The position numbers and the translations under genes are program-made. From Clostridia bacterium (GTDB lineage: Bacteria > Bacillota > Clostridia > Oscillospirales > Acutalibacteraceae), in contig JAFQEL010000012.1 in assembly GCA_017399065.1 (NCBI GenBank), positions 1-64,000 of the forward strand: DNA of 64,000 nucleotides. The letters run 5' to 3'. Below, piece by piece: positions 1 through 64,000 of this stretch; positions within the stretch are counted from its first letter, which is position 1, and every line of letters begins with the position of its first letter. The notes below the pieces were generated by a model. That model worked only from the letters and a program-made list of their open reading frames with translations, did not search any database and was not told the DNA's origin.

Positions 1-55
1 GTGGCCATACGCCCACGCCTCAAACTGTTAAGATTTAATTTAGCTGTTGTTCGGA

Positions 56-919
56 TCAGGTTGAAGAACCCTTAAAGAGAATCTTGATACCTTCGAAGTT
101 TGCCTTTATAAGTGCTACGAAGTTATCCAAGAAGCTCTTTAAGTAAACCTTGAAGAACCAAACGAAGAGGTTGTACTCTGTTGATGTTTCTTCAAGCTTA
201 TCAGCATCAACGTTGTACTGTACAAAGTTTTCTTTCTCTTCTTCTTTATTGTTGTTTGTAAGAGAATGCCAGTTGAACTTTATCTTTGCACTGAGCTTCT
301 GCTTGTCCCATACAACGATAGCGTCAGCATCTTCCTCTGAACCTGTGAAGAAAATCTGAACAGTTCTTGTTACATTGTAAAGAGCCTGAACGTTGAATAT
401 TTTAACAGAGCTGCCGATAACAACTCGCTCGATGTTTGAGCAGTATGCGAAAGCATAGTAGCCGACTTCTTTTACTGTATCGGGGATACGGATACCTGTT
501 ACGTTTACGCAACCGTAGAATGCATAAGCATCGATTTTGGTAACGGTCTTGCCGTCAAGCTCTGAGGGGATTATTGCTTCGCCGTCAAAGCTTTCAGCTG
601 TATAATCGTGGATGATAGCGATTTCGTTGTCAGCAATCTCTCTGTATAAGTATTTGCTGTCGTCCTTGGATACTACATAGTTACGGCCGTTGACGTATTT
701 CCAAGTGTTGCCGTCATCGTCTGTATATGTGTTTTCTTCGCCGGACCAATTCTTTTCTTCGGAAGCAGTATCTTTAGCGTGCTGGTCGAGAGCATATGCT
801 GCTCCGTTGGGAAGTGCTTCTTCTGCTTTTTCACCTTCGGCTGCAATTGCGGGAATGGTGATGCACATCATTGTAGCAATTACAAGCAAGATGGAAATAA
901 TCTTTTTTGTTATGTTCAC
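56..919 (-). CDS. secreted BspA-like leucine-rich-repeat protein
   Basis: A 287-residue exported protein of unknown role. Residues 1-27 form a signal peptide (KK, hydrophobic core, AIAA cleavage region). An acidic linker of about 70 residues follows. Residues 100-180 hold two to three LRR_5/BspA repeats, seen as IPSELDGKTVTKIDAYAFYG and IPDTVKEVGYYAFAYC. The last 40 residues are aromatic and hydrophobic (LFVWFFKVYLKSFLDNF), likely a membrane-associating helix. BspA-type LRRs in gut bacteria usually mediate adhesion or protein binding; that is inference here because the repeat block is short. It lies 46 bp downstream of the 672-residue secreted protein on the same strand with its own GGAGG site, so the two are probably co-transcribed. 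The C-terminus is complete inside the window. Confidence 0.85.
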   Translation of the reverse strand: MNITKKIISILLVIATMMCITIPAIAAEGEKAEEALPNGAAYALDQHAKDTASEEKNWSGEENTYTDDDGNTWKYVNGRNYVVSKDDSKYLYREIADNEIAIIHDYTAESFDGEAIIPSELDGKTVTKIDAYAFYGCVNVTGIRIPDTVKEVGYYAFAYCSNIERVVIGSSVKIFNVQALYNVTRTVQIFFTGSEEDADAIVVWDKQKLSAKIKFNWHSLTNNNKEEEKENFVQYNVDADKLEETSTEYNLFVWFFKVYLKSFLDNFVALIKANFEGIKILFKGSST

Positions 920-965
920 TGTTATTTCCTCCGTTTAATCAGTTTTCTGTATTGGTTGGTATTTT

Positions 966-2984
966 TTATGCTTCTTCAGGAACGGGTTCCTCTTCGGGCG
1001 GCTTGATGCCGATCTTTTCAACGAATGCGAGGAGGTCTTCGTCGCCGATCATAACGAATACGTCATAAAGAACAAGTTCACCGATGATAACGAGAGGAAG
1101 GAGACCTGCAAGAGCTACAAGAAGACCGCTGATCATACCGAAGAAGTCCATAATTTTAGTGAAGAAATCCTTTGTGGGATTGATGAAATCTTCTTCCATT
1201 TCGGTAAGACGCTCATACGCAACAAGTGCTTCCATTGATTTTACAAGAGTTGCTGTGAGAGTATCGATTGCACTCTGGTTGTCAGCGTATGTTGTGTAGA
1301 GAGATCTGTCAATTGCAAGAGCTGCGTCGCGTGCCTTGACGAATGCATTCCAGGCTTCACCTGCGCCTGCCATCTCTTCTTCTGTATAGAAGTTTTCTGC
1401 AACGTATGTATCAGCCTTGCCGAGTGCTGCATCAAGTGCTGTGAAGTCTGCAGGGATAACCTCTGCCTTAGCAGCGATTGCTCTGAGCTTTGCTGTTGCT
1501 TCGTCAATCTCTGCCTGATGTGTGATATCAAGGTTGAGAGCAACGTAATCTGTTTCAGCTGCAAGAGCGTTAGCCTCAGCAATAAGCTCTGCTGCGTTGG
1601 AATATCTGTTGGGAGAAAGGTTTCTGATCTGGTTGAGAGCTGATGACCATGATGCTGTGCTTGCTCTCATAAGGGGAACGCGGGAAATAACATCCTCGAT
1701 AGCTGCTGTAGCTGCATCAACATCAGCCTGCTTGTCGATTGTGTAACTGCTGATGGGTGTAGGTGCACGGTCTTCGTAAGTGTTGAGCATTTCAGCTATA
1801 ACGTTATTGAAGTCGTCACCGATCTCATTTGCCTGAGCATTGAGGTTGTAGAGCTTGGATGTAAGTGTTTCTGTAATCTGAACAGGCTCGTTAGCCTTGA
1901 TAACTCTGAGCTCAGCAAGAGCCTTGAGGTAAGCTGCTGTATCAGCGGGCTTGTACTTGAGGTTTGCGATAGCGTCGAGAATAGCTGCTGCAGCCTCGTC
2001 AACCTTAGCCTGTTCAAGCTTTGTGCAAGCACTTACATCAACTGCAAGAGCTGCATCAAGGTCTGTTGTGTCGCAAAGGTCTCTGTCAACCTCAGCTGCC
2101 TGAGCAACTGCTGCATCATAAGCAGTGAAGTCAGCGGGCTGAGCCTTGACACCGGAAAGTGAAAGCTCTGCTGCAGAACCTGCGGGGATCGTGTAGACAC
2201 CGTCAGCTGCTGTGAGAGCCTCTGTGCCGAGAGCAACTGCAAGCTCGCTTGCGTCATAGTTTTCTGCATCGACAACAACCTTGAAAGATGTTGCCGCAAC
2301 TGTTGAGTAGTATGTAACAGCCTGATCGTTTACTGTGTAGCTTACGCCCTCAGCAGCGGGGAACTGAGCATAGCTGCCTGCCTTGAGAGTGATAAGAGCA
2401 CGGTAGCCTGTTGTCGTTACCTTACAGCTTGCGGAAGCGAGCTTACCTGTTGTTGCAACTGAAATAACGTTTACGTCAGCTGCTCTGTCAGCTCTTGAAT
2501 CAGCAAGGTAGTATGCTGTTGCTGTTGTTGTGCCGATAAGGGTTGCCTTACCGAAAGAATACTTTGTTGCCATTGCGGATGTGGGAAGAACAACGTTTGC
2601 TGTGACAGTCTTTTCTGTCTTTGAAGCAGCTGTTGCATCCCAGCTGGAGTAAGTGATTGTTGTTGTGGCGATTGCAGCCTTCTCGGCTTCTGTGAAAGTT
2701 GCATAGAAGTTTGAGTTCAGCTCTTTGTACATATCACTTGTTGCGAAGTCGGGTGCAGATGCAGCAAACTTTGCCTTCTTGATAACGTCTTTTGTTACGA
2801 TAAGAAGGTCGCCGTCTGCCTCTTTTTCGAGAACTTCCCAAACGAGTGCGTTACCGTTGTAAGAACCGAAAACGAGTGTGTCTTTTGCATCATCTGCTGT
2901 GACAGTGAAGGGGATTGCTGTAAGCATCATAGCTGCTGCAAGAATGACAGCAAGAAGACGCTTGGAAAGGGATGATGTCTGCAT
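966..2984 (-). CDS. large secreted Ala/Thr-rich helical-repeat protein with C-terminal membrane segment
   Basis: A 672-residue protein. Residues 1-30 form a signal peptide ending at about TVTADD. Residues 31-250 are a Thr/Ser/Ala-rich, probably beta-rich domain (KDTLVFGSYNGNALVWEVLE at the start resembles DUF6273-like surface domains). Residues about 270-600 contain repeated helical units of the kind A..L..A...D...Y......DVDAA.A.I..., which resemble FIVAR-type segments found in surface and glycan-binding proteins. A hydrophobic segment at about 618-645 (LVALAGLLPLVIIG) and an acidic Pro/Glu tail end the chain. The start is preceded by a strong AGGAGGAG site. No enzymatic motif was seen; a cell-surface scaffold or adhesin is the best guess. 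First gene of a probable two-gene operon with the LRR protein. Confidence 0.85.
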   Translation of the reverse strand: MQTSSLSKRLLAVILAAAMMLTAIPFTVTADDAKDTLVFGSYNGNALVWEVLEKEADGDLLIVTKDVIKKAKFAASAPDFATSDMYKELNSNFYATFTEAEKAAIATTTITYSSWDATAASKTEKTVTANVVLPTSAMATKYSFGKATLIGTTTATAYYLADSRADRAADVNVISVATTGKLASASCKVTTTGYRALITLKAGSYAQFPAAEGVSYTVNDQAVTYYSTVAATSFKVVVDAENYDASELAVALGTEALTAADGVYTIPAGSAAELSLSGVKAQPADFTAYDAAVAQAAEVDRDLCDTTDLDAALAVDVSACTKLEQAKVDEAAAAILDAIANLKYKPADTAAYLKALAELRVIKANEPVQITETLTSKLYNLNAQANEIGDDFNNVIAEMLNTYEDRAPTPISSYTIDKQADVDAATAAIEDVISRVPLMRASTASWSSALNQIRNLSPNRYSNAAELIAEANALAAETDYVALNLDITHQAEIDEATAKLRAIAAKAEVIPADFTALDAALGKADTYVAENFYTEEEMAGAGEAWNAFVKARDAALAIDRSLYTTYADNQSAIDTLTATLVKSMEALVAYERLTEMEEDFINPTKDFFTKIMDFFGMISGLLVALAGLLPLVIIGELVLYDVFVMIGDEDLLAFVEKIGIKPPEEEPVPEEA

Positions 2985-3027
2985 TTTTTTCTCCTCCTGA
3001 AATTTGTAGGAATTTTTTGCAAATATA

Positions 3028-3056
3028 ATTATATCATATAAGAACTGATTTGTCCC
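3028..3056 (-). promoter_or_regulatory. candidate promoter for the 672-residue surface protein
   Basis: On the minus strand a GGGACA element (4/6 match to the -35 consensus) is 17 bp from a perfect TATAAT, about 45 bp before the start codon. Confidence 0.4.
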
Positions 3057-3123
3057 TATGTAATATCTACCAAAAAATGAATATAAAAAATGGTTTAGTT
3101 GAATAAAAATACATATATTTATA

Positions 3124-4140
3124 TTATATAAAATCCTCTTTAGTAAAATTACGGTAACAGCCGCTGAGGATGTTTTCCCACCACTGCTTGTTATCGATAT
3201 ACCACTGAATAGTCATCTTGATGCCGTCGTCAAACTTTGTCTGCGGCGCCCAGCCGAGCTCGTTGCCGATTTTAGTCGGATCGATGGCATATCGTCTGTC
3301 ATGGCCGGGACGGTCTTTGACATAGGTGATGAGGTCGTCCGTTTTGCCGAGAGCAGAGATGATGGTTTTTACAACTTCGATATTTGCACGCTCGTTATGA
3401 CCGCCGATGTTGTAGACCTCGCCGATTGTACCGTTATCAAGAATCATTGCAATTGCACGGCAATGGTCTTCGACATAGAGCCAGTCACGTACATTAAGAC
3501 CCTCGCCGTATACGGGCAGAGGTTTATCGTGGCTTGCGTTTGCAATCATAAGAGGAATCAGCTTCTCGGGGAATTGATACGGGCCATAGTTATTGGAGCA
3601 ACGTGAAATTGTGACGGGTGTGCCGAAGGTTCTGTAGTAAGCGAGGACAAGAAGGTCGGCAGAAGCCTTGCTTGCCGAATAGGGGGAAGAGGTATGAATC
3701 GGAGTATCCTCGGTGAACATAAGATCCGGTCTGTCGAGCGGAAGATCGCCGTAGACCTCGTCGGTTGAGACCTGATGAAATCTCGGTACGCCGTATTTGT
3801 TGCAGGCATCGAGAAGCACCTGAGTGCCGAGAATGTTTGTTTTGAGGAATACCTCGGGATCTTCTATTGAACGGTCAACGTGCGACTCTGCGGCGAAGTT
3901 GACAACAGCATCAAAGCTCTCTTTTTCGAAAAGCTCACAGATAAAGCTGCGGTCGGTTATGTCACCTTGGACAAAGGTGAACTTGTCCGACTTGAAAGCA
4001 TCTTTTAGAGTTTCAAGGTTGCCAGCGTATGTAAGGGCATCGAGGCAGACAAGCTGAGTGTCGTGATAATTCTCGAGCATATAGTAAACGAAGTTACCGC
4101 CGATGAATCCTGCACCGCCTGTTATAAGAAGTTTGTTCAT
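3124..4140 (-). CDS. rfbB: dTDP-glucose 4,6-dehydratase (RmlB/RfbB)
   Basis: Converts dTDP-glucose to dTDP-4-keto-6-deoxyglucose, the second step of dTDP-rhamnose and other deoxysugar synthesis, in the cytosol. The 338 residues match the family length. The N-terminal Rossmann motif GGAGFIGGNF, the STDEVYG motif, the catalytic YSASK at about residue 153 and RCSNNYGPYQFPEKLIP are all present. It stands alone: rmlA, rmlC and rmlD are not in the window. The start ATG has an AAGGTG site and a good promoter upstream, divergent from the CMD-family gene. Identification is secure at the level of an NAD-dependent nucleotide-sugar 4,6-dehydratase of the RfbB type. Confidence 0.95.
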   Translation of the reverse strand: MNKLLITGGAGFIGGNFVYYMLENYHDTQLVCLDALTYAGNLETLKDAFKSDKFTFVQGDITDRSFICELFEKESFDAVVNFAAESHVDRSIEDPEVFLKTNILGTQVLLDACNKYGVPRFHQVSTDEVYGDLPLDRPDLMFTEDTPIHTSSPYSASKASADLLVLAYYRTFGTPVTISRCSNNYGPYQFPEKLIPLMIANASHDKPLPVYGEGLNVRDWLYVEDHCRAIAMILDNGTIGEVYNIGGHNERANIEVVKTIISALGKTDDLITYVKDRPGHDRRYAIDPTKIGNELGWAPQTKFDDGIKMTIQWYIDNKQWWENILSGCYRNFTKEDFI

Positions 4141-4172
4141 AACAAAACACCTTTCTTTATATATGCACCGCT

Positions 4173-4201
4173 ATTATAACAAATAAATATCCTAAAATCA
4201 A
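4173..4201 (-). promoter_or_regulatory. rfbB promoter
   Basis: Minus strand: TTGATT, 17-bp spacer, TATAAT, about 35 bp upstream of the rfbB start. Divergent to the plus-strand promoter at 4211. Confidence 0.7.
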
Positions 4202-4210
4202 CTAAAACTA

Positions 4211-4239
4211 TTGCAAGGAAGGCAAGGAAAGGATAAAAT
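4211..4239 (+). promoter_or_regulatory. promoter for the CMD-family gene
   Basis: TTGCAA, 17-bp spacer, TAAAAT, about 30 bp upstream of the ATG at 4270. Confidence 0.6.
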
Positions 4240-4269
4240 ATTGATATAAAATGCTTGGGGGCAGGTAAA

Positions 4270-4761
4270 ATGGCAAGAATAGAGCCGATTAAATATGAAA
4301 ATATGAGCGATGAAGCGAAAGCGGCATACGATGAATATGCGAAAAAAGCTAAGCCTAACAATATGAAAATGACACTGCTTCACAGTGCGGTCGCTTTTGA
4401 TGTGATGAACGGATTTCACACGCTTTGCAATGAGGCAAAGAAGTTTCTGTCTGAGCTTGATGTGAATCTGTTCTGTTATGCGATATCTTTTGAGAATGAC
4501 TGTATGGCTTGCTCGGCGGTATTCAAGGCTTTTCTTGACGAGCAGGGTGTGGATTTTGATACGCTGATACTGACACCCGTACAGCAGGTTCTTGTTTCGT
4601 TCGGCAGAAACGTTGCAGACAACCCGCACGAGGTTTATGAAGACCAGCTTGAAGAAATGAAAGAATTTTTTACCGATGAACAGCTGGTTGTAATAACTTC
4701 ACTTGCGGCAATGATGGTTGCGTCGAATATATTCAATACTGTAATGGATATAGGAATATAA
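4270..4761 (+). CDS. carboxymuconolactone decarboxylase (AhpD-like) family protein
   Basis: A 163-residue all-helical protein with the CMD/AhpD-family core: FENDCMACSAVFKAFLDEQG with a CxxC at residues 78 and 81. The His that usually follows the second Cys in peroxidase-reducing members is replaced by Phe, so a standard AhpD-type reductase role is not assured. The start is placed at ATG 4270 rather than an upstream in-frame TTG at 4255 because GGGGGCAGG lies just before 4270 and fits a ribosome-binding site. Single-gene unit with its own promoter and a bidirectional terminator downstream. Function unknown; a thiol redox role is plausible. Confidence 0.8.
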   Translation: MARIEPIKYENMSDEAKAAYDEYAKKAKPNNMKMTLLHSAVAFDVMNGFHTLCNEAKKFLSELDVNLFCYAISFENDCMACSAVFKAFLDEQGVDFDTLILTPVQQVLVSFGRNVADNPHEVYEDQLEEMKEFFTDEQLVVITSLAAMMVASNIFNTVMDIGI

Positions 4762-4762
4762 A

Positions 4763-4795
4763 AACGCTCTCCTGAATTTTTATCGGGAGAGCGTT
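4763..4795. terminator. bidirectional rho-independent terminator
   Basis: A perfect 10-bp stem AACGCTCTCC / GGAGAGCGTT with a T-rich tract on either side, between convergent genes ending at 4761 and 4803. Confidence 0.85.
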
Positions 4796-4802
4796 GTGCT
4801 TT

Positions 4803-5726
4803 TTAAAAATTGCTTTCGACGAGACGTGAACAACATTCGGGTGAGTAGATCCAGCGGCTGATATGCTTGGTATCGGTATAATACTGCGGCTTATCAGGCG
4901 GATACTCGGCATTGAAGGCATCGACGATAATAAGCTTTACCTTCATTCTTTCGGGAATGAGGCTCTTGATATAGACGGTTGCGTGCTGGCCCGGATATAC
5001 GTCGGGAACGGGCTCGGCGAGTCCTGCGAGGTTCGGGGCAAGCTCGACGAAAACGCCGTACTTCTCGACTGAGCGTATGATACCCGGCACTGTCTGACCC
5101 GGGCTGAAATTTTGTGCGTTCTGTTCCCACGTGCCGAGAAGCTCTTTGTGGGAGAGCGTTATTTTTCCGTCGGGAGCAATATCCTTGACAATTGCTTTTA
5201 TATCGTCGCCCGTTGAAAAACGCACGTTGGGATGCGGGATACGTGAAACGGAAATTGCATCAATAGGCATAAGTGCGATAAGCCCCGCACCTATATCGGC
5301 AAAGGCACCGAAACCTTCTATATGGGTAATTCTGGCATCAATTACGTCACCGGGCGAAAGCTTGGAAATGTATTCGTTATAACAGTCCTGCTGGATTTCT
5401 CTGCGGCTGAGAATTGCGATTTTTTCGCCGTAGTTATCCTCCTCAAAACCGATTATTCTGAATGACACGGGCTTGTTGACTCTGGATATGAGTGCTATAT
5501 CCCGCACGCTGCCGTCTTCTATGCCGATTGCACCTTCGTTGCGGGGGATAATACCTCTCACGGGTCCGAGGTCGAGGTGAAGGTTGTGTTCGTTGTCGCA
5601 GAGCAGAACTCTGGCTTCGAGTGTCATTTTTTTGCTGTATGCCTGCATTATTGAGCCGATATCGGTCAGTGCCGCACGGTTTTCGGGGGTTGATATCAGC
5701 TTGCCTTCGGGTTTGTATCTTCTCAT
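4803..5726 (-). CDS. S1 RNA-binding domain protein (RpsA-like)
   Basis: A 307-residue protein with two recognisable S1/OB domains: GDVIDARITHIEGFGAFADI (about residues 125-190) and GQTVPGIIRSVEKYGVFVEL (about 205-270). The N-terminal 120 residues (LDLGPVRGIIPRNEGAIGI) look like a further degenerate OB-like region, giving a short RpsA-type layout common in clostridia. Likely binds RNA or the ribosome in the cytosol; the specific role is not known. The start at ATG 5726 has no obvious Shine-Dalgarno sequence, but the N-terminus MRRYKPEGKLISTPENR fits the layout of such clostridial proteins as I recall them. A GCGGCG...CGCCGC hairpin sits just upstream of the start. Convergent with the CMD-family gene. 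Confidence 0.85.
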   Translation of the reverse strand: MRRYKPEGKLISTPENRAALTDIGSIMQAYSKKMTLEARVLLCDNEHNLHLDLGPVRGIIPRNEGAIGIEDGSVRDIALISRVNKPVSFRIIGFEEDNYGEKIAILSRREIQQDCYNEYISKLSPGDVIDARITHIEGFGAFADIGAGLIALMPIDAISVSRIPHPNVRFSTGDDIKAIVKDIAPDGKITLSHKELLGTWEQNAQNFSPGQTVPGIIRSVEKYGVFVELAPNLAGLAEPVPDVYPGQHATVYIKSLIPERMKVKLIIVDAFNAEYPPDKPQYYTDTKHISRWIYSPECCSRLVESNF

Positions 5727-5824
5727 TTACTGTGCGGCGCAGTTCTTACGCCGCTCCCTCCCTTGCTGGTTTTTTGCCGTTGGTTTATATATATGCGTTT
5801 TCTCTTTTTACATTCCCTTGGTGA

Positions 5825-5853
5825 TTGATATTTTTGCATATATATGTTATAAT
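5825..5853 (+). promoter_or_regulatory. promoter of the DUF951-prfA-uvrC operon
   Basis: TTGATA, 17-bp spacer, perfect TATAAT, about 34 bp upstream of the DUF951 start. The next genes to 12054 follow with gaps of 21 bp or less. Confidence 0.75.
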
Positions 5854-5886
5854 ATCGAAATAACTGTTTAAAATGAGGTGGTATAC

Positions 5887-6075
5887 GTGGATGTAAGGCT
5901 TGGCGATATTCTTCATATGAAAAAACAGCATCCTTGCGGTACAGCGGCGTTTGAAGTGCTTCGTATCGGTATGGATTTCCGTCTGCGCTGTACGGGCTGC
6001 GGCAGAGAGCTGATGATACCGCGCTCAAAGGCAGAGAAGAATATAAGAAAAATCGACAGAAAAGATGAAGGTTAA
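5887..6075 (+). CDS. DUF951 family small protein
   Basis: A 62-residue basic protein, MDVRLGDILHMKKQHPCG..., with two Cys pairs (HPCG and CTGCG) typical of DUF951, a small Firmicutes family of unknown function, possibly a zinc-binding RNA- or DNA-associated protein. The start is set at GTG 5887, not the GTG at 5878, because GAGGTG at 5875-5880 is correctly spaced for 5887 and family members begin MDVRLGD. Only 3 bp separate it from prfA, so translational coupling is likely. Confidence 0.88.
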   Translation: MDVRLGDILHMKKQHPCGTAAFEVLRIGMDFRLRCTGCGRELMIPRSKAEKNIRKIDRKDEG

Positions 6076-6078
6076 TTT

Positions 6079-7149
6079 ATGCTTGATAAGCTTGCACAGG
6101 TAGAACAAAGATTTGAAGAGATAAATGAAAAGCTCTGTCAGCCCGACGTTGTTTCGGATATGGAGCTCTATAAAAAGTATATGCAGGAGATGAAGCATCT
6201 CACACCAGTTGTTGAGAAATTCCGTGAGCACAAAAAGGCACTTGCCGATATTGAGGGCGCACAGGAAATGGTCGACGATTCTTCTCTTGAAGCCGAGCTT
6301 CGTGAGATGGCTATGGAAGAGCTTGAGGCAGCAAAGGAGCAGGCTGAGATAACTCAGCAGGAGCTGAAAGTGCTTCTTCTTCCGCGTGATCCGAATGACG
6401 ATAAAAATGTTATTGTCGAAATCAGAGGCGGGGCAGGCGGCGACGAGGCTTCGCTGTTTGCAAATTCGCTTTACCGTATGTATTCGATGTACGCCCAGAC
6501 AATGGGCTGGGGCAGTGAGATTCTCTCTGCCAACGAAACAGAGGTAGGCGGATTTAAAGAAATCAGCTTTATGATAAGCGGCGAGGGTGCTTTCTCACGC
6601 TTTAAGTTTGAGAGCGGTGTGCACCGTGTACAGCGTGTGCCCGAAACCGAAAGCCAGGGCAGGATTCATACGTCAACGGTTACAGTTGCCGTGCTTCCCG
6701 AAGCTGAAGAGGTTGATATACAGATTAACCCTGCAGATTTGCAGATTGATACATTCCGTTCAAGCGGTGCCGGCGGTCAGCATATAAACAAGACCGAGTC
6801 TGCAATACGAATAACTCACTTGCCTACAGGTACAGTTGTTGAGTGCCAGGATGAGCGCAGTCAGCACAAAAACCGTGACAAGGCAATGAGAATTCTTCGC
6901 TCGAGAATACTTGAGGCTGAACGTGAGAAGCAGGCAAGCGAGATTGCAGGCGAGCGTCGCTCACAGGTAGGTACGGGCGACAGAAGCGAACGAATCCGCA
7001 CCTATAACTATCCGCAGGGCAGACTGACTGACCACAGAATAGGTCTTACACTCTATAAGCTCGAGGCTATACTTAACGGCAGTCTTGATGAGCTTATTGA
7101 TGCGCTGATTACTGCAGATACGGCAGAAAAGCTCCGTGCACAGGAATAA
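6079..7149 (+). CDS. prfA: peptide chain release factor 1
   Basis: Class I release factor that recognises UAA and UAG stop codons and hydrolyses peptidyl-tRNA on the ribosome. The 356 residues match the family. The catalytic GGQ is at residues 232-234 within [17 protein letters not shown], and the N-terminal coiled coil and C-terminal [15 protein letters not shown] are intact. The usual partner prmC, which methylates the GGQ glutamine, is not next to it here; instead prfA is followed 21 bp later by the Sua5-CoaE fusion. Confidence 0.97.
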
Positions 7150-7170
7150 CAGAATGAAAGAAGTAAAATA

Positions 7171-8799
7171 ATGGCAGAAACAAAGTTATTCAGATATGAA
7201 GAAAACGATCTGCAGATGCTTAACGAGATAGGCAGCATACTTCGTAACGGCGGAATAGTCGGTATACCGACAGAAACCGTATACGGTCTTGCCGCAAATG
7301 CATTTGACGGCTCTGCAGTCGCAAAGATATTCAAGGCAAAGGGAAGGCCGCAGGATAATCCGCTGATTGTTCATATCAGCGAGATTTCACAGCTTGATTC
7401 GGTCGTTTCATCTGTGCCTGCAGGTGCTTATGAACTGGCGGAGAAATTCTGGCCCGGTCCGCTTTCAATAATTATGCCTAAAGGAGATAATATCCCCGAC
7501 GAGGTAAGCTGTGGACTTGAAACGGTTGCCGTGCGTATGCCGTCTCACAGTGCCGCACGTGCGATAATCTCTGCTGCAGGTGTACCGCTTGCCGCACCGT
7601 CTGCCAACCTTTCGGGAAGCCCGAGCCCGACTATTGCACAGCACGTAATTGACGATATGTGGGGCAGGGCAGATGCTATAGTTGACGGCGGTATGTGTGA
7701 CGTCGGTGTTGAGTCAACGGTTGTTTCACTTGTCGGTAAAAAGCCGAGGCTTCTCAGACCCGGCGGCATTTCGCTTGAACAGCTTGAAAGCGTGCTCGGT
7801 GAGGTTGAGGTTGACAGTGCTGTGCTCTCGGAGCTTGAGCCGGGTCAGCAGGCGGCTTCACCCGGTATGAAATATAAGCATTATTCACCCAAAGCGAGGG
7901 TAATAATAGTAAAGGGCAGTTTTGAAAACTACAAGCTTTTTGTGAGCAACAAAAAAGACTGTGCTGCACTTTGCTTTGACGGTGAGGGAGATAAGCTTGA
8001 TATACCGTTTATCGAAATCGGCAGAGAGCATGACAGTCAGGCTCAGGCACATCTGATATTTGATGCACTTCGCAAGCTCGACGAAATGGGTGTGCAGACT
8101 GCTTATGCAAGGTGTCCCGATACCGACGGTGTAGGTCTTGCGGTTATAAACCGTTTGCTCCGTGCGGCGGCATTCACTGTGCTTGATGTTGACGGTGCAA
8201 TGATGATAGGTTTTACGGGGCCGACCGGTGCAGGCAAATCGACTGTTGCAAAACACATCTGTGAAAAGTACGGCTTTGCACACATTGACTGTGATGAAAT
8301 TGCAAGAGAAATTATGTCGTCAGGCTCGCCGATACTGATGCAGATTGCTCAGGCTTTCGGTGAGGACGTTATCAAAGACGACTCAAGCCTTGACAGAGCA
8401 CTGTTAGCCTCCCGTGCATTTGCTTCAAAGGGTCAGACAATGCTCCTCAACAGCATAACTCACCCTGTCATCACTTCGATTGCTATTGCAAAGGTAAACA
8501 GCTTTACACTTGAAGGCAAAACGGCTGTATTACTGGATGCGGCGGCTATTTTTGAAAGTGAAATTGACAAGCTGTGTACCTTTACAGCTGTTGTGAGTGC
8601 TCCCGAAGAGGTAAGAAAAAATCGTGTGATGAGCCGTGACGGAATAACCGAAGAAAAGGCTGAAGAGAGAATACACGCACAGCTTACAAACAGTGAATAT
8701 GAGCAGAAAGCGGATGTGATAATCCGTAATTTCCTGCCTTATGATATTGAAAACGAAACTGAAAAAATAATTGAAGCATATAAGGAGAGAAAACAATGA
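7171..8799 (+). CDS. coaE: fusion: threonylcarbamoyl-AMP synthase (Sua5/TsaC) + dephospho-CoA kinase (CoaE)
   Basis: A single 542-residue ORF with two enzymes. Residues 1-340 are a full-length Sua5: YrdC domain with GIPTETVYGLAANA and KGRPQDNPLIVHI, then the Sua5-specific C-terminal domain beginning near SPGMKYKHYSPKA. It makes threonylcarbamoyl-AMP for tRNA t6A37. Residues 344-542 are CoaE: P-loop GFTGPTGAGKST, then DCDEIAREI and the LID region; it phosphorylates dephospho-CoA in the last CoA step. An ATGATG at 8200-8205 marks the domain junction and could serve as an internal start, but no clear ribosome-binding site precedes it and the frame is open throughout. The stop overlaps the next gene by 4 bp. 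CoaD is encoded 4 kb downstream. Both domains look intact. Confidence 0.93.
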   Translation: MAETKLFRYEENDLQMLNEIGSILRNGGIVGIPTETVYGLAANAFDGSAVAKIFKAKGRPQDNPLIVHISEISQLDSVVSSVPAGAYELAEKFWPGPLSIIMPKGDNIPDEVSCGLETVAVRMPSHSAARAIISAAGVPLAAPSANLSGSPSPTIAQHVIDDMWGRADAIVDGGMCDVGVESTVVSLVGKKPRLLRPGGISLEQLESVLGEVEVDSAVLSELEPGQQAASPGMKYKHYSPKARVIIVKGSFENYKLFVSNKKDCAALCFDGEGDKLDIPFIEIGREHDSQAQAHLIFDALRKLDEMGVQTAYARCPDTDGVGLAVINRLLRAAAFTVLDVDGAMMIGFTGPTGAGKSTVAKHICEKYGFAHIDCDEIAREIMSSGSPILMQIAQAFGEDVIKDDSSLDRALLASRAFASKGQTMLLNSITHPVITSIAIAKVNSFTLEGKTAVLLDAAAIFESEIDKLCTFTAVVSAPEEVRKNRVMSRDGITEEKAEERIHAQLTNSEYEQKADVIIRNFLPYDIENETEKIIEAYKERKQ

Positions 8800-10187
8800 G
8801 CAAGAACGAAGAACTCAGAGAAAAACTTTTCTATGAACCCAAGCACGGCTGTAAAATTATGGATGAAGCCGAGGTGAAAGCGGCTGATGATTTTGCAGAA
8901 GGCTACAAGAATTTTATGACCGAGTGCAAGGTTGAGCGTGAGGTTGTTGAGTATGTTTCTGCGCTTGCAACTGCCAACGGTTTTGTACCCTTTGACAGCA
9001 AGGCAAGCTACAAAGCAGGTGATAAAGTTATTTATAACAACAGAGGCAAGGCTGTAATTCTTGCTGTTATCGGCACAAAGCCCGTTGAAGAGGGTGTACG
9101 TATTGCTGCTGCTCATATCGATTCTCCCCGTCTTGACCTCAAGCCTAATCCGCTTTATGAGGATGCAGAGTTTGCACTTTTCAAAACACATTACTACGGC
9201 GGTATCAAGAAGTATCAGTGGACCGCAATTCCGCTGGCGCTTCACGGTGTTGTAATCAAGGCTGACGGTACAAGCGTAAAAGTCAACATCGGTGAAGATG
9301 CAGGCGACCCGAAGTTTGTTGTGACAGACCTTCTGCCTCACCTTGCCGCAGACCAGATGAAGCGTACACTCGCCGAAGGCATCAAGGGCGAAGAACTCAA
9401 TATTCTTGTCGGCAGCCGTCCTTTTAAGGATGATGAAGGCGGCGACAGCGTAAAGCTGAATATAATGAACATTCTCTATGAAAAATACGGTATTGTTGAG
9501 TCCGATTTCCTCAGCGCAGAGCTTGAGGTTGTGCCTGCATTCGGTGCAGATGATGTCGGTCTTGACAGAAGCCTTATCGGTGCATACGGTCACGATGACA
9601 GAGTATGTGCATATCCTTCCGTTATGGCAATACTTGATGCAGGTGTACCCGAGTACACTGCACTTACTGTGCTTGCAGATAAAGAGGAGACAGGCTCTGA
9701 AGGTAACACAGGTCTTGACTCTGCTTATATGGCATATTTTATCAGCGACCTTGCACGTATGCAGGGGGGTGTCGGCAGTATTGCGATGAGTAACAGCCAG
9801 TGCCTTTCCGCTGACGTTAATGCAGCGTTTGACCCGACCTTCCCCGGTGTACATGAGAGAAAGAATGCATCCTTTGCAAACAAAGGTATTGTTGTTACAA
9901 AGTATACCGGTTCACGAGGCAAAGGTGGCACATCCGATGCAAGTGCAGAATTTATGGGCAGAGTTCGCCGTCTGTTTGATGAAAACGGCGTTATCTGGCA
10001 GGTAGGTGAGCTTGGTAAGGTTGATGAAGGCGGCGGAGGAACCGTTGCAAAGTACGTTGCCTACCACAATATTGATGTTGTTGATGTCGGTGTGCCCGTG
10101 CTTTCAATGCACGCACCCTACGAGGTTATTTCAAAGATTGACCTCTATATGGCTTACAAAGGATTTTTAACATTCTTCACAAAGTGA
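8796..10187 (+). CDS. M18 family aminopeptidase
   Basis: A 463-residue cytosolic metalloaminopeptidase of family M18 (aspartyl aminopeptidase/ApeA type). Metal-binding motifs are visible: AAHIDSPRLDLKP (His and Asp region), YGHDDRVCAYPS (bridging Asp), DKEETGSEGNTG (Glu-Glu) and the C-terminal SMHAPYEVISKID (His). It removes N-terminal residues from peptides, using two metal ions. It starts inside the stop of the Sua5-CoaE gene (ATGA overlap), preceded by AAGGAGAG, so it belongs to the same operon. Substrate preference cannot be read from the sequence. Confidence 0.93.
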   Translation: MSKNEELREKLFYEPKHGCKIMDEAEVKAADDFAEGYKNFMTECKVEREVVEYVSALATANGFVPFDSKASYKAGDKVIYNNRGKAVILAVIGTKPVEEGVRIAAAHIDSPRLDLKPNPLYEDAEFALFKTHYYGGIKKYQWTAIPLALHGVVIKADGTSVKVNIGEDAGDPKFVVTDLLPHLAADQMKRTLAEGIKGEELNILVGSRPFKDDEGGDSVKLNIMNILYEKYGIVESDFLSAELEVVPAFGADDVGLDRSLIGAYGHDDRVCAYPSVMAILDAGVPEYTALTVLADKEETGSEGNTGLDSAYMAYFISDLARMQGGVGSIAMSNSQCLSADVNAAFDPTFPGVHERKNASFANKGIVVTKYTGSRGKGGTSDASAEFMGRVRRLFDENGVIWQVGELGKVDEGGGGTVAKYVAYHNIDVVDVGVPVLSMHAPYEVISKIDLYMAYKGFLTFFTK

Positions 10188-10194
10188 GAGTTTT

Positions 10195-12054
10195 ATGACA
10201 ACTGAGCTTGACAGAGAAAAGCGCTTGCGCAAAAAGGCGATGAGTCTGCCGCTTCGCCCCGGAGTCTATCTGATGAAGGATAAAAGCGGCACGATCATCT
10301 ATGTCGGTAAGGCAAAAGCGCTCAAAAACAGAGTCAGCAGCTATTTCGGCTCACATACCAACCACACGACAAAGGTTATACGTATGGTTGAGCACGTGCA
10401 GGATTTTGACTATATAGTGACGGACAGCGAGTTTGAGGCACTTGTGCTCGAATGCAGTCTTATCAAACAGCACAGCCCGAAGTACAACATTCTGCTCAAG
10501 GATGACAAGGGCTATCACTACGTCAAAATAACGAAGGGCGACTGGCCGAGAATAGATGCGGCAATGCAGCTGGTGGATGACGGGTCCGAGTATATCGGGC
10601 CGTACACCGGCTCTTTTGCCGTGCGGCAGACCGTTGATGAGGTGAAAAAAATCTTCCGTCTGCCTCAGTGTACAAAGACTTTCCCGGTAACTCACAGACA
10701 GCGTCCGTGCCTTAATTTTCATATTTCGCAGTGCTCTGCACCGTGTGCAGGCAAGATATCGCAGGCAGATTATAAACGCAGTGTTGAGCAAGCTGTCGAT
10801 TTCCTTAAAGGCGGCTCTGCGGAAACCGTAAAGCGTATGCAGGCTGAAATGGAGCAGGCGGCAGAGAATCTCGATTTCGAGAAGGCGGCAGTGCTCAGAG
10901 ATAGAATAAACGCAATAACAAAATTCGGCGAAAAGCAGAAGGTTGTAAGTGCCGACGTTGCCGAGCAGGATGTTTTTGCACTTGCACAGTCGCAGGATAA
11001 GGCGTGTCTTGCTGTACTTCGTTTCTTTGCGGGCAGGCTTTGCGATACGGAGCATTTTATAATTGACGCACCCGATGATGATGCAGCAGCAAAATATGAA
11101 ATGATAATGAGCTATTATTCAATGCGTGAGCGGATACCGCCCCGTATTCTTATCGACTCTTTGCCGCAGGATGCTGAGCTTATTTCGCAATGGCTCAGTG
11201 AAAAGCTCGGCAAGAAAGTCAGCTTTGTTGTACCTCAGCGAGGAGGTCAGCTGAAGCTGCTTGAAATGTGCCGCTCCAATGCAAGTGAAAAGCTTGCACT
11301 GAGTCTCGGCAGAAAGGGTAAGGAGACAGCCGCACTCGACGAGCTTGCAAGACTTCTCGGCCTTGCTTCACCGCCCGAATATATAGAGTCTTACGATATT
11401 TCACATACCGCAGGTACGGAAAATGTTGCAGGTATGATTGTGTTCAAAAACGGTCAACCCTACAAACAAGCGTACAAACGTTTTAAAATCAAAGGCTTTG
11501 AGGGTCAGGATGACTGTGCATCAATGGCGGAGGTGCTCGAACGCAGATTTACTCACTACCTTGAAGAGAATGCAAAGCCTGAAGGCGAAAAGCGCGATGA
11601 GGGATTTGCAAAGCTGCCCGACCTGATACTGCTTGACGGTGCTGAGATGCAGGTCAATGCGGTAAGGGCTGTTTTTCTGCGTCTGGGTATTGACGTACCG
11701 CTTTACGGTATGGTCAAGGATTCGAGCCACCGCACGAGAGCGATAACAGGCGAGGGCGGTGAGATTTCGATAAACTCCAAACGCAGTGCTTTTACTCTTG
11801 TTTCAAGGATTCAGGAGGAAGTTCACCGCTATGCAATCGAGTATCACCGTAAACGCAGAAGTGCGGGTATATCTACAACGCTCACACAGATTGAAGGCGT
11901 AGGTAAAAAACGTGCGGCGGCATTACTGAAGCATTTTAAGTCGGTTAATGCAGTAAAAGAAGCTGACGTTGATGAGCTTTGCAGTGTGAAAGGTGTTGAT
12001 TCACGCTCTGCAAAGGCTGTTTACGATTATTTCCACAGTTTGAACGAAGATTGA
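10195..12054 (+). CDS. uvrC: excinuclease ABC subunit C
   Basis: Nuclease of the UvrABC nucleotide-excision repair complex, making the incisions on both sides of a DNA lesion. The 619 residues show the standard order: GIY-YIG nuclease (GVYLMKDKSGTIIYVGKAKA, residues about 18-95), a Cys-rich linker (CLNFHISQCSAPC), UVR/UvrB-binding motif (about 204-238), RNase H-like C-terminal nuclease (YDISHTAG and LILLDGAEMQ), and tandem helix-hairpin-helix motifs at the end (IEGVGKKRAAALLKHF). The gap from the M18 gene is 7 bp. Last gene of the operon that starts at 5887; a new promoter follows. Confidence 0.97.
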   Translation: MTTELDREKRLRKKAMSLPLRPGVYLMKDKSGTIIYVGKAKALKNRVSSYFGSHTNHTTKVIRMVEHVQDFDYIVTDSEFEALVLECSLIKQHSPKYNILLKDDKGYHYVKITKGDWPRIDAAMQLVDDGSEYIGPYTGSFAVRQTVDEVKKIFRLPQCTKTFPVTHRQRPCLNFHISQCSAPCAGKISQADYKRSVEQAVDFLKGGSAETVKRMQAEMEQAAENLDFEKAAVLRDRINAITKFGEKQKVVSADVAEQDVFALAQSQDKACLAVLRFFAGRLCDTEHFIIDAPDDDAAAKYEMIMSYYSMRERIPPRILIDSLPQDAELISQWLSEKLGKKVSFVVPQRGGQLKLLEMCRSNASEKLALSLGRKGKETAALDELARLLGLASPPEYIESYDISHTAGTENVAGMIVFKNGQPYKQAYKRFKIKGFEGQDDCASMAEVLERRFTHYLEENAKPEGEKRDEGFAKLPDLILLDGAEMQVNAVRAVFLRLGIDVPLYGMVKDSSHRTRAITGEGGEISINSKRSAFTLVSRIQEEVHRYAIEYHRKRRSAGISTTLTQIEGVGKKRAAALLKHFKSVNAVKEADVDELCSVKGVDSRSAKAVYDYFHSLNED

Positions 12055-12070
12055 AATTTATTTAAAAAAC

Positions 12071-12099
12071 TTGACAAATCCAAAAGAATAAAAGATAAT
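12071..12099 (+). promoter_or_regulatory. promoter of the rsmD-coaD operon
   Basis: TTGACA, 17-bp spacer, GATAAT. Downstream in the leader, CCGTTTAG (12114) and CTGAACGG (12133-12140) can form an 8-bp hairpin before the CAGGAG ribosome-binding site. Confidence 0.7.
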
Positions 12100-12175
12100 A
12101 AAAGAGTATAATGCCGTTTAGTGCAGAATTTGCTGAACGGTAAACATTTTTGATTTTGATATTTTCAGGAGTATT

Positions 12176-12709
12176 ATGAGAGTTATTACAGGCTCCGCAA
12201 GGGGCAGAGTACTTGCTACACTTGAGGGCGGCGAAGTAGTACGCCCGACAACAGATAAAGTAAAAGAAGCTATGTTCAGCATAATCCAGTTCGATATTGA
12301 GGGCAGGAGAGTGCTTGACCTTTTTGCAGGATGCGGTCAGCTTGGTATTGAGGCACTCAGCCGCGGTGCGGAGAAGTGCACCTTTGTTGATGCTGACTCT
12401 AAGGCTGTTGCTGTTATCAAGAGCAACCTTGAGCACACAAAGCTTGCCGACTCGGCAGCCGTTGCGCAGATGGATGCATTTTCGTTCCTGCGTATGTCAC
12501 CTGAGGTTTTCGATGTTGTTCTGCTTGACCCTCCGTACGGTACGGGTCTGCTTCAGAAAGCACTCGCTTCTCTTGACGGCAAAATGGCAGAAGGCTCACT
12601 CATAGTCTGCGAGTTTTCCGCAGGTGAGGAGTTACCCGAAACAGCAGGCGGGCTGACACTTTTCAAACGCTACAAATACGGCAAGACAGAGCTTGCTGTA
12701 TACAGATAA
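12176..12709 (+). CDS. rsmD: 16S rRNA (guanine(966)-N(2))-methyltransferase
   Basis: SAM-dependent methyltransferase that modifies G966 in helix 31 of 16S rRNA. The 177 residues carry MRVITGSARGR at the N-terminus, RPTTDKVKEAMF, the SAM-binding VLDLFAGCGQLGIEALSRGA and the catalytic LLDPPYGTG. The partner gene coaD follows after 15 bp; the rsmD-coaD pair is a common conserved arrangement in Firmicutes. Start ATG 12176 has CAGGAG 5 bp upstream. Confidence 0.95.
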   Translation: MRVITGSARGRVLATLEGGEVVRPTTDKVKEAMFSIIQFDIEGRRVLDLFAGCGQLGIEALSRGAEKCTFVDADSKAVAVIKSNLEHTKLADSAAVAQMDAFSFLRMSPEVFDVVLLDPPYGTGLLQKALASLDGKMAEGSLIVCEFSAGEELPETAGGLTLFKRYKYGKTELAVYR

Positions 12710-12724
12710 AGAGGGAGTGAGCAG

Positions 12725-13219
12725 ATGAGAATTGCTGTTTGCCCCGGCAGCTTTGACCCGGTTACGATAGGTCATCTTGACGTAATCAGGCGTGCTGCCA
12801 GGATGTTCGACAAGGTAATTGTTGTCGTAATGTTTAACTACCACAAAAAGACAAGTGCCTTTACCCCTGAGGAACGTGTTGAGCTTATTAAACGCGTTAC
12901 GGGTGATATTCCCGGCGTTGAGGTTGACTGTTACTACGGTCTGCTTGCTGACTATGCGAGGGAAAAAGACGCTGTAGCAATAGTCAAGGGTCTGCGTGCC
13001 GTATCTGACTTTGAGGCGGAGTTTCAGCAGGCACTTGCAAACAAGAAACTCAACAGCGAGGTTGAAACCGTTTTCCTCACCGCAAGTGCGGAAAATATGT
13101 ACCTCTCTTCAAGCGTTGTCAAACAAATCTGCGGTTTCGGCGGTGACATTTCAGAATTTGTACCTGCCGAAATACGGGATGATATAGTAAAAAGACTCAG
13201 AAAGGATGTAAATATATGA
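12725..13219 (+). CDS. coaD: pantetheine-phosphate adenylyltransferase
   Basis: Transfers AMP from ATP to 4'-phosphopantetheine, the penultimate step of CoA synthesis. The 164 residues match the family. The nucleotidyltransferase signature CPGSFDPVTIGHLDVIRRA with the TxGH motif is at residues 6-25, KGLRAVSDFEAEFQQA follows, and the ATP-binding YLSSSVVKQI is near the C-terminus. The stop codon overlaps the next start by 4 bp (ATGA). Confidence 0.96.
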   Translation: MRIAVCPGSFDPVTIGHLDVIRRAARMFDKVIVVVMFNYHKKTSAFTPEERVELIKRVTGDIPGVEVDCYYGLLADYAREKDAVAIVKGLRAVSDFEAEFQQALANKKLNSEVETVFLTASAENMYLSSSVVKQICGFGGDISEFVPAEIRDDIVKRLRKDVNI

Positions 13220-13911
13220 GAGTTGAAGATTTACTTGAAAAGATTGAGGAAATACTCGATAACGGTCAGAAGGTAGCTTTCTCTTCAAAGGTTACCGTTG
13301 ACGTCGAGGCTATCCGTAACTGTGTTGACGAGATACGTGCAAACATGCCCGAAGAGGTACGCCAGGCACGCAATATCGTACGTGACAGAAACAAGCTCAT
13401 TGACGATGCAACCCAGCAGGCTGAAACAACACTCAGTAAGGCAACAGAAAGAGCTCAGGAGACAATCAACAAGGCAAATGCAAAGGCAAAGGAACATATA
13501 CTTTCTTCCGAAGAGATTGCAAGAACAAACGTTGCACAGGCTGAGGAGAGAGCAAGCCTTACAATTGCTAATGCTGATGCAAAGGCACAGCAGATGGTTG
13601 AGGAGAGCGAAGTTGTTGCACGTGCAAAGCAGTACTGCGACGAGATGTTCAGAAAGGCTCAGGCTCAGGCTGAAGCTACAATTGCAAACGCAAACGCAAC
13701 AGCTGCAGAGACAGTTGAAACAGCTAACCAGCAGGCAACAGCAGCCAAAGAGCAGGCTTCAAAGTGGGCAAACGACATATGCGCTTCTGCAGCAAACTTT
13801 GTTGAGAACATAATCGGTCAGACTGAGCGTTCACTCGCAAACAGCCTTGGCAGCGTACGTCAGGCAAAGGATAACATCCACAATGCCATCGGCAACCGCA
13901 ATCAGCAGTAA
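13216..13911 (+). CDS. Ala/Gln-rich coiled-coil protein (DivIVA- or F-type b-subunit-like)
   Basis: A 231-residue soluble protein. After a short N-terminal domain (LLEKIEEILDNGQKVAFSSKVTV), residues about 55-190 form one long amphipathic helix with repeated AxAxxxA/NANA blocks, as in DivIVA-like or ATP-synthase b-like coiled coils. No transmembrane segment and no ATPase motif are present, so automatic 'ATPase' or 'V-type ATPase' labels for such proteins are not supported. Translationally coupled to coaD by a 4-bp overlap. Possibly a cell-division or envelope scaffold; the exact role is unknown. Confidence 0.8.
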   Translation: MRVEDLLEKIEEILDNGQKVAFSSKVTVDVEAIRNCVDEIRANMPEEVRQARNIVRDRNKLIDDATQQAETTLSKATERAQETINKANAKAKEHILSSEEIARTNVAQAEERASLTIANADAKAQQMVEESEVVARAKQYCDEMFRKAQAQAEATIANANATAAETVETANQQATAAKEQASKWANDICASAANFVENIIGQTERSLANSLGSVRQAKDNIHNAIGNRNQQ

Positions 13912-13926
13912 TCAGGGTGATATAAC

Positions 13927-15111
13927 TTGAAAACTTCACAGTTTGTCGCAATGCTGCTGGCGATAGTTATTGCCTGCACGGCTATAGGTGTGGCTGTTGC
14001 TACACGCCCGTCTGTCGATAAGGATTCGATAGAGTTTCAGACGGTTGGTTACACAGTACCCGAGAAGCCCCGTATGACGAGCGTAGATATGCTGGCGGTA
14101 GGCGACAATTTGATTCATAAACCTATTTATGAGCAGGCTCAGGCAAGGACTGCGGACGGCAGTTATGATTTTATGCCGATTTATAAGAATCTTGCCGATA
14201 CTGTAGCGGCTGCGGATATTGCGGTGATCAACCAGGAAACGATGATGGCACAGAGCTACGAGGTATCTACTTATCCGTGTTTCAATACGCCCACGGTTAT
14301 GGCTGGTCAGCTGGCTTCACTCGGATTTGATGTGCTGACGATTGCAAATAACCATATGCTTGATAAGCAGAGCAAGGGACTTATAGAAACACTTGACCTT
14401 ATCAATGCTACACCGGGTCTTACTGCTGCAGGTGCTTTCCACAGCAGAGACGAATACAGTCAGCTCAAGACGGTTACCGTAAACGATATAAGCTTTGCTT
14501 TTCTGTCATACACTGAGCATACAAACGGTATTACCATACCCGAGTCAAAGGAGAGCTATATCGTATACCTCGATGAGCTTGATGACGTAAAGGCTCAGGT
14601 TGAATATGCCAAGACTATAGCTGACGTGGTTGTTGTTTCGATGCACGCAGGCATTGAGTATTCGGATGATGAGAACGATATTCAGCGTGAGTTTGCACAG
14701 AATGTTGTAAACTGGGGTGCTGACCTTGTAATCGGCACGCATCCGCACACACTTCAGCCTGTTGAATACCTTAATAACGGTAAGGGTAAGGATGTGCCCG
14801 TGCTTTATTCGCTCGGCAACTTTGTATCTGCTCAGGATAAGGTAAGACGTCTTATAGGCGGTATGGCGAATGTTACGTTTACCAAGAATCACGTTACCGG
14901 TGAGGTTACCGTAAGCAAGCCTCAGCTTGATATTGTAATCACTCATTACGGTGCAGGCTTTTCGGGTATAAAGCTCTACAGACTTGCTGACTACACCGAT
15001 TCGCTTGCCGCATCACACGGTAACAGTGATATGTCAATTGAATATATCTATAAGCATATCCGTAAGGTTATCGGCGACGAATACCTTATAGATGAATATA
15101 GAAGTAAATAA
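13927..15111 (+). CDS. CapA/PgsA-type metallophosphoesterase family protein
   Basis: A 394-residue protein with an N-terminal hydrophobic signal or anchor (residues 5-27), then a calcineurin-like phosphoesterase fold of the CapA (poly-gamma-glutamate synthesis) group: VGDNLIHKP, NQETMM, ANNHMLDK, SMHAGIEY and GTHPHTLQPVEY give the usual metal-ligand pattern. It acts outside the membrane. The start is TTG 13927, preceded by AGGGTGAT. CapA homologues in clostridia occur widely without capsule genes, and none are here, so capsule synthesis is not implied. Confidence 0.88.
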   Translation: MKTSQFVAMLLAIVIACTAIGVAVATRPSVDKDSIEFQTVGYTVPEKPRMTSVDMLAVGDNLIHKPIYEQAQARTADGSYDFMPIYKNLADTVAAADIAVINQETMMAQSYEVSTYPCFNTPTVMAGQLASLGFDVLTIANNHMLDKQSKGLIETLDLINATPGLTAAGAFHSRDEYSQLKTVTVNDISFAFLSYTEHTNGITIPESKESYIVYLDELDDVKAQVEYAKTIADVVVVSMHAGIEYSDDENDIQREFAQNVVNWGADLVIGTHPHTLQPVEYLNNGKGKDVPVLYSLGNFVSAQDKVRRLIGGMANVTFTKNHVTGEVTVSKPQLDIVITHYGAGFSGIKLYRLADYTDSLAASHGNSDMSIEYIYKHIRKVIGDEYLIDEYRSK

Positions 15112-15120
15112 AGAATAATC

Positions 15121-15175
15121 CCCACCTTATTTGCATATATTTCTGTGATACCATAAATAAGTGCATTGAGGTGGG
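15121..15175 (+). promoter_or_regulatory. hairpin that sequesters the DUF4830 ribosome-binding site
   Basis: CCCACC at 15121-15126 is complementary to GGTGGG at 15170-15175, which is the Shine-Dalgarno sequence of the gene starting at 15179. Inside, CTTATTT (15126-15132) can pair with AAATAAG (15155-15161). It may act as a translational switch or be a read-through attenuator; it is not followed by a long T tract. Confidence 0.5.
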
Positions 15176-15178
15176 TTT

Positions 15179-15697
15179 ATGTTTGTCGTTTCGGTAAAAA
15201 AATCATCAATCAAAGCAGGTGTACTGACAGTACTGCTTGTAGCTTCGGCAATGTTTGGCATGTATGCCGCAAGCAAGAGTGTAGCAGCATCTGTTGAGTC
15301 GGCTAAAAACGGTATTGACTATAAGGCTGCTGATGCTTCGGGCAGGCTGAGCTTTCTTTCACAGTTCGGCTGGGAGGTCGAGCAGGACCCGGTAGAGGTT
15401 CGTGAGGTTATAATTCCTGCCGAGTTTGATACGGCATATGAACAGTATAATGAGATGCAGAAAGAGCACGGTCTTGATCTGTCAAGGTATCGCGGTAAAA
15501 GGGCGAAACGGTGGACATACGAGGTTAAGAATTACCCCGGATACGAAGGCTCCGACCTTGTTCAGGCGAATGTCTTTGTGCTTGACGGAATTGTTATAGG
15601 CGGCGATGTATGCTCGCTTGAAACTGACGGTTTTATGCAGAGCTTTGTCTATCCGCAGAAGGAGAAAACATCAGGAAATGTCACAACAGCGACTTGA
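15179..15697 (+). CDS. DUF4830 domain membrane-anchored protein
   Basis: A 172-residue protein with one N-terminal membrane segment (GVLTVLLVASAMFGMYAA) and an extracytoplasmic domain matching what I recall of DUF4830: RLSFLSQFGWEVEQDPVEVREVIIPAEF and a C-terminal LDGIVIGGDVCSLETDG. Function unknown; the family is typical of clostridia. Its ribosome-binding site GAGGTGGG lies within a potential hairpin. The last 20 bp overlap the start of the pseudouridine synthase gene. Confidence 0.8.
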   Translation: MFVVSVKKSSIKAGVLTVLLVASAMFGMYAASKSVAASVESAKNGIDYKAADASGRLSFLSQFGWEVEQDPVEVREVIIPAEFDTAYEQYNEMQKEHGLDLSRYRGKRAKRWTYEVKNYPGYEGSDLVQANVFVLDGIVIGGDVCSLETDGFMQSFVYPQKEKTSGNVTTAT

Positions 15698-16391
15698 CAA
15701 AATAATAGCATCGCAGGGTAAGTACAGCCGCAGTGATGTGAAAAGACTTGCGCGAAACGGTGAGATAACCGTAAACGGCAAAGCTGTTTCCGACTGCGGT
15801 ATGAAGGTTGATCCCGAAAAGGACAGCATATCTGTCGGCGGCGAAGCTTTCGGCTACAGCGAGTTTATATATATAATGTTAAATAAGCCTGAAGGTGTGG
15901 TCAGTGCAAGCCGCTCGCCCGGTGAAAAAACCGTTGTTGACCTTGTGCCTGCGGAGCTTTACCGTGACGGACTTTTTCCTGCAGGAAGGCTTGATAAGGA
16001 CACGACGGGCTTTGTACTGATAACTGATGACGGTGCGTTTGCGCACGAAATACTTTCACCCAAAAAGCATATTGAAAAGACTTATATAGCTCAGCTTGAC
16101 CGACCGATAGGGGAGGCTGAGCTTGAAAAATTCCGTATAGGTATTACGCTTGCTGACGGATATGAGTGTCTGCCTGCCGGTATAAAGGTTCTGACTGATG
16201 ACGGTCTGACGGTTGAAATAAAGCTGAGAGAGGGTAAATACCATCAGATAAAGCGTATGGCGGCTGCCTGCGGATCTCACGTAAACAAGCTGCACCGTGT
16301 TTCGATGGGCGGACTGGAGCTTGATAAAAAGCTTGCTTCGGGCGAGTGCAGACTGATTGACGGTAATGAGTTAGCGAAGATAAAATCATAA
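15678..16391 (+). CDS. pseudouridine synthase, RsuA/RluB family
   Basis: A 237-residue RNA pseudouridine synthase. It has an N-terminal S4 RNA-binding domain (RLDKIIASQGKYSRSDVKRL), the family motif GRLDKDTTGFVLITDDG with the catalytic Asp at about residue 106, and a C-terminal EGKYHQIKRMAAACG motif. The length and short linker fit RsuA (16S U516), but RluB/RluE specificity cannot be excluded. The start is ATG 15678 with ATCAGGA just upstream; upstream in-frame codons are shadow sequence inside the DUF4830 gene. Confidence 0.92.
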   Translation: MSQQRLDKIIASQGKYSRSDVKRLARNGEITVNGKAVSDCGMKVDPEKDSISVGGEAFGYSEFIYIMLNKPEGVVSASRSPGEKTVVDLVPAELYRDGLFPAGRLDKDTTGFVLITDDGAFAHEILSPKKHIEKTYIAQLDRPIGEAELEKFRIGITLADGYECLPAGIKVLTDDGLTVEIKLREGKYHQIKRMAAACGSHVNKLHRVSMGGLELDKKLASGECRLIDGNELAKIKS

Positions 16392-16431
16392 GTTAAATGA
16401 TAAAGAAGTATAATTATTCGGAGATTTAACA

Positions 16432-18525
16432 ATGAATACTTACATTAATGAAATAACTTCAAAGCCGGTGAATACTGACGATGGCGGTGTGCTTTACAAA
16501 ATCCCTGCAGGTGCTATGTGCGGTAACGGAGACCTCGGTGTCGTGTTTGATAATGATGATAACGGTCTTGTTATTCATATATCAAAGTGCGATTTCTGGA
16601 AGTTTAATCACGGTGTGCATAAAGACGGAGGAATCAAGACGGTTGGCAATCTGCGGATTAAAAATGTTGATCTGAATTCATATAATATTAGGCAGTATTT
16701 CGACAAGGGTCTGCTTGAATGTAAATTCGGCGACACTGAAATCGAATTTTTTGTCGCTCCCGAAAATCTCATATATTTTGAAATCAAAGCACCGGTTTCT
16801 GCTGAGTTTCCGTGTGTTGATATTGATATGCCCTCTACCTGCGGCTCTGTCAACTCAAAAACGGAGAATGACGGTGTGAAGTGCTGTGTGCGTAAGTTTG
16901 AAGGTGCTGAGCTTGAGCGTGAGTCGGGTGTTGCTGTATGCTGTAAAGAGACGGCGTCATACGAGGCTGACGGCTGCAGATATGCACGTTACTGTATTTC
17001 TGTTGTTACGAATTTTGATGACCGTAAGTATGCAGAAAAAGCGGCGGACATGCTTGGGGCTTGTGATTATGAAGCGGATAAAGACAAAATACGGGAGAAG
17101 TGGACAAGCTTTTTCTCTGCATCCAAGGTTACGCTTGAAGATAAGGTTATAGAAAGCTACTATAATTCAAGCCTTTATCACCTTGCAGGATGTATGGGTA
17201 ACAGAGAGTTTCCTCCCGGCTTATTCGGCAATTTCATAACCGATGATTTCTTTCCCTGGGCAGGAGACTATCATATGAATTATAATTATGAGGCTCCGTA
17301 TTATTGTATATTTTCTGCCAATCATCCTGAGCTGTTTGACGGCTATATGGCTCCGATCAATGATATGAAGGAGAATGCGGCAGGATTTGCGAAGCTGTTC
17401 GGCTGTAAGGGTTACGCCTTCCCTGTAAGCTTCGGGCCGAAGGCGCTTGACGTATACAGTCAGGCAGACTGCAAGGAGCACGGCATACTCTTCCTCGGTC
17501 AGAAGAGTCACGCTGCCTATGCCTGTGTAATTCCGATAATGCACTGGTTTTCAACCTATGACAAAGAATATGCGCTTGAAAATTATTACGATTTTGTGCT
17601 GAATACTGCCGCTTTCTGGGAGGATTACCTTGTAAAGCAGAGAGGTAAATATGTAATAAAAGGTGATGCGGCACATGAAATACCTTATTATCGCGGAAAG
17701 AAATTTCGATATATTACTCATTTCGGTCAGGTAAATACCGTTAATGCGATAAATTCACTCGGTCTGGTAAAGCTGCTTTTTGCTGCGGTTTATGATATGG
17801 CAAGAGAGCTCGGACTCAACAAAGAAAAATACTCTTTGTGGGAGAATATTATTGAAAATCTGAGCGATTTTCCGACCTTTATAAAGAAGGGCAAAAAGTG
17901 CTTTCGCTATTCAAAATTCGGTATACGCTGGAGAGATGAAAATACTGTTGGTCTGCAGCATATTTATCCTGTATCGCAGATTGGTTTTTCTTCGGGTGAG
18001 AAGCTGCTGAAAATTGCCCGCAACACATATTTTATTAATGACAGAAGGCTTGATGACAACGGCTCTAACTCGTATCTGCCATCAGGTGCGAGAATTGGTG
18101 TTGATCCTGATTTCATTATTGAGGGTATTCATCAGAATATAAAGGAATTTGCTCTGCCTAACAGACTTTTCCGTCACCACGGCGGCGGTATTGAGCACCT
18201 GACCACGGTGCCTGCAACCGTCAACGAAATGCTTATGCAGAGCTATGAAGGTGTGATCAGACTATTCCCTTGCTGGGACAGAAAATCGGATGCTTCATTT
18301 GAAAACCTGCGTGCTGACGGTGCATTTCTTGTATCTGCCGAAAACAAGGGTGGCAAATTGACAAAGCTTAAAATCAAGAGTCTCAGAGGCAGAAGGTGCA
18401 ATGTCGAATGCTCTGATATAAGCCGTATTGTGCGTGAGTCGGACGGCAGTGAAGCAGCATTTGAGAGAGCAGGGGACACGGTGTCTTTTGAGACGAAAAG
18501 CGACGAAACTTACATTCTGATATAG
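16432..18525 (+). CDS. GH95-like glycoside hydrolase, cytoplasmic
   Basis: A 697-residue protein related to GH95 (alpha-L-fucosidase/galactosidase). The N-terminal beta domain starts with IPAGAMCGNGDLGVVFDN, equivalent to the GNGRLGAMVFG motif. The (alpha/alpha)6 barrel contains WAGDYHMNYNYEAPYY (about residues 275-290) and the C-terminal part has NEMLMQSYEGVIRLFPCWDR followed by a beta domain. There is no signal peptide, so it would act on imported oligosaccharides or glycosides. The sequence diverges in many barrel segments, so substrate is uncertain. It appears as a single gene between the pseudouridine synthase (40 bp upstream) and a promoter-containing gap. Confidence 0.75.
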   Translation: MNTYINEITSKPVNTDDGGVLYKIPAGAMCGNGDLGVVFDNDDNGLVIHISKCDFWKFNHGVHKDGGIKTVGNLRIKNVDLNSYNIRQYFDKGLLECKFGDTEIEFFVAPENLIYFEIKAPVSAEFPCVDIDMPSTCGSVNSKTENDGVKCCVRKFEGAELERESGVAVCCKETASYEADGCRYARYCISVVTNFDDRKYAEKAADMLGACDYEADKDKIREKWTSFFSASKVTLEDKVIESYYNSSLYHLAGCMGNREFPPGLFGNFITDDFFPWAGDYHMNYNYEAPYYCIFSANHPELFDGYMAPINDMKENAAGFAKLFGCKGYAFPVSFGPKALDVYSQADCKEHGILFLGQKSHAAYACVIPIMHWFSTYDKEYALENYYDFVLNTAAFWEDYLVKQRGKYVIKGDAAHEIPYYRGKKFRYITHFGQVNTVNAINSLGLVKLLFAAVYDMARELGLNKEKYSLWENIIENLSDFPTFIKKGKKCFRYSKFGIRWRDENTVGLQHIYPVSQIGFSSGEKLLKIARNTYFINDRRLDDNGSNSYLPSGARIGVDPDFIIEGIHQNIKEFALPNRLFRHHGGGIEHLTTVPATVNEMLMQSYEGVIRLFPCWDRKSDASFENLRADGAFLVSAENKGGKLTKLKIKSLRGRRCNVECSDISRIVRESDGSEAAFERAGDTVSFETKSDETYILI

Positions 18526-18623
18526 GTTAAATTTACTAAATGTCAAAATGTGTTGACAAAGCGGGTAAAAGATATTAAACTATTATAATAGTGTGTAAGT
18601 ATGCACTAAAAATCATAATTAGG

Positions 18624-19346
18624 ATGAATGAATTGGAACAAGAATTTGTTTTTAAGAATCAAGCATTCCGTAAACGGTGCGTGTCCGTGATGATTATAGC
18701 AGCAGTGCTTGCAGGTGTTTACGTTGTTATCGGTCTTATCAATATTCCGCACTGTCAGAATTATCCGCGCTTTGTAATACGTGTTATAATGACTCTTTTC
18801 TATGCGTTAGAGCTGAGCTTGTTTGCTCACCGTAATTCCGTTTATATGGAAATAGGCGGCGACTACGCTCTTGCAAGGCGGTCTTGTGCCGGAATGATAA
18901 TTTCCCTTATTGTAAACGCTATCGTTGAGGCTTACTATGTTTCGGTTTTCTTGCAGGAATCAGGCACGCTTCGTCTGATTTATATGTGCGTGATCATCGT
19001 TATCGCCTGCCTTACAACCTTGCCGCTGATACTGTTCCAGTATCTTAACTTTGAATTCGGTCTTATGAGGATTGCAAGTGCAGTAAGCGTAATGGCTTCA
19101 CTCGTTTCTTTCTGTATCGGTTTCCTTATTATTGCAACGAATCAGCTCAGTGCTTCTGCTCAGGGTGTGCTTGCTACGGCAGGTGCGGTTTTTGACAGCT
19201 TTGCACCGATTTATCTGATACATTGCTTTGTGCCGATTGTAGTGATTGAAATTGCAAGAGATGCTTTTGTTAAGCAGATGAAGATGGAAGCAAAGTTTGC
19301 TCCCGAGGCTCCGGAGGGTGAGCCTGAAAACGAAAAAACAAAATAA
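18624..19346 (+). CDS. integral membrane protein, unknown function
   Basis: About 240 residues with five to six predicted membrane segments (for example VMIIAAVLAGVYVVIGL, GMIISLIVNAIVEAYYVSVF, LIYMCVIIVIACLTTLPLIL and a C-terminal IYLIHCFVPIVVIEI) and a charged cytosolic tail rich in Glu. No family was recognised. The start is uncertain: ATG 18624 is placed right against AGG, while an in-frame TTG at 18633 has better spacing to AGGATG; GTG 18591 is less likely. A TTGACA at 18553 is followed by AT-rich sequence without a clean -10 at proper spacing. It ends 5 bp before a terminator. Confidence 0.75.
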   Translation: MNELEQEFVFKNQAFRKRCVSVMIIAAVLAGVYVVIGLINIPHCQNYPRFVIRVIMTLFYALELSLFAHRNSVYMEIGGDYALARRSCAGMIISLIVNAIVEAYYVSVFLQESGTLRLIYMCVIIVIACLTTLPLILFQYLNFEFGLMRIASAVSVMASLVSFCIGFLIIATNQLSASAQGVLATAGAVFDSFAPIYLIHCFVPIVVIEIARDAFVKQMKMEAKFAPEAPEGEPENEKTK

Positions 19347-19351
19347 TTCCG

Positions 19352-19388
19352 AAACAGCATTTATCTTTTGTGATATTTGCTGTTTTTT
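19352..19388 (+). terminator. rho-independent terminator
   Basis: AAACAGCA (19352) pairs with TGCTGTTT (19378-19385) and runs into a T tract. Confidence 0.7.
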
Positions 19389-19411
19389 TATTTTTACCGC
19401 GTCGGTTTGTG

Positions 19412-19425
19412 TTTTTGTACAAAAA
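19412..19425. promoter_or_regulatory. perfect palindrome upstream of nifJ
   Basis: TTTTTGTACAAAAA, a 14-bp perfect dyad 37 bp before the nifJ -35 element; GTACAAAAG recurs between the promoter hexamers (19475-19483). Candidate regulator site; no known consensus is matched with certainty. Confidence 0.3.
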
Positions 19426-19462
19426 GTTGCTAAATTTATTATAATTTACATATAATAAACTC

Positions 19463-19491
19463 TTTACATATCCGTACAAAAGTGATAATAT
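19463..19491 (+). promoter_or_regulatory. nifJ promoter
   Basis: TTTACA, 17-bp spacer, TAATAT. A strong AGGAGG site at 19528-19533 lies 10 bp before the nifJ ATG. Confidence 0.7.
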
Positions 19492-19543
19492 ATTGACGGT
19501 GCATTTTCAGCATTGCTATTTAAATATAGGAGGAATATAAAAC

Positions 19544-22500
19544 ATGGCCAGAAAAATGAAAACCATGGACGGTAACAACGCTGCGGCATATGTATCCTAT
19601 GCGTTTACGGAAGTTGCCGGTATCTACCCGATCACACCTTCCAGCCCCATGGCAGACTATGTTGACCAGTGGTCAGCACAGGGACTCAAGAACATCTTCG
19701 GAACAACAGTAAAGGTTGCAGAAATGCAGTCTGAGGCAGGTGCAGCAGGTACCGTTCACGGTTCACTTGCAGCAGGTGCTCTCACAACTACCTATACTGC
19801 TTCCCAGGGTCTTCTTCTTATGATCCCCAATATGTACAAAATCGCAGGTGAGCTTCTTCCTTCAGTTTTCCACGTATCAGCTCGTTGCGTAGCTTCACAT
19901 GCTCTTAACATCTTCGGCGACCATTCCGACGTCTACGCTTGCCGTCAGACAGGTTTCGCAATGCTTGCCGAGACAAATACACAGGAAGTTATGGACCTTG
20001 GTGCTGTTGCTCACCTTGCAACAATCAAGAGCCGTGTTCCCTTCCTCAACTTCTTCGACGGCTTCCGTACATCTCACGAGCTTCAGAAGATTGAAATCTG
20101 GGACTATGAAGATCTTAAGGAAATGTGCGATATGGACGCTGTCAAGGGCTTCCGTGACCGTGCACTCAACCCCGAGCATCCCGTAATGCGTGGTTCACAC
20201 GAAAACGGCGATATCTTCTTCCAGCACCGTGAGGCTTGCAACAGCTACTACGATGCAGTTCCCGCTATCGTTGAGGAATATATGGGCAAGGTCAATGCAA
20301 AGCTCGGTACAAACTACCAGCTCTTCAACTACTACGGTGCAGAGGACGCAGAGCGCGTAATCGTTGCTATGGGTTCATTCTGTGACGTTGCAGAAGAAGT
20401 TATCGATTACCTTACAGCTAAGGGTGAGAAGGTCGGTCTTGTAAAGGTTCGCCTTTACCGTCCCTTCTCAGCAGAGAAGTTTGTTGCAGCTATCCCTGCA
20501 ACAGCTAAGAAGATTGCTGTTCTTGACAGAACAAAGGAGCCCGGTTCACTCGGTGAGCCTCTCTACCTTGACGTTGTTGCTGCTCTTGCTGCAACAGGCA
20601 GAACAGGCCTTACAGTAACAGGCGGCCGTTACGGTCTCGGTTCTAAGGATACTCCTCCCTCAAGCGTATTCGCAGTATACGATGAGCTTGCAAAGGATGC
20701 TCCCAAGCCTCAGTTCACAATCGGTATCAACGATGACGTTACAAACCTTTCACTCGAAGAGAAGGAAGCTCCCAACACAGCTGCTGAGGGTACAATCGAG
20801 TGTAAGTTCTGGGGTCTCGGCGGCGACGGTACTGTCGGTGCTAACAAGAACTCCATTAAGATCATCGGTGACCATACAGACAAGTACGTTCAGGCATACT
20901 TCCAGTACGACTCCAAGAAGACAGGCGGTATCACCGTTTCTCACCTTCGTTTCGGCGACAAGCCCATCAAGAGCCCGTACTACATCAACAAGGCTGACTT
21001 CGTTGCCTGCCATAACCCCTCTTATGTTGAGAAGGGCTACAAGATGGTTAACGACGTTAAGCCCGGCGGTGTATTCCTCGTAAACTGCCAGTGGTCTGCT
21101 GACGAGCTCAGCGCTAAGATGCCTGCTGAAGCAAAGCGCTACATTGCAAAGAACAATGTTCAGCTCTACACTGTTAACGCTATCGATCTTGCTGCAGAAA
21201 TCGGTCTCGGCAAGAGAACAAATACAATCCTTCAGGCTGCTTTCTTTGCACTTGCAAACGTTCTTCCCAAGGACGAAGCTATCGGCTACATGAAGGATGC
21301 AGCAACAAGATCCTTCCTCAAGAAGGGCCAGGATATTGTTGACATGAACCACAAGGCTATCGATGCAGGCTTCGGCGCATTCGCTAAGATTGACATTCCT
21401 GCTGACTGGGCTGACGCTGCTGATGATGCTGCTCCCGCAGCTTCCGTAGGTGCAGAGAAGCTCGTTAAGATGGTTGACGGTATCATGAAGCCCGTCGGTC
21501 TTATGAACGGTGATTCTCTTCCCGTTTCTGCTTTCACAGACCATGCTGACGGTACGTTCGAGCACGGTGCTTCCGCATACGAGAAGCGCGGCGTTGCAGT
21601 TATGGTTCCCGCTTGGGATGCTTCCAAGTGTGCACAGTGTAACCGCTGCTCATACGTATGTCCCCACGCAACAATCCGTCCCTTCGCTCTTACAGCTGAC
21701 GAGGCTGCCAATGCTCCCGAGCAGGCAATCATCGTTGACAAGAAGGGTAAGGGCAAGGATGCTTACAAGTATACTCTTGCTGTTTCTCCGCTCGACTGTA
21801 TGGGTTGTGGTGTTTGTATCGGCGTATGTCCCACAAACTCCCTCACAATGGTTCCCAGAGAGTCTCAGGATAATCAGCAGCCCGTATTCGATTATATGGT
21901 CGCTAATGTAACAGAGAAGGCTGATATGTGCGATAACACAGTTATCGGCAGCCAGTTCAAGAAGCCCCTTCTTGAGTTCTCCGGCTCATGTGCAGGCTGT
22001 GCAGAAACATCTTATGCACGCCTTATCACTCAGCTCTTCGGCGACAGAATGTATATCTCCAACGCAACAGGTTGTTCATCAATCTGGGGCGGTCCTGCAG
22101 CAACATCACCCTACACAACAAATGCTAAGGGTCAGGGTCCTGCATGGGCAAACTCCCTCTTCGAGGATAACGCAGAGCACGGCTTCGGTATGCTCCTCGG
22201 TCAGAACGCTATCCGTTCCAGACTTATCGACGATGCTAAGGCACTTGTTGAATCTGACAAGGCAAGCGACGAAATCAAGGCAGCTTGTGCAGCATACCTT
22301 GACACAGTTAACGACGGTGCAAAGAACGGCGCAGCAGCAGATGCTCTTGTTGCAGCAGCTTCAAAGTGCGATTGCGAGCTTTGCAAGGATATCGTTGACA
22401 ACAAGGATTACCTTGCTAAGAAGTCTGTATGGATCTTCGGCGGTGACGGTTGGGCATACGACATCGGCTTCGGCGGTGTTGACCACGTTCTTGCTTCCGG

Positions 22501-23083
22501 CCAGGATGTAAACATCATGGTATTTGATACTGAGGTTTACTCAAACACAGGCGGTCAGGCTTCCAAGGCTTCTCAGATCGGCCAGGTTGCTCAGTTCGCA
22601 GCAGCAGGTAAGGCAATCGCTAAGAAGAGCCTTTCCGAAATCGCTATGAGCTACGGTTACGTTTACGTTGCTCAGATTGCTATGGGCGCTGATATGAACC
22701 AGACAATCAAGGCTATCACAGAAGCTGAAGCATATCCGGGTCCGTCAATCATCATTGCATACGCTCCCTGTGAGATGCACAGCATCAAGGGCGGTATGAT
22801 GAACTGCCAGAATGAAATGAAGAAGGCTGTTGACTGCGGCTACTGGAATATGTTCCGCTACAATCCCGCACTCAAGGCTGAGGGCAAGAATCCCTTCACA
22901 ATCGATTCCAAGCCCGCAACAGGCAGCTACCGCGACTTCATCCTTGGCGAGGCTCGTTACTCATCACTCACACGTTCCTTCCCCGAGCGTGCTGAAGAGC
23001 TCTTCGCACAGGCTGAAAAGGCATCTATCGACAGATACGATCACCTTCTCAGACTCAAGGATCTCTATGCTCCCGCTGAATAA
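19544..23083 (+). CDS. nifJ: pyruvate:ferredoxin (flavodoxin) oxidoreductase
   Basis: Homodimeric single-chain enzyme (1179 residues) that oxidises pyruvate with CoA to acetyl-CoA, CO2 and reduced ferredoxin, the central energy step of anaerobic fermentation. Domains in order: pyruvate-binding domain I (ITPSSPMADYVDQW), transketolase C-like domain, gamma domain, an inserted 2[4Fe-4S] ferredoxin domain with CAQCNRCSYVCP from Cys696 and CMGCGVCIGVCP from Cys752, and the TPP-binding domain with GDGWAYDIGFGG and NTGGQASKAS (about residues 965-1010). An additional cluster ligand motif GSCAGCAET is present. Codon use is strongly biased (AAG, TTC, ATC, GGT) compared with neighbours, as expected for a very highly expressed gene. 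Followed by a ferredoxin gene. Confidence 0.98.
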   Translation: MARKMKTMDGNNAAAYVSYAFTEVAGIYPITPSSPMADYVDQWSAQGLKNIFGTTVKVAEMQSEAGAAGTVHGSLAAGALTTTYTASQGLLLMIPNMYKIAGELLPSVFHVSARCVASHALNIFGDHSDVYACRQTGFAMLAETNTQEVMDLGAVAHLATIKSRVPFLNFFDGFRTSHELQKIEIWDYEDLKEMCDMDAVKGFRDRALNPEHPVMRGSHENGDIFFQHREACNSYYDAVPAIVEEYMGKVNAKLGTNYQLFNYYGAEDAERVIVAMGSFCDVAEEVIDYLTAKGEKVGLVKVRLYRPFSAEKFVAAIPATAKKIAVLDRTKEPGSLGEPLYLDVVAALAATGRTGLTVTGGRYGLGSKDTPPSSVFAVYDELAKDAPKPQFTIGINDDVTNLSLEEKEAPNTAAEGTIECKFWGLGGDGTVGANKNSIKIIGDHTDKYVQAYFQYDSKKTGGITVSHLRFGDKPIKSPYYINKADFVACHNPSYVEKGYKMVNDVKPGGVFLVNCQWSADELSAKMPAEAKRYIAKNNVQLYTVNAIDLAAEIGLGKRTNTILQAAFFALANVLPKDEAIGYMKDAATRSFLKKGQDIVDMNHKAIDAGFGAFAKIDIPADWADAADDAAPAASVGAEKLVKMVDGIMKPVGLMNGDSLPVSAFTDHADGTFEHGASAYEKRGVAVMVPAWDASKCAQCNRCSYVCPHATIRPFALTADEAANAPEQAIIVDKKGKGKDAYKYTLAVSPLDCMGCGVCIGVCPTNSLTMVPRESQDNQQPVFDYMVANVTEKADMCDNTVIGSQFKKPLLEFSGSCAGCAETSYARLITQLFGDRMYISNATGCSSIWGGPAATSPYTTNAKGQGPAWANSLFEDNAEHGFGMLLGQNAIRSRLIDDAKALVESDKASDEIKAACAAYLDTVNDGAKNGAAADALVAAASKCDCELCKDIVDNKDYLAKKSVWIFGGDGWAYDIGFGGVDHVLASGQDVNIMVFDTEVYSNTGGQASKASQIGQVAQFAAAGKAIAKKSLSEIAMSYGYVYVAQIAMGADMNQTIKAITEAEAYPGPSIIIAYAPCEMHSIKGGMMNCQNEMKKAVDCGYWNMFRYNPALKAEGKNPFTIDSKPATGSYRDFILGEARYSSLTRSFPERAEELFAQAEKASIDRYDHLLRLKDLYAPAE

Positions 23084-23098
23084 TCAAATATTTAGTAC

Positions 23099-23126
23099 TT
23101 GCATTTTTACAATTGTGTGATACAAT
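23099..23126 (+). promoter_or_regulatory. candidate promoter and dyads before the ferredoxin gene
   Basis: TTGCAT, 16-bp spacer, TACAAT. The octamer ACAATTGT occurs twice (23109-23116 and 23122-23129), and TTGT-GTGAT-ACAA forms a dyad over the -10, a possible operator. Confidence 0.45.
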
Positions 23127-23159
23127 TGTCTCATAAATCTAAAGAGGAGGATAATCACA

Positions 23160-23330
23160 ATGGCATACGTTATTTCTGACGATTGCATCGCTTGCGGTGC
23201 ATGTGCAGCAGATTGCCCCGTAGGTGCTATCTCTGAGGGCGACGGCAAGTATGTTATCGATGCTGATACTTGCATCGATTGCGGCGCTTGCGCAGGTTCC
23301 TGCCCCGTAGGTGCAGCTCAGGAGGGCTAA
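23160..23330 (+). CDS. 2[4Fe-4S] clostridial-type ferredoxin
   Basis: A 56-residue electron carrier with two perfect cluster motifs, CIACGACAADCP and CIDCGACAGSCP, each CxxCxxCxxxCP, arranged in the usual pseudo-two-fold repeat. It very likely accepts electrons from the NifJ enzyme encoded 76 bp upstream and passes them to hydrogenase or other acceptors. Start ATG 23160 has a strong AGAGGAGGAT site. It has its own candidate promoter and a good terminator downstream. Codon use is optimised like that of nifJ. Confidence 0.97.
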   Translation: MAYVISDDCIACGACAADCPVGAISEGDGKYVIDADTCIDCGACAGSCPVGAAQEG

Positions 23331-23359
23331 TCCCACACAACGCAATAATTAAACAAAGA

Positions 23360-23387
23360 GCCGTCCGGTTTACCGGGCGGCTTTTTT
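23360..23387 (+). terminator. ferredoxin terminator
   Basis: GCCGTCCGG TTTA CCGGGCGGC stem-loop (one G-T pair) followed by six T. Confidence 0.9.
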
Positions 23388-23476
23388 GTAGGATTCTGTA
23401 CAGAGCGGTTTGTTTGGTATTGCGATTAAATTGATTGTTTGTTATAATAAAGAAAATTGTTTTTTGAGGTGTTGGC

Positions 23477-25885
23477 ATGAAAGGTAATTTTTGCGTTGAA
23501 TGTGGTCAGAGATTAAATCCGAAGTACCAACTTTGCGAGAGATGTAATAAGAGTGAAATTAAGAAAAAGATGAGAAAGAAAAAAACCAAAATAGTATTTG
23601 CAGTTCTTTGCCCTGCTCTGATGATATGTGCAGTTGTTTCATTTTTTGTAGCTAGCCAGCAAAAAACCTCTAATGCTTCCGTTAACTATAATTCTTTTGC
23701 GGAAGGTTTTACATCGGTTCTGATTGTTGATGAAGAATCGGCGATTGAAGCTATATCTACTGTTGCCGATAATCTTGGAATACAAAGCCCACAGGAAGAG
23801 TTAAAGGTTGTTGATATAAATGAAGTTGGCGGAAATAAGTTCTATAGGGTTCAGCAGTATTATTCAGGAATACCGGTTTATGGCAGAACTGTAGTAGTTT
23901 CTGCAGACAGTAAAGGTAATGCATTGGCATTAACGGCTAATTTCAAAAATCTTACTGAAAATATCCAGACAATTCCTATGGTATCTCAGACAGAGGCGGA
24001 AAGCTCAATTAAGGAATATTTTGATGTTGAAGATATTAATGTGCAAAGTTTGGGCTCCGATAATCTGGTGATTTATGCTCCTGAAAACCGGCAGGCTGTA
24101 TTGGCATATAGCCTATTGATTGATGACAGTATTGAGATTGTTATTAATGCATTAACAGGAAAAGTTATAAAAGTTAACGATAATATTAATAATGTTTCAG
24201 CTCAAATAAGATCGCATAATAATGAGGTTACCGGTACGGGATGGCGAAACAGTGACGGCAGTTATCATCTTTATAATGATGAGTATAAAATTGAAGTATT
24301 TGATGTGGATGGCATCATTACAACAAGTAAAGAAGGTACGGTGCACACTGATTTTAAAAAATATGGGATCGATACTCTTTACTCTGAAACTAATATTTTT
24401 GATGAAAATGCGATTATACTTATGAACGATGTAATAAGTATTGCTGATTATTTTGAAGATTTAGGTTTTAAAGGTTTCGATCGAATACACCTTGCTATAA
24501 ATGACAGTTATCAAAACGGAAGTAATGCACGTGGTGGCGGTTTAAATGAGAATGGCGTTGACAAAGCTATTATGTTGATGGGTAGTCAATATGATTTTGA
24601 TGAGAAAGATGTTACGGCACATGAGTTTACGCACGGAGTTACTGGGCTACTGGTTAACTGGGATGAAGAATCCCTTGAAAATAAAGCATTGCTTGAAGCT
24701 TATTCTGATATTTTTGGGATATTGTATGAGGATTCTGTAGAGCCTGATTGGAGAATGATTCATTTATCAGAGGTGCTTAGAGATTTATCTGATCCCACGT
24801 CAACAGGACATCTTGATAATACATCAGATATAGAGAATTCCAATGAAGATGATTATCATTATCAAATGTCTACAATAATTTCTCATTGTGCATACTTGAT
24901 GTGGAATGGACTTGACGGCAGTTCGGACAGGTGTATTGATACAGATGATCTCGCAGAACTCTGGTATCAGTCTCTGCTACTTCTGCAGTCTGATGCGGAT
25001 TTTTCACAGTGCAGAAATGCAGTTGAGTTAGCCGGCAGAATTATGTTAAGAAACAAAGATATCACATCGGTACAATATGAGACAATAACAGATGCATTCA
25101 AAAGGGTTGGCATACAGAACGCTGCTTATACTGTTACGCAGACAGTGAAGAATGAGTTCGATCTGGTTGTACAGAGCCATAACGGCAATGACAGCGCCAG
25201 TTTCAAACTTGAGGTAGTTAAAATGCCCCGGATAAATTATATCACCGGCTTTTTTGGAAGCGCTAAAACAGTTGTAAAAAAGACAGTTACATCCGGAGAG
25301 TACCATCTGGAGCTGGGAGATGGAGTTTACACAATACGGCTTATGGATGATAGCGGTACATTTGACAATAATGAAGTAATCAGTATAAAGATTGTCGTTG
25401 ATGGAGATGGCATTGATGCAGTTGATAAAGTGACTTTAAAAACTGATTTTTCTGATATTATTACCGTTGTTTTGAATTCTACTGTTCCAAATGAATATGC
25501 AGATATGGTTAACACCGTTATGTCTGAACTTGAAATGTGGGAAATGTCAGACGGTAAGAATGCAGTTCTGGTAGAACTGCAAGAAATATCTGGCGATTAC
25601 AATATTTGTGTCGGATACAGTGATGATGTGTCTGTTGAGTCTGATGAGGCTGTATATTCATTTACATGTGACTACTATATATCCTATCATATAAGAGATG
25701 GTGTGTTGACTGAAATTGAAGGTGGTTCACCGATTATGCCTGGCGAGGAACTGATGTGGGGCGGTATAGGTAACGGTAGACATAAGATTGGTGTAGTGTT
25801 CTGGAATGTTACAAAGCCGTATTCTGCTAAGCTTCGAACGATGAATTCTCTTTTCTCTGATATAAAATTTTCTGAAGATGAATAG
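23477..25885 (+). CDS. membrane-tethered M4 (thermolysin-like) metalloprotease with N-terminal zinc ribbon
   Basis: An 802-residue protein. Residues 5-24 form a short zinc ribbon (CVECGQRLNPKYQLCERC). A basic stretch and one membrane segment follow (VLCPALMICAVVSFFV, about 40-58), placing the ribbon in the cytosol. Residues about 75-235 are an FTP/PepSY-like propeptide (KVVDINEVGGNKFYRVQQYY, GIPVYGRTVVV). The peptidase M4 domain has HEFTHGVTG with the HExxH zinc ligands, and NKALLEAYSDIFG providing the third ligand Glu. About 250 C-terminal residues are beta-rich extracellular modules. Codon use is visibly A+T-richer than neighbours, which suggests transfer or relaxed selection. Likely acts on extracellular or cell-wall proteins. 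Tethering with a cytosolic zinc ribbon is unusual for M4 enzymes, which are normally secreted. Confidence 0.9.
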   Translation: MKGNFCVECGQRLNPKYQLCERCNKSEIKKKMRKKKTKIVFAVLCPALMICAVVSFFVASQQKTSNASVNYNSFAEGFTSVLIVDEESAIEAISTVADNLGIQSPQEELKVVDINEVGGNKFYRVQQYYSGIPVYGRTVVVSADSKGNALALTANFKNLTENIQTIPMVSQTEAESSIKEYFDVEDINVQSLGSDNLVIYAPENRQAVLAYSLLIDDSIEIVINALTGKVIKVNDNINNVSAQIRSHNNEVTGTGWRNSDGSYHLYNDEYKIEVFDVDGIITTSKEGTVHTDFKKYGIDTLYSETNIFDENAIILMNDVISIADYFEDLGFKGFDRIHLAINDSYQNGSNARGGGLNENGVDKAIMLMGSQYDFDEKDVTAHEFTHGVTGLLVNWDEESLENKALLEAYSDIFGILYEDSVEPDWRMIHLSEVLRDLSDPTSTGHLDNTSDIENSNEDDYHYQMSTIISHCAYLMWNGLDGSSDRCIDTDDLAELWYQSLLLLQSDADFSQCRNAVELAGRIMLRNKDITSVQYETITDAFKRVGIQNAAYTVTQTVKNEFDLVVQSHNGNDSASFKLEVVKMPRINYITGFFGSAKTVVKKTVTSGEYHLELGDGVYTIRLMDDSGTFDNNEVISIKIVVDGDGIDAVDKVTLKTDFSDIITVVLNSTVPNEYADMVNTVMSELEMWEMSDGKNAVLVELQEISGDYNICVGYSDDVSVESDEAVYSFTCDYYISYHIRDGVLTEIEGGSPIMPGEELMWGGIGNGRHKIGVVFWNVTKPYSAKLRTMNSLFSDIKFSEDE

Positions 25886-25892
25886 TGATATA

Positions 25893-25915
25893 GCCGTCCT
25901 TTCCGGGCGGCTCTT
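25893..25915 (+). terminator. terminator after the M4 protease gene
   Basis: GCCGTCC TTTCC GGGCGGC followed by TCTTTTCTT. The stem sequence closely repeats that of the ferredoxin terminator at 23360. Confidence 0.75.
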
Positions 25916-26012
25916 TTCTTGCGGTTGGGCTGTAAAGATGGGGCAATTTGCAATTCATAATGCGCAATTCTCAATTGTTGAAAAATGGACTCAAATGTTA
26001 TTCTGAGAAAAA

Positions 26013-26039
26013 CGGGCGACCACACAGGTTTGCCACTAC
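26013..26039 (-). repeat. degenerate GTAG-headed REP-like hairpin
   Basis: On the minus strand GTAG, then GGCAAACC, loop TGTGT, GGTCGCC: an imperfect hairpin with GTAG at its foot. It lies in the gene-free stretch 25886-26488, which also holds two terminators, the 112-bp structured repeat and the promoter of the next gene. The rest, including a run around 25952-25978 of degenerate caatt/gcaatt motifs, shows no coding signal. Confidence 0.55.
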
Positions 26040-26111
26040 ACGTTTAGGATGACAGAAGAAGATAATAGAGAATATTGAATTAATACATATAAAAGATATT
26101 TGAATAATCGT

Positions 26112-26137
26112 AAGGGAGGCGTTTTGCCTCCCTTTTT
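26112..26137 (+). terminator. rho-independent terminator in the intergenic region
   Basis: AAGGGAGGC GTTTT GCCTCCCTT perfect 9-bp stem with a T tract. No gene ends directly upstream; it may be a backup for the M4 protease transcript or part of a decayed element. Confidence 0.65.
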
Positions 26138-26164
26138 AATGTCGTTGTAAATGTGTTTTGTCAA

Positions 26165-26276
26165 AGCTCCCTTTGAAGGGAGCTGTCACGAAGTGACTGA
26201 GGGTTGTTGTAGAAACATATCAATATTTAATTCAGCAATCCTCCGTCACGGCATATCTCTTTTACGGAGAGGGAGC
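26165..26276 (+). repeat. 112-bp structured inverted-repeat element (MITE-like)
   Basis: The left end is AGCTCCCTTTGAAGGGAGCT (9-bp hairpin), then GTCAC GAA GTGAC, then TGAGGGTTG. The right end, read on the minus strand, starts GCTCCCTCTCC and ends GTGACGGAGGATTG, a diverged copy of the left end. No coding capacity inside. The architecture matches the ends of the DUF559 element at 39811-40253. Confidence 0.6.
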
Positions 26277-26413
26277 AAGTTAATTACTGTGCGCATTTGG
26301 GAAGATGTTAGTTTTAATTATAGATCAGAGAACAACAATTTTGCGAAAGAGTGTCGGAATACACTTGAAAAGGTACGAAAAAGCTTTTTGCGTTATAAAA
26401 ATATAAATAGGTA

Positions 26414-26442
26414 TTGAAATTTGCTGATAAAGAATGTAAAAT
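26414..26442 (+). promoter_or_regulatory. promoter of the glycan locus
   Basis: TTGAAA, 17-bp spacer, TAAAAT, 46 bp before the first gene, which has an AAAGGAAG ribosome-binding site. Confidence 0.65.
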
Positions 26443-26488
26443 ATAAAAGGTTATAACTAAAACTATATCCGAAAGGAAGTTTGGCATT

Positions 26489-27556
26489 ATGGCAAAGCTT
26501 AAAATGGCGGTTATCGGTACAGGCGGTATAAGTAACGAACACATAAGAGGTTACATAAATAACCCCGATACGGAGCTTTACGCTTTCTGTGATATAAATC
26601 CCGAGCAGCTTACAATGATGGCAGAGAAGTACGGTATTCCTGCCGAGCGTACGTTCACCGATAAGGATGAAATGCTCAAGGCACTGACTGAAATTGATGC
26701 TGTCAGCGTATGCACGTGGAACAGTGCTCACGCTGAGTGTACAATTGCTGCACTTAATGCAGGCAAGCACGTAATCTGCGAGAAGCCTATGGCTATGAAT
26801 GCTGATGAGGCAAAGGAAATGCTTGAGGCTGCAAAGCGAAATAATAAGCTCCTTATGATAGGCTTTGTACGCCGTCACGGTAACGACTGCGAGGTTGTAC
26901 GAGAGAACGTTGATTCGGGTACTTTCGGTGACCTTTACTATGCCAAGGCTACATATCTTCGCCGTAACGGCAACCCCGGTGGCTGGTTTGGCGATAAATC
27001 ACGCTCAGGCGGCGGTCCTCTTATCGACCTCGGCGTTCACGTTATTGACCTTGTACGCTTTATCTTCGGTAACCCGAAGCCCGTATCTGTTTACGGTGTT
27101 ACATTTCAGAAGCTTTTCAACCGCCCCCAAGTTGTAGGCGGTAAGGCCTGGAAGGCAAGTGCTGTAGGAGTACAGGACAAATGTGACGTTGAGGACCTTG
27201 CAAGTGCTATTATCCGTTTTGACAACGGTGCAGTGCTCAGTGTTGAGGCCGCATTCAGCCTCAATATCAAAGAAGACGAGGGCAACATTGAGCTCTTCGG
27301 TACAAAGGCAGGCGCAAAGCTCAGCCCGAACGTTGAGATATTCACAGAGCTGAACAACCGTATGATCAATATCAGCTTTGCTCAGCCTACCGCACTTGAT
27401 TTCAACGGTCTTTTCCAGAAGGAAATCGACAACTACATCGATGCAATACTCGGCAGGGCAGAATGCCTTGCTCCGGCTGAGGACGGTGTTGAGATGATGA
27501 AGATTCTCGATGCTGTTTACGAGTCTGCAAGAACAGGTCACGAGGTTATACTGTAA
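26489..27556 (+). CDS. Gfo/Idh/MocA family NAD(P)-dependent oxidoreductase
   Basis: A 355-residue sugar dehydrogenase-type enzyme. N-terminal Rossmann fold with VIGTGGISNEH, the CEKPMA motif (catalytic Lys region, about residue 95), and a C-terminal alpha/beta domain with GGPLIDLGVHVIDLVRFIFG containing the usual DxxxH pair. Substrate is not readable. It is first in a cluster with a DegT aminotransferase (1-bp overlap), PglC-like transferase and GT4, so oxidation of a nucleotide sugar before amination (as in WlbA/BplA systems) is a reasonable inference. Confidence 0.88.
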   Translation: MAKLKMAVIGTGGISNEHIRGYINNPDTELYAFCDINPEQLTMMAEKYGIPAERTFTDKDEMLKALTEIDAVSVCTWNSAHAECTIAALNAGKHVICEKPMAMNADEAKEMLEAAKRNNKLLMIGFVRRHGNDCEVVRENVDSGTFGDLYYAKATYLRRNGNPGGWFGDKSRSGGGPLIDLGVHVIDLVRFIFGNPKPVSVYGVTFQKLFNRPQVVGGKAWKASAVGVQDKCDVEDLASAIIRFDNGAVLSVEAAFSLNIKEDEGNIELFGTKAGAKLSPNVEIFTELNNRMINISFAQPTALDFNGLFQKEIDNYIDAILGRAECLAPAEDGVEMMKILDAVYESARTGHEVIL

Positions 27557-28695
27557 TGGCTGAAAATAAAAGGATTTTCCTCTCATCGCCCAATATGAGC
27601 TCACAGGGCTATGAGATGGAGTACATAAAGCTCGCATTCGATACCAACTGGATTGCTCCGCTCGGTCAGAACGTTGACGGATTTGAAAACGAAATGTGTG
27701 TGTATACGGGTGCAAAGCAGGCGGCGGCACTCAGTGCAGGTACTGCGGCAATTCACCTCGGTTTAAAGGCTGCAGGCGTTAAAGAGGGCGACAGGGTATT
27801 CTGTCAGACTCTCACATTTTCAGCGACTGCAAACCCGATTATCTACCTCGGTGCTGAGCCGGTATTTATCGATAGCGACGAAAAAACGTGGAATATGTCT
27901 CCTGTAGCACTCAGGCGTGCATTCGAGAAATATCCCGATACAAAATACGTTGTTGTAGTACACCTCTACGGTCTTGCTGCGGATATTGATGAGATAAAGA
28001 ATATTTGCGACGAATACGGTGCGGTTATCATTGAAGATGCCGCAGAAAGTCTCGGCACAACCTATAAGGGTAAAATGACCGGCACTTTCGGCGACTATGG
28101 CATATACAGCTTCAACGGAAACAAGATAATTACAACATCAGGCGGCGGTATGCTTGTATGTAATCTCGATGATGAAACCGCAAGGGAGCGTATTCAGAAG
28201 GTGCGTTTCTGGTCTACTCAGAGCCGTGATCCTGCAAGACACTACCAGCACAGCGAAATCGGCTACAACTACCGTATGAGCAACATTGTTGCCGGTATCG
28301 GCAGAGGTCAGCTTAAAGTTCTTGATGAGCGTGTTGCTCAGAAGAGAGCTATTTTTGCAAGGTATAAAGAGGCTTTTGCGGATATTGCCGATATACATAT
28401 GATGCCGATTAATGATTTTTGTGAGCCTAACTGCTGGCTTACCTGCTTTACTCTCGCGGGTGAAAAGGTTTGCCCGAATGAGATTATGGATGCGCTCGGC
28501 GCGGAAAATATCGAATCAAGACCGATATGGAAGCCGATGCATCTTCAGCCGTTTTTTGAAAAGTATGATTATATCGACAACGGCTCGGTTGCCGAAAAGC
28601 TTTTCACAAGCGGTGTCTGTCTGCCTTCGGACACAAATATGACCGAGGAGCAGCAGGTTAAGGTTATTTCTATAGTCAGGTCATTCTTTAATTGA
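27556..28695 (+). CDS. DegT/DnrJ/EryC1/StrS family PLP-dependent sugar aminotransferase
   Basis: A 379-residue aminotransferase of the nucleotide-sugar class. Visible motifs: ALSAGTAAIHLGLKAAGV, FIDSDEKTWNM, EDAAESLGTTYKGKMTG and YSFNGNKIITTSGGGML with the PLP-binding Lys. N-terminal FLSSPNMSSQGYEMEYIKLAF is typical of PglE/PseC/LegC-like proteins. Its start overlaps the previous stop by one base (TAATG), implying tight coupling. It probably aminates a 4-keto or 3-keto nucleotide sugar made by the preceding oxidoreductase or by another dehydratase such as RfbB, 23 kb away. The exact product is unknown. Confidence 0.9.
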   Translation: MAENKRIFLSSPNMSSQGYEMEYIKLAFDTNWIAPLGQNVDGFENEMCVYTGAKQAAALSAGTAAIHLGLKAAGVKEGDRVFCQTLTFSATANPIIYLGAEPVFIDSDEKTWNMSPVALRRAFEKYPDTKYVVVVHLYGLAADIDEIKNICDEYGAVIIEDAAESLGTTYKGKMTGTFGDYGIYSFNGNKIITTSGGGMLVCNLDDETARERIQKVRFWSTQSRDPARHYQHSEIGYNYRMSNIVAGIGRGQLKVLDERVAQKRAIFARYKEAFADIADIHMMPINDFCEPNCWLTCFTLAGEKVCPNEIMDALGAENIESRPIWKPMHLQPFFEKYDYIDNGSVAEKLFTSGVCLPSDTNMTEEQQVKVISIVRSFFN

Positions 28696-28712
28696 TTTTT
28701 GGAGCGGATGTT

Positions 28713-29366
28713 TTGAGAAAGTTTTACGACCGTGTAATAAAAAGAGCCATCGATTTTTTCGGTGCGTTGCTTGCTCTTGTTTTGCTCAGCCCCGTTTTTT
28801 GTGTGCTGTGTGTATTGGTGCGTGTCAAGCTCGGCAACCCCGTGCTTTTCAAGCAAAAGCGCCCCGGCAAAAACGGAAAAATATTTACTATGTATAAATT
28901 CCGCACGATGACCGATGAGCGTGACGAAAACGGTGAGTTGCTGCCCGATGAGGTCAGACTCACAAAATTCGGTCAGCTTATGCGCAGTCTTTCGCTTGAT
29001 GAGCTGCCCGAATTTATAAATATTCTCAAGGGTGATATGAGCTTTGTCGGCCCACGTCCGCTGCTTGTTGAGTATCTCGAGCTTTACAGTGAGCGGCAGG
29101 CGATGCGCCATAACGTACGCCCAGGTCTTACGGGTCTTGCTCAGGCTAACGGACGTAATCTGCTCACGTGGAATGACAGATTTGAATACGATATTGAATA
29201 CGTTGAGAATATCAGCCTTTGGCTCGATATAAAAATTCTGTTTAAAACCGTCGCCGGTGTATTGAAGCGTGAAGGTATCAGCAGCGAAACCTGCGTTACT
29301 ATGGAGAGATTTACAGGTGAAGCAAAAGCGACGGAACAAGTTGAAGCGGAGGCGATGGAGAGATAA
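28713..29366 (+). CDS. PglC/WbaP-type initiating sugar-1-phosphate transferase
   Basis: About 217 residues. One N-terminal membrane-embedded hairpin (FFGALLALVLLSPVFCVLCVL) and the monotopic phosphoglycosyltransferase core: GNPVLFKQKRPGKNGKIF, MYKFRTM, SLDELPEFINILKGDMSFVG, PRPLL. It transfers a sugar-1-phosphate to undecaprenyl phosphate at the inner membrane face, starting synthesis of a surface glycan. The start is set at TTG 28713 with GGAG 8 bp before it; a TTG at 28692 lies within the previous stop region and lacks a site. The gap to the next gene is 0 bp. Confidence 0.9.
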   Translation: MRKFYDRVIKRAIDFFGALLALVLLSPVFCVLCVLVRVKLGNPVLFKQKRPGKNGKIFTMYKFRTMTDERDENGELLPDEVRLTKFGQLMRSLSLDELPEFINILKGDMSFVGPRPLLVEYLELYSERQAMRHNVRPGLTGLAQANGRNLLTWNDRFEYDIEYVENISLWLDIKILFKTVAGVLKREGISSETCVTMERFTGEAKATEQVEAEAMER

Positions 29367-30506
29367 ATGAAAAAAGTACTGCTTACAGCAAGTGTTGAGC
29401 ATCATTTCAACGCTTTCCATTTTCCGCTTATAGATATTTTTCACGAAAACGGCTACGCTGTTGAGATTGCCGCACACGACGTAATGGGCGGTAAGCATCA
29501 CCGGAAGCTCAAAGAGAAAACTGAGAAGATTCACGATATTGCTTTTGAAAGGTCGCCTTTCAGCCTTAAAAACAAAGAGGCTTACAGACAGCTCAAAAAG
29601 GTAATAGACGAAAATGACTACGATATTATAAACTGCAACACACCCGTTGCAAGCATAATCACAAGGCTTGCCGCACGAAAGTGTCGCAAGAAGGAGACTA
29701 AGGTTGTCTATACGGCTCACGGTTTCCATTTTTACAAGGGTGCACCCAAGCTTAACTGGCTTTTATTCTATCCGCTTGAGAAGGCTTTCGGTAAGCTGTT
29801 TACCGACTGCATAATCACGATATGTGATGAGGACGAAGCCAATGCAAGGAAGCATAAGCTTTGTAAAAATATACGGCGTATCCACGGCGTAGGCGTAAAC
29901 AGTGAAAGGTTTGTGCCTGCATATGAAGAGACAAAGCAGGAAATGCGCAAGGAATATGAGCTTGATGCAGATGCAAAAGTCTGCCTTTGTACGGGTGAAC
30001 TCAATGCCAACAAAAACCAGCAGATGTTTATTTCCGCTTTGCCGCAGGTGGTTAAAGAAAACCCCGGATTCAGGCTGATGCTTGCCGGTATAGGTGACAA
30101 AGAGGATGAGCTCCGCGGTCTTGCAAAGAATCTCGGCGTTGAGGAAAACGTTATGTTCCTCGGCTTCAGGACGGACATCGATAAGCTTCTGACGGTCAGC
30201 GATTTTATATGCGCAGGCAGTTACCGCGAGGGTCTGCCTGTAAATATTATAGAAGGTATGCTTTCAGCAAAGCCTGCGGTTGTTTCGTATAACAGAGGTC
30301 ACAATGAGCTTGTTGAGGACGGTGTGAGCGGATTTTTTGTTGATTTCGGTGACACAGACGGTGTAGCGACGGCTTTTAATAAGCTTTGTTCCGATACAGA
30401 GCTTTGCGGAAAAATGGGTAAAGCTGCATACGAGCGCAGTGAAAAATATTCCTGCAAAAGTGTTGAAAAAGAGCTGAGAGCGATATATAATGAATTCATT
30501 AAATAA
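29367..30506 (+). CDS. glycosyltransferase family 4
   Basis: A 379-residue GT-B-fold enzyme. The N-terminal domain starts MKKVLLTASVEHHFNAFHFP and contains YTAHGFHFYKGAPKLNWLLF; the C-terminal nucleotide-sugar domain has the E(x7)E type region REGLPVNIIEGMLSAKPAV and NRGHNELVEDG. It resembles PglA/CapJ-like enzymes that add the second sugar to an undecaprenyl-linked acceptor, consistent with the initiating transferase directly upstream (adjacent stop and start). Acts at the cytosolic membrane face. Flippase and polymerase genes are not in the window. Confidence 0.9.
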   Translation: MKKVLLTASVEHHFNAFHFPLIDIFHENGYAVEIAAHDVMGGKHHRKLKEKTEKIHDIAFERSPFSLKNKEAYRQLKKVIDENDYDIINCNTPVASIITRLAARKCRKKETKVVYTAHGFHFYKGAPKLNWLLFYPLEKAFGKLFTDCIITICDEDEANARKHKLCKNIRRIHGVGVNSERFVPAYEETKQEMRKEYELDADAKVCLCTGELNANKNQQMFISALPQVVKENPGFRLMLAGIGDKEDELRGLAKNLGVEENVMFLGFRTDIDKLLTVSDFICAGSYREGLPVNIIEGMLSAKPAVVSYNRGHNELVEDGVSGFFVDFGDTDGVATAFNKLCSDTELCGKMGKAAYERSEKYSCKSVEKELRAIYNEFIK

Positions 30507-30535
30507 AAAAGCTAAGGAAAGAAAGGTATAGAAAG

Positions 30536-31264
30536 ATGAAAGTTATTGTACTTGAAAATGCAGCACAGATAGGCGAGGAGCTTGGCAAGTTCTATGTTGA
30601 TTTTATCAACGAAAATCCCTCTTGCGTACTCGGTCTTGCAACCGGCGCAACTCCCGTACCTACATATAACTACATAACAAAGGCTTATGCAGACGGCAAG
30701 GTCAGCTTCAAGAACGTAAGCACATTCAACCTTGACGAATACTGCGACCTTCCCAAGGATAACAAAAACAGCTACTACACATTTATGTTTCAGAATCTTT
30801 TCAGCCACGTTGATATTGACCCTGCAAACGTCGGTTTCCTTGACGGTAATGTAACCGATTACGATGCAGAGAGCAAGCGCTATGCTGAGGCTATCAAGGC
30901 AAAGGGCGGTATTGACGTACAGCTTCTCGGTATCGGTCACAACGGCCACATCGCATTCAACGAGCCTGCTGACGAGTTTACGGACGAGGCTTTCCGCGTA
31001 ACTCTTTCCGAGAGCACAATCAATGCAAACTCAATCTATTTCGACGACGCTCCGATGCCGAGATACGCTATGACAATGGGTATCGGCTCAATTATGCGCT
31101 CAAAGAAGATTGTGCTTGTCGCTACAGGTGCAGGCAAGGCACAGGCAATCAAGGGTATGATTGAGGGTGAGGTCACACCTCAGCTTCCCGCATCTATTCT
31201 TCAGAATCATGACGATGTAGTTGTATACCTTGATAAGGATGCAGCTTCACTTCTTACGAAGTGA
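30536..31264 (+). CDS. nagB: glucosamine-6-phosphate deaminase
   Basis: Converts glucosamine-6-phosphate to fructose-6-phosphate and ammonia. The 242 residues are typical of Firmicutes NagB. Motifs: GLATGATPVPTYNYI (phosphate binding), STFNLDEYCDL (catalytic Asp), GIGHNGHIAFNEP. It lies 29 bp after the GT4 gene with an AAGGAAAG-type site and ends in a terminator, so it may share the glycan transcript; this would link amino-sugar catabolism with glycan synthesis, or be simple read-through. nagA is not nearby. Confidence 0.96.
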   Translation: MKVIVLENAAQIGEELGKFYVDFINENPSCVLGLATGATPVPTYNYITKAYADGKVSFKNVSTFNLDEYCDLPKDNKNSYYTFMFQNLFSHVDIDPANVGFLDGNVTDYDAESKRYAEAIKAKGGIDVQLLGIGHNGHIAFNEPADEFTDEAFRVTLSESTINANSIYFDDAPMPRYAMTMGIGSIMRSKKIVLVATGAGKAQAIKGMIEGEVTPQLPASILQNHDDVVVYLDKDAASLLTK

Positions 31265-31274
31265 GTTTTAACTC

Positions 31275-31306
31275 AAAAATCCTCGGCGGTAAGTCGGGGA
31301 TTTTTT
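31275..31306 (+). terminator. nagB terminator
   Basis: AAAAATCCTCG and CGGGGATTTTT flank a 9-nt loop, with a T tract on the 3' side. Confidence 0.75.
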
Positions 31307-31322
31307 AAAAGGGGAAATCAAA

Positions 31323-32459
31323 ATGAAAAAAATAATTTCCGTGCTTCTCAGTGTATGTTTATTGGCTTCTTGCTTTGTTTTCGGTGCGAGTGCCGAGAAT
31401 AAGGCACTGCGTTTCGGCTCCGACGGCAAGTTTACGGTGCTTCAGATTACCGACCCGCAGGATGATGCGTATATTGCTCACGGTCTCAAAGAGTTTATCG
31501 AGAAGGCTATCGAAGAGACTGACCCCGATTTTGTTGTTCTTACGGGTGATATTGTAGAGGATTCCCGTGCAGGCGATATATCTGATGACAAGATTTTTCA
31601 GGAGGGTGTAACTGTAGACGGTGATTATGCCGCAACTCTTGAAAATGTAAAAAAAGCCTGTGCTGATATATTTGCGCCCATTGAAGCTTCGGGTATTCCT
31701 TATGCGGTTTCTCAGGGCAATAACGACTATAACAGCGACGTTACAAATGAAGACTGGCTTGAGATTTATGCTTCATTTCCTAATAATATGACAGTTGATA
31801 TGTCCGACGATGAAGAAGGTAAAATCGACTGCTATTTTCCCGTGTTTGCTTCCGATTCGGACGAGCCTGCATTCGGCTTATGGATGCTTGACAACGGCAG
31901 GAGCTTTACCGAAGGTCAGCTTAAATGGTTTAAGGGTTACGATAACGGCAATGTTCCTTCTCTTGTTTTTGAGCACGTGCCCGTAGACGATATAGGCAAC
32001 CTCTATGAGGAGTGTAATATATGGGACGAGGGTGCGATTATTGACGGCACGTCGGCTTACCGACTTAAGGCTGACGTAGACGGTCACGCAGAGGGTATTG
32101 TAAAGCCCGGTCAGACTACGGAAGAATTTACTGCGTGGAAAAATAAAAACGTTGTCGGTGCTTTCTTCGGCCACTGGCATACAAGCGGATATACGGGAGT
32201 CTGGGACGGCATTACACTCGGTATGACCTACGGCTGTCAGTTTTCAAAGGCAGGCCCCTACGGTGTGCGTACAATAACGATTGATGAAAATACAGGCTCA
32301 ATCGAAACGGAGATTTACGTTTACGAAAACAGTGAGTTTACGGTGCAGACCGACGAGCCTTATGCTGAGTATGACAACGCATTTGAGCAGGCGATAGCCG
32401 GTGTAATCAACTTCTTTAAAAACATATTTAATGCACTCGTTTATCTTCTTAAATTTTAA
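31323..32459 (+). CDS. secreted calcineurin-like metallophosphoesterase
   Basis: A 378-residue exported phosphoesterase. Residues 1-25 are a signal peptide with ASA cleavage; LASC at 14-17 could alternatively be a lipobox. Metal-binding motifs follow the calcineurin order: ITDPQDD (with Gln in place of the usual His of DxH), VLTGDIVEDS, SQGNNDYNS, EHVPVDD and FFGHWHTSGY. Substrate unknown; related proteins are annotated as Icc-like or purple acid phosphatase-like. The C-terminus (VINFFKNIFNALVYLLKF) is a hydrophobic tail shared in style with other exported proteins of the window. Confidence 0.88.
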   Translation: MKKIISVLLSVCLLASCFVFGASAENKALRFGSDGKFTVLQITDPQDDAYIAHGLKEFIEKAIEETDPDFVVLTGDIVEDSRAGDISDDKIFQEGVTVDGDYAATLENVKKACADIFAPIEASGIPYAVSQGNNDYNSDVTNEDWLEIYASFPNNMTVDMSDDEEGKIDCYFPVFASDSDEPAFGLWMLDNGRSFTEGQLKWFKGYDNGNVPSLVFEHVPVDDIGNLYEECNIWDEGAIIDGTSAYRLKADVDGHAEGIVKPGQTTEEFTAWKNKNVVGAFFGHWHTSGYTGVWDGITLGMTYGCQFSKAGPYGVRTITIDENTGSIETEIYVYENSEFTVQTDEPYAEYDNAFEQAIAGVINFFKNIFNALVYLLKF

Positions 32460-32471
32460 TCTGATATGAAA

Positions 32472-32509
32472 AAACAGCAGAGCGATTTTGATTTTTCGCT
32501 CTGCTGTTT
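32472..32509. terminator. bidirectional terminator
   Basis: A 14-bp stem AAACAGCAGAGCGA / TCGCTCTGCTGTTT between convergent genes ending at 32459 and 32512, with T tracts on both strands. Confidence 0.9.
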
Positions 32510-32511
32510 GT

Positions 32512-33162
32512 TTATTTCTTTGATGTGAGTCTAAATACATCGGAGCTTTTTCCGATGACAACCAGATGGTCATCAGGGGTGAAGATATAATCTCCGCCCG
32601 GTAAGGGCTTGAGCACCTCGCCGTGTTTGATTGCTATTATATTGACGTTGTATTCTCGCCTTACATTTACCTGCAATACCGATTTGCCTACCCATGAAGG
32701 CACAACGGGTATTTCGAAAATTGAATAGTCGTCTGTAAGCTGAATGTAATCGTAAACATTGTCGGCATTGAATCTTACCGCGAGCTTTTCGGCGATTTCT
32801 CTTTCGGGGTAAACTACCTCGTCTGCGCCGACACTCTTGAGAAAGCGTGCCTGAATGTCACGGTTTGCTTTCGAAACAACATATTTTGCTTTCATATCTT
32901 TGAGCAAGGCTGTTATTTCAAGCGATGACTGGAAGTTTTCACCGATACAAACAAAGCAGATATCAAAGTTGTTTACGCCCAGTGAGCGTATGACACCTTC
33001 GTTTGTACAGTCGCCTATATATGAATCGGTGAAAAGGGGAGCAAGCTCCTCGATTACTTCTTCGTCTTTGTCTACAATCATAACGTCGTTGCCGAGCTCC
33101 TGCATTTTGCGTGCAAGATGCGTGCCGCAACGTCCCATTCCTATTACAAGTATATTTTTCAT
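32512..33162 (-). CDS. ktrA: KtrA/TrkA-type potassium uptake regulatory subunit
   Basis: A 216-residue RCK protein: N-terminal Rossmann domain (ILVIGMGRCGTHLARKMQ, DKDEEVIEEL) that binds NAD(H) or ATP/ADP, then a TrkA-C domain (KHGEVLKPLPGGDYIFTPDD, LVVIG). It forms the cytosolic gating ring on the KtrB channel. In Firmicutes, TrkA-C domains often bind c-di-AMP; that is family knowledge, not visible here. Encoded 13 bp after ktrB and last in the proS-ktrB-ktrA operon. Confidence 0.93.
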   Translation of the reverse strand: MKNILVIGMGRCGTHLARKMQELGNDVMIVDKDEEVIEELAPLFTDSYIGDCTNEGVIRSLGVNNFDICFVCIGENFQSSLEITALLKDMKAKYVVSKANRDIQARFLKSVGADEVVYPEREIAEKLAVRFNADNVYDYIQLTDDYSIFEIPVVPSWVGKSVLQVNVRREYNVNIIAIKHGEVLKPLPGGDYIFTPDDHLVVIGKSSDVFRLTSKK

Positions 33163-33175
33163 TGATCAATTCTCC

Positions 33176-34525
33176 TTAACCGATAAGGATTTGTTCTTTG
33201 GGTCTTGTGAGCTTTGCGTGATCGCGACGCTCTGCAAATGCAACTATTATTGTAAGACCGCCGATTCTGCCTGCAAACATAAGAAGCATCAGAATTATGT
33301 GAGAAAAGCTGCTGAGTGTCGGAGTGATGCCTACTGTCAGACCTACAGTGCCGACTGCAGATGCAACCTCAAACAACACATCGGAAAGCGGCAGATTCTC
33401 TACAGATGATATGGCAATAAGAGCAATTATTACGGCTGCCAGGTATGCACTTATTATTGCACCCGAGCGTTTTACGGTGTCATCTTCGAGGCGGCGTTTG
33501 AAAACAACGGTATCCTTGTCGCCCTTTGCGACGGCAATAAGCTCAAACAACATTACCGCAACAGTGGTGGTTTTGATGCCGCCTGCGGTCGAACCGGGGC
33601 TTCCGCCAATCATCATAAGCACGCTCATAAGCACAACTCCGGCTCCGGAAAGATGATTGAGCGGCACTGTATTAAAGCCTGCTGTTCTTGAAGTTACGGA
33701 TTGAAAAAACGCAGCGAGTATTTTTTCGCCTGTTGTCAGTGTGCTGAGGCTTGCGTTCCTTTCGGTAATGAAAAAAACAAGCCAGCCTGAAAGTATGAGA
33801 GCGGCAGAGGTAGTCAGCACGATTTTTGAGTGAAGGGAATATTTCTTTATTTTCAGCCCATGTGTCACAATATCCTGCCAGACTATAAAGCCTATACCGC
33901 CGCATATAATAAGCGCACAAACCGTCATATTAACGGTAATGTCGCTGTAAAACGGGGTAAGGGATGAAAACTCTCCATACCGCCCCATAAGGTCGAAGCC
34001 TGCGTTACAGAATGCGGATACTGCGTGAAAAACAGAGTAATAAAGACCTTTTGCCAAGCCCAACTCGGGGCAGAACCTTGTTGCAAGGAGTATTGCGCCT
34101 GCCCCCTCACATATAAGGGTAACCTTTATTATCTGTTTTAGCAGTCGGATCACTCCGCTTGATCTCATTGTGCCTGCAGACTGCATAAGCAGCTTTCTTT
34201 CGTAAAGGCTTATTTTCTTTTTGGCGAACACGGAGAAGGTCATTATAATTGTCATTACTCCGAGTCCGCCGATTTGTATCATTGACAAGATTACAAGCTG
34301 ACCGAAAAGCGACCAGTGGGTAAAAGTGTCGCGGACAATAAGACCCGTGACGCAGGTTGCACTTGTTGCGGTGAAAGCAGAATCGAGCAGGGGAGTCCAC
34401 TCTCTGCTTTTGGATGCAATCGGCAGGCACAGAAGAAGTGTTCCGATTGCAATAACCGCAACGAAAAAGAGTGCGATTATCTGAGTGTATGTCAGCTTGG
34501 ATGCGGAAGCTTTCAAATTATTCAC
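33176..34525 (-). CDS. ktrB: KtrB/TrkH-type potassium transporter membrane subunit
   Basis: A 449-residue membrane protein with four M1-P-M2 repeats of the SKT superfamily. Selectivity-filter segments are recognisable, for example SATCVTGLIV, SAFCNAGFDL, TSRTAGFNTV and AVGTVGLTVG, each with the conserved Gly. It carries K+ (often Na+-dependent) across the membrane together with KtrA, which is encoded downstream. It begins 6 bp after the proS stop. Length is that of KtrB rather than the longer TrkH. Confidence 0.94.
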   Translation of the reverse strand: MNNLKASASKLTYTQIIALFFVAVIAIGTLLLCLPIASKSREWTPLLDSAFTATSATCVTGLIVRDTFTHWSLFGQLVILSMIQIGGLGVMTIIMTFSVFAKKKISLYERKLLMQSAGTMRSSGVIRLLKQIIKVTLICEGAGAILLATRFCPELGLAKGLYYSVFHAVSAFCNAGFDLMGRYGEFSSLTPFYSDITVNMTVCALIICGGIGFIVWQDIVTHGLKIKKYSLHSKIVLTTSAALILSGWLVFFITERNASLSTLTTGEKILAAFFQSVTSRTAGFNTVPLNHLSGAGVVLMSVLMMIGGSPGSTAGGIKTTTVAVMLFELIAVAKGDKDTVVFKRRLEDDTVKRSGAIISAYLAAVIIALIAISSVENLPLSDVLFEVASAVGTVGLTVGITPTLSSFSHIILMLLMFAGRIGGLTIIVAFAERRDHAKLTRPKEQILIG

Positions 34526-34531
34526 TCCGTA

Positions 34532-36244
34532 TTATTTCATCATATCGCTGATGAGGTTTTTGATTGTGGAGACAACCTCGCCGATATCTGTTTTCCGGCT
34601 GATTGTCTTGTCTCTGCTGACGATTTCGCAAACGTTTTCTTTAAGGTTTCTCGGGCTTGCGATAATTCTCAGCGGTACGCCGAGAAGGTCGGCATCGGAG
34701 AACATAAAGCCTGCACTTACCTTACGGTCGTCGTAAATTACTTCGATACCTGCTGCCTGAAGCTCTTCATAGAGCTTGTCTGCGCATTCCTTTGTTGCGG
34801 CATCGTCGGAGCGTACGCAGCAGAGGTGTACCTGCCAGGGTGCGATTGACATCGGCCAGATGGGACCGTAATTGTCGTGGTATGCTTCGCATACGCTTGC
34901 GGCAAGTCTGCCTACACCGATACCGTAGCAGCCCATAATGGGGTACTGCTCCTGACCGTTGCTGTCAAGATATGTCATACCCATTGACTTTGTGTACTTT
35001 GTGCCGAGCTGGAAGATGTTACCAACCTCGATACCTCTTGAAAGAGTAACGGAGTGCTTGCCGCACTGTGGGCAGATACCGCCGTCTTTGATAGCGGCAA
35101 CGTCTGCGTATTCGACCTCACCGAGGTCACGCTCGATGCAGAGACCGGTGTAGTGGTAGTCGAGCTTATTTGCACCGCAGGAGATGTTTGTTGTGCCTTT
35201 GAGTGAGCCGTCTATAATAACGGTAATACGCTCGTCCATATTGTAGGGGCCGATAAAGCCTGCAAACAGACCGCAGCCGTCAGTAATCTCTGCAGGGTGA
35301 ATCTCGCAACCGACTGTATTGCGGAGCTTTGTTTCGTTGACCTCGAGGTCACCTCTGACAAAAGCAACGATGTATGTGTCATCAGCATTTCTCTGGTAAA
35401 CAACAGCCTTGCAGGATTTCTCAACGGGTGCGTTGAGAAATGTGCATACCTCTTCGATTGTGTGCATATCGGGTGTGTGGACGAGAGTAAGCTCTTCGAC
35501 TACTGCATCCTTTTCGTTTTCGACGATGCAGGGTGCAGCCTCGATATTTGCTCTGAAGTCACACTCACTGCAGACTGCGATGCTGTCTTCGCCTGCGGCT
35601 GTGAGGAGCATATATTCGTGAGAAACGCTGCCGCCCATCATACCGGAGTCGGACTTGACAGTAACAACCTCGGGGATACCGCAGCGTGCAAAAATGCGGT
35701 TGTATGCCTCGTAGCAGCGGTCATAATACTGCTCAAGGTCCTCCTGAGAGGTGTGGAAGGAGTAAGCGTCCTTCATTGTGAATTCACGTACACGGATAAG
35801 ACCTGCTCTGGGTCTGCCCTCGTCGCGGAACTTGGTCTGAATCTGGTATATCATAAAGGGATACTTGTTGTAGCTGTTTGCATAGTCACGAACAAGGTGA
35901 ACAGCAGCCTCCTCGTGAGTCATACCGAGGACCATCGGGCTCTTGTTTCTGTCGCTGAAGCGAAGAAGCTCACTGCCGATTGAGTCGTATCTGCCGCTCT
36001 CCTCCCAGAGAGTAGCAGGCATAACAACGGGGAACTGGACCTCCTGACCGTCGATTCTGTCCATCTCTTCACGGATGATGTTTTCAATTTTCTTTGTGAT
36101 TCTGCGCATAGGCATATAAGAAGAGTATATGCCGTTTGCAACGTTTTTAATATAGCCGCCTCTGACAGTAAGAGCGTGGCTTTCGATTATACAGTCTGAC
36201 GGCTTCTCTTTAAATCTTTCGCCGACGAGCTTATCAAGTTTCAT
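34532..36244 (-). CDS. proS: prolyl-tRNA synthetase, bacterial type
   Basis: Charges tRNA-Pro. The 570-residue enzyme has the bacterial-type layout: class II motif 1 region (GIYSSYMPMRRITKKIENII), motif 2 (RAGLIRVREFTMKDAYSF), an INS editing domain (about residues 225-400), motif 3 (MGCYGIGVGRL) and an anticodon-binding domain (APWQVHLCCV). Its 5' leader is only about 40 nt from the promoter at 36287-36315, too short for a T-box. Being the first gene of a unit with the ktrBA potassium system is unusual. Confidence 0.97.
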   Translation of the reverse strand: MKLDKLVGERFKEKPSDCIIESHALTVRGGYIKNVANGIYSSYMPMRRITKKIENIIREEMDRIDGQEVQFPVVMPATLWEESGRYDSIGSELLRFSDRNKSPMVLGMTHEEAAVHLVRDYANSYNKYPFMIYQIQTKFRDEGRPRAGLIRVREFTMKDAYSFHTSQEDLEQYYDRCYEAYNRIFARCGIPEVVTVKSDSGMMGGSVSHEYMLLTAAGEDSIAVCSECDFRANIEAAPCIVENEKDAVVEELTLVHTPDMHTIEEVCTFLNAPVEKSCKAVVYQRNADDTYIVAFVRGDLEVNETKLRNTVGCEIHPAEITDGCGLFAGFIGPYNMDERITVIIDGSLKGTTNISCGANKLDYHYTGLCIERDLGEVEYADVAAIKDGGICPQCGKHSVTLSRGIEVGNIFQLGTKYTKSMGMTYLDSNGQEQYPIMGCYGIGVGRLAASVCEAYHDNYGPIWPMSIAPWQVHLCCVRSDDAATKECADKLYEELQAAGIEVIYDDRKVSAGFMFSDADLLGVPLRIIASPRNLKENVCEIVSRDKTISRKTDIGEVVSTIKNLISDMMK

Positions 36245-36286
36245 TCTTTAAAACCTCCGAGATTAACTTAAATTACAACATCCTCT

Positions 36287-36315
36287 ATTTTACATATATA
36301 TTATAAAAAAGTCAA
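36287..36315 (-). promoter_or_regulatory. promoter of the proS-ktrB-ktrA operon
   Basis: Minus strand: TTGACT, 17-bp spacer, TAAAAT. Confidence 0.75.
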
Positions 36316-36322
36316 CTTTATA

Positions 36323-36362
36323 AAAAGAAATAGCCCCGATTTGTAGGGTAGTACAAATCGGG
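36323..36362 (-). terminator. terminator of the lipoprotein-PHP operon
   Basis: Perfect 11-bp stem CCCGATTTGTA / TACAAATCGGG; on the minus strand it is followed by TATTTCTTTTT. Confidence 0.85.
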
Positions 36363-36387
36363 ACGAAATTATGAGTATATGTTTGTT

Positions 36388-37761
36388 TTAAAATGCGAAG
36401 TATTTCTCTCTCTGGCGCTTCATTCTGCCCTGGATTGCCTTGAGCTGAGCCTTGGCATCCTCTTCGCCGGTGACGTATTTCTTCATCAGCAGACCTTCTT
36501 CATAGCAAAGCTCATCGTGAAGCGGGAAGAAGTTTTCGTAGAGGAAGCTCGCATAGCGTACAAGTCTTAAATCGCCGACCATACGGTATTCGGCACTGAT
36601 TGTGTCTACTGCAACACTGTAGAAATCCTTGATTGAGCTGATGAGACTTTCTCTTGTGTTCTGCGGTGCAAAAACTATTGTTGAGCAAATGAATGCGTTG
36701 CGGTTGTTGAAGCTGCTGTGGCTGTCTGTGCTGCCGACGATAGGATACTTGTTTCCTTTTGCACACTGCTCGTAGTAATAGATTGACTGGAAGCCGTTCT
36801 GCTCAAAGTAGTTTTCGCCGCCGAGCACTTCAAATGCATCAAATGATCCCTTTTCAAACATAGCGTCTGTGAGCGAATCCGGCACATGGAATACATCTGC
36901 AATCCAGTATGGGTGAGCAAAAATACTTAAGCCTTCTGCCTTGCGTATCTGTTCTGTGATCCATGTACAGCAGGCAAAGGGGAATCTCTCAACTCCTTCG
37001 GGGATATCAAGTGTATCTGCATATGCGTCAATGGTTGCCCAGAATTCTTCCTTTGTTATCGGGTCAGGGCAGTTGCCGTCGATACTGCGCTTGTCTTTAC
37101 TGTCGCCGACATCTGCAATGTGTGAGCTGGCGGTTGTGAGTGCGTTGATGCTGTATTTGCCGCCAAAATTTACCATATGTACGTCGTTGATGTGGTCAGG
37201 CTCGCCCTTGGGCAGGTGAACCTCTTCACCGGGAATGAGTGTGTATTCAAGCTCAACATCTTTATATGCGTCGATAGCTTCAAGCGAGGGGTAGTAACGC
37301 TGGTGGTCGGTTATAGCAAGGAAATCGTAGCCGTGTCTGCGGTAATTTGCTGCAACGATCGCGGGTGATTGGTTGCCGTCTGAACGGAAGGTGTGCATAT
37401 GAAGGTCGCCTGCAAAGGGATATCTGCCGATAAGGTCTTCGCTGACCGAGTATACGGAAAGTTGAAAATCCTTTCTCATATCGTCCTTGAGGAAGCGGAC
37501 ATAGTGCTCCTGCTCACCTTTGAAAACATGCTTTATACGGATACAGCCGTCAGCATCGGGCTTTACGGTGAACTCCTTTGTAGCAAGTGAGGTGTTGGGA
37601 TATGCCCAGAGTGGACCTGTTGTAAGGGGTAAAATCTCCATATAGTACTCATCCTTTGTAAATGCGGCATGAGCACCGAGAGGTTTTATTGTAATCTCAA
37701 CCTCTTTATCCTTTGGAAATACCTTGGGGAAAATATCGTAATCGTGAAGCTCATTTTTCAT
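36388..37761 (-). CDS. PHP-domain metal-dependent hydrolase (CehA/McbA-like), cytoplasmic
   Basis: A 457-residue protein with an N-terminal beta domain (residues 1-115) and a PHP domain starting at GDLHMHTFRSDG (about 118), then DFLAITDHQRYYPS, IPGEEVH, SIFAHPYWIAD and VGSTDSHSSF, which supply the usual His/Asp/Glu trinuclear metal ligands. Phosphoesterase or related hydrolase activity on an unknown substrate. No signal peptide. It follows a lipoprotein gene by 2 bp and shares its transcript, ending in a strong terminator. It resembles in build the secreted PHP protein at 59874-61247. Confidence 0.87.
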   Translation of the reverse strand: MKNELHDYDIFPKVFPKDKEVEITIKPLGAHAAFTKDEYYMEILPLTTGPLWAYPNTSLATKEFTVKPDADGCIRIKHVFKGEQEHYVRFLKDDMRKDFQLSVYSVSEDLIGRYPFAGDLHMHTFRSDGNQSPAIVAANYRRHGYDFLAITDHQRYYPSLEAIDAYKDVELEYTLIPGEEVHLPKGEPDHINDVHMVNFGGKYSINALTTASSHIADVGDSKDKRSIDGNCPDPITKEEFWATIDAYADTLDIPEGVERFPFACCTWITEQIRKAEGLSIFAHPYWIADVFHVPDSLTDAMFEKGSFDAFEVLGGENYFEQNGFQSIYYYEQCAKGNKYPIVGSTDSHSSFNNRNAFICSTIVFAPQNTRESLISSIKDFYSVAVDTISAEYRMVGDLRLVRYASFLYENFFPLHDELCYEEGLLMKKYVTGEEDAKAQLKAIQGRMKRQREKYFAF

Positions 37762-37763
37762 TA

Positions 37764-38330
37764 TCAGTTCTCCTTTGCGAATGTGTCTGGAATTTTCTCG
37801 CCGAATATTGTATAGGGTATATCTTTTCTGCTTTCGTACTTTATGCTTGAAGTTTCAGCGGTAAAGCTGACCTCATAGTATGTTGAAAATTCCGGAGAGA
37901 GGTACTGGATATAATATGTGTTTTTATGCTCTCTCATTGTGACTATGAAGTTTGTTTTTGCTTCGCCGTTGAACTCCATTAAAGAAGTAACCCTTACAGA
38001 GGATGTACTTTTGTCAAGCTCAACCTTTTGTGTGAAGCTCTGTGCTTTGTAGATGTAAACACCGTCTTCCTCTGTGATTTCAGCGGCTTCGGGCTGAGTG
38101 CCGTCGGTAATATAATCAAACACGCTGTTGAGATAGCTTGAAGAGGTCAGCATCAGCGATATATCAGGGAATGGTGCCTCTTTATTGTCCTTAAAGCAGG
38201 TGTTGTAGGCTACGGAAAACTCGTCGTTAAACCACGGCTTGAGCTTTGATTTTGTCATTCCGCAGGAAGCAAGCGTGAAAACAGTAGCGACCGCAAGAAG
38301 AAGTGCAGTTAATTTTTTAAAGATTTTCAT
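37764..38330 (-). CDS. putative lipoprotein, unknown function
   Basis: A 188-residue protein with a type II signal peptide: MKIFKKLTALLLAVATVFT then lipobox LASC. The mature part has no recognised domain; it contains mixed beta segments (VYIYKAQSFTQKVELDKSTS, NTYYIQYLSPEFSTYYEVSF). Start is ATG 38330, preceded by GGAGGATGATAC; a longer reading frame to 38390 lacks a site and overlaps the promoter. First gene of a two-gene operon with a PHP hydrolase. Confidence 0.82.
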   Translation of the reverse strand: MKIFKKLTALLLAVATVFTLASCGMTKSKLKPWFNDEFSVAYNTCFKDNKEAPFPDISLMLTSSSYLNSVFDYITDGTQPEAAEITEEDGVYIYKAQSFTQKVELDKSTSSVRVTSLMEFNGEAKTNFIVTMREHKNTYYIQYLSPEFSTYYEVSFTAETSSIKYESRKDIPYTIFGEKIPDTFAKEN

Positions 38331-38358
38331 TGTATCATCCTCCTTATAATCTGCCTTT

Positions 38359-38387
38359 ATTTTACACTTGTCAAAACAGTGTGTCAA
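38359..38387 (-). promoter_or_regulatory. promoter of the lipoprotein-PHP operon
   Basis: Minus strand: TTGACA, 17-bp spacer, TAAAAT. Arranged back to back with the plus-strand promoter 7 bp away. Confidence 0.75.
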
Positions 38388-38394
38388 CATAAAA

Positions 38395-38423
38395 TTGACA
38401 TAAGGTTTATGCAGTGATATAAT
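38395..38423 (+). promoter_or_regulatory. tcdA promoter
   Basis: Perfect TTGACA, 17-bp spacer, perfect TATAAT. Confidence 0.85.
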
Positions 38424-38455
38424 TTCATTATTGTTCTATTAAAGGCGGTGAAGCT

Positions 38456-39163
38456 GTGGAAGAGAGATATATGCGTACGGCAATGCTTGTAGGTGAGGAC
38501 GGCATAAACAAACTGAAAAGCTCATCTGTATTGCTTTTTGGTGTCGGCGGTGTCGGTTCTTTTACGGCAGAGGCTCTTGCACGTGCAGGTGTCGGTCATA
38601 TCGGCCTTTGCGATAATGATACTGTATCGGTTTCAAATATCAACCGTCAGCTTGTAGCGTTAAACAGCACCGTTGATAAATTAAAGGTTGATGTTATGCG
38701 TGAGCGTATTGAGGATATTAACCCTGATGCAAAGGTTACGGTTTACCCTTGTTTTTATTCAGCAGAAACAGCAGGGGATTTTCGCTTTGACGATTACGAC
38801 TATATAATAGATGCGATTGATACGGTTACCTCAAAGCTGCTCATCATAAAAACCGCAAAGGATAAGAATATTCCCGTTATCAGCTGTATGGGCACGGGCA
38901 ATAAGCTCGACCCGACTGCACTGACTGTTACCGATATAAAAAAGACGAGCGGCTGTCCGCTTGCACGAGTTATGAGGCGTGAACTCAAGAACCTCGGTAT
39001 AAATTCGCTTAAGGTTGTTTTTTCAACCGAGCAGCCGATAAAGCCTCTGTTTCAGCCGGAGAATGAAGATAAGCGTTCAGTGCCCGGCAGTGTTTCGTTT
39101 GTACCCTCTGCTGCAGGACTCATCGCCGCAGGCGAGGTAATAAAAGACCTTATCAACAGCTAA
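38456..39163 (+). CDS. tcdA: tRNA threonylcarbamoyladenosine dehydratase (TcdA/CsdL family)
   Basis: ThiF/E1-like enzyme that uses ATP to cyclise t6A37 of tRNA to ct6A. The 235 residues start VEERYMRTAMLVGEDGINKL and show the nucleotide-binding LLFGVGGVGSFTAEALARAG, NINRQLVAL and IDAIDTVTSKLLII. Start is GTG 38456 with GGCGGTG upstream. Functionally linked to the Sua5 domain (7171) that makes t6A, and to MtaB (43793) that modifies t6A. A small membrane protein gene follows 13 bp downstream. Confidence 0.92.
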   Translation: MEERYMRTAMLVGEDGINKLKSSSVLLFGVGGVGSFTAEALARAGVGHIGLCDNDTVSVSNINRQLVALNSTVDKLKVDVMRERIEDINPDAKVTVYPCFYSAETAGDFRFDDYDYIIDAIDTVTSKLLIIKTAKDKNIPVISCMGTGNKLDPTALTVTDIKKTSGCPLARVMRRELKNLGINSLKVVFSTEQPIKPLFQPENEDKRSVPGSVSFVPSAAGLIAAGEVIKDLINS

Positions 39164-39176
39164 GGAATGAAATATA

Positions 39177-39749
39177 TTGAGTAAATATTCAAAACGAAAG
39201 CCTGCTTATACAAGCAGTGTAAGTACAAAAAGTATAGTGGCTTCTTTTGCAGTTGTTGCTTTTTTTATTGGTTTTGCCATATTTGGTTTTATAGTTATAG
39301 ACCTTGAACATAAAATACCTGCAACATCTGATGAAGTGTGGAAAATAATTGAAGAACAAGGCTATGAACCAAAAGATTATACCGAAGGATACCACAATAC
39401 AGATGTTAGTTTTGAGCTATCCTTGATAAAATGTGTTGGTTTTGAGAAAGATGACATATTTTTTCAATTCTTCGAATTTAACAACGAAGATAATGCAATA
39501 GATATTTACGGTCAAGCTTATCAAAAAATAACGCAAACTTATAATTCATGGCAAAAGACTGAAATACAATATAAAAATCAAGGGTACCATTTGTATTTTC
39601 TTGATTCCAAAGATAAATATAATGTTGCCATATATGTCGAGAATACTGCTGTATATGCTTATTGTGATTCCGAGAATATGAACGAAATAGATAGTATACT
39701 TGATAAAATTGATTATTTGACATCTGGCAACAACAAAAAAACAGAATAA
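39177..39749 (+). CDS. single-pass membrane protein, unknown function
   Basis: A 190-residue protein, start TTG 39177. One membrane segment (residues about 20-45, VASFAVVAFFIGFAIFGFIVI) and an extracytoplasmic domain of about 145 residues (LSLIKCVGFEKDDIFFQFFE, YHLYFLDSKDKYNVAIYVE). No family recognised. Codon use is clearly A+T-richer than tcdA upstream, which may indicate recent acquisition. It ends before a strong terminator, next to the DUF559 element. Confidence 0.75.
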   Translation: MSKYSKRKPAYTSSVSTKSIVASFAVVAFFIGFAIFGFIVIDLEHKIPATSDEVWKIIEEQGYEPKDYTEGYHNTDVSFELSLIKCVGFEKDDIFFQFFEFNNEDNAIDIYGQAYQKITQTYNSWQKTEIQYKNQGYHLYFLDSKDKYNVAIYVENTAVYAYCDSENMNEIDSILDKIDYLTSGNNKKTE

Positions 39750-39765
39750 ACCCTAAACAACAAAA

Positions 39766-39806
39766 GCGAGCGGCACCCAATTTGGATGTCGCTCGCAGTG
39801 TTTTTT
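39766..39806 (+). terminator. terminator of the tcdA operon
   Basis: A 13-bp stem, GCGAGCGGCACCC with GGATGTCGCTCGC (two wobble pairs), then six T. Confidence 0.9.
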
Positions 39807-39810
39807 CAAG

Positions 39811-40253
39811 CCTCCCTTGCCTAAAGGGAGGGGGACCGCGTTAGCGGTGGAGGGATTTTTTGACAATAGCATCAATATATTCACAAACGCCTTCGAAATT
39901 ATTAAAAATTTCGTTATTGGGTATTCGTATAACTGTCAAATTTCGGGATTCTATTATTTCTGTACGAACTCTATCTTTTAATAACCCTTCGTTACTGTAA
40001 TGCTGTGAGCCGTCAAGCTCAATAATAAGCTGTGCGTCGTGACAGTAAAAATCAACAATATAGTTGTCTATGACTTTCTGCCGCAGAAATCTTACCGGAT
40101 ACGAGCGTAGAAAGTCATACCATAAATGCCGTTCTTCTTTTGTCATGTTTTTGCGAAGTGCTTTTGCATTTTCGGTTAATTTTGGATTGTGCTTTCTATC
40201 CATTTTATCCCCCTGTCAGTCTGACGACTGACATCCCCCTTTAGGCAAGGGGG
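39811..40253. mobile_element. 443-bp inverted-repeat element carrying a DUF559 gene
   Basis: Both ends carry the same 15-bp core CCCTTGCCTAAAGGG in inverted orientation (left 39811-39831, right 40235-40253), each able to fold on itself as CCTCCCTT...AAGGGAGG. A second hairpin sits just inside each end: ACCGC GTTA GCGGT (39835-39848) and GTCAGTC TGAC GACTGAC (40215-40232). Then comes GGAGGGAT or its equivalent AGGGGGAT on the other strand. The DUF559 reading frame fills the inside. No target-site duplication is evident. Confidence 0.6.
39841..40203 (-). CDS. DUF559 endonuclease-like protein
   Basis: A 120-residue protein of the DUF559/Vsr-like nuclease superfamily: N-terminal KALRKNMTKEERHLWYDFLR, then FLRQKVIDNYIVDFYC and LIIELDGSQHY with the Asp and Glu residues of the nuclease core. 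Biochemical function is not established for this family. Its ribosome-binding site AGGGGGAT and the codons for the last residues plus stop (SLHR, TAA) lie in the flanking inverted repeats, so gene and repeats form one unit. The family is common in clostridia and often multi-copy, as I recall; that is not shown here. Confidence 0.88.
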   Translation of the reverse strand: MDRKHNPKLTENAKALRKNMTKEERHLWYDFLRSYPVRFLRQKVIDNYIVDFYCHDAQLIIELDGSQHYSNEGLLKDRVRTEIIESRNLTVIRIPNNEIFNNFEGVCEYIDAIVKKSLHR

Positions 40254-40272
40254 ACTTTAAATCTCTTTAAGT

Positions 40273-40869
40273 TTATTGGTGCTTTATATATTGTTTTATT
40301 TCTTCAAAATCATTTTTAAACTGATGTGCTCGCATTCCTGCTTTAATTGCGCCCTTAACGTTATCTGCTCTGTCGTCGATAAACAGGCATTCTTCGGCTT
40401 TTAAACTGTATTTTTCAAGCAGATGTTTATAAATTTTAATATCGGGTTTTACGGTGTGCACGTCTGCGGAAACCACAACGCCGTCAAAAAAATCAAGGTC
40501 GAAATAACGCGGAAAATATCTGTAAAAGCTCTTATGTGCGTTTGACAAAACATAAGCATTATATCCATTTGCTTTTACATAGTCACAAAATTCTTTCGCA
40601 CCTTCAACGGGTACCATACACACGTCCCATTCGTCGATACACTTACGTAAATCCGTGTGATATTCTTCGGGTACTCGCTGCTTTATGCTTTCAAAAGCTT
40701 CGTCAATGCTGATATTGCCGAGGTCGAGCTGTACCCATTCGTTACCGCCGAAAAGCTCTTTTAATATAACGGGCTTTGCTTTTTCGTTTATGCCAAGCAT
40801 TTGCATAGCCGCATCGGGGTTATAATCGAGCAAGACATTGCCCATATCAAATATAATATTCTTTATCAT
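40273..40869 (-). CDS. HAD-superfamily hydrolase, subfamily IA
   Basis: A 198-residue phosphatase-like protein with IIFDMGNVLLDYNP (nucleophile Asp and second Asp replaced by Asn in the DxD position: DMGN), VLSNAHKSFYRYF (motif II) and LFIDDRADNVKGA (motif IV). The DxGN variant is typical of YihX-like alpha-D-glucose-1-phosphate phosphatases and haloacid dehalogenase-like proteins. It begins within the end of the PHP gene (4-bp overlap), so the two are co-expressed and may process a related phosphorylated metabolite. Confidence 0.9.
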   Translation of the reverse strand: MIKNIIFDMGNVLLDYNPDAAMQMLGINEKAKPVILKELFGGNEWVQLDLGNISIDEAFESIKQRVPEEYHTDLRKCIDEWDVCMVPVEGAKEFCDYVKANGYNAYVLSNAHKSFYRYFPRYFDLDFFDGVVVSADVHTVKPDIKIYKHLLEKYSLKAEECLFIDDRADNVKGAIKAGMRAHQFKNDFEEIKQYIKHQ

Positions 40870-41627
40870 AAAAGATAGTTCTTTGTCCTCTCAATAAACT
40901 GTTTTGTATCGATTGCGTCGAGTCGGTGAGCATCTGTGCCGATGTTGAAGTATACACCGACCTCTCTGCCGATATTGTACATTCTTCTGCAGAAATCGGG
41001 ATAGCCTGCCATTGCGTTGAGGTTAAGCTCAAATGCTGTTTCGTGTTCTCTGCCGAGGGTGAGCAGGTCGCCTATTTCGTTGTCGCTGAAGCACGAAGGG
41101 ACACTGCCTGCCTCAAAGCCGACGTTAAGCCTTTTTGAGTTTGTGAGGTATCTGTCGTGAAACGGGTGGGCGATACAGTCGGCTCTGTCGGAATTTATAA
41201 GGTTTGTAAGTGTTTCGATAATGTGGTTTTTGTATCCTACCGGGCTTGTATCCTCTGGCTGAATCCAACTTGAAACGTGGTAGTGGTTCTGTGCCCAGAG
41301 TCTGTAATCAAGCTCAATGTCGTTATTCGGATAATTGAAATTGTTGACACCGTATGCCGAAAGCTCTGCACCGATAAGCACACGTACGGGTGACTCAATG
41401 GTTTTAACCTGCTCTCTGAGCATTGAGAGGCTTATTCTGAATTCATCCTCGGTGTCAGCCTGGACGTGGTCGGTAATTGCTATCATCTCAAGTCCGCATT
41501 TCTCAGCAGTATGTACAATATCATGCAACTTCATTTCAGGCTTTGCACAGCCTGAAAATGCTGAATGGATATGCAAATTCTGTCTGCAGAGTATGTCTAA
41601 ATCGTATGTAGCTTCATGAAAATACAT
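40866..41627 (-). CDS. PHP-domain hydrolase (histidinol-phosphatase-like)
   Basis: A 253-residue cytosolic protein. Metal-ligand motifs: LHIHSAFSGCAKPEM, IAITDHVQA, LIGAELSAYG, CIAHPFHDRY and NIGTDAHRLD. The order fits stand-alone PHP phosphoesterases. No his operon is near, so histidinol-phosphatase function is not supported by context. The gene is translationally coupled to a HAD phosphatase downstream. Upstream lies a repeat-rich gap with GTAG-headed hairpins. Confidence 0.87.
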   Translation of the reverse strand: MYFHEATYDLDILCRQNLHIHSAFSGCAKPEMKLHDIVHTAEKCGLEMIAITDHVQADTEDEFRISLSMLREQVKTIESPVRVLIGAELSAYGVNNFNYPNNDIELDYRLWAQNHYHVSSWIQPEDTSPVGYKNHIIETLTNLINSDRADCIAHPFHDRYLTNSKRLNVGFEAGSVPSCFSDNEIGDLLTLGREHETAFELNLNAMAGYPDFCRRMYNIGREVGVYFNIGTDAHRLDAIDTKQFIERTKNYLL

Positions 41628-41658
41628 AAGTGACTGCTCCTGTAAATTATGTTTTTAG

Positions 41659-41686
41659 CGGGCGATTCGTGAATCACCCCTGCTAC
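41659..41686 (-). repeat. GTAG-headed REP-like hairpin
   Basis: Minus strand: GTAG CA, GGGTGATTC, loop AC, GAATCGCCC; one wobble pair. First of three such hairpins in the gene-free gap 41628-42046. Confidence 0.6.
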
Positions 41687-41748
41687 GCTGTAACATCTAA
41701 AAACTTTACAAAATGTAAAAATTCAAATCTCATTTATTGAGAGCGAGT

Positions 41749-41818
41749 GTAGGGAACGGTCTCGACCGTTCCGACAAGTTACATCAAGCCTTACGGAAGG
41801 GTCAAGACCCTTCCCTAC
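41749..41818. repeat. inverted pair of GTAG-headed REP-like hairpins (BIME-like)
   Basis: The left unit (41749-41773) is GTAGGG AACGGTC TC GACCGTT CCG; the right unit (41794-41818), on the opposite strand, is GTAGGG AAGGGTC TT GACCCTT CCG. The stems differ by compensating base changes. The remaining part of the gap, 41819-42046, is A+T-rich and holds a GGGAGG ribosome-binding site for the next gene; nothing else is recognised. Confidence 0.7.
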
Positions 41819-42046
41819 AGTACAATTTTACATTGATAAAAAATAAAGTTTTAGTGGTTACAGCGTACTGCAATAATAATCTTTAACTAACATATAATAA
41901 CTTATTTTTCGGCAAAAATAAAGACAATATGTTAAATTTGAAAATTTTCTTTTATTTTCTTTATAAGAACAATAATTTGACAAAGCTTAACTATAATCGC
42001 ATTTGGACAAGGTTCGTCATATTTCTTCCTCAAGGGAGGTTATTTT

Positions 42047-43789
42047 ATGTCATTTATGAATGTTGCTACGCTTTTCGGCGGCCTTGCGTTCTTCCTTTAC
42101 GGTATGAACGTAATGGGTAATGCGCTTGAAAAAAGTGCAGGTAACCAGTTAAAGACAATTCTCGGTAAACTTACTTCAAACAAATTCAAGGGCTTTTTAC
42201 TCGGTCTGGCGGTAACTGCTGTTATACAGTCCTCGTCCGCGACTACGGTTATGGTTGTCGGCTTTGTTAACTCGGGAATAATGCAGCTCACGCAGGCTGT
42301 CGGAGTTATTATGGGCGCCAACCTCGGTACTTCGGTTACCTCGTGGATTCTCAGTCTGACAGGTATTGAAAGCGATAATTTCTGGATTTCTTTGTTCAAG
42401 CCCGCTACATTTACGCCTATACTTGCTCTTATCGGTATTATCCTTAATATGTTCTCAAAAAAAGAGAAACGCAAGGATATCGGCATAATTCTTCTCGGCT
42501 TTGCCGTGCTTATGTTCGGTATGGAAATAATGTCCGATGCGGTTGAACCTCTCACAGAGCTTGAGTGGTTTAAAAACGCACTTGTTCTGTTTACAAATCC
42601 TGTACTCGGTGTAATTATGGGTGCAGTTGTTACGGCTGTTGTTCAGTCTTCTTCAGCTTCTGTCGGTATTCTTCAGGCTCTGACCCTTACGGGTAGTATA
42701 AACTATATGACTGCTGTCCCGATTATTATGGGTCAGAATATAGGTACCTGTGTCAGTGCCATAATTTCTTGTGCCGGCGCAAACAAAAATGCAAAGCGTG
42801 CCGCATTTATACATCTCTATTTCAACGTTATAGCTACGGTGATTCTGCTTGCTGTGTTCTATGGTGTAACCTCTTTTGTGGATATACCGATTCTCAATGA
42901 GCCTGCAAATCCTTTAGGTATTGCTGTGGTTCATACAGGCTTCAAGATCGTTGCGCTTGCAATTCTCTTCCCGGCATCCAATCTTCTTGTCAAGCTCGCC
43001 AACCTTACCGTTAAGGATAAGGGTGAAGATGAAAAAGCAAAGATGCTCGATGAACGCCTTTTCAGCACACCGGCAGTTGCTGTTGAACAGAGCCGCAAGG
43101 TGACAGTCAAGATGGCTCAGCTTAGTCAGCAAACGCTGCTTGATGCTATGCAGATGCTTAATTCTTATAATGAGAAAACGGCAGAGAGCATACGTAAAGG
43201 CGAGAAAAAAGCAGATAATTATGAAGATACAATAGGCGATTACCTTGTAAGACTCAGTGCTCGTGACCTCTCAGACGAGGACAGCCGTGAGCTTACTATG
43301 CAGCTTCACCTTATAGGCGACCTTGAGCGATTGAGCGACCACGCTTTGAATATACTTGAATCTGCTGAAGAACTGAAGGATAAGAAGATTTCCTTCTCAG
43401 GTGCGGCTCAGAAAGAAATGCAGAATATTGTTGCGGCAACCACACGTATTCTTGAGCTGTCGGTTGATGCGTTTGTAAATAACGACCTTGAAAGTGCAAA
43501 GCTTGTCGAGCCGCTTGAGCAGGTTATCGACGTGCTTAAAGAGGACATGAAGCACGGCCATATAGAGCGTCTTCGTAAAAACGAGTGCACGATTGAGCAG
43601 GGCTTTGTTTTCAACGATCTTGTTACAAACCTCGAGCGTGTTTCCGACCACTGTTCAAATATTGCGGCTTGCGTTATAGAAACGGCTCACGCAAGATTTG
43701 ATATGCACAAGTTTGTAAGAAGCCTCAAAAAAGATTCTGAGGAATTCGATGAAATGTACACCAAATTCCTCAAAGAATACACAGTATAA
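42047..43789 (+). CDS. Na+/phosphate cotransporter family protein with PhoU-like C-terminus
   Basis: A 580-residue protein. The N-terminal 315 residues form about eight to nine membrane segments with two inverted QSSSA motifs typical of Na/Pi cotransporter II repeats: QSSSATTVMVVGFVNSG (about residue 63) and QSSSASVGILQALTLTG (about 193). Residues about 345-570 are a PhoU-like helical domain (LHLIGDLERLSDHALNI, NDLVTNLERVSDHCSNIA with the E/DxxxD metal-binding pattern). Likely Na+-driven phosphate uptake or efflux. GGGAGG ribosome-binding site. It converges on mtaB with a 3-bp gap. Confidence 0.93.
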   Translation: MSFMNVATLFGGLAFFLYGMNVMGNALEKSAGNQLKTILGKLTSNKFKGFLLGLAVTAVIQSSSATTVMVVGFVNSGIMQLTQAVGVIMGANLGTSVTSWILSLTGIESDNFWISLFKPATFTPILALIGIILNMFSKKEKRKDIGIILLGFAVLMFGMEIMSDAVEPLTELEWFKNALVLFTNPVLGVIMGAVVTAVVQSSSASVGILQALTLTGSINYMTAVPIIMGQNIGTCVSAIISCAGANKNAKRAAFIHLYFNVIATVILLAVFYGVTSFVDIPILNEPANPLGIAVVHTGFKIVALAILFPASNLLVKLANLTVKDKGEDEKAKMLDERLFSTPAVAVEQSRKVTVKMAQLSQQTLLDAMQMLNSYNEKTAESIRKGEKKADNYEDTIGDYLVRLSARDLSDEDSRELTMQLHLIGDLERLSDHALNILESAEELKDKKISFSGAAQKEMQNIVAATTRILELSVDAFVNNDLESAKLVEPLEQVIDVLKEDMKHGHIERLRKNECTIEQGFVFNDLVTNLERVSDHCSNIAACVIETAHARFDMHKFVRSLKKDSEEFDEMYTKFLKEYTV

Positions 43790-43792
43790 AGT

Positions 43793-45079
43793 TTATACAA
43801 TTACACCTTCACAGTCGTCATCATTGGCGGCTGTGATTTTTATTTTGTAATAATTACCGCATTCGGCACCGCTTAAAATTCTGACGGGTGTATAGTTGGC
43901 GGTGTAGCCCGTACACACTCCTTTTTCGTCCTTGGTTTCGGCAAGCACTTCTACCGTTTTGCCGATTTGTGATTTAAGAAAGTCGGCTCTGATTTCATTT
44001 GTAAGAGCAATCATTCTGTGTGCACGCTCTTCCTTGGTTTTACGGTCAAGCTGGTTTGGGAATTCTGCGGCACGAGTACCTTTTCGCTGCGAGTAGGGGA
44101 ATACGTGCACCTTTTCGAAGCCTATCTTTTTTGCAAAGGCGAGCGATTCTTCAAATTCTTCTTCAGTTTCACCTGCAAAGCCTACCATAATATCGGTGGT
44201 TATCGTGCAGTCGGTAAAGCTCTCACGCAGTCTTTGACAGATTTTTTCATATTCTTCAGCGGTATAATGTCTGTTCATTCGCTTGAGCGTTTCGGTACAA
44301 CCGCTCTGAAGTGAAATGTGAAACTGCGGGCAGAGCTTGGTTTGAGCTTTAAGACCGTTTATCATTTCATCCGTCATGTGGTCAGGCTCAAGCGAGCCGA
44401 GTCTTACTCGACGGATTCCGGGAGTTTCACATACTGCTGCTACAGCATCGGAAAGGGAAAGCGAGCAGTCCGTGCCGTAGGATGAAAGGTTGATGCCGAC
44501 AAGCACGATTTCGGTGTATCCGTTTGCCGCAAGTGCGGCGGCTTCTTTTCTGATTTTGTCCAGCGGCTTTGAGCGGACTCTGCCTCTTGCGTATGGGATT
44601 ATACAGTATGAGCAGAAGCGGTTGCATCCGTCTTCAATCTTGATTGCTGCTCTCGTTCTTTCATCAAAGCTGCTGATGCTGCACGGTACAAATTCATCAC
44701 CGGTGCTGTGCTGAATAATATCTACACTGCGATTGTGATTTTTAAGATATTCCTTTATCATTTTCGGAATATCTATATTGTTTTTGTTGCCTGCGACTAT
44801 GTCTGCCGCATCAAGCTCGCTTGCAATCTGCGGGTAAGCCTGTGGCATACAGCCGGTAAGTACAACTGTGCTGTCGGGGTGAAGCCTTTTGAAGCGTCTG
44901 ACAGCCTGTCTTGTCTTTTTGTCACTCTCTGCCGTAACGGTGCAGGAGTTTATGATGTATACATCGGCATCCTCGTTTGAAGGTACAATCAGAAACCCCT
45001 CGCGCATAAGTGCTTCGCTGAGAGCCTGGGTTTCATATTGGTTTACCTTACAGCCGAGTGTATAAAAAGCCGCTTTCAT
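43793..45079 (-). CDS. mtaB: tRNA t6A37 methylthiotransferase MtaB
   Basis: Radical-SAM methylthiotransferase that converts t6A37 to ms2t6A37 in ANN-decoding tRNAs. From MKAAFYTLGCKVNQYET the protein has 428 residues: UPF0004 domain (Cys10 and NSCTVTAESDKKTRQ, GCMPQ for the auxiliary cluster), radical SAM motif CNRFCSYCIIPYARG, and a C-terminal TRAM-like domain (VEVLAETKDEKGVCTGYT). The start is ATG 45079 with AAGGAGC upstream; a longer frame adds nine residues without a site. MtaB rather than MiaB is indicated by the GCKVNQYE start and CIIPYARG. Confidence 0.94.
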   Translation of the reverse strand: MKAAFYTLGCKVNQYETQALSEALMREGFLIVPSNEDADVYIINSCTVTAESDKKTRQAVRRFKRLHPDSTVVLTGCMPQAYPQIASELDAADIVAGNKNNIDIPKMIKEYLKNHNRSVDIIQHSTGDEFVPCSISSFDERTRAAIKIEDGCNRFCSYCIIPYARGRVRSKPLDKIRKEAAALAANGYTEIVLVGINLSSYGTDCSLSLSDAVAAVCETPGIRRVRLGSLEPDHMTDEMINGLKAQTKLCPQFHISLQSGCTETLKRMNRHYTAEEYEKICQRLRESFTDCTITTDIMVGFAGETEEEFEESLAFAKKIGFEKVHVFPYSQRKGTRAAEFPNQLDRKTKEERAHRMIALTNEIRADFLKSQIGKTVEVLAETKDEKGVCTGYTANYTPVRILSGAECGNYYKIKITAANDDDCEGVIV

Positions 45080-45115
45080 AGCTTTGCTCCTTAGATTTAT
45101 TGTCACTTAAAATAA

Positions 45116-45144
45116 ATTATAACCTAAATTTTGCATTTACGCAA
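45116..45144 (-). promoter_or_regulatory. mtaB promoter
   Basis: Minus strand: TTGCGT, 17-bp spacer, TATAAT. Confidence 0.65.
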
Positions 45145-45168
45145 TATCGTATACTGTAATTTATTTAT

Positions 45169-45208
45169 TTTACATCTCATAAGCTTGATATGAAAGGGGA
45201 GATGTAAA
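45169..45208 (+). promoter_or_regulatory. hairpin overlapping the ribosome-binding site of the D,D-carboxypeptidase gene
   Basis: Perfect 10-bp inverted repeat TTTACATCTC (45169-45178) and GAGATGTAAA (45199-45208), with a 20-nt loop that contains part of the AAAGGGGAG site. The TTG start codon is the very next base, so folding would block initiation. Confidence 0.55.
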
Positions 45209-46390
45209 TTGAAAAGTAAGCTGTTAAGAATGCTGTCGGCAGTTCTTTGTACAGTGCTTGTTTTTTCTTTATCTGCGGTAGCGGCTGAAAGTGAAAGCCC
45301 CGGTATGCCCGTAACGGTTAATGCAAAGTCGGCAATTCTTGTTGATGTTTCAAGCGGTCATGTGCTTGCGGCAATGAATGAGCACGAGCGGCTTTACCCT
45401 GCTTCGGTTACGAAGATTATGACGCTTCTGCTTGTTATGGAGGCTATTGATTCGGGTGAGCTCAATCTAAACGATACGGTTGTTACGAGCCCTACTGCCG
45501 CCGCAAAGGGCGGCTCGCAGATATGGCTTAAAGAGGGGGAAACGATGACGGTTGACGAGCTGCTTCGTGCAACAGCTATTTACAGTGCAAACGATGCTTG
45601 TGAGGCTCTGGGAGAGCATATTGCGGGCAGTGAAGAAGCGCTTGTCGGAATGCTCAACAGCAGAGCGGCTGAGCTCGGGATGAAAAACACGCATTTTGAC
45701 AACTGCACAGGTCTTGACGACACGAGCGACACGCACCTGACGACTGCGTATGATATATCACTTATGTCGGTTGAGCTTCTCAAACACGACCTTATCAGGA
45801 AATATACAACCGTCTGGATGGATTCGCTTCGTGACGGTGCAACTCAGCTTGTTAATACGAACAAACTGATCCGTTTTTATGACGGTGCAACGGGACTGAA
45901 AACGGGTACAACTTCAAAAGCCGGGTGTTGTGTTGCAGCATCTGCAGAGCGTAGCGGCACGCATCTTGTTGCTGTAGTTATGGGCAGCCCTACGAGTGAT
46001 GACCGCTTCGGTGCGGCAAAGGCTTTGCTTAACTGGGGGTTTGCAAACTACGAAACAGTGACGCCTGTGCCCGACACTTCGCTGATAACCGACGTGACGG
46101 TCATAGGCGGATACAAGGACAGCTTTACGCCGAAGGTTGAAAGTCCCGGAGCAATGCTGCTGAAAAAAGGAAGTGCAGGGAAGCTTGAGCAGAATGTTGA
46201 GCTTGCCGTTGACGTGCAGGCACCCGTAGCCGCAGGCGAAAGGGTAGGCACGCTGACCTTTAAGCTTGACGGTGAAACTGTCGCCGAATGTCCCATAGTT
46301 GCACCTGAAGAAATAAAAAAACTCGACTTCCTTGAGGTTTTGCGGCGATTTTTAACTTCTTTTGCAAGCTTTACAAAAGACAGAGGGTGA
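45209..46390 (+). CDS. D-alanyl-D-alanine carboxypeptidase (DacF/PBP5 family)
   Basis: A 393-residue penicillin-binding protein that trims the terminal D-Ala from peptidoglycan stem peptides. Signal peptide (residues 1-26), then the peptidase S11 core: YPASVTKIM with Ser66-x-x-Lys69, YSANDA (SxN), GLKTGTT (KTG), and a C-terminal PBP5-C beta domain followed by an amphipathic membrane-anchoring helix (FLEVLRRFLTSFASF). Start is TTG 45209 after AAAGGGGAG. DacF, DacB and DacA roles cannot be separated by sequence alone; a sporulation role is possible but not shown. Confidence 0.92.
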   Translation: MKSKLLRMLSAVLCTVLVFSLSAVAAESESPGMPVTVNAKSAILVDVSSGHVLAAMNEHERLYPASVTKIMTLLLVMEAIDSGELNLNDTVVTSPTAAAKGGSQIWLKEGETMTVDELLRATAIYSANDACEALGEHIAGSEEALVGMLNSRAAELGMKNTHFDNCTGLDDTSDTHLTTAYDISLMSVELLKHDLIRKYTTVWMDSLRDGATQLVNTNKLIRFYDGATGLKTGTTSKAGCCVAASAERSGTHLVAVVMGSPTSDDRFGAAKALLNWGFANYETVTPVPDTSLITDVTVIGGYKDSFTPKVESPGAMLLKKGSAGKLEQNVELAVDVQAPVAAGERVGTLTFKLDGETVAECPIVAPEEIKKLDFLEVLRRFLTSFASFTKDRG

Positions 46391-46516
46391 ACAGCGCAAA
46401 AAAATATTAAAAATGTTTAAAAAATTAATATTTTTGTATTGCAATACGATTGATTTTCGGTTAAAATAATCATTAATAATATTCTACTTTTAAGGAGAGT
46501 CGGCATTATCCGCAGA

Positions 46517-47875
46517 ATGCCGCAAACAGCAAAGTCTATGGCAATCAAGTTGAACAGTTCCTATGCAGGCGAAAGAGCTTCTGCCTGCGAGCTCGCAAAA
46601 ATCGAAGCAGAAATCATCAACGCACACAAGATGCTTCACGACGGTACCGGTAAGGGAAGCGATTTCCTCGGCTGGGTCGATCTGCCCGTTAACTACGACA
46701 AGGCAGAGTTTGAGGCTATCAAGAAGGCGGCCGACAAAATCAAGTCCGATTCACAGGCGCTTGTCGTTATCGGTATAGGCGGCTCTTATCTCGGCGCACG
46801 TGCGGCTATCGAGTTCTGCAAATCCTCCAACTATAACCTCCTTGCAAAGGATACTCCTCAGATATTCTTTACAGGCAACACGATCAGTTCTTCTTCAGTT
46901 GCTGAGGTTATGAGCCTTGTTGAGGGTAAAGATTTTTCGGTAAATGTTATATCCAAGAGCGGCACTACCACAGAGCCTGCCGTTGCTTTCCGTGTATTCA
47001 AGGAACTTCTTGAAAAGAAATACGGCAAGGAAGAGGCAGTAAAGCGTATATACGTAACTACCGACAAGGCAAAGGGCACTCTCAAGTCCCTTGCAGACAA
47101 AGAAGGCTATCAGACCTTCGTTGTTCCCGATGACGTCGGCGGCCGTTACTCCGTTCTTACAGCTGTCGGTCTGCTTCCCATTGCAGCCGCAGGTATAGAT
47201 ATCGACGCACTTATGCAGGGTGCGGCAGATGCCAGAGAAAAGTATTCGGTTCCTTCACTTGAGAACGACTGCTACAAGTACGCTGCAATTCGCAACCTTC
47301 TTTACCGCGCAGGTAAAAAGGTTGAGATGTTTGTAGGCTACGAGCCCTCCTTTACACTTATGTGCGAATGGCTCAAGCAGCTCTACGGTGAGAGCGAAGG
47401 CAAAGAAAACAAGGGCATCTATCCTTCTTCTGCGATTTATTCCACTGATCTTCATTCACTCGGCCAGTACGTTCAGGAAGGCGAGAGAATGCTCTTTGAA
47501 ACTGTGGTTTATTTCGATAAAGTAAAGGCTGACGTCAGCATTGAGGTTGACCCCGAAAACGTTGACGGCCTTAACTTCCTCGCAGGTAAGTCGGTTTCGT
47601 TCGTAAACCGCAAGGCCTTTGAGGGCACACTCCTTGCACATACCGACGGTGATGTTCCCAACATCGTACTTGAGGTTGAGCAGATGGATGAGTATAACCT
47701 CGGTGAGCTCATCTACTTCTTCGAAAAGGCCTGTGCAATTTCAGGCTATGTGCTTGGTGTAAATCCCTTCGACCAGCCCGGTGTAGAAAGCTACAAGAAG
47801 AACATGTTTGCGTTACTTGGCAAGCCAGGTTACGAAGACATGAAAGCAGAGCTGGAAGCAAAACTCAACAGATAA
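46517..47875 (+). CDS. pgi: glucose-6-phosphate isomerase
   Basis: Interconverts glucose-6-phosphate and fructose-6-phosphate in glycolysis. The 452-residue Firmicutes-type enzyme shows [49 protein letters not shown] and a C-terminal [15 protein letters not shown]. The start is not certain. ATG 46517 is 19 bp from the strong AAGGAG (46492-46497); an in-frame ATT at 46505 has ideal spacing; ATG 46538 ([11 protein letters not shown]) fits best with what I recall of homologous N-termini but has no clear site. Confidence 0.95.
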
Positions 47876-47898
47876 ATAAATATAAAGGAGCGATTACA

Positions 47899-48315
47899 AT
47901 GGTAAAACTTATTCTCGGTCACAAGGGTGCAGGTAAAACAAAGAAGCTTATTGAGCTTGTCAACGCAGCAGTTGAAAAGTCCAACGGTAACGTTGTCTGC
48001 ATCGAAAAAGAGGCTGCTCTTACTTATGATATTACACATCGCTGCAGACTTACAGCAGCTGACGACTATAAAGTAAGCGGTTATGATGCATACTACGGTT
48101 TTATCTGCGGTATCTTCGCAGGTGACCACGATATTACAGACGTATTTGCTGACGCTACTCTCCGTATCGGCGGCAGAAACTATGATGAGCTTGCAGATTT
48201 CCTTCTCAAGGTTGCTGAGCTTTCTGCTAAAGAAGGTAAGGATGTTATCTTCACAGTATCCGCTGATAAGGAAGAAATCCCCGCAAAGGTCTTCGAGGTT
48301 TGCGAAGTACTGTAA
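47899..48315 (+). CDS. small P-loop NTP-binding protein, unknown function
   Basis: A 138-residue protein with a Walker A motif GHKGAGKT at residues 7-14 and a possible Walker B near the C-terminus (KDVIFTVSAD). Similar clostridial proteins are often labelled 'twitching motility protein PilT', but the short length and lack of other PilT motifs do not support this. Codon use is biased like that of highly expressed genes. It lies 23 bp after pgi with a GGAG site and probably shares its transcript; a new promoter follows. Confidence 0.8.
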   Translation: MVKLILGHKGAGKTKKLIELVNAAVEKSNGNVVCIEKEAALTYDITHRCRLTAADDYKVSGYDAYYGFICGIFAGDHDITDVFADATLRIGGRNYDELADFLLKVAELSAKEGKDVIFTVSADKEEIPAKVFEVCEVL

Positions 48316-48331
48316 AAATTAAATTTTTTTC

Positions 48332-48360
48332 TTGACAAAGCGCAACTGAAACGATATAAT
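48332..48360 (+). promoter_or_regulatory. promoter of the yceD-rpmF operon
   Basis: Perfect TTGACA, 17-bp spacer, perfect TATAAT. Confidence 0.88.
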
Positions 48361-48419
48361 AATCTTTGCGTGTTATTCGGCACGGTGCTTGTGTACCCTT
48401 TACGGAGGTATCAACAAAG

Positions 48420-48923
48420 GTGTTTATAGAGCTTGAACCCATTTTTAACAACATAGGCGAAAGGCTGGAGTTCGATTACGACCTCGATTTGTCCGATATC
48501 GACGTTTCCACTTTGTATCCCTTTGCCACACCCGTTAAGGTCAAGGGCAGCGTTTTTAACAAGGCGGGCATTGTTCAGCTTAAGGCTGATACATCTTTTA
48601 CTTATTCCGCGCCTTGCGACCGTTGCGCACAGCACACAGAAAAAAATCTTTCTATCCCCGTTGACCATGTGCTGGTCACTTCGCTCAACGATGAAGAAAA
48701 CGATGAGCTGATTCTTGTCGAATCGCTTCGTTTCAATCTGGATGAGCTTGTTACGGAGGATATTTTGCTCGGCTTGCCGACGAGGCATCTGTGCAAGGAA
48801 GATTGCAAAGGTGTTTGTCAGTATTGCGGCAAAAACCTTAATCACGACTCATGCAGCTGTTCTGCACCGATAGACCCACGTCTTGCGGCATTGCAGCAAC
48901 TGTTAAATAATAACGATGAGTAG
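48420..48923 (+). CDS. YceD/DUF177 family protein
   Basis: A 167-residue protein of the DUF177 (YceD) family, linked to 23S rRNA accumulation in other bacteria. Features: [32 protein letters not shown] and a C-terminal Cys-rich zinc site ([21 protein letters not shown] region). The start is GTG 48420, 10 bp after GGAGGT; upstream in-frame TTG 48366 lies in the leader. The rpmF gene follows after 29 bp, the classical conserved pair. Confidence 0.9.
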
Positions 48924-48952
48924 AAGTTACACACCAGCAAGGAGGTTCCAAA

Positions 48953-49135
48953 ATGGCAGTTCCGAAGAGAAGAGTCTCTAAGGCAAGAAGAGACAAGAGA
49001 CGCAGCAGCGTATGGAAGCTTAATGCACCTGAGCTCGTCAAGTGCCCCAAGTGCGGCGAGTACAAGAGACCGCACAGACTGTGTGCTAATTGTGGTTACT
49101 ACAATGGCAGACAGGTAGTTGAAACAGAGGCATAA
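48953..49135 (+). CDS. rpmF: 50S ribosomal protein L32
   Basis: A 60-residue ribosomal protein, [18 protein letters not shown] at the start, with the zinc-binding C+ form: [17 protein letters not shown] gives the four Cys. AAGGAGG ribosome-binding site. It is co-transcribed with yceD and followed by a terminator. Codon use is strongly biased as expected. Confidence 0.98.
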
Positions 49136-49147
49136 GCTTTAGGCTTT

Positions 49148-49184
49148 AAGGCAGAGAGGCGTTGTTATACCCTCCCTGCCTTTT
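49148..49184 (+). terminator. rpmF terminator
   Basis: AAGGCAGAGAGG pairs with CCTCCCTGCCTT (one A-C mismatch), followed by TTTT. Confidence 0.75.
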
Positions 49185-49280
49185 GCTTTATAATTTGTGT
49201 GATTTCGTCGTCGCTTCAGGCTTGAAATACCTTTGTATTCCGTCGCCTTTGCGCCTTGAACTCACACCAAATTATAAAGC
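49185..49280. repeat. 96-bp inverted-repeat element
   Basis: GCTTTATAATTTGTGTGA (49185-49202) is inverted at 49262-49280 as TCACACCAAATTATAAAGC with a one-base bulge. The inside has GGCTTGAAATACCTTTGTAT; a related segment GGATTCGAAATACC recurs at 49319-49332, outside the right arm. No coding potential. Confidence 0.5.
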
Positions 49281-49353
49281 AAACTGATTTTGAAATATCG
49301 GTGACTTTGCGTTGTTTCGGATTCGAAATACCTTTTCTTCATAGGTGAAAATA

Positions 49354-50031
49354 ATGAGTGTATTCTGTTGGGATTTTGACGGCACGCTTGCCTACTGTAA
49401 TCATTTATGGAGCGGTAGTGTTTTTCGTGCACTTAATGAAACTGTTGAGAATCATACTGTTACCTTTCAGGATATAAGGCGTTGCAACGCAAGTGGTTTT
49501 ACCTGGCATACTCCAGAGGAGGATTTTTCTGATTTAGTCGGTGAAAAATGGTGGGAGTTTATGAATGCTCATTTTTTCAGGAGCTTTGTTTCGCTCGGTA
49601 TCAACGAAGCACAGGCAAAGTTAGCGAGCGAAAAGGTCAGAGAGATAATAATGCTTCCGTCAAACTACAACTTGTTTGACGATACGGTTTTTGTGCTCGA
49701 AAAAGCAAAAGAAAAAGGACACACCAATATAATCCTTTCAAATAATTATCCTGAATTGCAGTGTATAACGGATGCACTCGGTATTACGGATTTTTTTGAC
49801 AGATTGATTATTTCGGGACTTGTCGGCTACGATAAGCCGAGAAAAGAGATATTTGATTTTGCAAAATCGTTTTATCCCGATGAAGATTTTGTTATGATAG
49901 GGGATAATCCCGTTGCTGATATTATCGGCGGCAAAAACGCAGGTATGACAACGGTTTTAGTCCACAAAGGCTTTGATAAAAACGCAGATTATTGCTTTGA
50001 TAATCTGCTTGATATATGTTCGATTATGTGA
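49354..50031 (+). CDS. HAD-superfamily hydrolase
   Basis: A 225-residue phosphatase-like protein: FCWDFDGTLAY (nucleophile motif), a helical cap, IILSNNYPELQCI (motif II), YDKPRKEIFDFAK (motif III Lys) and VMIGDNPVADIIGGKNAGM (motif IV). Fits subfamily IA. The start is set at ATG 49354 rather than GTG 49345. Substrate unknown. The next gene begins 67 bp downstream. Confidence 0.88.
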   Translation: MSVFCWDFDGTLAYCNHLWSGSVFRALNETVENHTVTFQDIRRCNASGFTWHTPEEDFSDLVGEKWWEFMNAHFFRSFVSLGINEAQAKLASEKVREIIMLPSNYNLFDDTVFVLEKAKEKGHTNIILSNNYPELQCITDALGITDFFDRLIISGLVGYDKPRKEIFDFAKSFYPDEDFVMIGDNPVADIIGGKNAGMTTVLVHKGFDKNADYCFDNLLDICSIM

Positions 50032-50098
50032 AATTGTGCTGTTGATGTATAAAACTTTCCGTAAGGTTTATGTTAACTTTATTAAAGATGGTGAAATT

Positions 50099-50602
50099 AT
50101 GTCTGAAGAATTGGTAAAAGCAATAAAAGTTAATGTTGATGCAATGTTTACTAATGCAGATATAATGCTTCAAACCTGCAATATGGATTTTATTCTTTGT
50201 GATTTGCCTATATGGAAACACGCTTATCATATGCTGCACTCACTTGACCAATGGTTTATAAATCCTAAAGAATATAGTGAGCCTGATTTCCATATTGACG
50301 GTTTAAATTCCTTGAATGAATACAGTGAAACATCTCTTTCAAGAGAACAGCTTCTTGAGTATCTTGAAAATATACAAAAGAAAATATACAATTATTTAAG
50401 TTGCTTAAACGATGATATGCTTTGTGAAATACCGGATGGATGTAAAGCTAATCGCTTGAGTTTGATGATGTCGCAAATAAGGCATTTCTATGCGCATTTG
50501 GGAAATATCAATGCAACAACAATTATTGAAACAAATAAATGGCCCCGAGTAGTCGGTATTACAGGTAAGAGCGGCAAGTCTACATCGGGTTTGTATGAGT
50601 AG
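50099..50602 (+). CDS. DinB-like four-helix protein
   Basis: A 167-residue protein, MSEELVKAIKVNVDAMFTNA..., with His residues in the positions typical of the DinB/YfiT metalloenzyme fold: HAYHMLHSLDQWF and RHFYAHLGNIN. Such proteins are metal-binding and often thiol-dependent transferases; no function can be assigned here. The start is ATG 50099, preceded by AAGATGGTG; a longer frame from 49973 overlaps the HAD gene and has no site. Confidence 0.7.
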   Translation: MSEELVKAIKVNVDAMFTNADIMLQTCNMDFILCDLPIWKHAYHMLHSLDQWFINPKEYSEPDFHIDGLNSLNEYSETSLSREQLLEYLENIQKKIYNYLSCLNDDMLCEIPDGCKANRLSLMMSQIRHFYAHLGNINATTIIETNKWPRVVGITGKSGKSTSGLYE

Positions 50603-50667
50603 GGTTCGGCGCTTGTCGACGGACCGTTGTTGAAGCTCAGATGACTGTTTATTTAAACGATTCTCAT

Positions 50668-50743
50668 GTAGGGCAGAGGCTTGCCTCTGCCGCAGTAAAT
50701 GTGATATGACGGCAAACACGGCAGAGGCAAGCCTCTGCCCTAC
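50668..50743. repeat. perfect inverted pair of GTAG-headed REP-like hairpins (BIME-like)
   Basis: Two 25-bp units in perfect inverted orientation (50668-50692 and 50719-50743), each GTAGG GCAGAGGC TT GCCTCTGC CG and each itself a hairpin. The 26 bp between them are not conserved with other copies. Confidence 0.75.
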
Positions 50744-50785
50744 CGTCGATTATATAATTTATATGCAATGCAGGTGGTGAGCTTT

Positions 50786-51205
50786 TTGAAGATACGTAAT
50801 ATGATTCCGAATGATTACGATTCAATGATGACGCTATGGACAAGTTCACCGGATATAGGTGTTAATCCTGATGATAACAAGGTATACATTGAAAAATTTC
50901 TTGCTCGTAATCCCTATACAAGTTTTGTTGCTGTTGAAAATGATGAGATTATCGGTACAGTAATGGCAGGACACGACGGTTACAGAGGGTATATTCATCA
51001 TACTTGTGTTTCTGATAATTTTCGCAGAAACGGTATAGGTGCTTTGTTGGTTAAGGCTGCTGTGGATGCTTTAAAAGCAGAAGGCATAAATAAAGTGTTT
51101 TTAGTTGTTTTCAAGACGAATGAAAACGGAAATGCTTTTTGGGAAAAACAAGGGTTTAAAATACGTGAAGATTTATATTACCGTGATTTGAGACTGAACG
51201 GTTGA
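50786..51205 (+). CDS. GNAT family N-acetyltransferase
   Basis: A 139-residue acetyl-CoA-dependent acetyltransferase. The GNAT core is clear: SFVAVENDEIIGTVMAG (beta 4), YIHHTCVSDNFRRNGIGALL with the acetyl-CoA pyrophosphate loop RRNGIG, and a C-terminal NENGNAFWEKQGFKIRED. The start is placed at TTG 50786 (MKIRNMIPNDYDSMM), 5-14 bp after AGGTGGTGAG; ATG 50768 would put this site inside the gene. Acceptor substrate unknown. Repeat elements flank it on both sides. Confidence 0.88.
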   Translation: MKIRNMIPNDYDSMMTLWTSSPDIGVNPDDNKVYIEKFLARNPYTSFVAVENDEIIGTVMAGHDGYRGYIHHTCVSDNFRRNGIGALLVKAAVDALKAEGINKVFLVVFKTNENGNAFWEKQGFKIREDLYYRDLRLNG

Positions 51206-51212
51206 AAACAAC

Positions 51213-51455
51213 GTAGGGAACGGTAGTCGGGTTGTATAAATCTGGAGTTTCTCGGGAAATACACAAAATTTCTCCCGAACTTAAAATATGGCAAAAATCG
51301 TTCTATGATGAAATTATAAGAAATAGAGAAGCTTATACAGAACTTTGTCGATATATAGAAGAAAACCCTTTGAAATGGGAAGTTTCTAAAGGTGATAACC
51401 ATTAATTTTTATTTCTTGTATAATTGAAACGTAGGGAACGGTCTTGACCGTTCTG
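51213..51455 (+). mobile_element. decayed RAYT/REP locus
   Basis: A truncated GTAG-headed repeat (GTAGGGAACGGT, 51213-51224), then the 3' end of a REP-associated transposase gene, then a complete GTAG-headed hairpin (51431-51455: GTAGGG AACGGTC TT GACCGTT CTG). The first and last repeats share GTAGGGAACGGT in direct orientation. Confidence 0.65.
51229..51405 (+). pseudogene. 3' fragment of a REP-associated tyrosine transposase (RAYT) gene
   Basis: An open frame of 58 codons with no start, reading LYKSGVSREIHKISPELK, then IWQKSFYDEIIRNREAYTEL, then CRYIEENPLKWEVSKGDNH and TAA. The order (F/Y)KSGVSR, IWQxSFYDxIIRN, YIxENPxKW is the characteristic C-terminal end of IS200-like Y1/RAYT proteins as I know them. 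The HUH-containing N-terminal two-thirds is missing; the frame begins inside the left repeat. Non-functional. Confidence 0.72.
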
Positions 51456-51479
51456 AAAAAATAGAGGTAGGTGATAAGC

Positions 51480-52787
51480 ATGTCAGTAAAAATTACCGAT
51501 GTTGAGCCGGGCTCAATATGCTACAAAAAAATATCGGGCGGTGAGACACTTATATCCGTCAACTCTCACGAGATAAACGACGTGCTTGATTACCGTTTCT
51601 ATTGCAGTGAATGTAAGCTCAAGCTTGAGATTGAAAACGAAAAAGGTAAGCGCCGCACTGTTAAAATCAAGAAGGATGAATATGACGATTTGGGGTTGTG
51701 CTTTGAAACTTATCTTATGGACAAGCACCATTCCTGCAAAAACAAGTGCATATTCTGTTTTATCGACCAGATGCCCAAGGGTATGAGGGAGAGCTTGTAT
51801 TTTAAGGATGATGATTCTCGTCTGTCTTTCCTTTTCGGCAACTACGTTACACTTACAAATCTTACCGACCGTGATATTGACAGAATTATTGAGATGCACA
51901 TCAGCCCCGTAAATGTTTCGGTGCACACTATGAACCCCGAGCTTCGTGTAGAGATGATGAAGAATCCGAATTCCGGCACATCTTTGCGTTACCTCAACCG
52001 TCTTGCGGATGCAGGTATAAAGCTCAACACTCAGCTTGTGCTTTGCCCGGGAATAAACGACGGCAAGGAGCTTGAATTCAGCCTGAGTGAGCTTGGCAAG
52101 CTCTATCCTGCTGTGCAGAGCATTGCCTGCGTGCCCGTAGGTCTGACAAAACACCGTGAGGGCTTGTATCCGCTTGAAGCCTATAACGAAAAAACGGCAG
52201 CCGCAGTTATTGATACGGTTGACGATTTCAATGCTCATTTTAAGTTTTTCAAAGGCGAAACTATTGCTTTTGCTGCTGATGAATTTTATCTTTGTGCAGG
52301 CCGTGAGATTCCCGATGCAGATTATTACGGCGAATATCCTCAGCTTGAAAACGGTGTCGGAATGTGGCGCCTTCTGGAGGATGAGTTTAATTCTGCCCTT
52401 GAGGACAGTGAATATGAGCTTGCAGATAGCAGAAACATAACTGCTGTAACGGGTGCCGCGGCATATCCCCTTATAAAAAAGCTTGCACTCTCGGCAGAAA
52501 AGAAGTATGATAAACTGAAGATAAATGTAATTAAGATAAATAACGATTTCTTCGGTGAAAGCGTTACCGTAGCAGGTCTGCTTACGGGTCAGGATATTCT
52601 CGCTCAGCTTGCGGGTAAAGACCTTGGTGATGAGCTGATAATTCCCGATTCTGCTCTGCGTGACGGTGAGGACGTATTCCTTGACGATATGACGGTAACG
52701 GAGCTTTCCGAAAAGCTTGGTATCCCTGTGGCTTCTTGTGTTGCGGACGGATACGAGCTGTTAGATAAATTTTTAGGAGGCGAGTGA
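51480..52787 (+). CDS. DUF512 family radical-SAM-like protein
   Basis: A 435-residue protein with an N-terminal PDZ-like segment (ITDVEPGSICYKKISGGETL), a CxxxCxxC motif (CKNKCIFCFIDQMPKGMR), then the DUF512 C-terminal domain (FAADEFYLCAGREIPD). DUF512 proteins are conserved in clostridia next to der and are thought to be iron-sulfur enzymes; no reaction is established. The start is ATG 51480 after GAGGTAGGTG. The gap to der is 4 bp, so they are co-translated. Confidence 0.9.
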   Translation: MSVKITDVEPGSICYKKISGGETLISVNSHEINDVLDYRFYCSECKLKLEIENEKGKRRTVKIKKDEYDDLGLCFETYLMDKHHSCKNKCIFCFIDQMPKGMRESLYFKDDDSRLSFLFGNYVTLTNLTDRDIDRIIEMHISPVNVSVHTMNPELRVEMMKNPNSGTSLRYLNRLADAGIKLNTQLVLCPGINDGKELEFSLSELGKLYPAVQSIACVPVGLTKHREGLYPLEAYNEKTAAAVIDTVDDFNAHFKFFKGETIAFAADEFYLCAGREIPDADYYGEYPQLENGVGMWRLLEDEFNSALEDSEYELADSRNITAVTGAAAYPLIKKLALSAEKKYDKLKINVIKINNDFFGESVTVAGLLTGQDILAQLAGKDLGDELIIPDSALRDGEDVFLDDMTVTELSEKLGIPVASCVADGYELLDKFLGGE

Positions 52788-52791
52788 TAAT

Positions 52792-54120
52792 ATGGCAAAA
52801 CCGATAGTTGCTGTTGTCGGCAGACCGAATGTCGGCAAATCGACGCTTTTCAACAAGCTTTGCGGTAAAAGGCTGTCTATTGTTGATGATACACCCGGTG
52901 TCACACGTGACAGAATTTTCGGCGAATGCGAATGGGTCAACAGAAATATGATTCTTGTCGATACGGGCGGTATTGAGCCGTATTCGGACGATATTATTCT
53001 GTCGCAGATGCGCCGTCAGGCACAGCTTGCGATTGACAGCGCAGACGTTACAATTCTCGTATGTGACGTTCGTACAGGCGTTGTTGCGGCCGATGAAGAG
53101 GTTGCGGCGATGCTTCAGAAGAGCGGTAAGCCCGTTGTGCTTTGTGTTAACAAGTGCGACTCGATAGGTGAGCCTCCGCTCGAGTTTTACGAGTTTTATA
53201 ATCTCGGTCTCGGCGACCCGATTGCTGTTTCTTCGGTACACGGTCACGGCACGGGCGATCTTCTTGACGCAGTGCTTTCGTATATACCCGAAGAAGAGGA
53301 GCAGGAAGAGGAAGATGATACGATAAAGGTTGCCATTATCGGCAAACCCAATGTAGGTAAATCCTCACTTGTTAACAAAATTTCGGGTGAAGAGCGTGCG
53401 ATTGTATCAAATATTGCAGGTACGACACGTGATGCGACCGATACGCATATCGAAAACAAATTCGGCAAATACGTGCTTATTGATACCGCGGGTCTCAGAC
53501 GTAAGAGCAGGGTTGACGATGCTATTGAAAAATATTCTGTACTGCGTGCTAAAATGGCTGTTGAGCGTGCAACTGTATGCGTTATTATGATTGATGCTCA
53601 GGAAGGTTTTACCGAGCAGGATTCAAAGGTTGCGGGTATTGCTCACGAAATGGGTAAGGCTTGCATTATTGCCGTAAATAAATGGGATGCAGTTGAAAAA
53701 GACGGCAAGACAATGGACTCCTACCGTAAAAAGCTGATGAATGATTTTTCGTTTATGTCATATGCTCCGATTATCTTTATCTCTGCTAAAACAGGTCAGC
53801 GACTTGACAGACTGTTTGAGCTTATCAATTTTGTTGACGAGCAGAATGCAATGCGTATACAAACCGGTAAGCTCAACCAGGTGCTTGCCGATGCAACAGC
53901 AAGGGTACAGCCGCCTACCGATAAGGGTAAGCGACTCAAGATTTACTATATGACTCAGGCATCGACACGTCCGCCGACATTTGTCTGCTTTGTCAACAAA
54001 AAAGACCTTTTTCACTACAGCTATCAGCGTTATCTCGATAACCAGATTCGTGAGGTATTCGGTCTTGAAGGTACTCCGACACGCTTTGTAATACACGAGC
54101 GTGACGAAAAGAAAAAATAA
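52792..54120 (+). CDS. der: ribosome assembly GTPase Der (EngA)
   Basis: Tandem GTPase needed for 50S subunit maturation. The 442 residues contain two G domains, each with GRPNVGKSTLF or GKPNVGKSSLV (G1), DTPGVTRD or AGTTRDA (G2), DTGG or DTAG (G3) and NKCD or NKWD (G4), and a C-terminal KH-like domain (STRPPTFVCFVNKKDLFHYS). AGGAGG ribosome-binding site. Operon with DUF512. Converges on the small gene downstream of spoIIP. Confidence 0.97.
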   Translation: MAKPIVAVVGRPNVGKSTLFNKLCGKRLSIVDDTPGVTRDRIFGECEWVNRNMILVDTGGIEPYSDDIILSQMRRQAQLAIDSADVTILVCDVRTGVVAADEEVAAMLQKSGKPVVLCVNKCDSIGEPPLEFYEFYNLGLGDPIAVSSVHGHGTGDLLDAVLSYIPEEEEQEEEDDTIKVAIIGKPNVGKSSLVNKISGEERAIVSNIAGTTRDATDTHIENKFGKYVLIDTAGLRRKSRVDDAIEKYSVLRAKMAVERATVCVIMIDAQEGFTEQDSKVAGIAHEMGKACIIAVNKWDAVEKDGKTMDSYRKKLMNDFSFMSYAPIIFISAKTGQRLDRLFELINFVDEQNAMRIQTGKLNQVLADATARVQPPTDKGKRLKIYYMTQASTRPPTFVCFVNKKDLFHYSYQRYLDNQIREVFGLEGTPTRFVIHERDEKKK

Positions 54121-54309
54121 TCAGAATAACTTTCTCAGCTCAGCACTGAAGATATCGGTGCTGAGCTGAATTGTTTCCGCTTCTTCGCCGAACACGGTAT
54201 ATGCACCTTTTTCCTGTACGGTAAGCACTCCGCAGGTGCTGAATACTGCAAGTATTATTATAAAAACTATTATAAAATAGTATTTGACAATGTTTTTCAA
54301 AATCTTCAT
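54121..54309 (-). CDS. small membrane protein coupled to spoIIP
   Basis: A 62-residue protein with one N-terminal membrane helix (KYYFIIVFIIILAVFSTCGVL) and a short outer tail (VFGEEAETIQLSTDIFSAEL). Its ATG overlaps the spoIIP stop by 4 bp (ATGA), a sign of translational coupling and therefore of a real gene. No family recognised. The hairpin at 54136-54168 lies within its 3' end. Confidence 0.6.
   Translation of the reverse strand: MKILKNIVKYYFIIVFIIILAVFSTCGVLTVQEKGAYTVFGEEAETIQLSTDIFSAELRKLF
54136..54168 (+). terminator. strong hairpin downstream of der
   Basis: Perfect 11-bp stem CAGCTCAGCAC / GTGCTGAGCTG, 15 bp after the der stop. The T tract is weak (AATTGTTT). It overlaps the end of the convergent small gene. 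Confidence 0.5.
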
Positions 54310-55421
54310 CCTTTGCTTTGGTCAAGCAGTTTTACAAGTGCAGTGCCCAGAAGTCTACCTGAATAGGCAGCTTCTTCGAGGGTGTTTGCACAGCTGCCCA
54401 TTTCAACGAGCAGGTTGTTGTGAGACAAATCCATATTATATTTACGCTGGCAGAAGTAAACGGGTCGCATAAGCCCCGGGTACATTTCTTCGCATACGCT
54501 TTGCAGGTTGAGCGCAAAGGTCAGGTTTTGTTTCCAGTCGGGGAATGACGTTACCTTGCCTTCTTCACAGCCTGTTATTATCATCATCTGTGCTGCTTTT
54601 TTGCCGAGAACGGTTGCCACGGGCTTTATTCTTGTGCCGTTGTTCTCCTCAATTGCATCACGGTGAATGTCGAGCACTATCTGAATGCTCGGATACTGTT
54701 TGAGGTATTTCTCTACGCTTTTGCGTGAATGATCGTATGCACCCGTATACTTTACATCGTGAATTTCTGTGTCATGTATAACACTGTAGCCTGCGGCTTC
54801 AAGCTGCTCTTTGATTTCGGTTCCGACTCTTACCATATTGCGGTCGGATGAATTGCTTCGGGTGATATAATCCTGCGCATACCAGCCTCTGTCAAGTATT
54901 TCGTAGCTTTCGGTAGTATGGGTATGAAACAGCAACACTGTCGGCTGAGATTTGTCGGTTATATTAATATTGGGCTTGGCGGTAAGGAATTTATTCAGGT
55001 CGAGCTTTTGCTGTGTGTCTGTGTTGTTTCTGACAAGTATATTTCCGACAGCGGTTGTAACATTGCTTTTGCCGTACTGCCTTTCGCTTATTTTGCCGTC
55101 CTCGACATCGTCTGCGGCACCTGCTTTGGCTGAGTCAATAAGCAACTTTATATCTTCGGGTGTTGCAGTGAGGCTGTCAAGCGGATTTGATGCAAAAACC
55201 GTACGGTCGGCTGATTGCAGATTATCTTCGTCATTTGTGTTGCTGTCAAACAGAAGGTTGAAGTATTCTTTTGTTTCGGCTGATTTTTCAGAAGCTTTAT
55301 TTATAAAACCGATTATCGGCGAAACAGCTTCGCTTTTTATTCCTGCAGTGAGTGCGGCAATAAGTAATACTGCGGTGATTGCAGAAAAAATATCGTAAAC
55401 CGTATCAAATTTTATTTTCAC
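54306..55421 (-). CDS. spoIIP: stage II sporulation protein P
   Basis: Peptidoglycan amidase/endopeptidase that degrades septal wall with SpoIID and SpoIIM to drive forespore engulfment. About 371 residues: N-terminal membrane anchor (FSAITAVLLIAALTAG), linker, then the SpoIIP domain with LLFHTHTTESYE, VLDIHRDAI and NLLVEMGSCANT, which hold the zinc/catalytic His and Glu residues. The start is GTG 55421, placed 7 bp after GCGGAGGAA; the ATG at 55442 lies upstream of that site. It follows gpr by 57 bp, the same gene order as in Bacillus. Confidence 0.93.
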   Translation of the reverse strand: MKIKFDTVYDIFSAITAVLLIAALTAGIKSEAVSPIIGFINKASEKSAETKEYFNLLFDSNTNDEDNLQSADRTVFASNPLDSLTATPEDIKLLIDSAKAGAADDVEDGKISERQYGKSNVTTAVGNILVRNNTDTQQKLDLNKFLTAKPNINITDKSQPTVLLFHTHTTESYEILDRGWYAQDYITRSNSSDRNMVRVGTEIKEQLEAAGYSVIHDTEIHDVKYTGAYDHSRKSVEKYLKQYPSIQIVLDIHRDAIEENNGTRIKPVATVLGKKAAQMMIITGCEEGKVTSFPDWKQNLTFALNLQSVCEEMYPGLMRPVYFCQRKYNMDLSHNNLLVEMGSCANTLEEAAYSGRLLGTALVKLLDQSKG

Positions 55422-55478
55422 TTGAAATTCCTCCGCTGTCATATTATTATATCAATATATATGACAGACGAAGAATGC

Positions 55479-56342
55479 TTATGATACAAGCGAATAAAGC
55501 TCCTCGGCGCTTATATCGGGCTGTAAGGCAGAGTTTATGGCTGTTGCGACGAGTTTTGATGCACGCTCGATAATAAGGTCGATTTCACGCGGTGTTACCA
55601 TCATTTTTTCTCCGCTTTTTTCGAGTTTGCCCGAGGTACCTGTAAGGTCATAGGCGAGAGTTGCGGCATCGACTACAGTAGGCACTCCGAGTGAAATTAC
55701 GGGTACACCCATCGTATCGCGGCTGATTTCTGCTCTTGCGTTGCCTACTCCCGAGCCGGGGGTGATGCCCGTATCGCAAAGCTGTACGGTACAGCCGAGC
55801 CGTGACAGCCTGCGGGAGGCAAGTGCATCGACGGTGATGACTGCAGCAGGGGAGACCTGCTTTATTATACCTGCAAGTATTTCGCCGGTTTCGATTCCGT
55901 TCTGACCGAGCACACCGGGTGTGATTCTCGCTACGGGTCGCAGTGACTCAAAGCCTATCGATTCCCGGAGCTCTTTGCCGATATGTCTGGTAGAAAAAAT
56001 CAGTGATGCACATTCGGGTCCCAGAGCATCGGGCGTTATCTGATTGTTGCCGAGACCTGCGACGAGCACGAGACCTTCGGCAGGCAAAAGCTTTTTAAGC
56101 TCGGAAGCCACAGCCTTCATTCCGTCACCGAATATATCGGTTGCAGACCCGAAGCCGGGCAGTTCAACAGTGATATACGTGCCGATTTTACGCCTTAGTG
56201 CTTTTTCACCGTTTTGGTTTGTGATTTTTATTTCTGTTATTTTAATTTTTCTGTGCGAGGTTTGCTTCTTCTCAATCCCGTCAAGTGCAGATCTGCTGCT
56301 GATTTCGTGCTGTTCAAGTGCTAAATCCGTGCGTAAATCCAT
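55479..56342 (-). CDS. gpr: germination protease GPR
   Basis: Aspartate-type protease (A25) that degrades small acid-soluble spore proteins during germination; made as an inactive zymogen in the forespore. The 287 residues begin MDLRTDLALEQHE and include LVAGLGNNQITPDALGP, ITPGVLGQNGIETGEIL, VITVDALASRRLSRLGCTVQ and TPGSGVGNARAE. It is shorter than the Bacillus protein (about 370). The -10-like CATACTA upstream fits a forespore sigma factor. Order rpsT / gpr / spoIIP is conserved with Bacillus. Confidence 0.95.
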   Translation of the reverse strand: MDLRTDLALEQHEISSRSALDGIEKKQTSHRKIKITEIKITNQNGEKALRRKIGTYITVELPGFGSATDIFGDGMKAVASELKKLLPAEGLVLVAGLGNNQITPDALGPECASLIFSTRHIGKELRESIGFESLRPVARITPGVLGQNGIETGEILAGIIKQVSPAAVITVDALASRRLSRLGCTVQLCDTGITPGSGVGNARAEISRDTMGVPVISLGVPTVVDAATLAYDLTGTSGKLEKSGEKMMVTPREIDLIIERASKLVATAINSALQPDISAEELYSLVS

Positions 56343-56364
56343 AAGTTCAGCGTCCTTTCTTGTT

Positions 56365-56393
56365 TAGTATGTCATATTTAAATATTTTTAAAC
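56365..56393 (-). promoter_or_regulatory. candidate sigma-G/sigma-F promoter of gpr
   Basis: Minus strand: GTTTA, 17-bp spacer, CATACTA. The -10 matches the CATnnTA form of forespore sigma factors; the -35 is a 4/5 match to GHATR. Confidence 0.45.
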
Positions 56394-56410
56394 TTTTCTT
56401 AAAAAATAAC

Positions 56411-56439
56411 TTGCAATTTGCTTTAATAAATGATAATAT
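56411..56439 (+). promoter_or_regulatory. rpsT promoter
   Basis: TTGCAA, 17-bp spacer, TAATAT, about 38 bp upstream of the rpsT start. Confidence 0.7.
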
Positions 56440-56476
56440 ACATAGATGTGTGATAGTAAAAAGGAGGTGTACTCAA

Positions 56477-56734
56477 ATGCCGAACATCAAATCAGCAAAG
56501 AAGAGAGTTCTTGTCAACAAGACAAAGGCAGCTCGTAACAAGTCTGCTAACTCTGCACTCAAGACTGCAATCAAAAAGGCTAACGCTGCAATCGAGGCTA
56601 ATTCTGCAGATAAGGATGTCCTTGTAAAGGCTGCGATCAAGAAGATCGACCAGGCTACAGCAAAGGGCATTCTCCACAAGAACAACGCCGCAAGAAAGAA
56701 GTCTGCTCTTACAGTTAAGGCAAACAAGGCTTAA
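56477..56734 (+). CDS. rpsT: 30S ribosomal protein S20
   Basis: An 85-residue basic helical ribosomal protein starting MPNIKSAKKRVLVNKTKAAR, with the family's Lys/Ala-rich helices. Start ATG 56477 with AAGGAGG upstream; the longer upstream frame covers the promoter. Codon use is biased. Followed by a three-hairpin 3' region. Confidence 0.97.
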   Translation: MPNIKSAKKRVLVNKTKAARNKSANSALKTAIKKANAAIEANSADKDVLVKAAIKKIDQATAKGILHKNNAARKKSALTVKANKA

Positions 56735-56775
56735 GGGAGAGTTGATTAATCCGCTCTTACTAATGCAGCTTTATT

Positions 56776-56820
56776 CGAGACTGATACGTTTGTATCGGTC
56801 TCGCAGACTGCCTTGCAGTC
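56776..56820 (+). other. two consecutive hairpins in the rpsT 3' region
   Basis: CGAGACTGATAC / GTATCGGTCTCG (12-bp stem, 56776-56803) and GACTGC CTT GCAGTC (56806-56820), directly before the terminator hairpin at 56824. Not needed for termination, so a structured 3' RNA is possible. Confidence 0.5.
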
Positions 56821-56823
56821 ACT

Positions 56824-56877
56824 GCGGTCGACCTGTGTCTCTCAAGTAATCGGGAGATAGAGGTCGGCCGCATTTTT
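56824..56877 (+). terminator. rpsT terminator
   Basis: GCGGTCGACCT / AGGTCGGCCGC with inner TCTCTC / GGGAGA pairing, followed by TTTTT. Confidence 0.85.
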
Positions 56878-56910
56878 ATGCAGTTCTACTAACTAATTTC
56901 TATTTAAGTA

Positions 56911-56939
56911 TTGACTTTGGTTTATAATGCGAGTATACT
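56911..56939 (+). promoter_or_regulatory. promoter of the small Cys-rich membrane peptide
   Basis: TTGACT, 17-bp spacer, TATACT; AGAGGAGGAT ribosome-binding site follows before ATG 56973. Confidence 0.75.
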
Positions 56940-56972
56940 GTTGATAACAATTAAAAGAGGAGGATATTTAAA

Positions 56973-57131
56973 ATGTGTAAAAAAGTACTTAAGATAGTCG
57001 GTATTATTGCCGCTGTTGCTGCTGTTGCTGCAGGTGTTTTCTTCGCAGTTAAGAAGATCAAGGAGAAGAAAGCTGCTGAGGCAGGCGATGAGGAGAACTA
57101 TGTTTCCTGCTCATGCTGTGAGGCTGAATAA
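56973..57131 (+). CDS. 52-residue membrane peptide with C-terminal Cys cluster
   Basis: MCKKVLKIVG then an Ala/Val membrane helix (IIAAVAAVAAGVFFAV), a basic stretch KKIKEKK, an acidic linker and the tail NYVSCSCCEAE. It has its own strong promoter, ribosome-binding site and terminator, so it is a dedicated and probably well-expressed gene. No family recognised with certainty. The Cys cluster could bind metal or take part in redox reactions; the basic residues after the helix suggest that the tail is cytosolic. Confidence 0.75.
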   Translation: MCKKVLKIVGIIAAVAAVAAGVFFAVKKIKEKKAAEAGDEENYVSCSCCEAE

Positions 57132-57150
57132 TTAACTGTTTTTAAAATAA

Positions 57151-57188
57151 AGAGGTACGGTTCGTTTGTGCGGACCGTACCTCTTTTT
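57151..57188. terminator. bidirectional terminator
   Basis: AGAGGTACGGT and ACCGTACCTCT form an 11-bp stem followed by TTTTT; also usable for the minus-strand gene ending at 57209. Confidence 0.85.
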
Positions 57189-57208
57189 GTATAGTATTCA
57201 GTTTAAAT

Positions 57209-57835
57209 TTACTTGATAAATTCATTCGGGTTGGCTTTTATATACTCACCGCCTGCGGCAAAAAGGTTTTTACCTGCCGTAAGGTCGCGGAATTCTCCGT
57301 TGAGTCTGTCGATTTCGTGAGGAATAACGGAAAGCTCCTCGTTATTCTCATCATATCTGTCAAACATCATTCTGATTACCTTATATATTTCGCTGTCGAG
57401 TATTTTTTCTGCCGCTTCTACCGCATCGCTTGTGAGCGGTCTGTAGCTTGATTTGAAGAAGGCTGAAAGATTACCCTCTGAGGCATCTGAAATCAGGTAA
57501 TACAGTGCATAAACGTCCTTTTCGCCCTGAGTCATTGACTCATAGAAGTTGTTGGTATCTTCGTTTTTTTGACAGATGTATTCGAGACAGAGTGCCGTGC
57601 CCTCAAAAAGTGTATCGGCAGGAGCTGAGGCTATTATCTCTTCTGTAAGGTTTGAGTATGCATCGCGAAGCTCTTTTGCACGCTTGACTTTTGCGAGATT
57701 TTCGTTAAATTCCTTACTGTGCCTTGATGCGGCGCCTATAGCTTTTTTGAATACAAATACCGTAAGTATGATAAGCAGTGCGAGAAGCAGGTAAAGATAC
57801 CAGAAATGTTTTATGCTTTCAATAAATCCGTTCAT
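57209..57835 (-). CDS. single-pass membrane protein, unknown function
   Basis: A 208-residue protein with one N-terminal membrane helix (FWYLYLLLALLIILTVFVF) followed by a soluble, mostly helical domain (SKEFNENLAKVKRAKELRDAY, AVEAAEKILDSEIYKVIRMM). No domain recognised. It begins 1 bp after the rsmI stop, so it is part of the trmN6-rsmI operon, as its last gene. Confidence 0.8.
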   Translation of the reverse strand: MNGFIESIKHFWYLYLLLALLIILTVFVFKKAIGAASRHSKEFNENLAKVKRAKELRDAYSNLTEEIIASAPADTLFEGTALCLEYICQKNEDTNNFYESMTQGEKDVYALYYLISDASEGNLSAFFKSSYRPLTSDAVEAAEKILDSEIYKVIRMMFDRYDENNEELSVIPHEIDRLNGEFRDLTAGKNLFAAGGEYIKANPNEFIK

Positions 57836-57836
57836 T

Positions 57837-58685
57837 TTAATCTTCTCCTCGGTCTATCAGAATCTTGTAAATATCGCCTTTTTTGAAGCCTGTTGCCTTT
57901 GCAGCTAACTTTGCCGCTTCACTTGCTGAAATGCCTTTTTGGAGCTGTTTTGCGGCAAATTCAACAGCTTCTTCTAATGTTGACGGTGTTTCTTCTTCGG
58001 GTGCACCTTCGATTATTATTACGATTTCACCTTTAAGCTGACCGTCGGCATATTCTTCCGCGGCTTTGCAGAGGGTGGTGTGAATTACCTGCTCGTGAAT
58101 CTTTGTTATCTCACGCACTATTGCTATTTTACGGTCGCCGAGTGCTTGTGCCATATCCTTGAGAGTGGCAGGCAACTTATGAGGTGCTTCGTAAAAGCAC
58201 ATCGTGCGTTTTTCATTTTGTATCTGTGCCAGATGCTCTCTGCGGCTGACCTTGTTTACACTTAAGAATCCCTCGAAGGTGAACCGTTTTGCGCTCATTC
58301 CCGAAAGAGCAAGTGCAGTGACAAATGCACACGGACCGGGGACAGATGCTACGGGAATATTCATCTCGTGACAGAGTCTGACAAGGTCTTCGCCCGGGTC
58401 AGATACAGCGGGCATACCGGCATCGGTTACCAGACAGCAGTTTTCACCTGCGGCTATTCGGTTTATGATCTGACTGCCTCGCTGAGTGCGATTGTGCTCG
58501 TGGTAGCTTACCATCGGCTTTTTGATTTCAAAGCGGTTGAGGAGCTTGAGAGTTACCCTTGTATCCTCTGCGGCTATGAAATCACAGTTTTCAAGTGCCT
58601 CTATTGCACGCGGCGAAAAATCGCCGAGGTTACCTATCGGCGTGCCGACAATATAAAGTGTGCCTGTTTTATTATCAGTTTGCAT
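57837..58685 (-). CDS. rsmI: 16S rRNA (cytidine(1402)-2'-O)-methyltransferase
   Basis: SAM-dependent tetrapyrrole-methylase-fold enzyme that 2'-O-methylates C1402 in the decoding centre. The 282 residues show GTPIGNLGDFSPRAIEAL, AAEDTRVTLKLLNRF, LVTDAGMPAVSDPGEDLVR and VPGPCAFVTALALSG, plus the C-terminal helical domain. The start overlaps the end of the upstream trmN6 gene by 11 bp. Confidence 0.96.
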   Translation of the reverse strand: MQTDNKTGTLYIVGTPIGNLGDFSPRAIEALENCDFIAAEDTRVTLKLLNRFEIKKPMVSYHEHNRTQRGSQIINRIAAGENCCLVTDAGMPAVSDPGEDLVRLCHEMNIPVASVPGPCAFVTALALSGMSAKRFTFEGFLSVNKVSRREHLAQIQNEKRTMCFYEAPHKLPATLKDMAQALGDRKIAIVREITKIHEQVIHTTLCKAAEEYADGQLKGEIVIIIEGAPEEETPSTLEEAVEFAAKQLQKGISASEAAKLAAKATGFKKGDIYKILIDRGED

Positions 58686-59385
58686 AGCCGCCGTATATCC
58701 TTTCGAGTTCTTTTCCGTCGTTCATATAAAGTGTTTTTTCTGTGCTGAGTGAGGATTTTGCATCCTTTTTACCCTCTATAAGTACAAGCCAGGGTGCACT
58801 CTTTTCGTTCTTGGCGACAAATCTCAGTCTCTTGGGCTCGATTTTATTCGCTCTCATAGAGCAAATTATATCCGTCAGCCTTTCGGGTCTGTGGCACATA
58901 CACATTCTGCCGCCCGAACGGAGAAGCCACGCTGTTTGGCGGACAATATCCTCAAGCGTACAGCCGACTTCACTGCGTATGAGTCTGTGAGGCTCATCCT
59001 CACAGTCGTAACCGCTGCCGACAGGGAAGTAAGGGGGATTTACCGTAATGAGGTCAAATGTACCAGCATCGATTTCTTTGTTTAATTCTTTAAGGTCTTT
59101 GTTAAGTACATTAAGCTTACCCTCAAGTGAGCTGAGTTCAATGCCTTTTTGTATAAGCTCGCAGGCATCGGGCTGGATTTCGACTGCAGTTACGGGGTGC
59201 TGTTTTTCTTCCCGGAGCATCAGCAGAGGAATAATTCCGCAGCCGCTGCAAAGGTCGCATATTTTTTCCTTGCGTTTGGCCTGAGCAAAATCGTACAGAA
59301 GAAAAGCGTCTGTACCAAATGTATGTATATCGCTGAGTATGGCAAAAACACCGTTGCCCAGTGACTCTGTTTTAAAATCAGCCAT
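58675..59385 (-). CDS. tRNA1(Val) (adenine(37)-N6)-methyltransferase-like (TrmN6/YfiC)
   Basis: A 236-residue SAM-dependent N6-adenine methyltransferase. SAM-binding motif ICDLCSGCGIIPLLMLR (about residues 40-56), AVEIQPDACELIQKG and the catalytic VNPPYFPVGSG. In Firmicutes, trmN6/yabB precedes rsmI in the same order as here, which supports the call. AAAGGAGA ribosome-binding site. The exact tRNA target is inferred from the family. Confidence 0.9.
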   Translation of the reverse strand: MADFKTESLGNGVFAILSDIHTFGTDAFLLYDFAQAKRKEKICDLCSGCGIIPLLMLREEKQHPVTAVEIQPDACELIQKGIELSSLEGKLNVLNKDLKELNKEIDAGTFDLITVNPPYFPVGSGYDCEDEPHRLIRSEVGCTLEDIVRQTAWLLRSGGRMCMCHRPERLTDIICSMRANKIEPKRLRFVAKNEKSAPWLVLIEGKKDAKSSLSTEKTLYMNDGKELERIYGGYAN

Positions 59386-59416
59386 ATCTTTTCTCCTTTC
59401 AAAGCATATTTATGTT

Positions 59417-59445
59417 ATTATAATACAGAATTCGATTTCTTGCAA
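59417..59445 (-). promoter_or_regulatory. promoter of the trmN6-rsmI operon
   Basis: Minus strand: TTGCAA, 17-bp spacer, perfect TATAAT. Confidence 0.78.
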
Positions 59446-59462
59446 GTAAAAAACCGCTGCTC

Positions 59463-59492
59463 GTAGGCCGAGTGTTCGTAAGGACACTCGGC
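59463..59492 (+). repeat. GTAG-headed REP-like hairpin
   Basis: GTAG followed by the perfect 9-bp stem GCCGAGTGT / ACACTCGGC with an 8-nt loop. It starts the repeat-filled gap 59386-59873. Confidence 0.55.
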
Positions 59493-59668
59493 AGTTTTAT
59501 TCGCCATACGGCGAGTGATATTGCTTCGCAGTTATATAATGCTACGCATTGTGTTATTGTCCTTCGGACAGTTTTATGCGAATAAAATAACACTGAAGCC
59601 GTAAAGCTTCAATATCACTTTTGATTTATCAAAAATATCACTGCAAATTTTAATTTGCAATATCACTG
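59493..59668. repeat. array of short palindromes separated by a GTGATATT-type linker
   Basis: Successive small hairpins of unrelated sequence: TCGCC/GGCGA, TGC/GCA, AATGC/GCATT, GTCC/GGAC, GAAGC/GCTTC, TTTTGAT/ATCAAAA, TGCAAATT/AATTTGCA. Linkers between them are GTGATATT and variants in the left half and AATATCAC (three exact copies) in the right half, so the orientation flips in the middle. Beyond the array the gap to 59873 holds two hairpin terminators and about 70 bp without recognised content. Confidence 0.6.
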
Positions 59669-59731
59669 TTACTAACCGAAAAAACTTATTTTAGAAAATA
59701 GTAATTGTTTTTTTAGTATATAACCCACTAT

Positions 59732-59760
59732 GACACTTTCAGTACGAAAGTGTCTGTTTT
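59732..59760 (+). terminator. terminator-like hairpin in the gap
   Basis: Perfect 9-bp stem GACACTTTC AGTAC GAAAGTGTC followed by TGTTTTTT. No plus-strand gene ends nearby. Confidence 0.5.
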
Positions 59761-59773
59761 TTATCAAAAAAAA

Positions 59774-59803
59774 TGTGAGACACCTTATAAAAAGCGTCTC
59801 ACA
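59774..59803 (-). terminator. terminator of the secreted PHP gene
   Basis: 8-bp stem TGTGAGAC / GTCTCACA; on the minus strand it is followed by ATTTTTTTT. Confidence 0.8.
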
Positions 59804-59873
59804 ACTGTATGGATATTTGTTTATGTCCTTAGCAACCCCGCCCATACTGAGTAGCGGTTTTGAGTTTGTTTTA

Positions 59874-61247
59874 TCAGCCTATAGCTCTTTTGATTTCCTG
59901 GAAGAGAACGTAGATTCTTGTGTCCTTAAACCAAGCCATGAATTTTTCGAAGAATGTCATCTCGACAACTTCTTCTTCCCATGTGAGGGGAGCACTGCCG
60001 TCATCGATAACGAAAGCCTGAGTGAGGCACATACCGCCTTCGCCGAGAAGCTCTGCACGGATGTATGTGTAGTTTTCTGCACCGTCGATTGTGTCGAGGT
60101 CAATTGTATATGTACCGTTGCCGCTTACTGCCTGCTTTGCAATAACCTTACCGTCTGCAATCCACTGAATCTGCTTTGCGTCGGAGTAGTTAACGCTTAC
60201 CTTGTGACCGTCTGTGATAACGTTTGAGAACATCGGGTAGGGGAGGTCTGTGTTTGCAACATCAATTTCCTCTGTCGGACCGATTTCAAATTCGTTTGCA
60301 CGAAGCTTTCTTGTAACTGAGAAGAAAGCGCCGCTCTGCATTGTCTCTTTGACTTCATCCATAGTGTTTTCTTCCATCATAAAGATCATAAAGGAAGTGT
60401 CGATGGTGTCAAGCCAGTGCGCATCTGTATTGCTGAAGCCGATAACGTTTTTACCGTAGGGCAGACAGTACATAAGCATATTGTCCCAAAGGATTCTGTC
60501 GTAGCCTGTTGTGCCGTTTCTTTCGTTGAAAACCTCTGTGCCGAGGCAGGAATCGTATTTGAGTACAAGGTCGCTGAAGTATTTAACGTATTCGGGGTCG
60601 TTTACAACGTTGTGGTTAGAGTTGGACTGAAGCCAGTCGCCGGGATGATTGATGTGAGAAAGACCGCCGTTGTCATCAATGAACTTGATAGCTTCTTCGT
60701 AGCCGTTTTCGCCGCCGTCCCATGCGTTACCTACGCTGGGATCAAGGAAGTAACCGTTTACGTGGCTCTTTGTGAGTGTTATGTAACCGAGCTCGTTAGC
60801 ACCTGTAACACAAGTCATACCTGTGCCTCTGGGCTGACCGTTCTCAAGCGGATATGTACCGCTGATGATGCCTTCGTATTCTTCATCGGTGAGGTGGCCG
60901 ACCTTGTTGCCGATGATGTACTGATACATATAGAGAAGCGGACGAGCAGGCTCTTTGTTCCATTCTACACCTGTAACACCGTGGTCGGCGTTTGCAACAA
61001 AATCAAAGCCGCGGTTGTAGTAGCCCTTGATCATTGTGGGCAGGTCAAGATCAGCGTCGCTGTAGGTTGTGTGAGTGTGAAGTGTGCCTTTGTATGCACC
61101 CCATGCTTCGTCGCCTTCCCATACAACTTTGTCGTAGGGAGAAACGATTGTGTAGTTGCTTTCACTTGCGGCAAAAGCCATAAAGCCTGCCTGCATAAGA
61201 ATAATTGCTGTGAGCAGTATGCTCAGAAGTTTTGTACGATTTTTCAT
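59874..61247 (-). CDS. secreted PHP-domain hydrolase (CehA/McbA-like)
   Basis: A 457-residue exported protein. Signal peptide (residues 1-27, ending AFAAS). PHP motifs: GTLHTHTTYSDADLDLP, FVANADHGVTG, LSHINHPGDW and FSNTDAHWLD provide the metal ligands. A beta-sandwich domain follows (KVSVNYSDAKQIQWIADG) and then a C-terminal amphipathic tail (TFFEKFMAWFKDTRIYVLFQ). Substrate unknown; an extracellular phosphoesterase is likely. It has its own promoter and terminator. Third PHP protein of the window, and the only one exported. Confidence 0.88.
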   Translation of the reverse strand: MKNRTKLLSILLTAIILMQAGFMAFAASESNYTIVSPYDKVVWEGDEAWGAYKGTLHTHTTYSDADLDLPTMIKGYYNRGFDFVANADHGVTGVEWNKEPARPLLYMYQYIIGNKVGHLTDEEYEGIISGTYPLENGQPRGTGMTCVTGANELGYITLTKSHVNGYFLDPSVGNAWDGGENGYEEAIKFIDDNGGLSHINHPGDWLQSNSNHNVVNDPEYVKYFSDLVLKYDSCLGTEVFNERNGTTGYDRILWDNMLMYCLPYGKNVIGFSNTDAHWLDTIDTSFMIFMMEENTMDEVKETMQSGAFFSVTRKLRANEFEIGPTEEIDVANTDLPYPMFSNVITDGHKVSVNYSDAKQIQWIADGKVIAKQAVSGNGTYTIDLDTIDGAENYTYIRAELLGEGGMCLTQAFVIDDGSAPLTWEEEVVEMTFFEKFMAWFKDTRIYVLFQEIKRAIG

Positions 61248-61275
61248 ATGCTATAACCTCCAAAAAATTTAGTAT

Positions 61276-61304
61276 ATTATCTCATATTTTATTTAATTTG
61301 TCAA
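61276..61304 (-). promoter_or_regulatory. promoter of the secreted PHP gene
   Basis: Minus strand: TTGACA, 17-bp spacer, GATAAT; a TTTGGAGG ribosome-binding site precedes ATG 61247. Confidence 0.8.
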
Positions 61305-63166
61305 TTGGAATCGGACAAAATAACTGCCGAGTATGCGGGAATATCAACGCTTGTGTGGTCTATACCGTTGCCGCCAAGTAACAATTTTGAACCGTGCCAG
61401 TCTTCCGGCAGATAGTAGGTGATTGGGTGTACATTACGGTTGGCAATAAGCATAATTCGGCTGCCGTAGGTGCTTCGGACGTATGCTATACAGCCCGCCG
61501 CTTCGGATACGGGGTGGAAACTGCCGTCGTAGAGTGCGGTGTTTTCTTTTCTTATTTTTCCTAATTCTCTGTACCATTCGATAAGCTCGCGGTTTTCGTT
61601 ACCCCAAGGGTAACAACCGCGGTTAAACGGGTCTTTATATCCCGTCATACCTGCTTCGTCGCCGTAATATATACTCGGCACACCCGGCAAGGTGAACTGT
61701 ATTGCGGCGGCGGTTTTCAGCATCTGTACGCCGATTTCAAGTTGCTCATCGCTCAGCTTTTGTTGAGCCTGCCATCGTCTGTCACGTCCCTCACAGCTTT
61801 CACCGACGATTGCTGTTATTGCACGCATTGTGTCATGAGTGCCGATATGATTCATCAGCACGGGTATGCACTGAGGCGGGTAGTTTTCGAGAATTGTGAG
61901 AATTTTGTCGGTAAAGCCGTTGGCAATACCTGTACGCATAAAGTACATTATCGCATCTGCAAACGGATAATTCATAACCGAATCAAGCTGACCGCCCAGT
62001 AGATATCTTCTGCGTTTGTGGTAGGCGAGCTTGTTTGATGCATCCTCCCACACTTCGCCGATGATTACTGCGTCTTTTTTTTCGCTCTTTACGCAGGCGT
62101 TGAGCTTATCGAGAAAATCGTCGGGCAATTCGTCTGCAACGTCAAGTCTCCAACCGGATGCACCGAGCCTGAGCCATTTGCGTATAACACCGTCATCACC
62201 GAAAATAAAATCGCAGTAGCTTTCGCTTTTTTCGTTTACATTCGGCAAAGTGTCAAAATCCCACCAGCACTCGTAGTCATCATTCCAACGGCGGAATGTG
62301 TACCACGAATAATAGGGTGAACTCTGCGAATTATAAGCACCCGATGTCGGGTATCGGTTCTTTTTGTTGAAATATATGCTGTCGTCGCCGGTGTGGTTGA
62401 AAACACCGTCGAGAATTATATCAATACCTTTTTCTTTTGCCTTATCGCATAGAGATATAAAATCGCTTTCACTGCCGAGTAATGGATCGATTCTCGTATA
62501 ATCGGCCGTATTGTAGCGGTGGTTTGAGTGAGCCTCGAATATAGGATTGAGATAAATGCAGGTAACACCAAGAGAAGCTATATAGTCGAGCTTTTCTTCT
62601 ATGCCCTTGAGGTTGCCGCCGAAGTAATCGTTGTTGAGCACTTTGCCGTTTTCGTTGGGTCTCCATTCGGGCTGAGCACCCCAGTCGTCACGCAGTATGC
62701 GATCATTCGGGATTTTCTGCAGCACGGTTTCGGCTCTGTAAAATCTGTCGGGGAAAATCTGATAGATAACGCCGCCTTTAAGAGAGTCGGGAGTTTTGAA
62801 ATCTTTCTGATATACTGTCAGCTGCCAGTCTTCGCCGTCGCTGCAGAATTTGCCAACGTTGTTTGCAGTTTTGCGTATTTCGCCTTTGCCGTAGGGGATA
62901 TCATACTCAAAATGATACCAATAAAGACCTGCCGACTCGGGAGTGAAGCTGATTTTCCACCATTCTTCACTGCTGCCCTCCATACAGTCCCATTCAAAAT
63001 CGCATCTGTTTTCGGCTTCGCCGTCGCGGTGCCATACAAGCCTTACACCGCTGCACTGCATATCACGGGGAAGGATGACACGTAAACAAACGGTGCAGCC
63101 TTCACAGATTGCACCGAAAATGTTCTTATGAAAATTGAGACGGGAATTGTAGGGAATGTAATGCAT
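61301..63166 (-). CDS. GH13 alpha-amylase/neopullulanase-type glycoside hydrolase
   Basis: A 621-residue cytosolic enzyme for alpha-glucans or maltodextrins. An N-terminal beta-sandwich domain (residues 1-125) precedes the GH13 barrel. Conserved regions: DGVFNHTGDDSIYF (region I), GWRLDVADELPDD with the nucleophile Asp (region II), VIIGEVWEDA with the acid/base Glu (region III), and MNHIGTHDTMR with the transition-state Asp (region IV). A C-terminal beta domain ends the chain. There is no signal peptide. The layout fits neopullulanase/cyclomaltodextrinase. It starts 14 bp after mgtE with AAGGAGT, likely the same transcript. Confidence 0.93.
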   Translation of the reverse strand: MHYIPYNSRLNFHKNIFGAICEGCTVCLRVILPRDMQCSGVRLVWHRDGEAENRCDFEWDCMEGSSEEWWKISFTPESAGLYWYHFEYDIPYGKGEIRKTANNVGKFCSDGEDWQLTVYQKDFKTPDSLKGGVIYQIFPDRFYRAETVLQKIPNDRILRDDWGAQPEWRPNENGKVLNNDYFGGNLKGIEEKLDYIASLGVTCIYLNPIFEAHSNHRYNTADYTRIDPLLGSESDFISLCDKAKEKGIDIILDGVFNHTGDDSIYFNKKNRYPTSGAYNSQSSPYYSWYTFRRWNDDYECWWDFDTLPNVNEKSESYCDFIFGDDGVIRKWLRLGASGWRLDVADELPDDFLDKLNACVKSEKKDAVIIGEVWEDASNKLAYHKRRRYLLGGQLDSVMNYPFADAIMYFMRTGIANGFTDKILTILENYPPQCIPVLMNHIGTHDTMRAITAIVGESCEGRDRRWQAQQKLSDEQLEIGVQMLKTAAAIQFTLPGVPSIYYGDEAGMTGYKDPFNRGCYPWGNENRELIEWYRELGKIRKENTALYDGSFHPVSEAAGCIAYVRSTYGSRIMLIANRNVHPITYYLPEDWHGSKLLLGGNGIDHTSVDIPAYSAVILSDSN

Positions 63167-63180
63167 ACGGACTCCTTTTA

Positions 63181-64000
63181 TCAGATAAGGAAAGCCTTTG
63201 CAAGAGCAAAGTAAATAACGAGTGTAACGATATCGACAAGTGTCGCAATCATCGGACCTGCCATAAGAGCAGGGTCAAGTTTTACTATTTTTGCAAAAAT
63301 AGGAAGTGAGCAACCGATAAGCTTGGCGACGACTATAGCGATAAACATTGCAAGTGAAACAACAAGGAAAACCTTAAGGTCACCCTCACTGAATATATAC
63401 ATTCGCAGTATATTTGCAAGACCTAACACGACACCGCAGACCGCGGCAACGCGAAGCTCTTTGAATACGATTTTAAAGTAGTCTTTTATTTCAATTTCGC
63501 CGACTGCAAGACCGCGTATGATAAGGGTTGAAGCCTGACTGCCCGCGTTACCGCCCGTACCCATAAGCATAGGCATTGAAGCGGTAAGAGCGACAAAGCC
63601 CGAAAGCAGGGTTTCGTAGCCCTCGATAATCATGCCTGTAAACGTGCCCGATATCATAAGGATAAGCAGCCAGACGATGCGGTTGCTTGCAAGCTTGAAT
63701 ATACCTGTTTTGAGGTATTCATCGTCTGACGGGGTCATAGCCGCCATTTTTTCAAAGTCCTCTGTGACCTCTTCTTCCATAACGTCAACAGCGTCGTCGA
63801 TTGTAACTATACCGACAAGTCGGCCCTCGTTATCGGTTACAGGCACACTCAGAAGATCGTACTTACGGATGATGTCGGCAACATATTCCTGATCGTCAAG
63901 TGTATTCACACTGATGAGCGAAGCATCCTCCTCCATGATTTCGCTCAGAAGAGTGCTGTCTTCGTTAAAAATGAGCTCACTGAGGTTGATTGTGCCGACA
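63181..64000 (-). CDS. mgtE: magnesium transporter MgtE, N-terminus beyond window
   Basis: The window holds the last 272 codons; the gene continues past 64000. Visible parts: the CBS-domain pair (VGTINLSELIFNEDSTLLS and VPVTDNEGRLVGIVTIDDA) and the five-helix membrane domain with GTGGNAGSQASTLIIRGLAVG (the Mg2+ pore region) and a C-terminal PALMAGPMIATLVDIVTLVI. MgtE is a Mg2+-selective channel gated by cytosolic Mg2+ through the CBS domains. The stop is at 63181 and the GH13 gene follows 14 bp later. Confidence 0.95.
   Translation of the reverse strand, partial: VGTINLSELIFNEDSTLLSEIMEEDASLISVNTLDDQEYVADIIRKYDLLSVPVTDNEGRLVGIVTIDDAVDVMEEEVTEDFEKMAAMTPSDDEYLKTGIFKLASNRIVWLLILMISGTFTGMIIEGYETLLSGFVALTASMPMLMGTGGNAGSQASTLIIRGLAVGEIEIKDYFKIVFKELRVAAVCGVVLGLANILRMYIFSEGDLKVFLVVSLAMFIAIVVAKLIGCSLPIFAKIVKLDPALMAGPMIATLVDIVTLVIYFALAKAFLI

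Follow-up and report, generated by a model that had tools for sequence, protein, structure and literature searches.

Comparison across genomes shows, as far as can be read from sequence, that a DUF559 gene and the hairpin-forming repeats at its two ends are co-inherited and have diverged in step. DUF559 itself is a widespread domain without an assigned function. The element that led us to this association lies in the window, by which we mean the whole 64-kb stretch of clostridial DNA that was analysed, and it is best read as the gene-bearing member of a REP/REPIN-type family that also has scattered gene-less singles and pairs. Such an element, made of a REP-like repeat, a DUF559 gene and an inverted repeat, is probably a small mobile unit, a REP-type system in which a nuclease partner would cut its own hairpins.

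Architecture of the window element

The repeat-bounded unit extends from 39811 to 40254. The sequence-only reading had described it as a 443-bp element; the bounding by repeats is as described, and the length is one base more, 444 bp. Two inverted repeats of two hairpins each, at 39811-39856 and 40207-40254, bracket the single gene between them, a DUF559 gene on the minus strand. The features are the following.

39811-39831 (+): outer hairpin of the left end, CCTCCCTT-GCCTA-AAGGGAGG, from the inverted-repeat match and folding
39835-39848 (+): inner hairpin of the left end, ACCGC-GTTA-GCGGT, with the DUF559 stop in its loop, from sequence and folding
39849-39856 (+): inner tail of the left end, GGAGGGAT, a degenerate direct copy of the 3' arm of the outer hairpin
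39841-40203 (-): DUF559 gene (Pfam: PF04480), 120 aa, predicted Vsr/EDxHD-like nuclease
40207-40214 (-): AGGGGGAT, Shine-Dalgarno sequence of DUF559, made by the inner tail of the right end
40214-40233 (+): inner hairpin of the right end, TGTCAGTC-TGAC-GACTGACA, from folding
40234-40254 (+): outer hairpin of the right end, TCCCCCTT-TAGGC-AAGGGGGA, with a loop inverted relative to the left end

The 15-mer CCCTTGCCTAAAGGG is found exactly at 39814-39828 (+) and at 40237-40251 (-), as part of a longer inverted repeat of 25 nt (39804-39828 and 40237-40261) that is 88% complementary. The rest of the 64-kb window contains no match with fewer than three mismatches. Five exact copies exist in the genome (2.64 Mb), and the three outside the element are all without a gene. 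Both ends fold as two hairpins, the left one at 39811-39831 and 39835-39848 (-23.2 kcal/mol) and the right one at 40214-40233 and 40234-40254 (-24.4 kcal/mol). The inner tail of the right end, ATCCCCC, is again a repeat of the arm of its outer hairpin, and the same inner-tail plan is present in relatives. The start context of the gene reads AGGGGGAT-AAA-ATG, with AGGGGGAT positioned 3 nt before the ATG at 40203, and at the other end of the gene the loop of the inner left hairpin contains the stop codon TAA (39841-39843). The inverted 15-bp core, the second hairpin inside each end, the ribosome-binding site taken from one repeat and the stop supplied by the other had all been proposed earlier, and each of them was recovered here. 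Rfam gave no match at this locus, neither a GTAG nor a CTAC tag is present in 39811-39860 or 40205-40254, and the CGTC tag is absent from both ends. Elsewhere in the same window, another repeat class is represented at 26165-26250 by a pair without a gene, GCTCCCTTTGAAGGGAGCTGTCACGAAGTGACTGAGGGTTG ... CAATCCTCCGTCACGGC.

The open reading frame matches PF04480 with an E-value of 3e-29 and 101.5 bits, against a Pfam gathering cut-off of 20.6, and we did not find a second full-length DUF559 in the genome of the window. The top solved-structure matches of its AlphaFold2 model (pLDDT 88) are 3hrl (E 3e-6), which is NGO0050 and itself a DUF559 protein, and 3r3p (E 5e-5), which is the homing endonuclease I-Bth0305I; the Vsr structure 1vsr aligns with a TM-score of 0.63 but a weak E-value. 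The catalytic-type residues E24, D51, E62, D64 and H68 are invariant in 59 sequences. Fold and conserved residues support the prediction of a Vsr/EDxHD-like PD-(D/E)XK nuclease, and with it the Vsr-like fold that the sequence-only reading had named; a relation of YcjD/DUF559 to Vsr was already known (PMC1189080). The dN/dS of DUF559 is 0.04-0.19 in the 12 pairs with finite dS, and the gene is therefore maintained under purifying selection. The sequence search of the PDB also gave weak matches to the cholera and heat-labile toxin B chains, with E-values of 0.05 and above, which were set aside as chance.

The ends at other DUF559 genes

DUF559 is patchy among the relatives, with 0 to 5 matches per genome, and nearly all copies inspected there have the same kind of ends, in differing sequence classes that include CTCCCTTGTGTAAAGGGAG, CTTCCCCTCAAGGGGAAG, CCTCTCCTGAAAGGAGAGG, CCTCCTTTCAAAAGGAGG and others. 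Clostridial units often combine a 5' end of the type GGAGGTGGCA..TGACGGAGGGA with a 3' end of the type CCCTCAGTCA..TGACAGCTCCC, and many ends read CCTCCGTC..GCCACC. The GGAGG of such units belongs to the 5' repeat and precedes the start codon by a few bases; the stop codon is positioned in the 3' repeat or just before it. Units lacking the 5' repeat were also found (L040, L041, L013, L015 and L016). Other short palindromic families occur at or near the same sites in three loci (L073 at about 1340-1480, L257 and L228), with the sequences GATTCTTCGC..GAATGACA and TGTAGGGCAGGGGCTTGCCCCTGCC.

The clostridial genes were compared with 320 control genes, which came from 398 kb of sequence in the same genomes. 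Across the gene, the inverted-repeat score was 14 or more for 27 of 44 DUF559 genes and for 4 of 320 controls (OR 125, p 4e-25). The REP motif TC[AC]GTC..G[AC]CA[CG]CT lies within 250 bp on either side of 34 of 44 DUF559 genes and of one control gene, and C-rich hairpins were present on both sides of 49 of 71 DUF559 genes and of none of the controls. These controls in practice refute the reading that intergenic repeats gather by coincidence round any small, recently acquired gene. REP-like repeats are indeed intergenic and common in some of these genomes, as that reading supposes; the control counts and a repeat class that tracks the clade of the gene, not the genome, make it highly improbable.

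The association is not confined to Clostridia. In 80 more loci, mostly from Proteobacteria, GC-rich palindromes flank DUF559 too, and ends were found at the DUF559 genes of Neisseria, Sinorhizobium, Azospirillum, Sphingomonas, Novosphingobium, Photobacterium, Deinococcus, Synechocystis and Pseudanabaena. These palindromes include the arm sequence a third time, as in CTCTCCCCGC-GCGGGGAGAG-GGCTA-GGGTGAGGGG. Of 88 non-clostridial DUF559 genes (Alpha-, Beta- and Gammaproteobacteria, Deinococcus, Cyanobacteria and others), 61 (69%) are bracketed by inverted repeats, compared with 4 of 171 in-locus controls (2%; p 9e-33). In two Deinococcus plasmids (L065 and L070) the DUF559 unit occupies different junctions of one hpa operon.

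The E. coli member is ycjD, a DUF559 gene between sapF and fabI, at which repeats remain downstream only. In MG1655 (L166:1880-2290) three repeat-like units, CCCTCGCCCC..GGGGAGAGGGTTAGGGTGAGGGG, were found between ycjD and fabI, and E. coli genomes have a median of 18 places with the last of them. Its copy number, its length and the naming of box C at fabI (envM) make it probable that this last unit is box C. The published copy number of box C is 22-32 (PMC2267715), to which the median comes close. E. coli strains without ycjD were considered as clean empty sites and rejected, as eefRABCD occupies the place instead.

The similarity of the hairpins rises with the similarity of the DUF559 proteins. 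For 66 clostridial loci the Mantel rho is 0.57 (null SD 0.06; maximum of 999 permutations 0.19), and leaving out the 21 syntenic pairs, whose outer flanks can be aligned, changes it to 0.56. For the set drawn mostly from Proteobacteria rho is 0.27 (null SD 0.06, null maximum 0.20). Hairpins have a similarity of 0.74 to those of the nearest DUF559 in another genome, against 0.38 when compared with paralogs from their own genome (p 6e-7). The best relative of the window protein illustrates this: it has 72% identity, belongs to another genus (L029 in genome G020), and its hairpin type is identical to that of the window element. The exact 15-mer is found in G000 and five times in G020 and in 0 of 10 congeners, 9 of which have full or degenerate DUF559 matches. 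The link is strong, not absolute, as the 15-mer also has 11 copies in G035 and one or two in each of four more genomes. Read from these sequences, the hairpin type goes with the clade of DUF559 and not with the host.

Occupied sites, empty sites and gene-less copies

Within the genus, a DUF559 unit is present in some species and missing in others at three sites. In G003 (L074) the window site keeps the ThiF-like gene, orf190, the terminator and the HAD gene and has neither repeat nor DUF559; in G010 and G006 the ThiF gene directly adjoins the HAD gene, and G001 keeps a repeat remnant. The empty relative at this site is only about 72% identical, too little to place the insertion borders to the base. 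At the site between DUF896 and an isomerase gene, a DUF559 gene with its repeat pair (about 513 bp) is present in G003 and G008, and gene and repeat pair are absent together in 9 other congeners; AAATAA stands at both borders of this insertion, an A/T-rich sequence that could be chance. The site at the S51 peptidase is filled in G001 and G010, and the unit is absent in G000, G003, G004, G005 and G008. Comparison of sister species thus shows the unit as present or absent at the same site, and as having moved insofar as aligned sequences can tell.

The repeats are short, palindromic, dispersed and intergenic, and they also occur as inverted pairs of fixed spacing, as is described for REPs and REPINs in the broad sense. 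The gene-less pairs have the same ends, with a spacer of about 30-45 bp, and their spacing is constant per genome, with for example 67-71 bp between units in G004 and 82-83 bp in G012. Among 245 genomes of the order, at least three REP motifs were found in 41 of the 63 genomes with a full-length DUF559 gene and in 16 of the 182 genomes without (OR 19, p 6e-18), a statistic that ignores kinship and includes repeats beside DUF559 itself; at a threshold of 10 repeats the OR is still 16. Some REP-rich genomes have no full-length DUF559, namely G100 (58 copies), G122 (90), G204 (14), G132 (11) and G097 (10), and therefore the enzyme can be absent now, as is expected after gene loss or in incomplete genomes. 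In one congener with two REP motifs genome-wide, a broken DUF559 (L030, G006:C54) looks as if gene and repeats were decaying together.

In genome G026 a DUF559 unit that has lost most of its gene is present twice, with an identical internal deletion (L225, G026:C37:3350-4000). The two copies have different outer flanks and lie about 300 bp apart, and as just two nearby copies they suggest movement in trans without proving it. Nine gene-less pairs of the same genome lie within a larger element, itself repeated, whose ends are GGGCTGTTGCA / TGCAACAGCCC (L216-L224); it is a composite of two repeat families. Many of the pairs in G026 ride in this GGGCTGTTGCA-ended element, so part of their spread has other causes.

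Y1 transposases were considered as drivers of the repeats and rejected: they are present in some genomes, but no Y1/RAYT (Y1_Tnp) match was found in the REP-rich genomes G013, G038, G095 and G149, and 3 of the 4 Y1 loci inspected had no REP motif. This bears on the alternative that the repeats are the target, spread by another enzyme, and that a free-standing homing DUF559 cuts pairs of the class it belongs to, with a copy of the gene entering the spacer of such a pair. The gene-less pairs do resemble a filled unit minus its gene, the fold matches that of I-Bth0305I, and some DUF559 genes have no 5' repeat. At the empty DUF896 sites and at the window site of G003, however, gene and repeats are absent together and therefore the repeats were not waiting there; the four genomes without Y1 transposase and the enrichment of repeats in genomes with DUF559 speak against it as well, and we consider this alternative unlikely.

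A second alternative is that DUF559 is a Vsr-like repair or defence nuclease, with repeats that serve as regulatory or terminator hairpins, stabilising its expression or insulating it. The repeats provide the ribosome-binding site and sit at the 3' end of the gene, as this would have it, and PADLOC gives a weak match to a type II methyl-directed restriction enzyme (E 1e-8). Moreover, the Caulobacter protein VsrA, a related DUF559, was proposed as a mismatch-repair nuclease and, on genetic evidence, causes an SOS or DNA damage response when a cytosine methyltransferase is missing (PMC12907096). Beside the window gene, however, no methyltransferase gene was seen, and dispersed gene-less copies, a repeat class that matches the DUF559 clade across genera, and filled and empty sites would all be left unexplained, which makes this account quite improbable.

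The preferred reading remains that of a mobile unit of gene and ends. The flank enrichment, the co-divergence and the occupied and empty sites lend strong support to the earlier suggestion that the gene has evolved as one unit with its repeats. Of what the sequence-only reading had put forward for checking, hairpin ends were found at other DUF559 genes, and empty sites were found in congeners for the window unit and for two other sites. It had counted it against the idea if the repeats occurred mostly apart from the gene and there were no empty sites. Most repeat copies do lie away from DUF559, which is no refutation because it is expected of REP-type non-autonomous copies.

Relation to known repeat systems and possible mechanism

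The closest comparison is the REP/REPIN-RAYT (TnpA-REP) system, in which, likewise, an element of one gene has short inverted palindromes on its two sides, singlets and constantly spaced pairs without a gene are numerous, and the repeat class matches the partner gene (PMC3116915, PMC3686654, PMC8266576). Unlike in REP-RAYT, the enzyme is a DUF559 protein with a predicted Vsr/EDxHD-like fold in place of an HUH Y1 transposase, a GTAG tag is missing from the ends, and each end has two hairpins and a third arm copy. The DUF559 system would work like REP-RAYT and differs from it in two defining features, the Y1 transposase and the GTAG tag. The CGTC REPs are palindromes found across phyla, for which a survey in 2013 found no dedicated transposase (PMC3733652). 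DUF559 ends are REP-like palindromes as well, and the CGTC..CCA of clostridial flanks resembles them loosely only. The strict pattern (CGTC tag, stem of 8-9 bp, loop of 4-5 nt, tail CCA) was found in 0 of 88 non-clostridial DUF559 flanks, and with the window ends lacking CGTC we do not assign the repeats to the CGTC REPs. I-Bth0305I and Vsr share fold and catalytic pattern with DUF559, which differs from them in being free-standing with its own hairpin ends, outside any intron or intein. In E. coli the pairing of ycjD with a box C-like repeat is again a DUF559 gene with a repeat, but one with downstream repeats only. Among the open-access papers searched, we found none that links DUF559 to repeats.

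That DUF559 acts on these ends as a mobilising or homing nuclease, as had been suggested for the window protein, is plausible. The protein would recognise its own hairpin class, probably in single-stranded or cruciform form during replication, and would cut or nick at the hairpin as Vsr and EDxHD relatives do on their targets. We infer this cutting of its own ends. Host repair or recombination would then copy the unit, or gene-less derivatives of it, to new places, so that the whole would operate as REP-RAYT does, with a different and unrelated enzyme. To our knowledge, no strand-transfer or joining step is known for a lone PD-(D/E)XK-type nuclease, and therefore host repair must supply the rest; this copy step is the weakest link of the mechanism. 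More generally, we lean slightly towards DUF559 proteins of many phyla, with E. coli YcjD, being a second, RAYT-independent family of enzymes that create REP-type repeats and spread them, with clade-specific hairpins.

For many palindromic repeat families of bacteria, box C of E. coli included, we know of no established origin. Short palindromic repeats fill the intergenic space in many bacteria, and according to the 2013 survey whole classes of them have no dedicated enzyme (PMC3733652). The association described here gives the domain a likely role and the repeats a likely maker. It can be tested directly, as a crystal structure exists (3hrl, NGO0050) and ycjD lives in E. coli K-12. If DUF559 proteins do create and spread such repeats, DUF559 would be the missing enzyme for many palindromic repeat families, among them box C, and may thus stand behind a large class of bacterial repeats.
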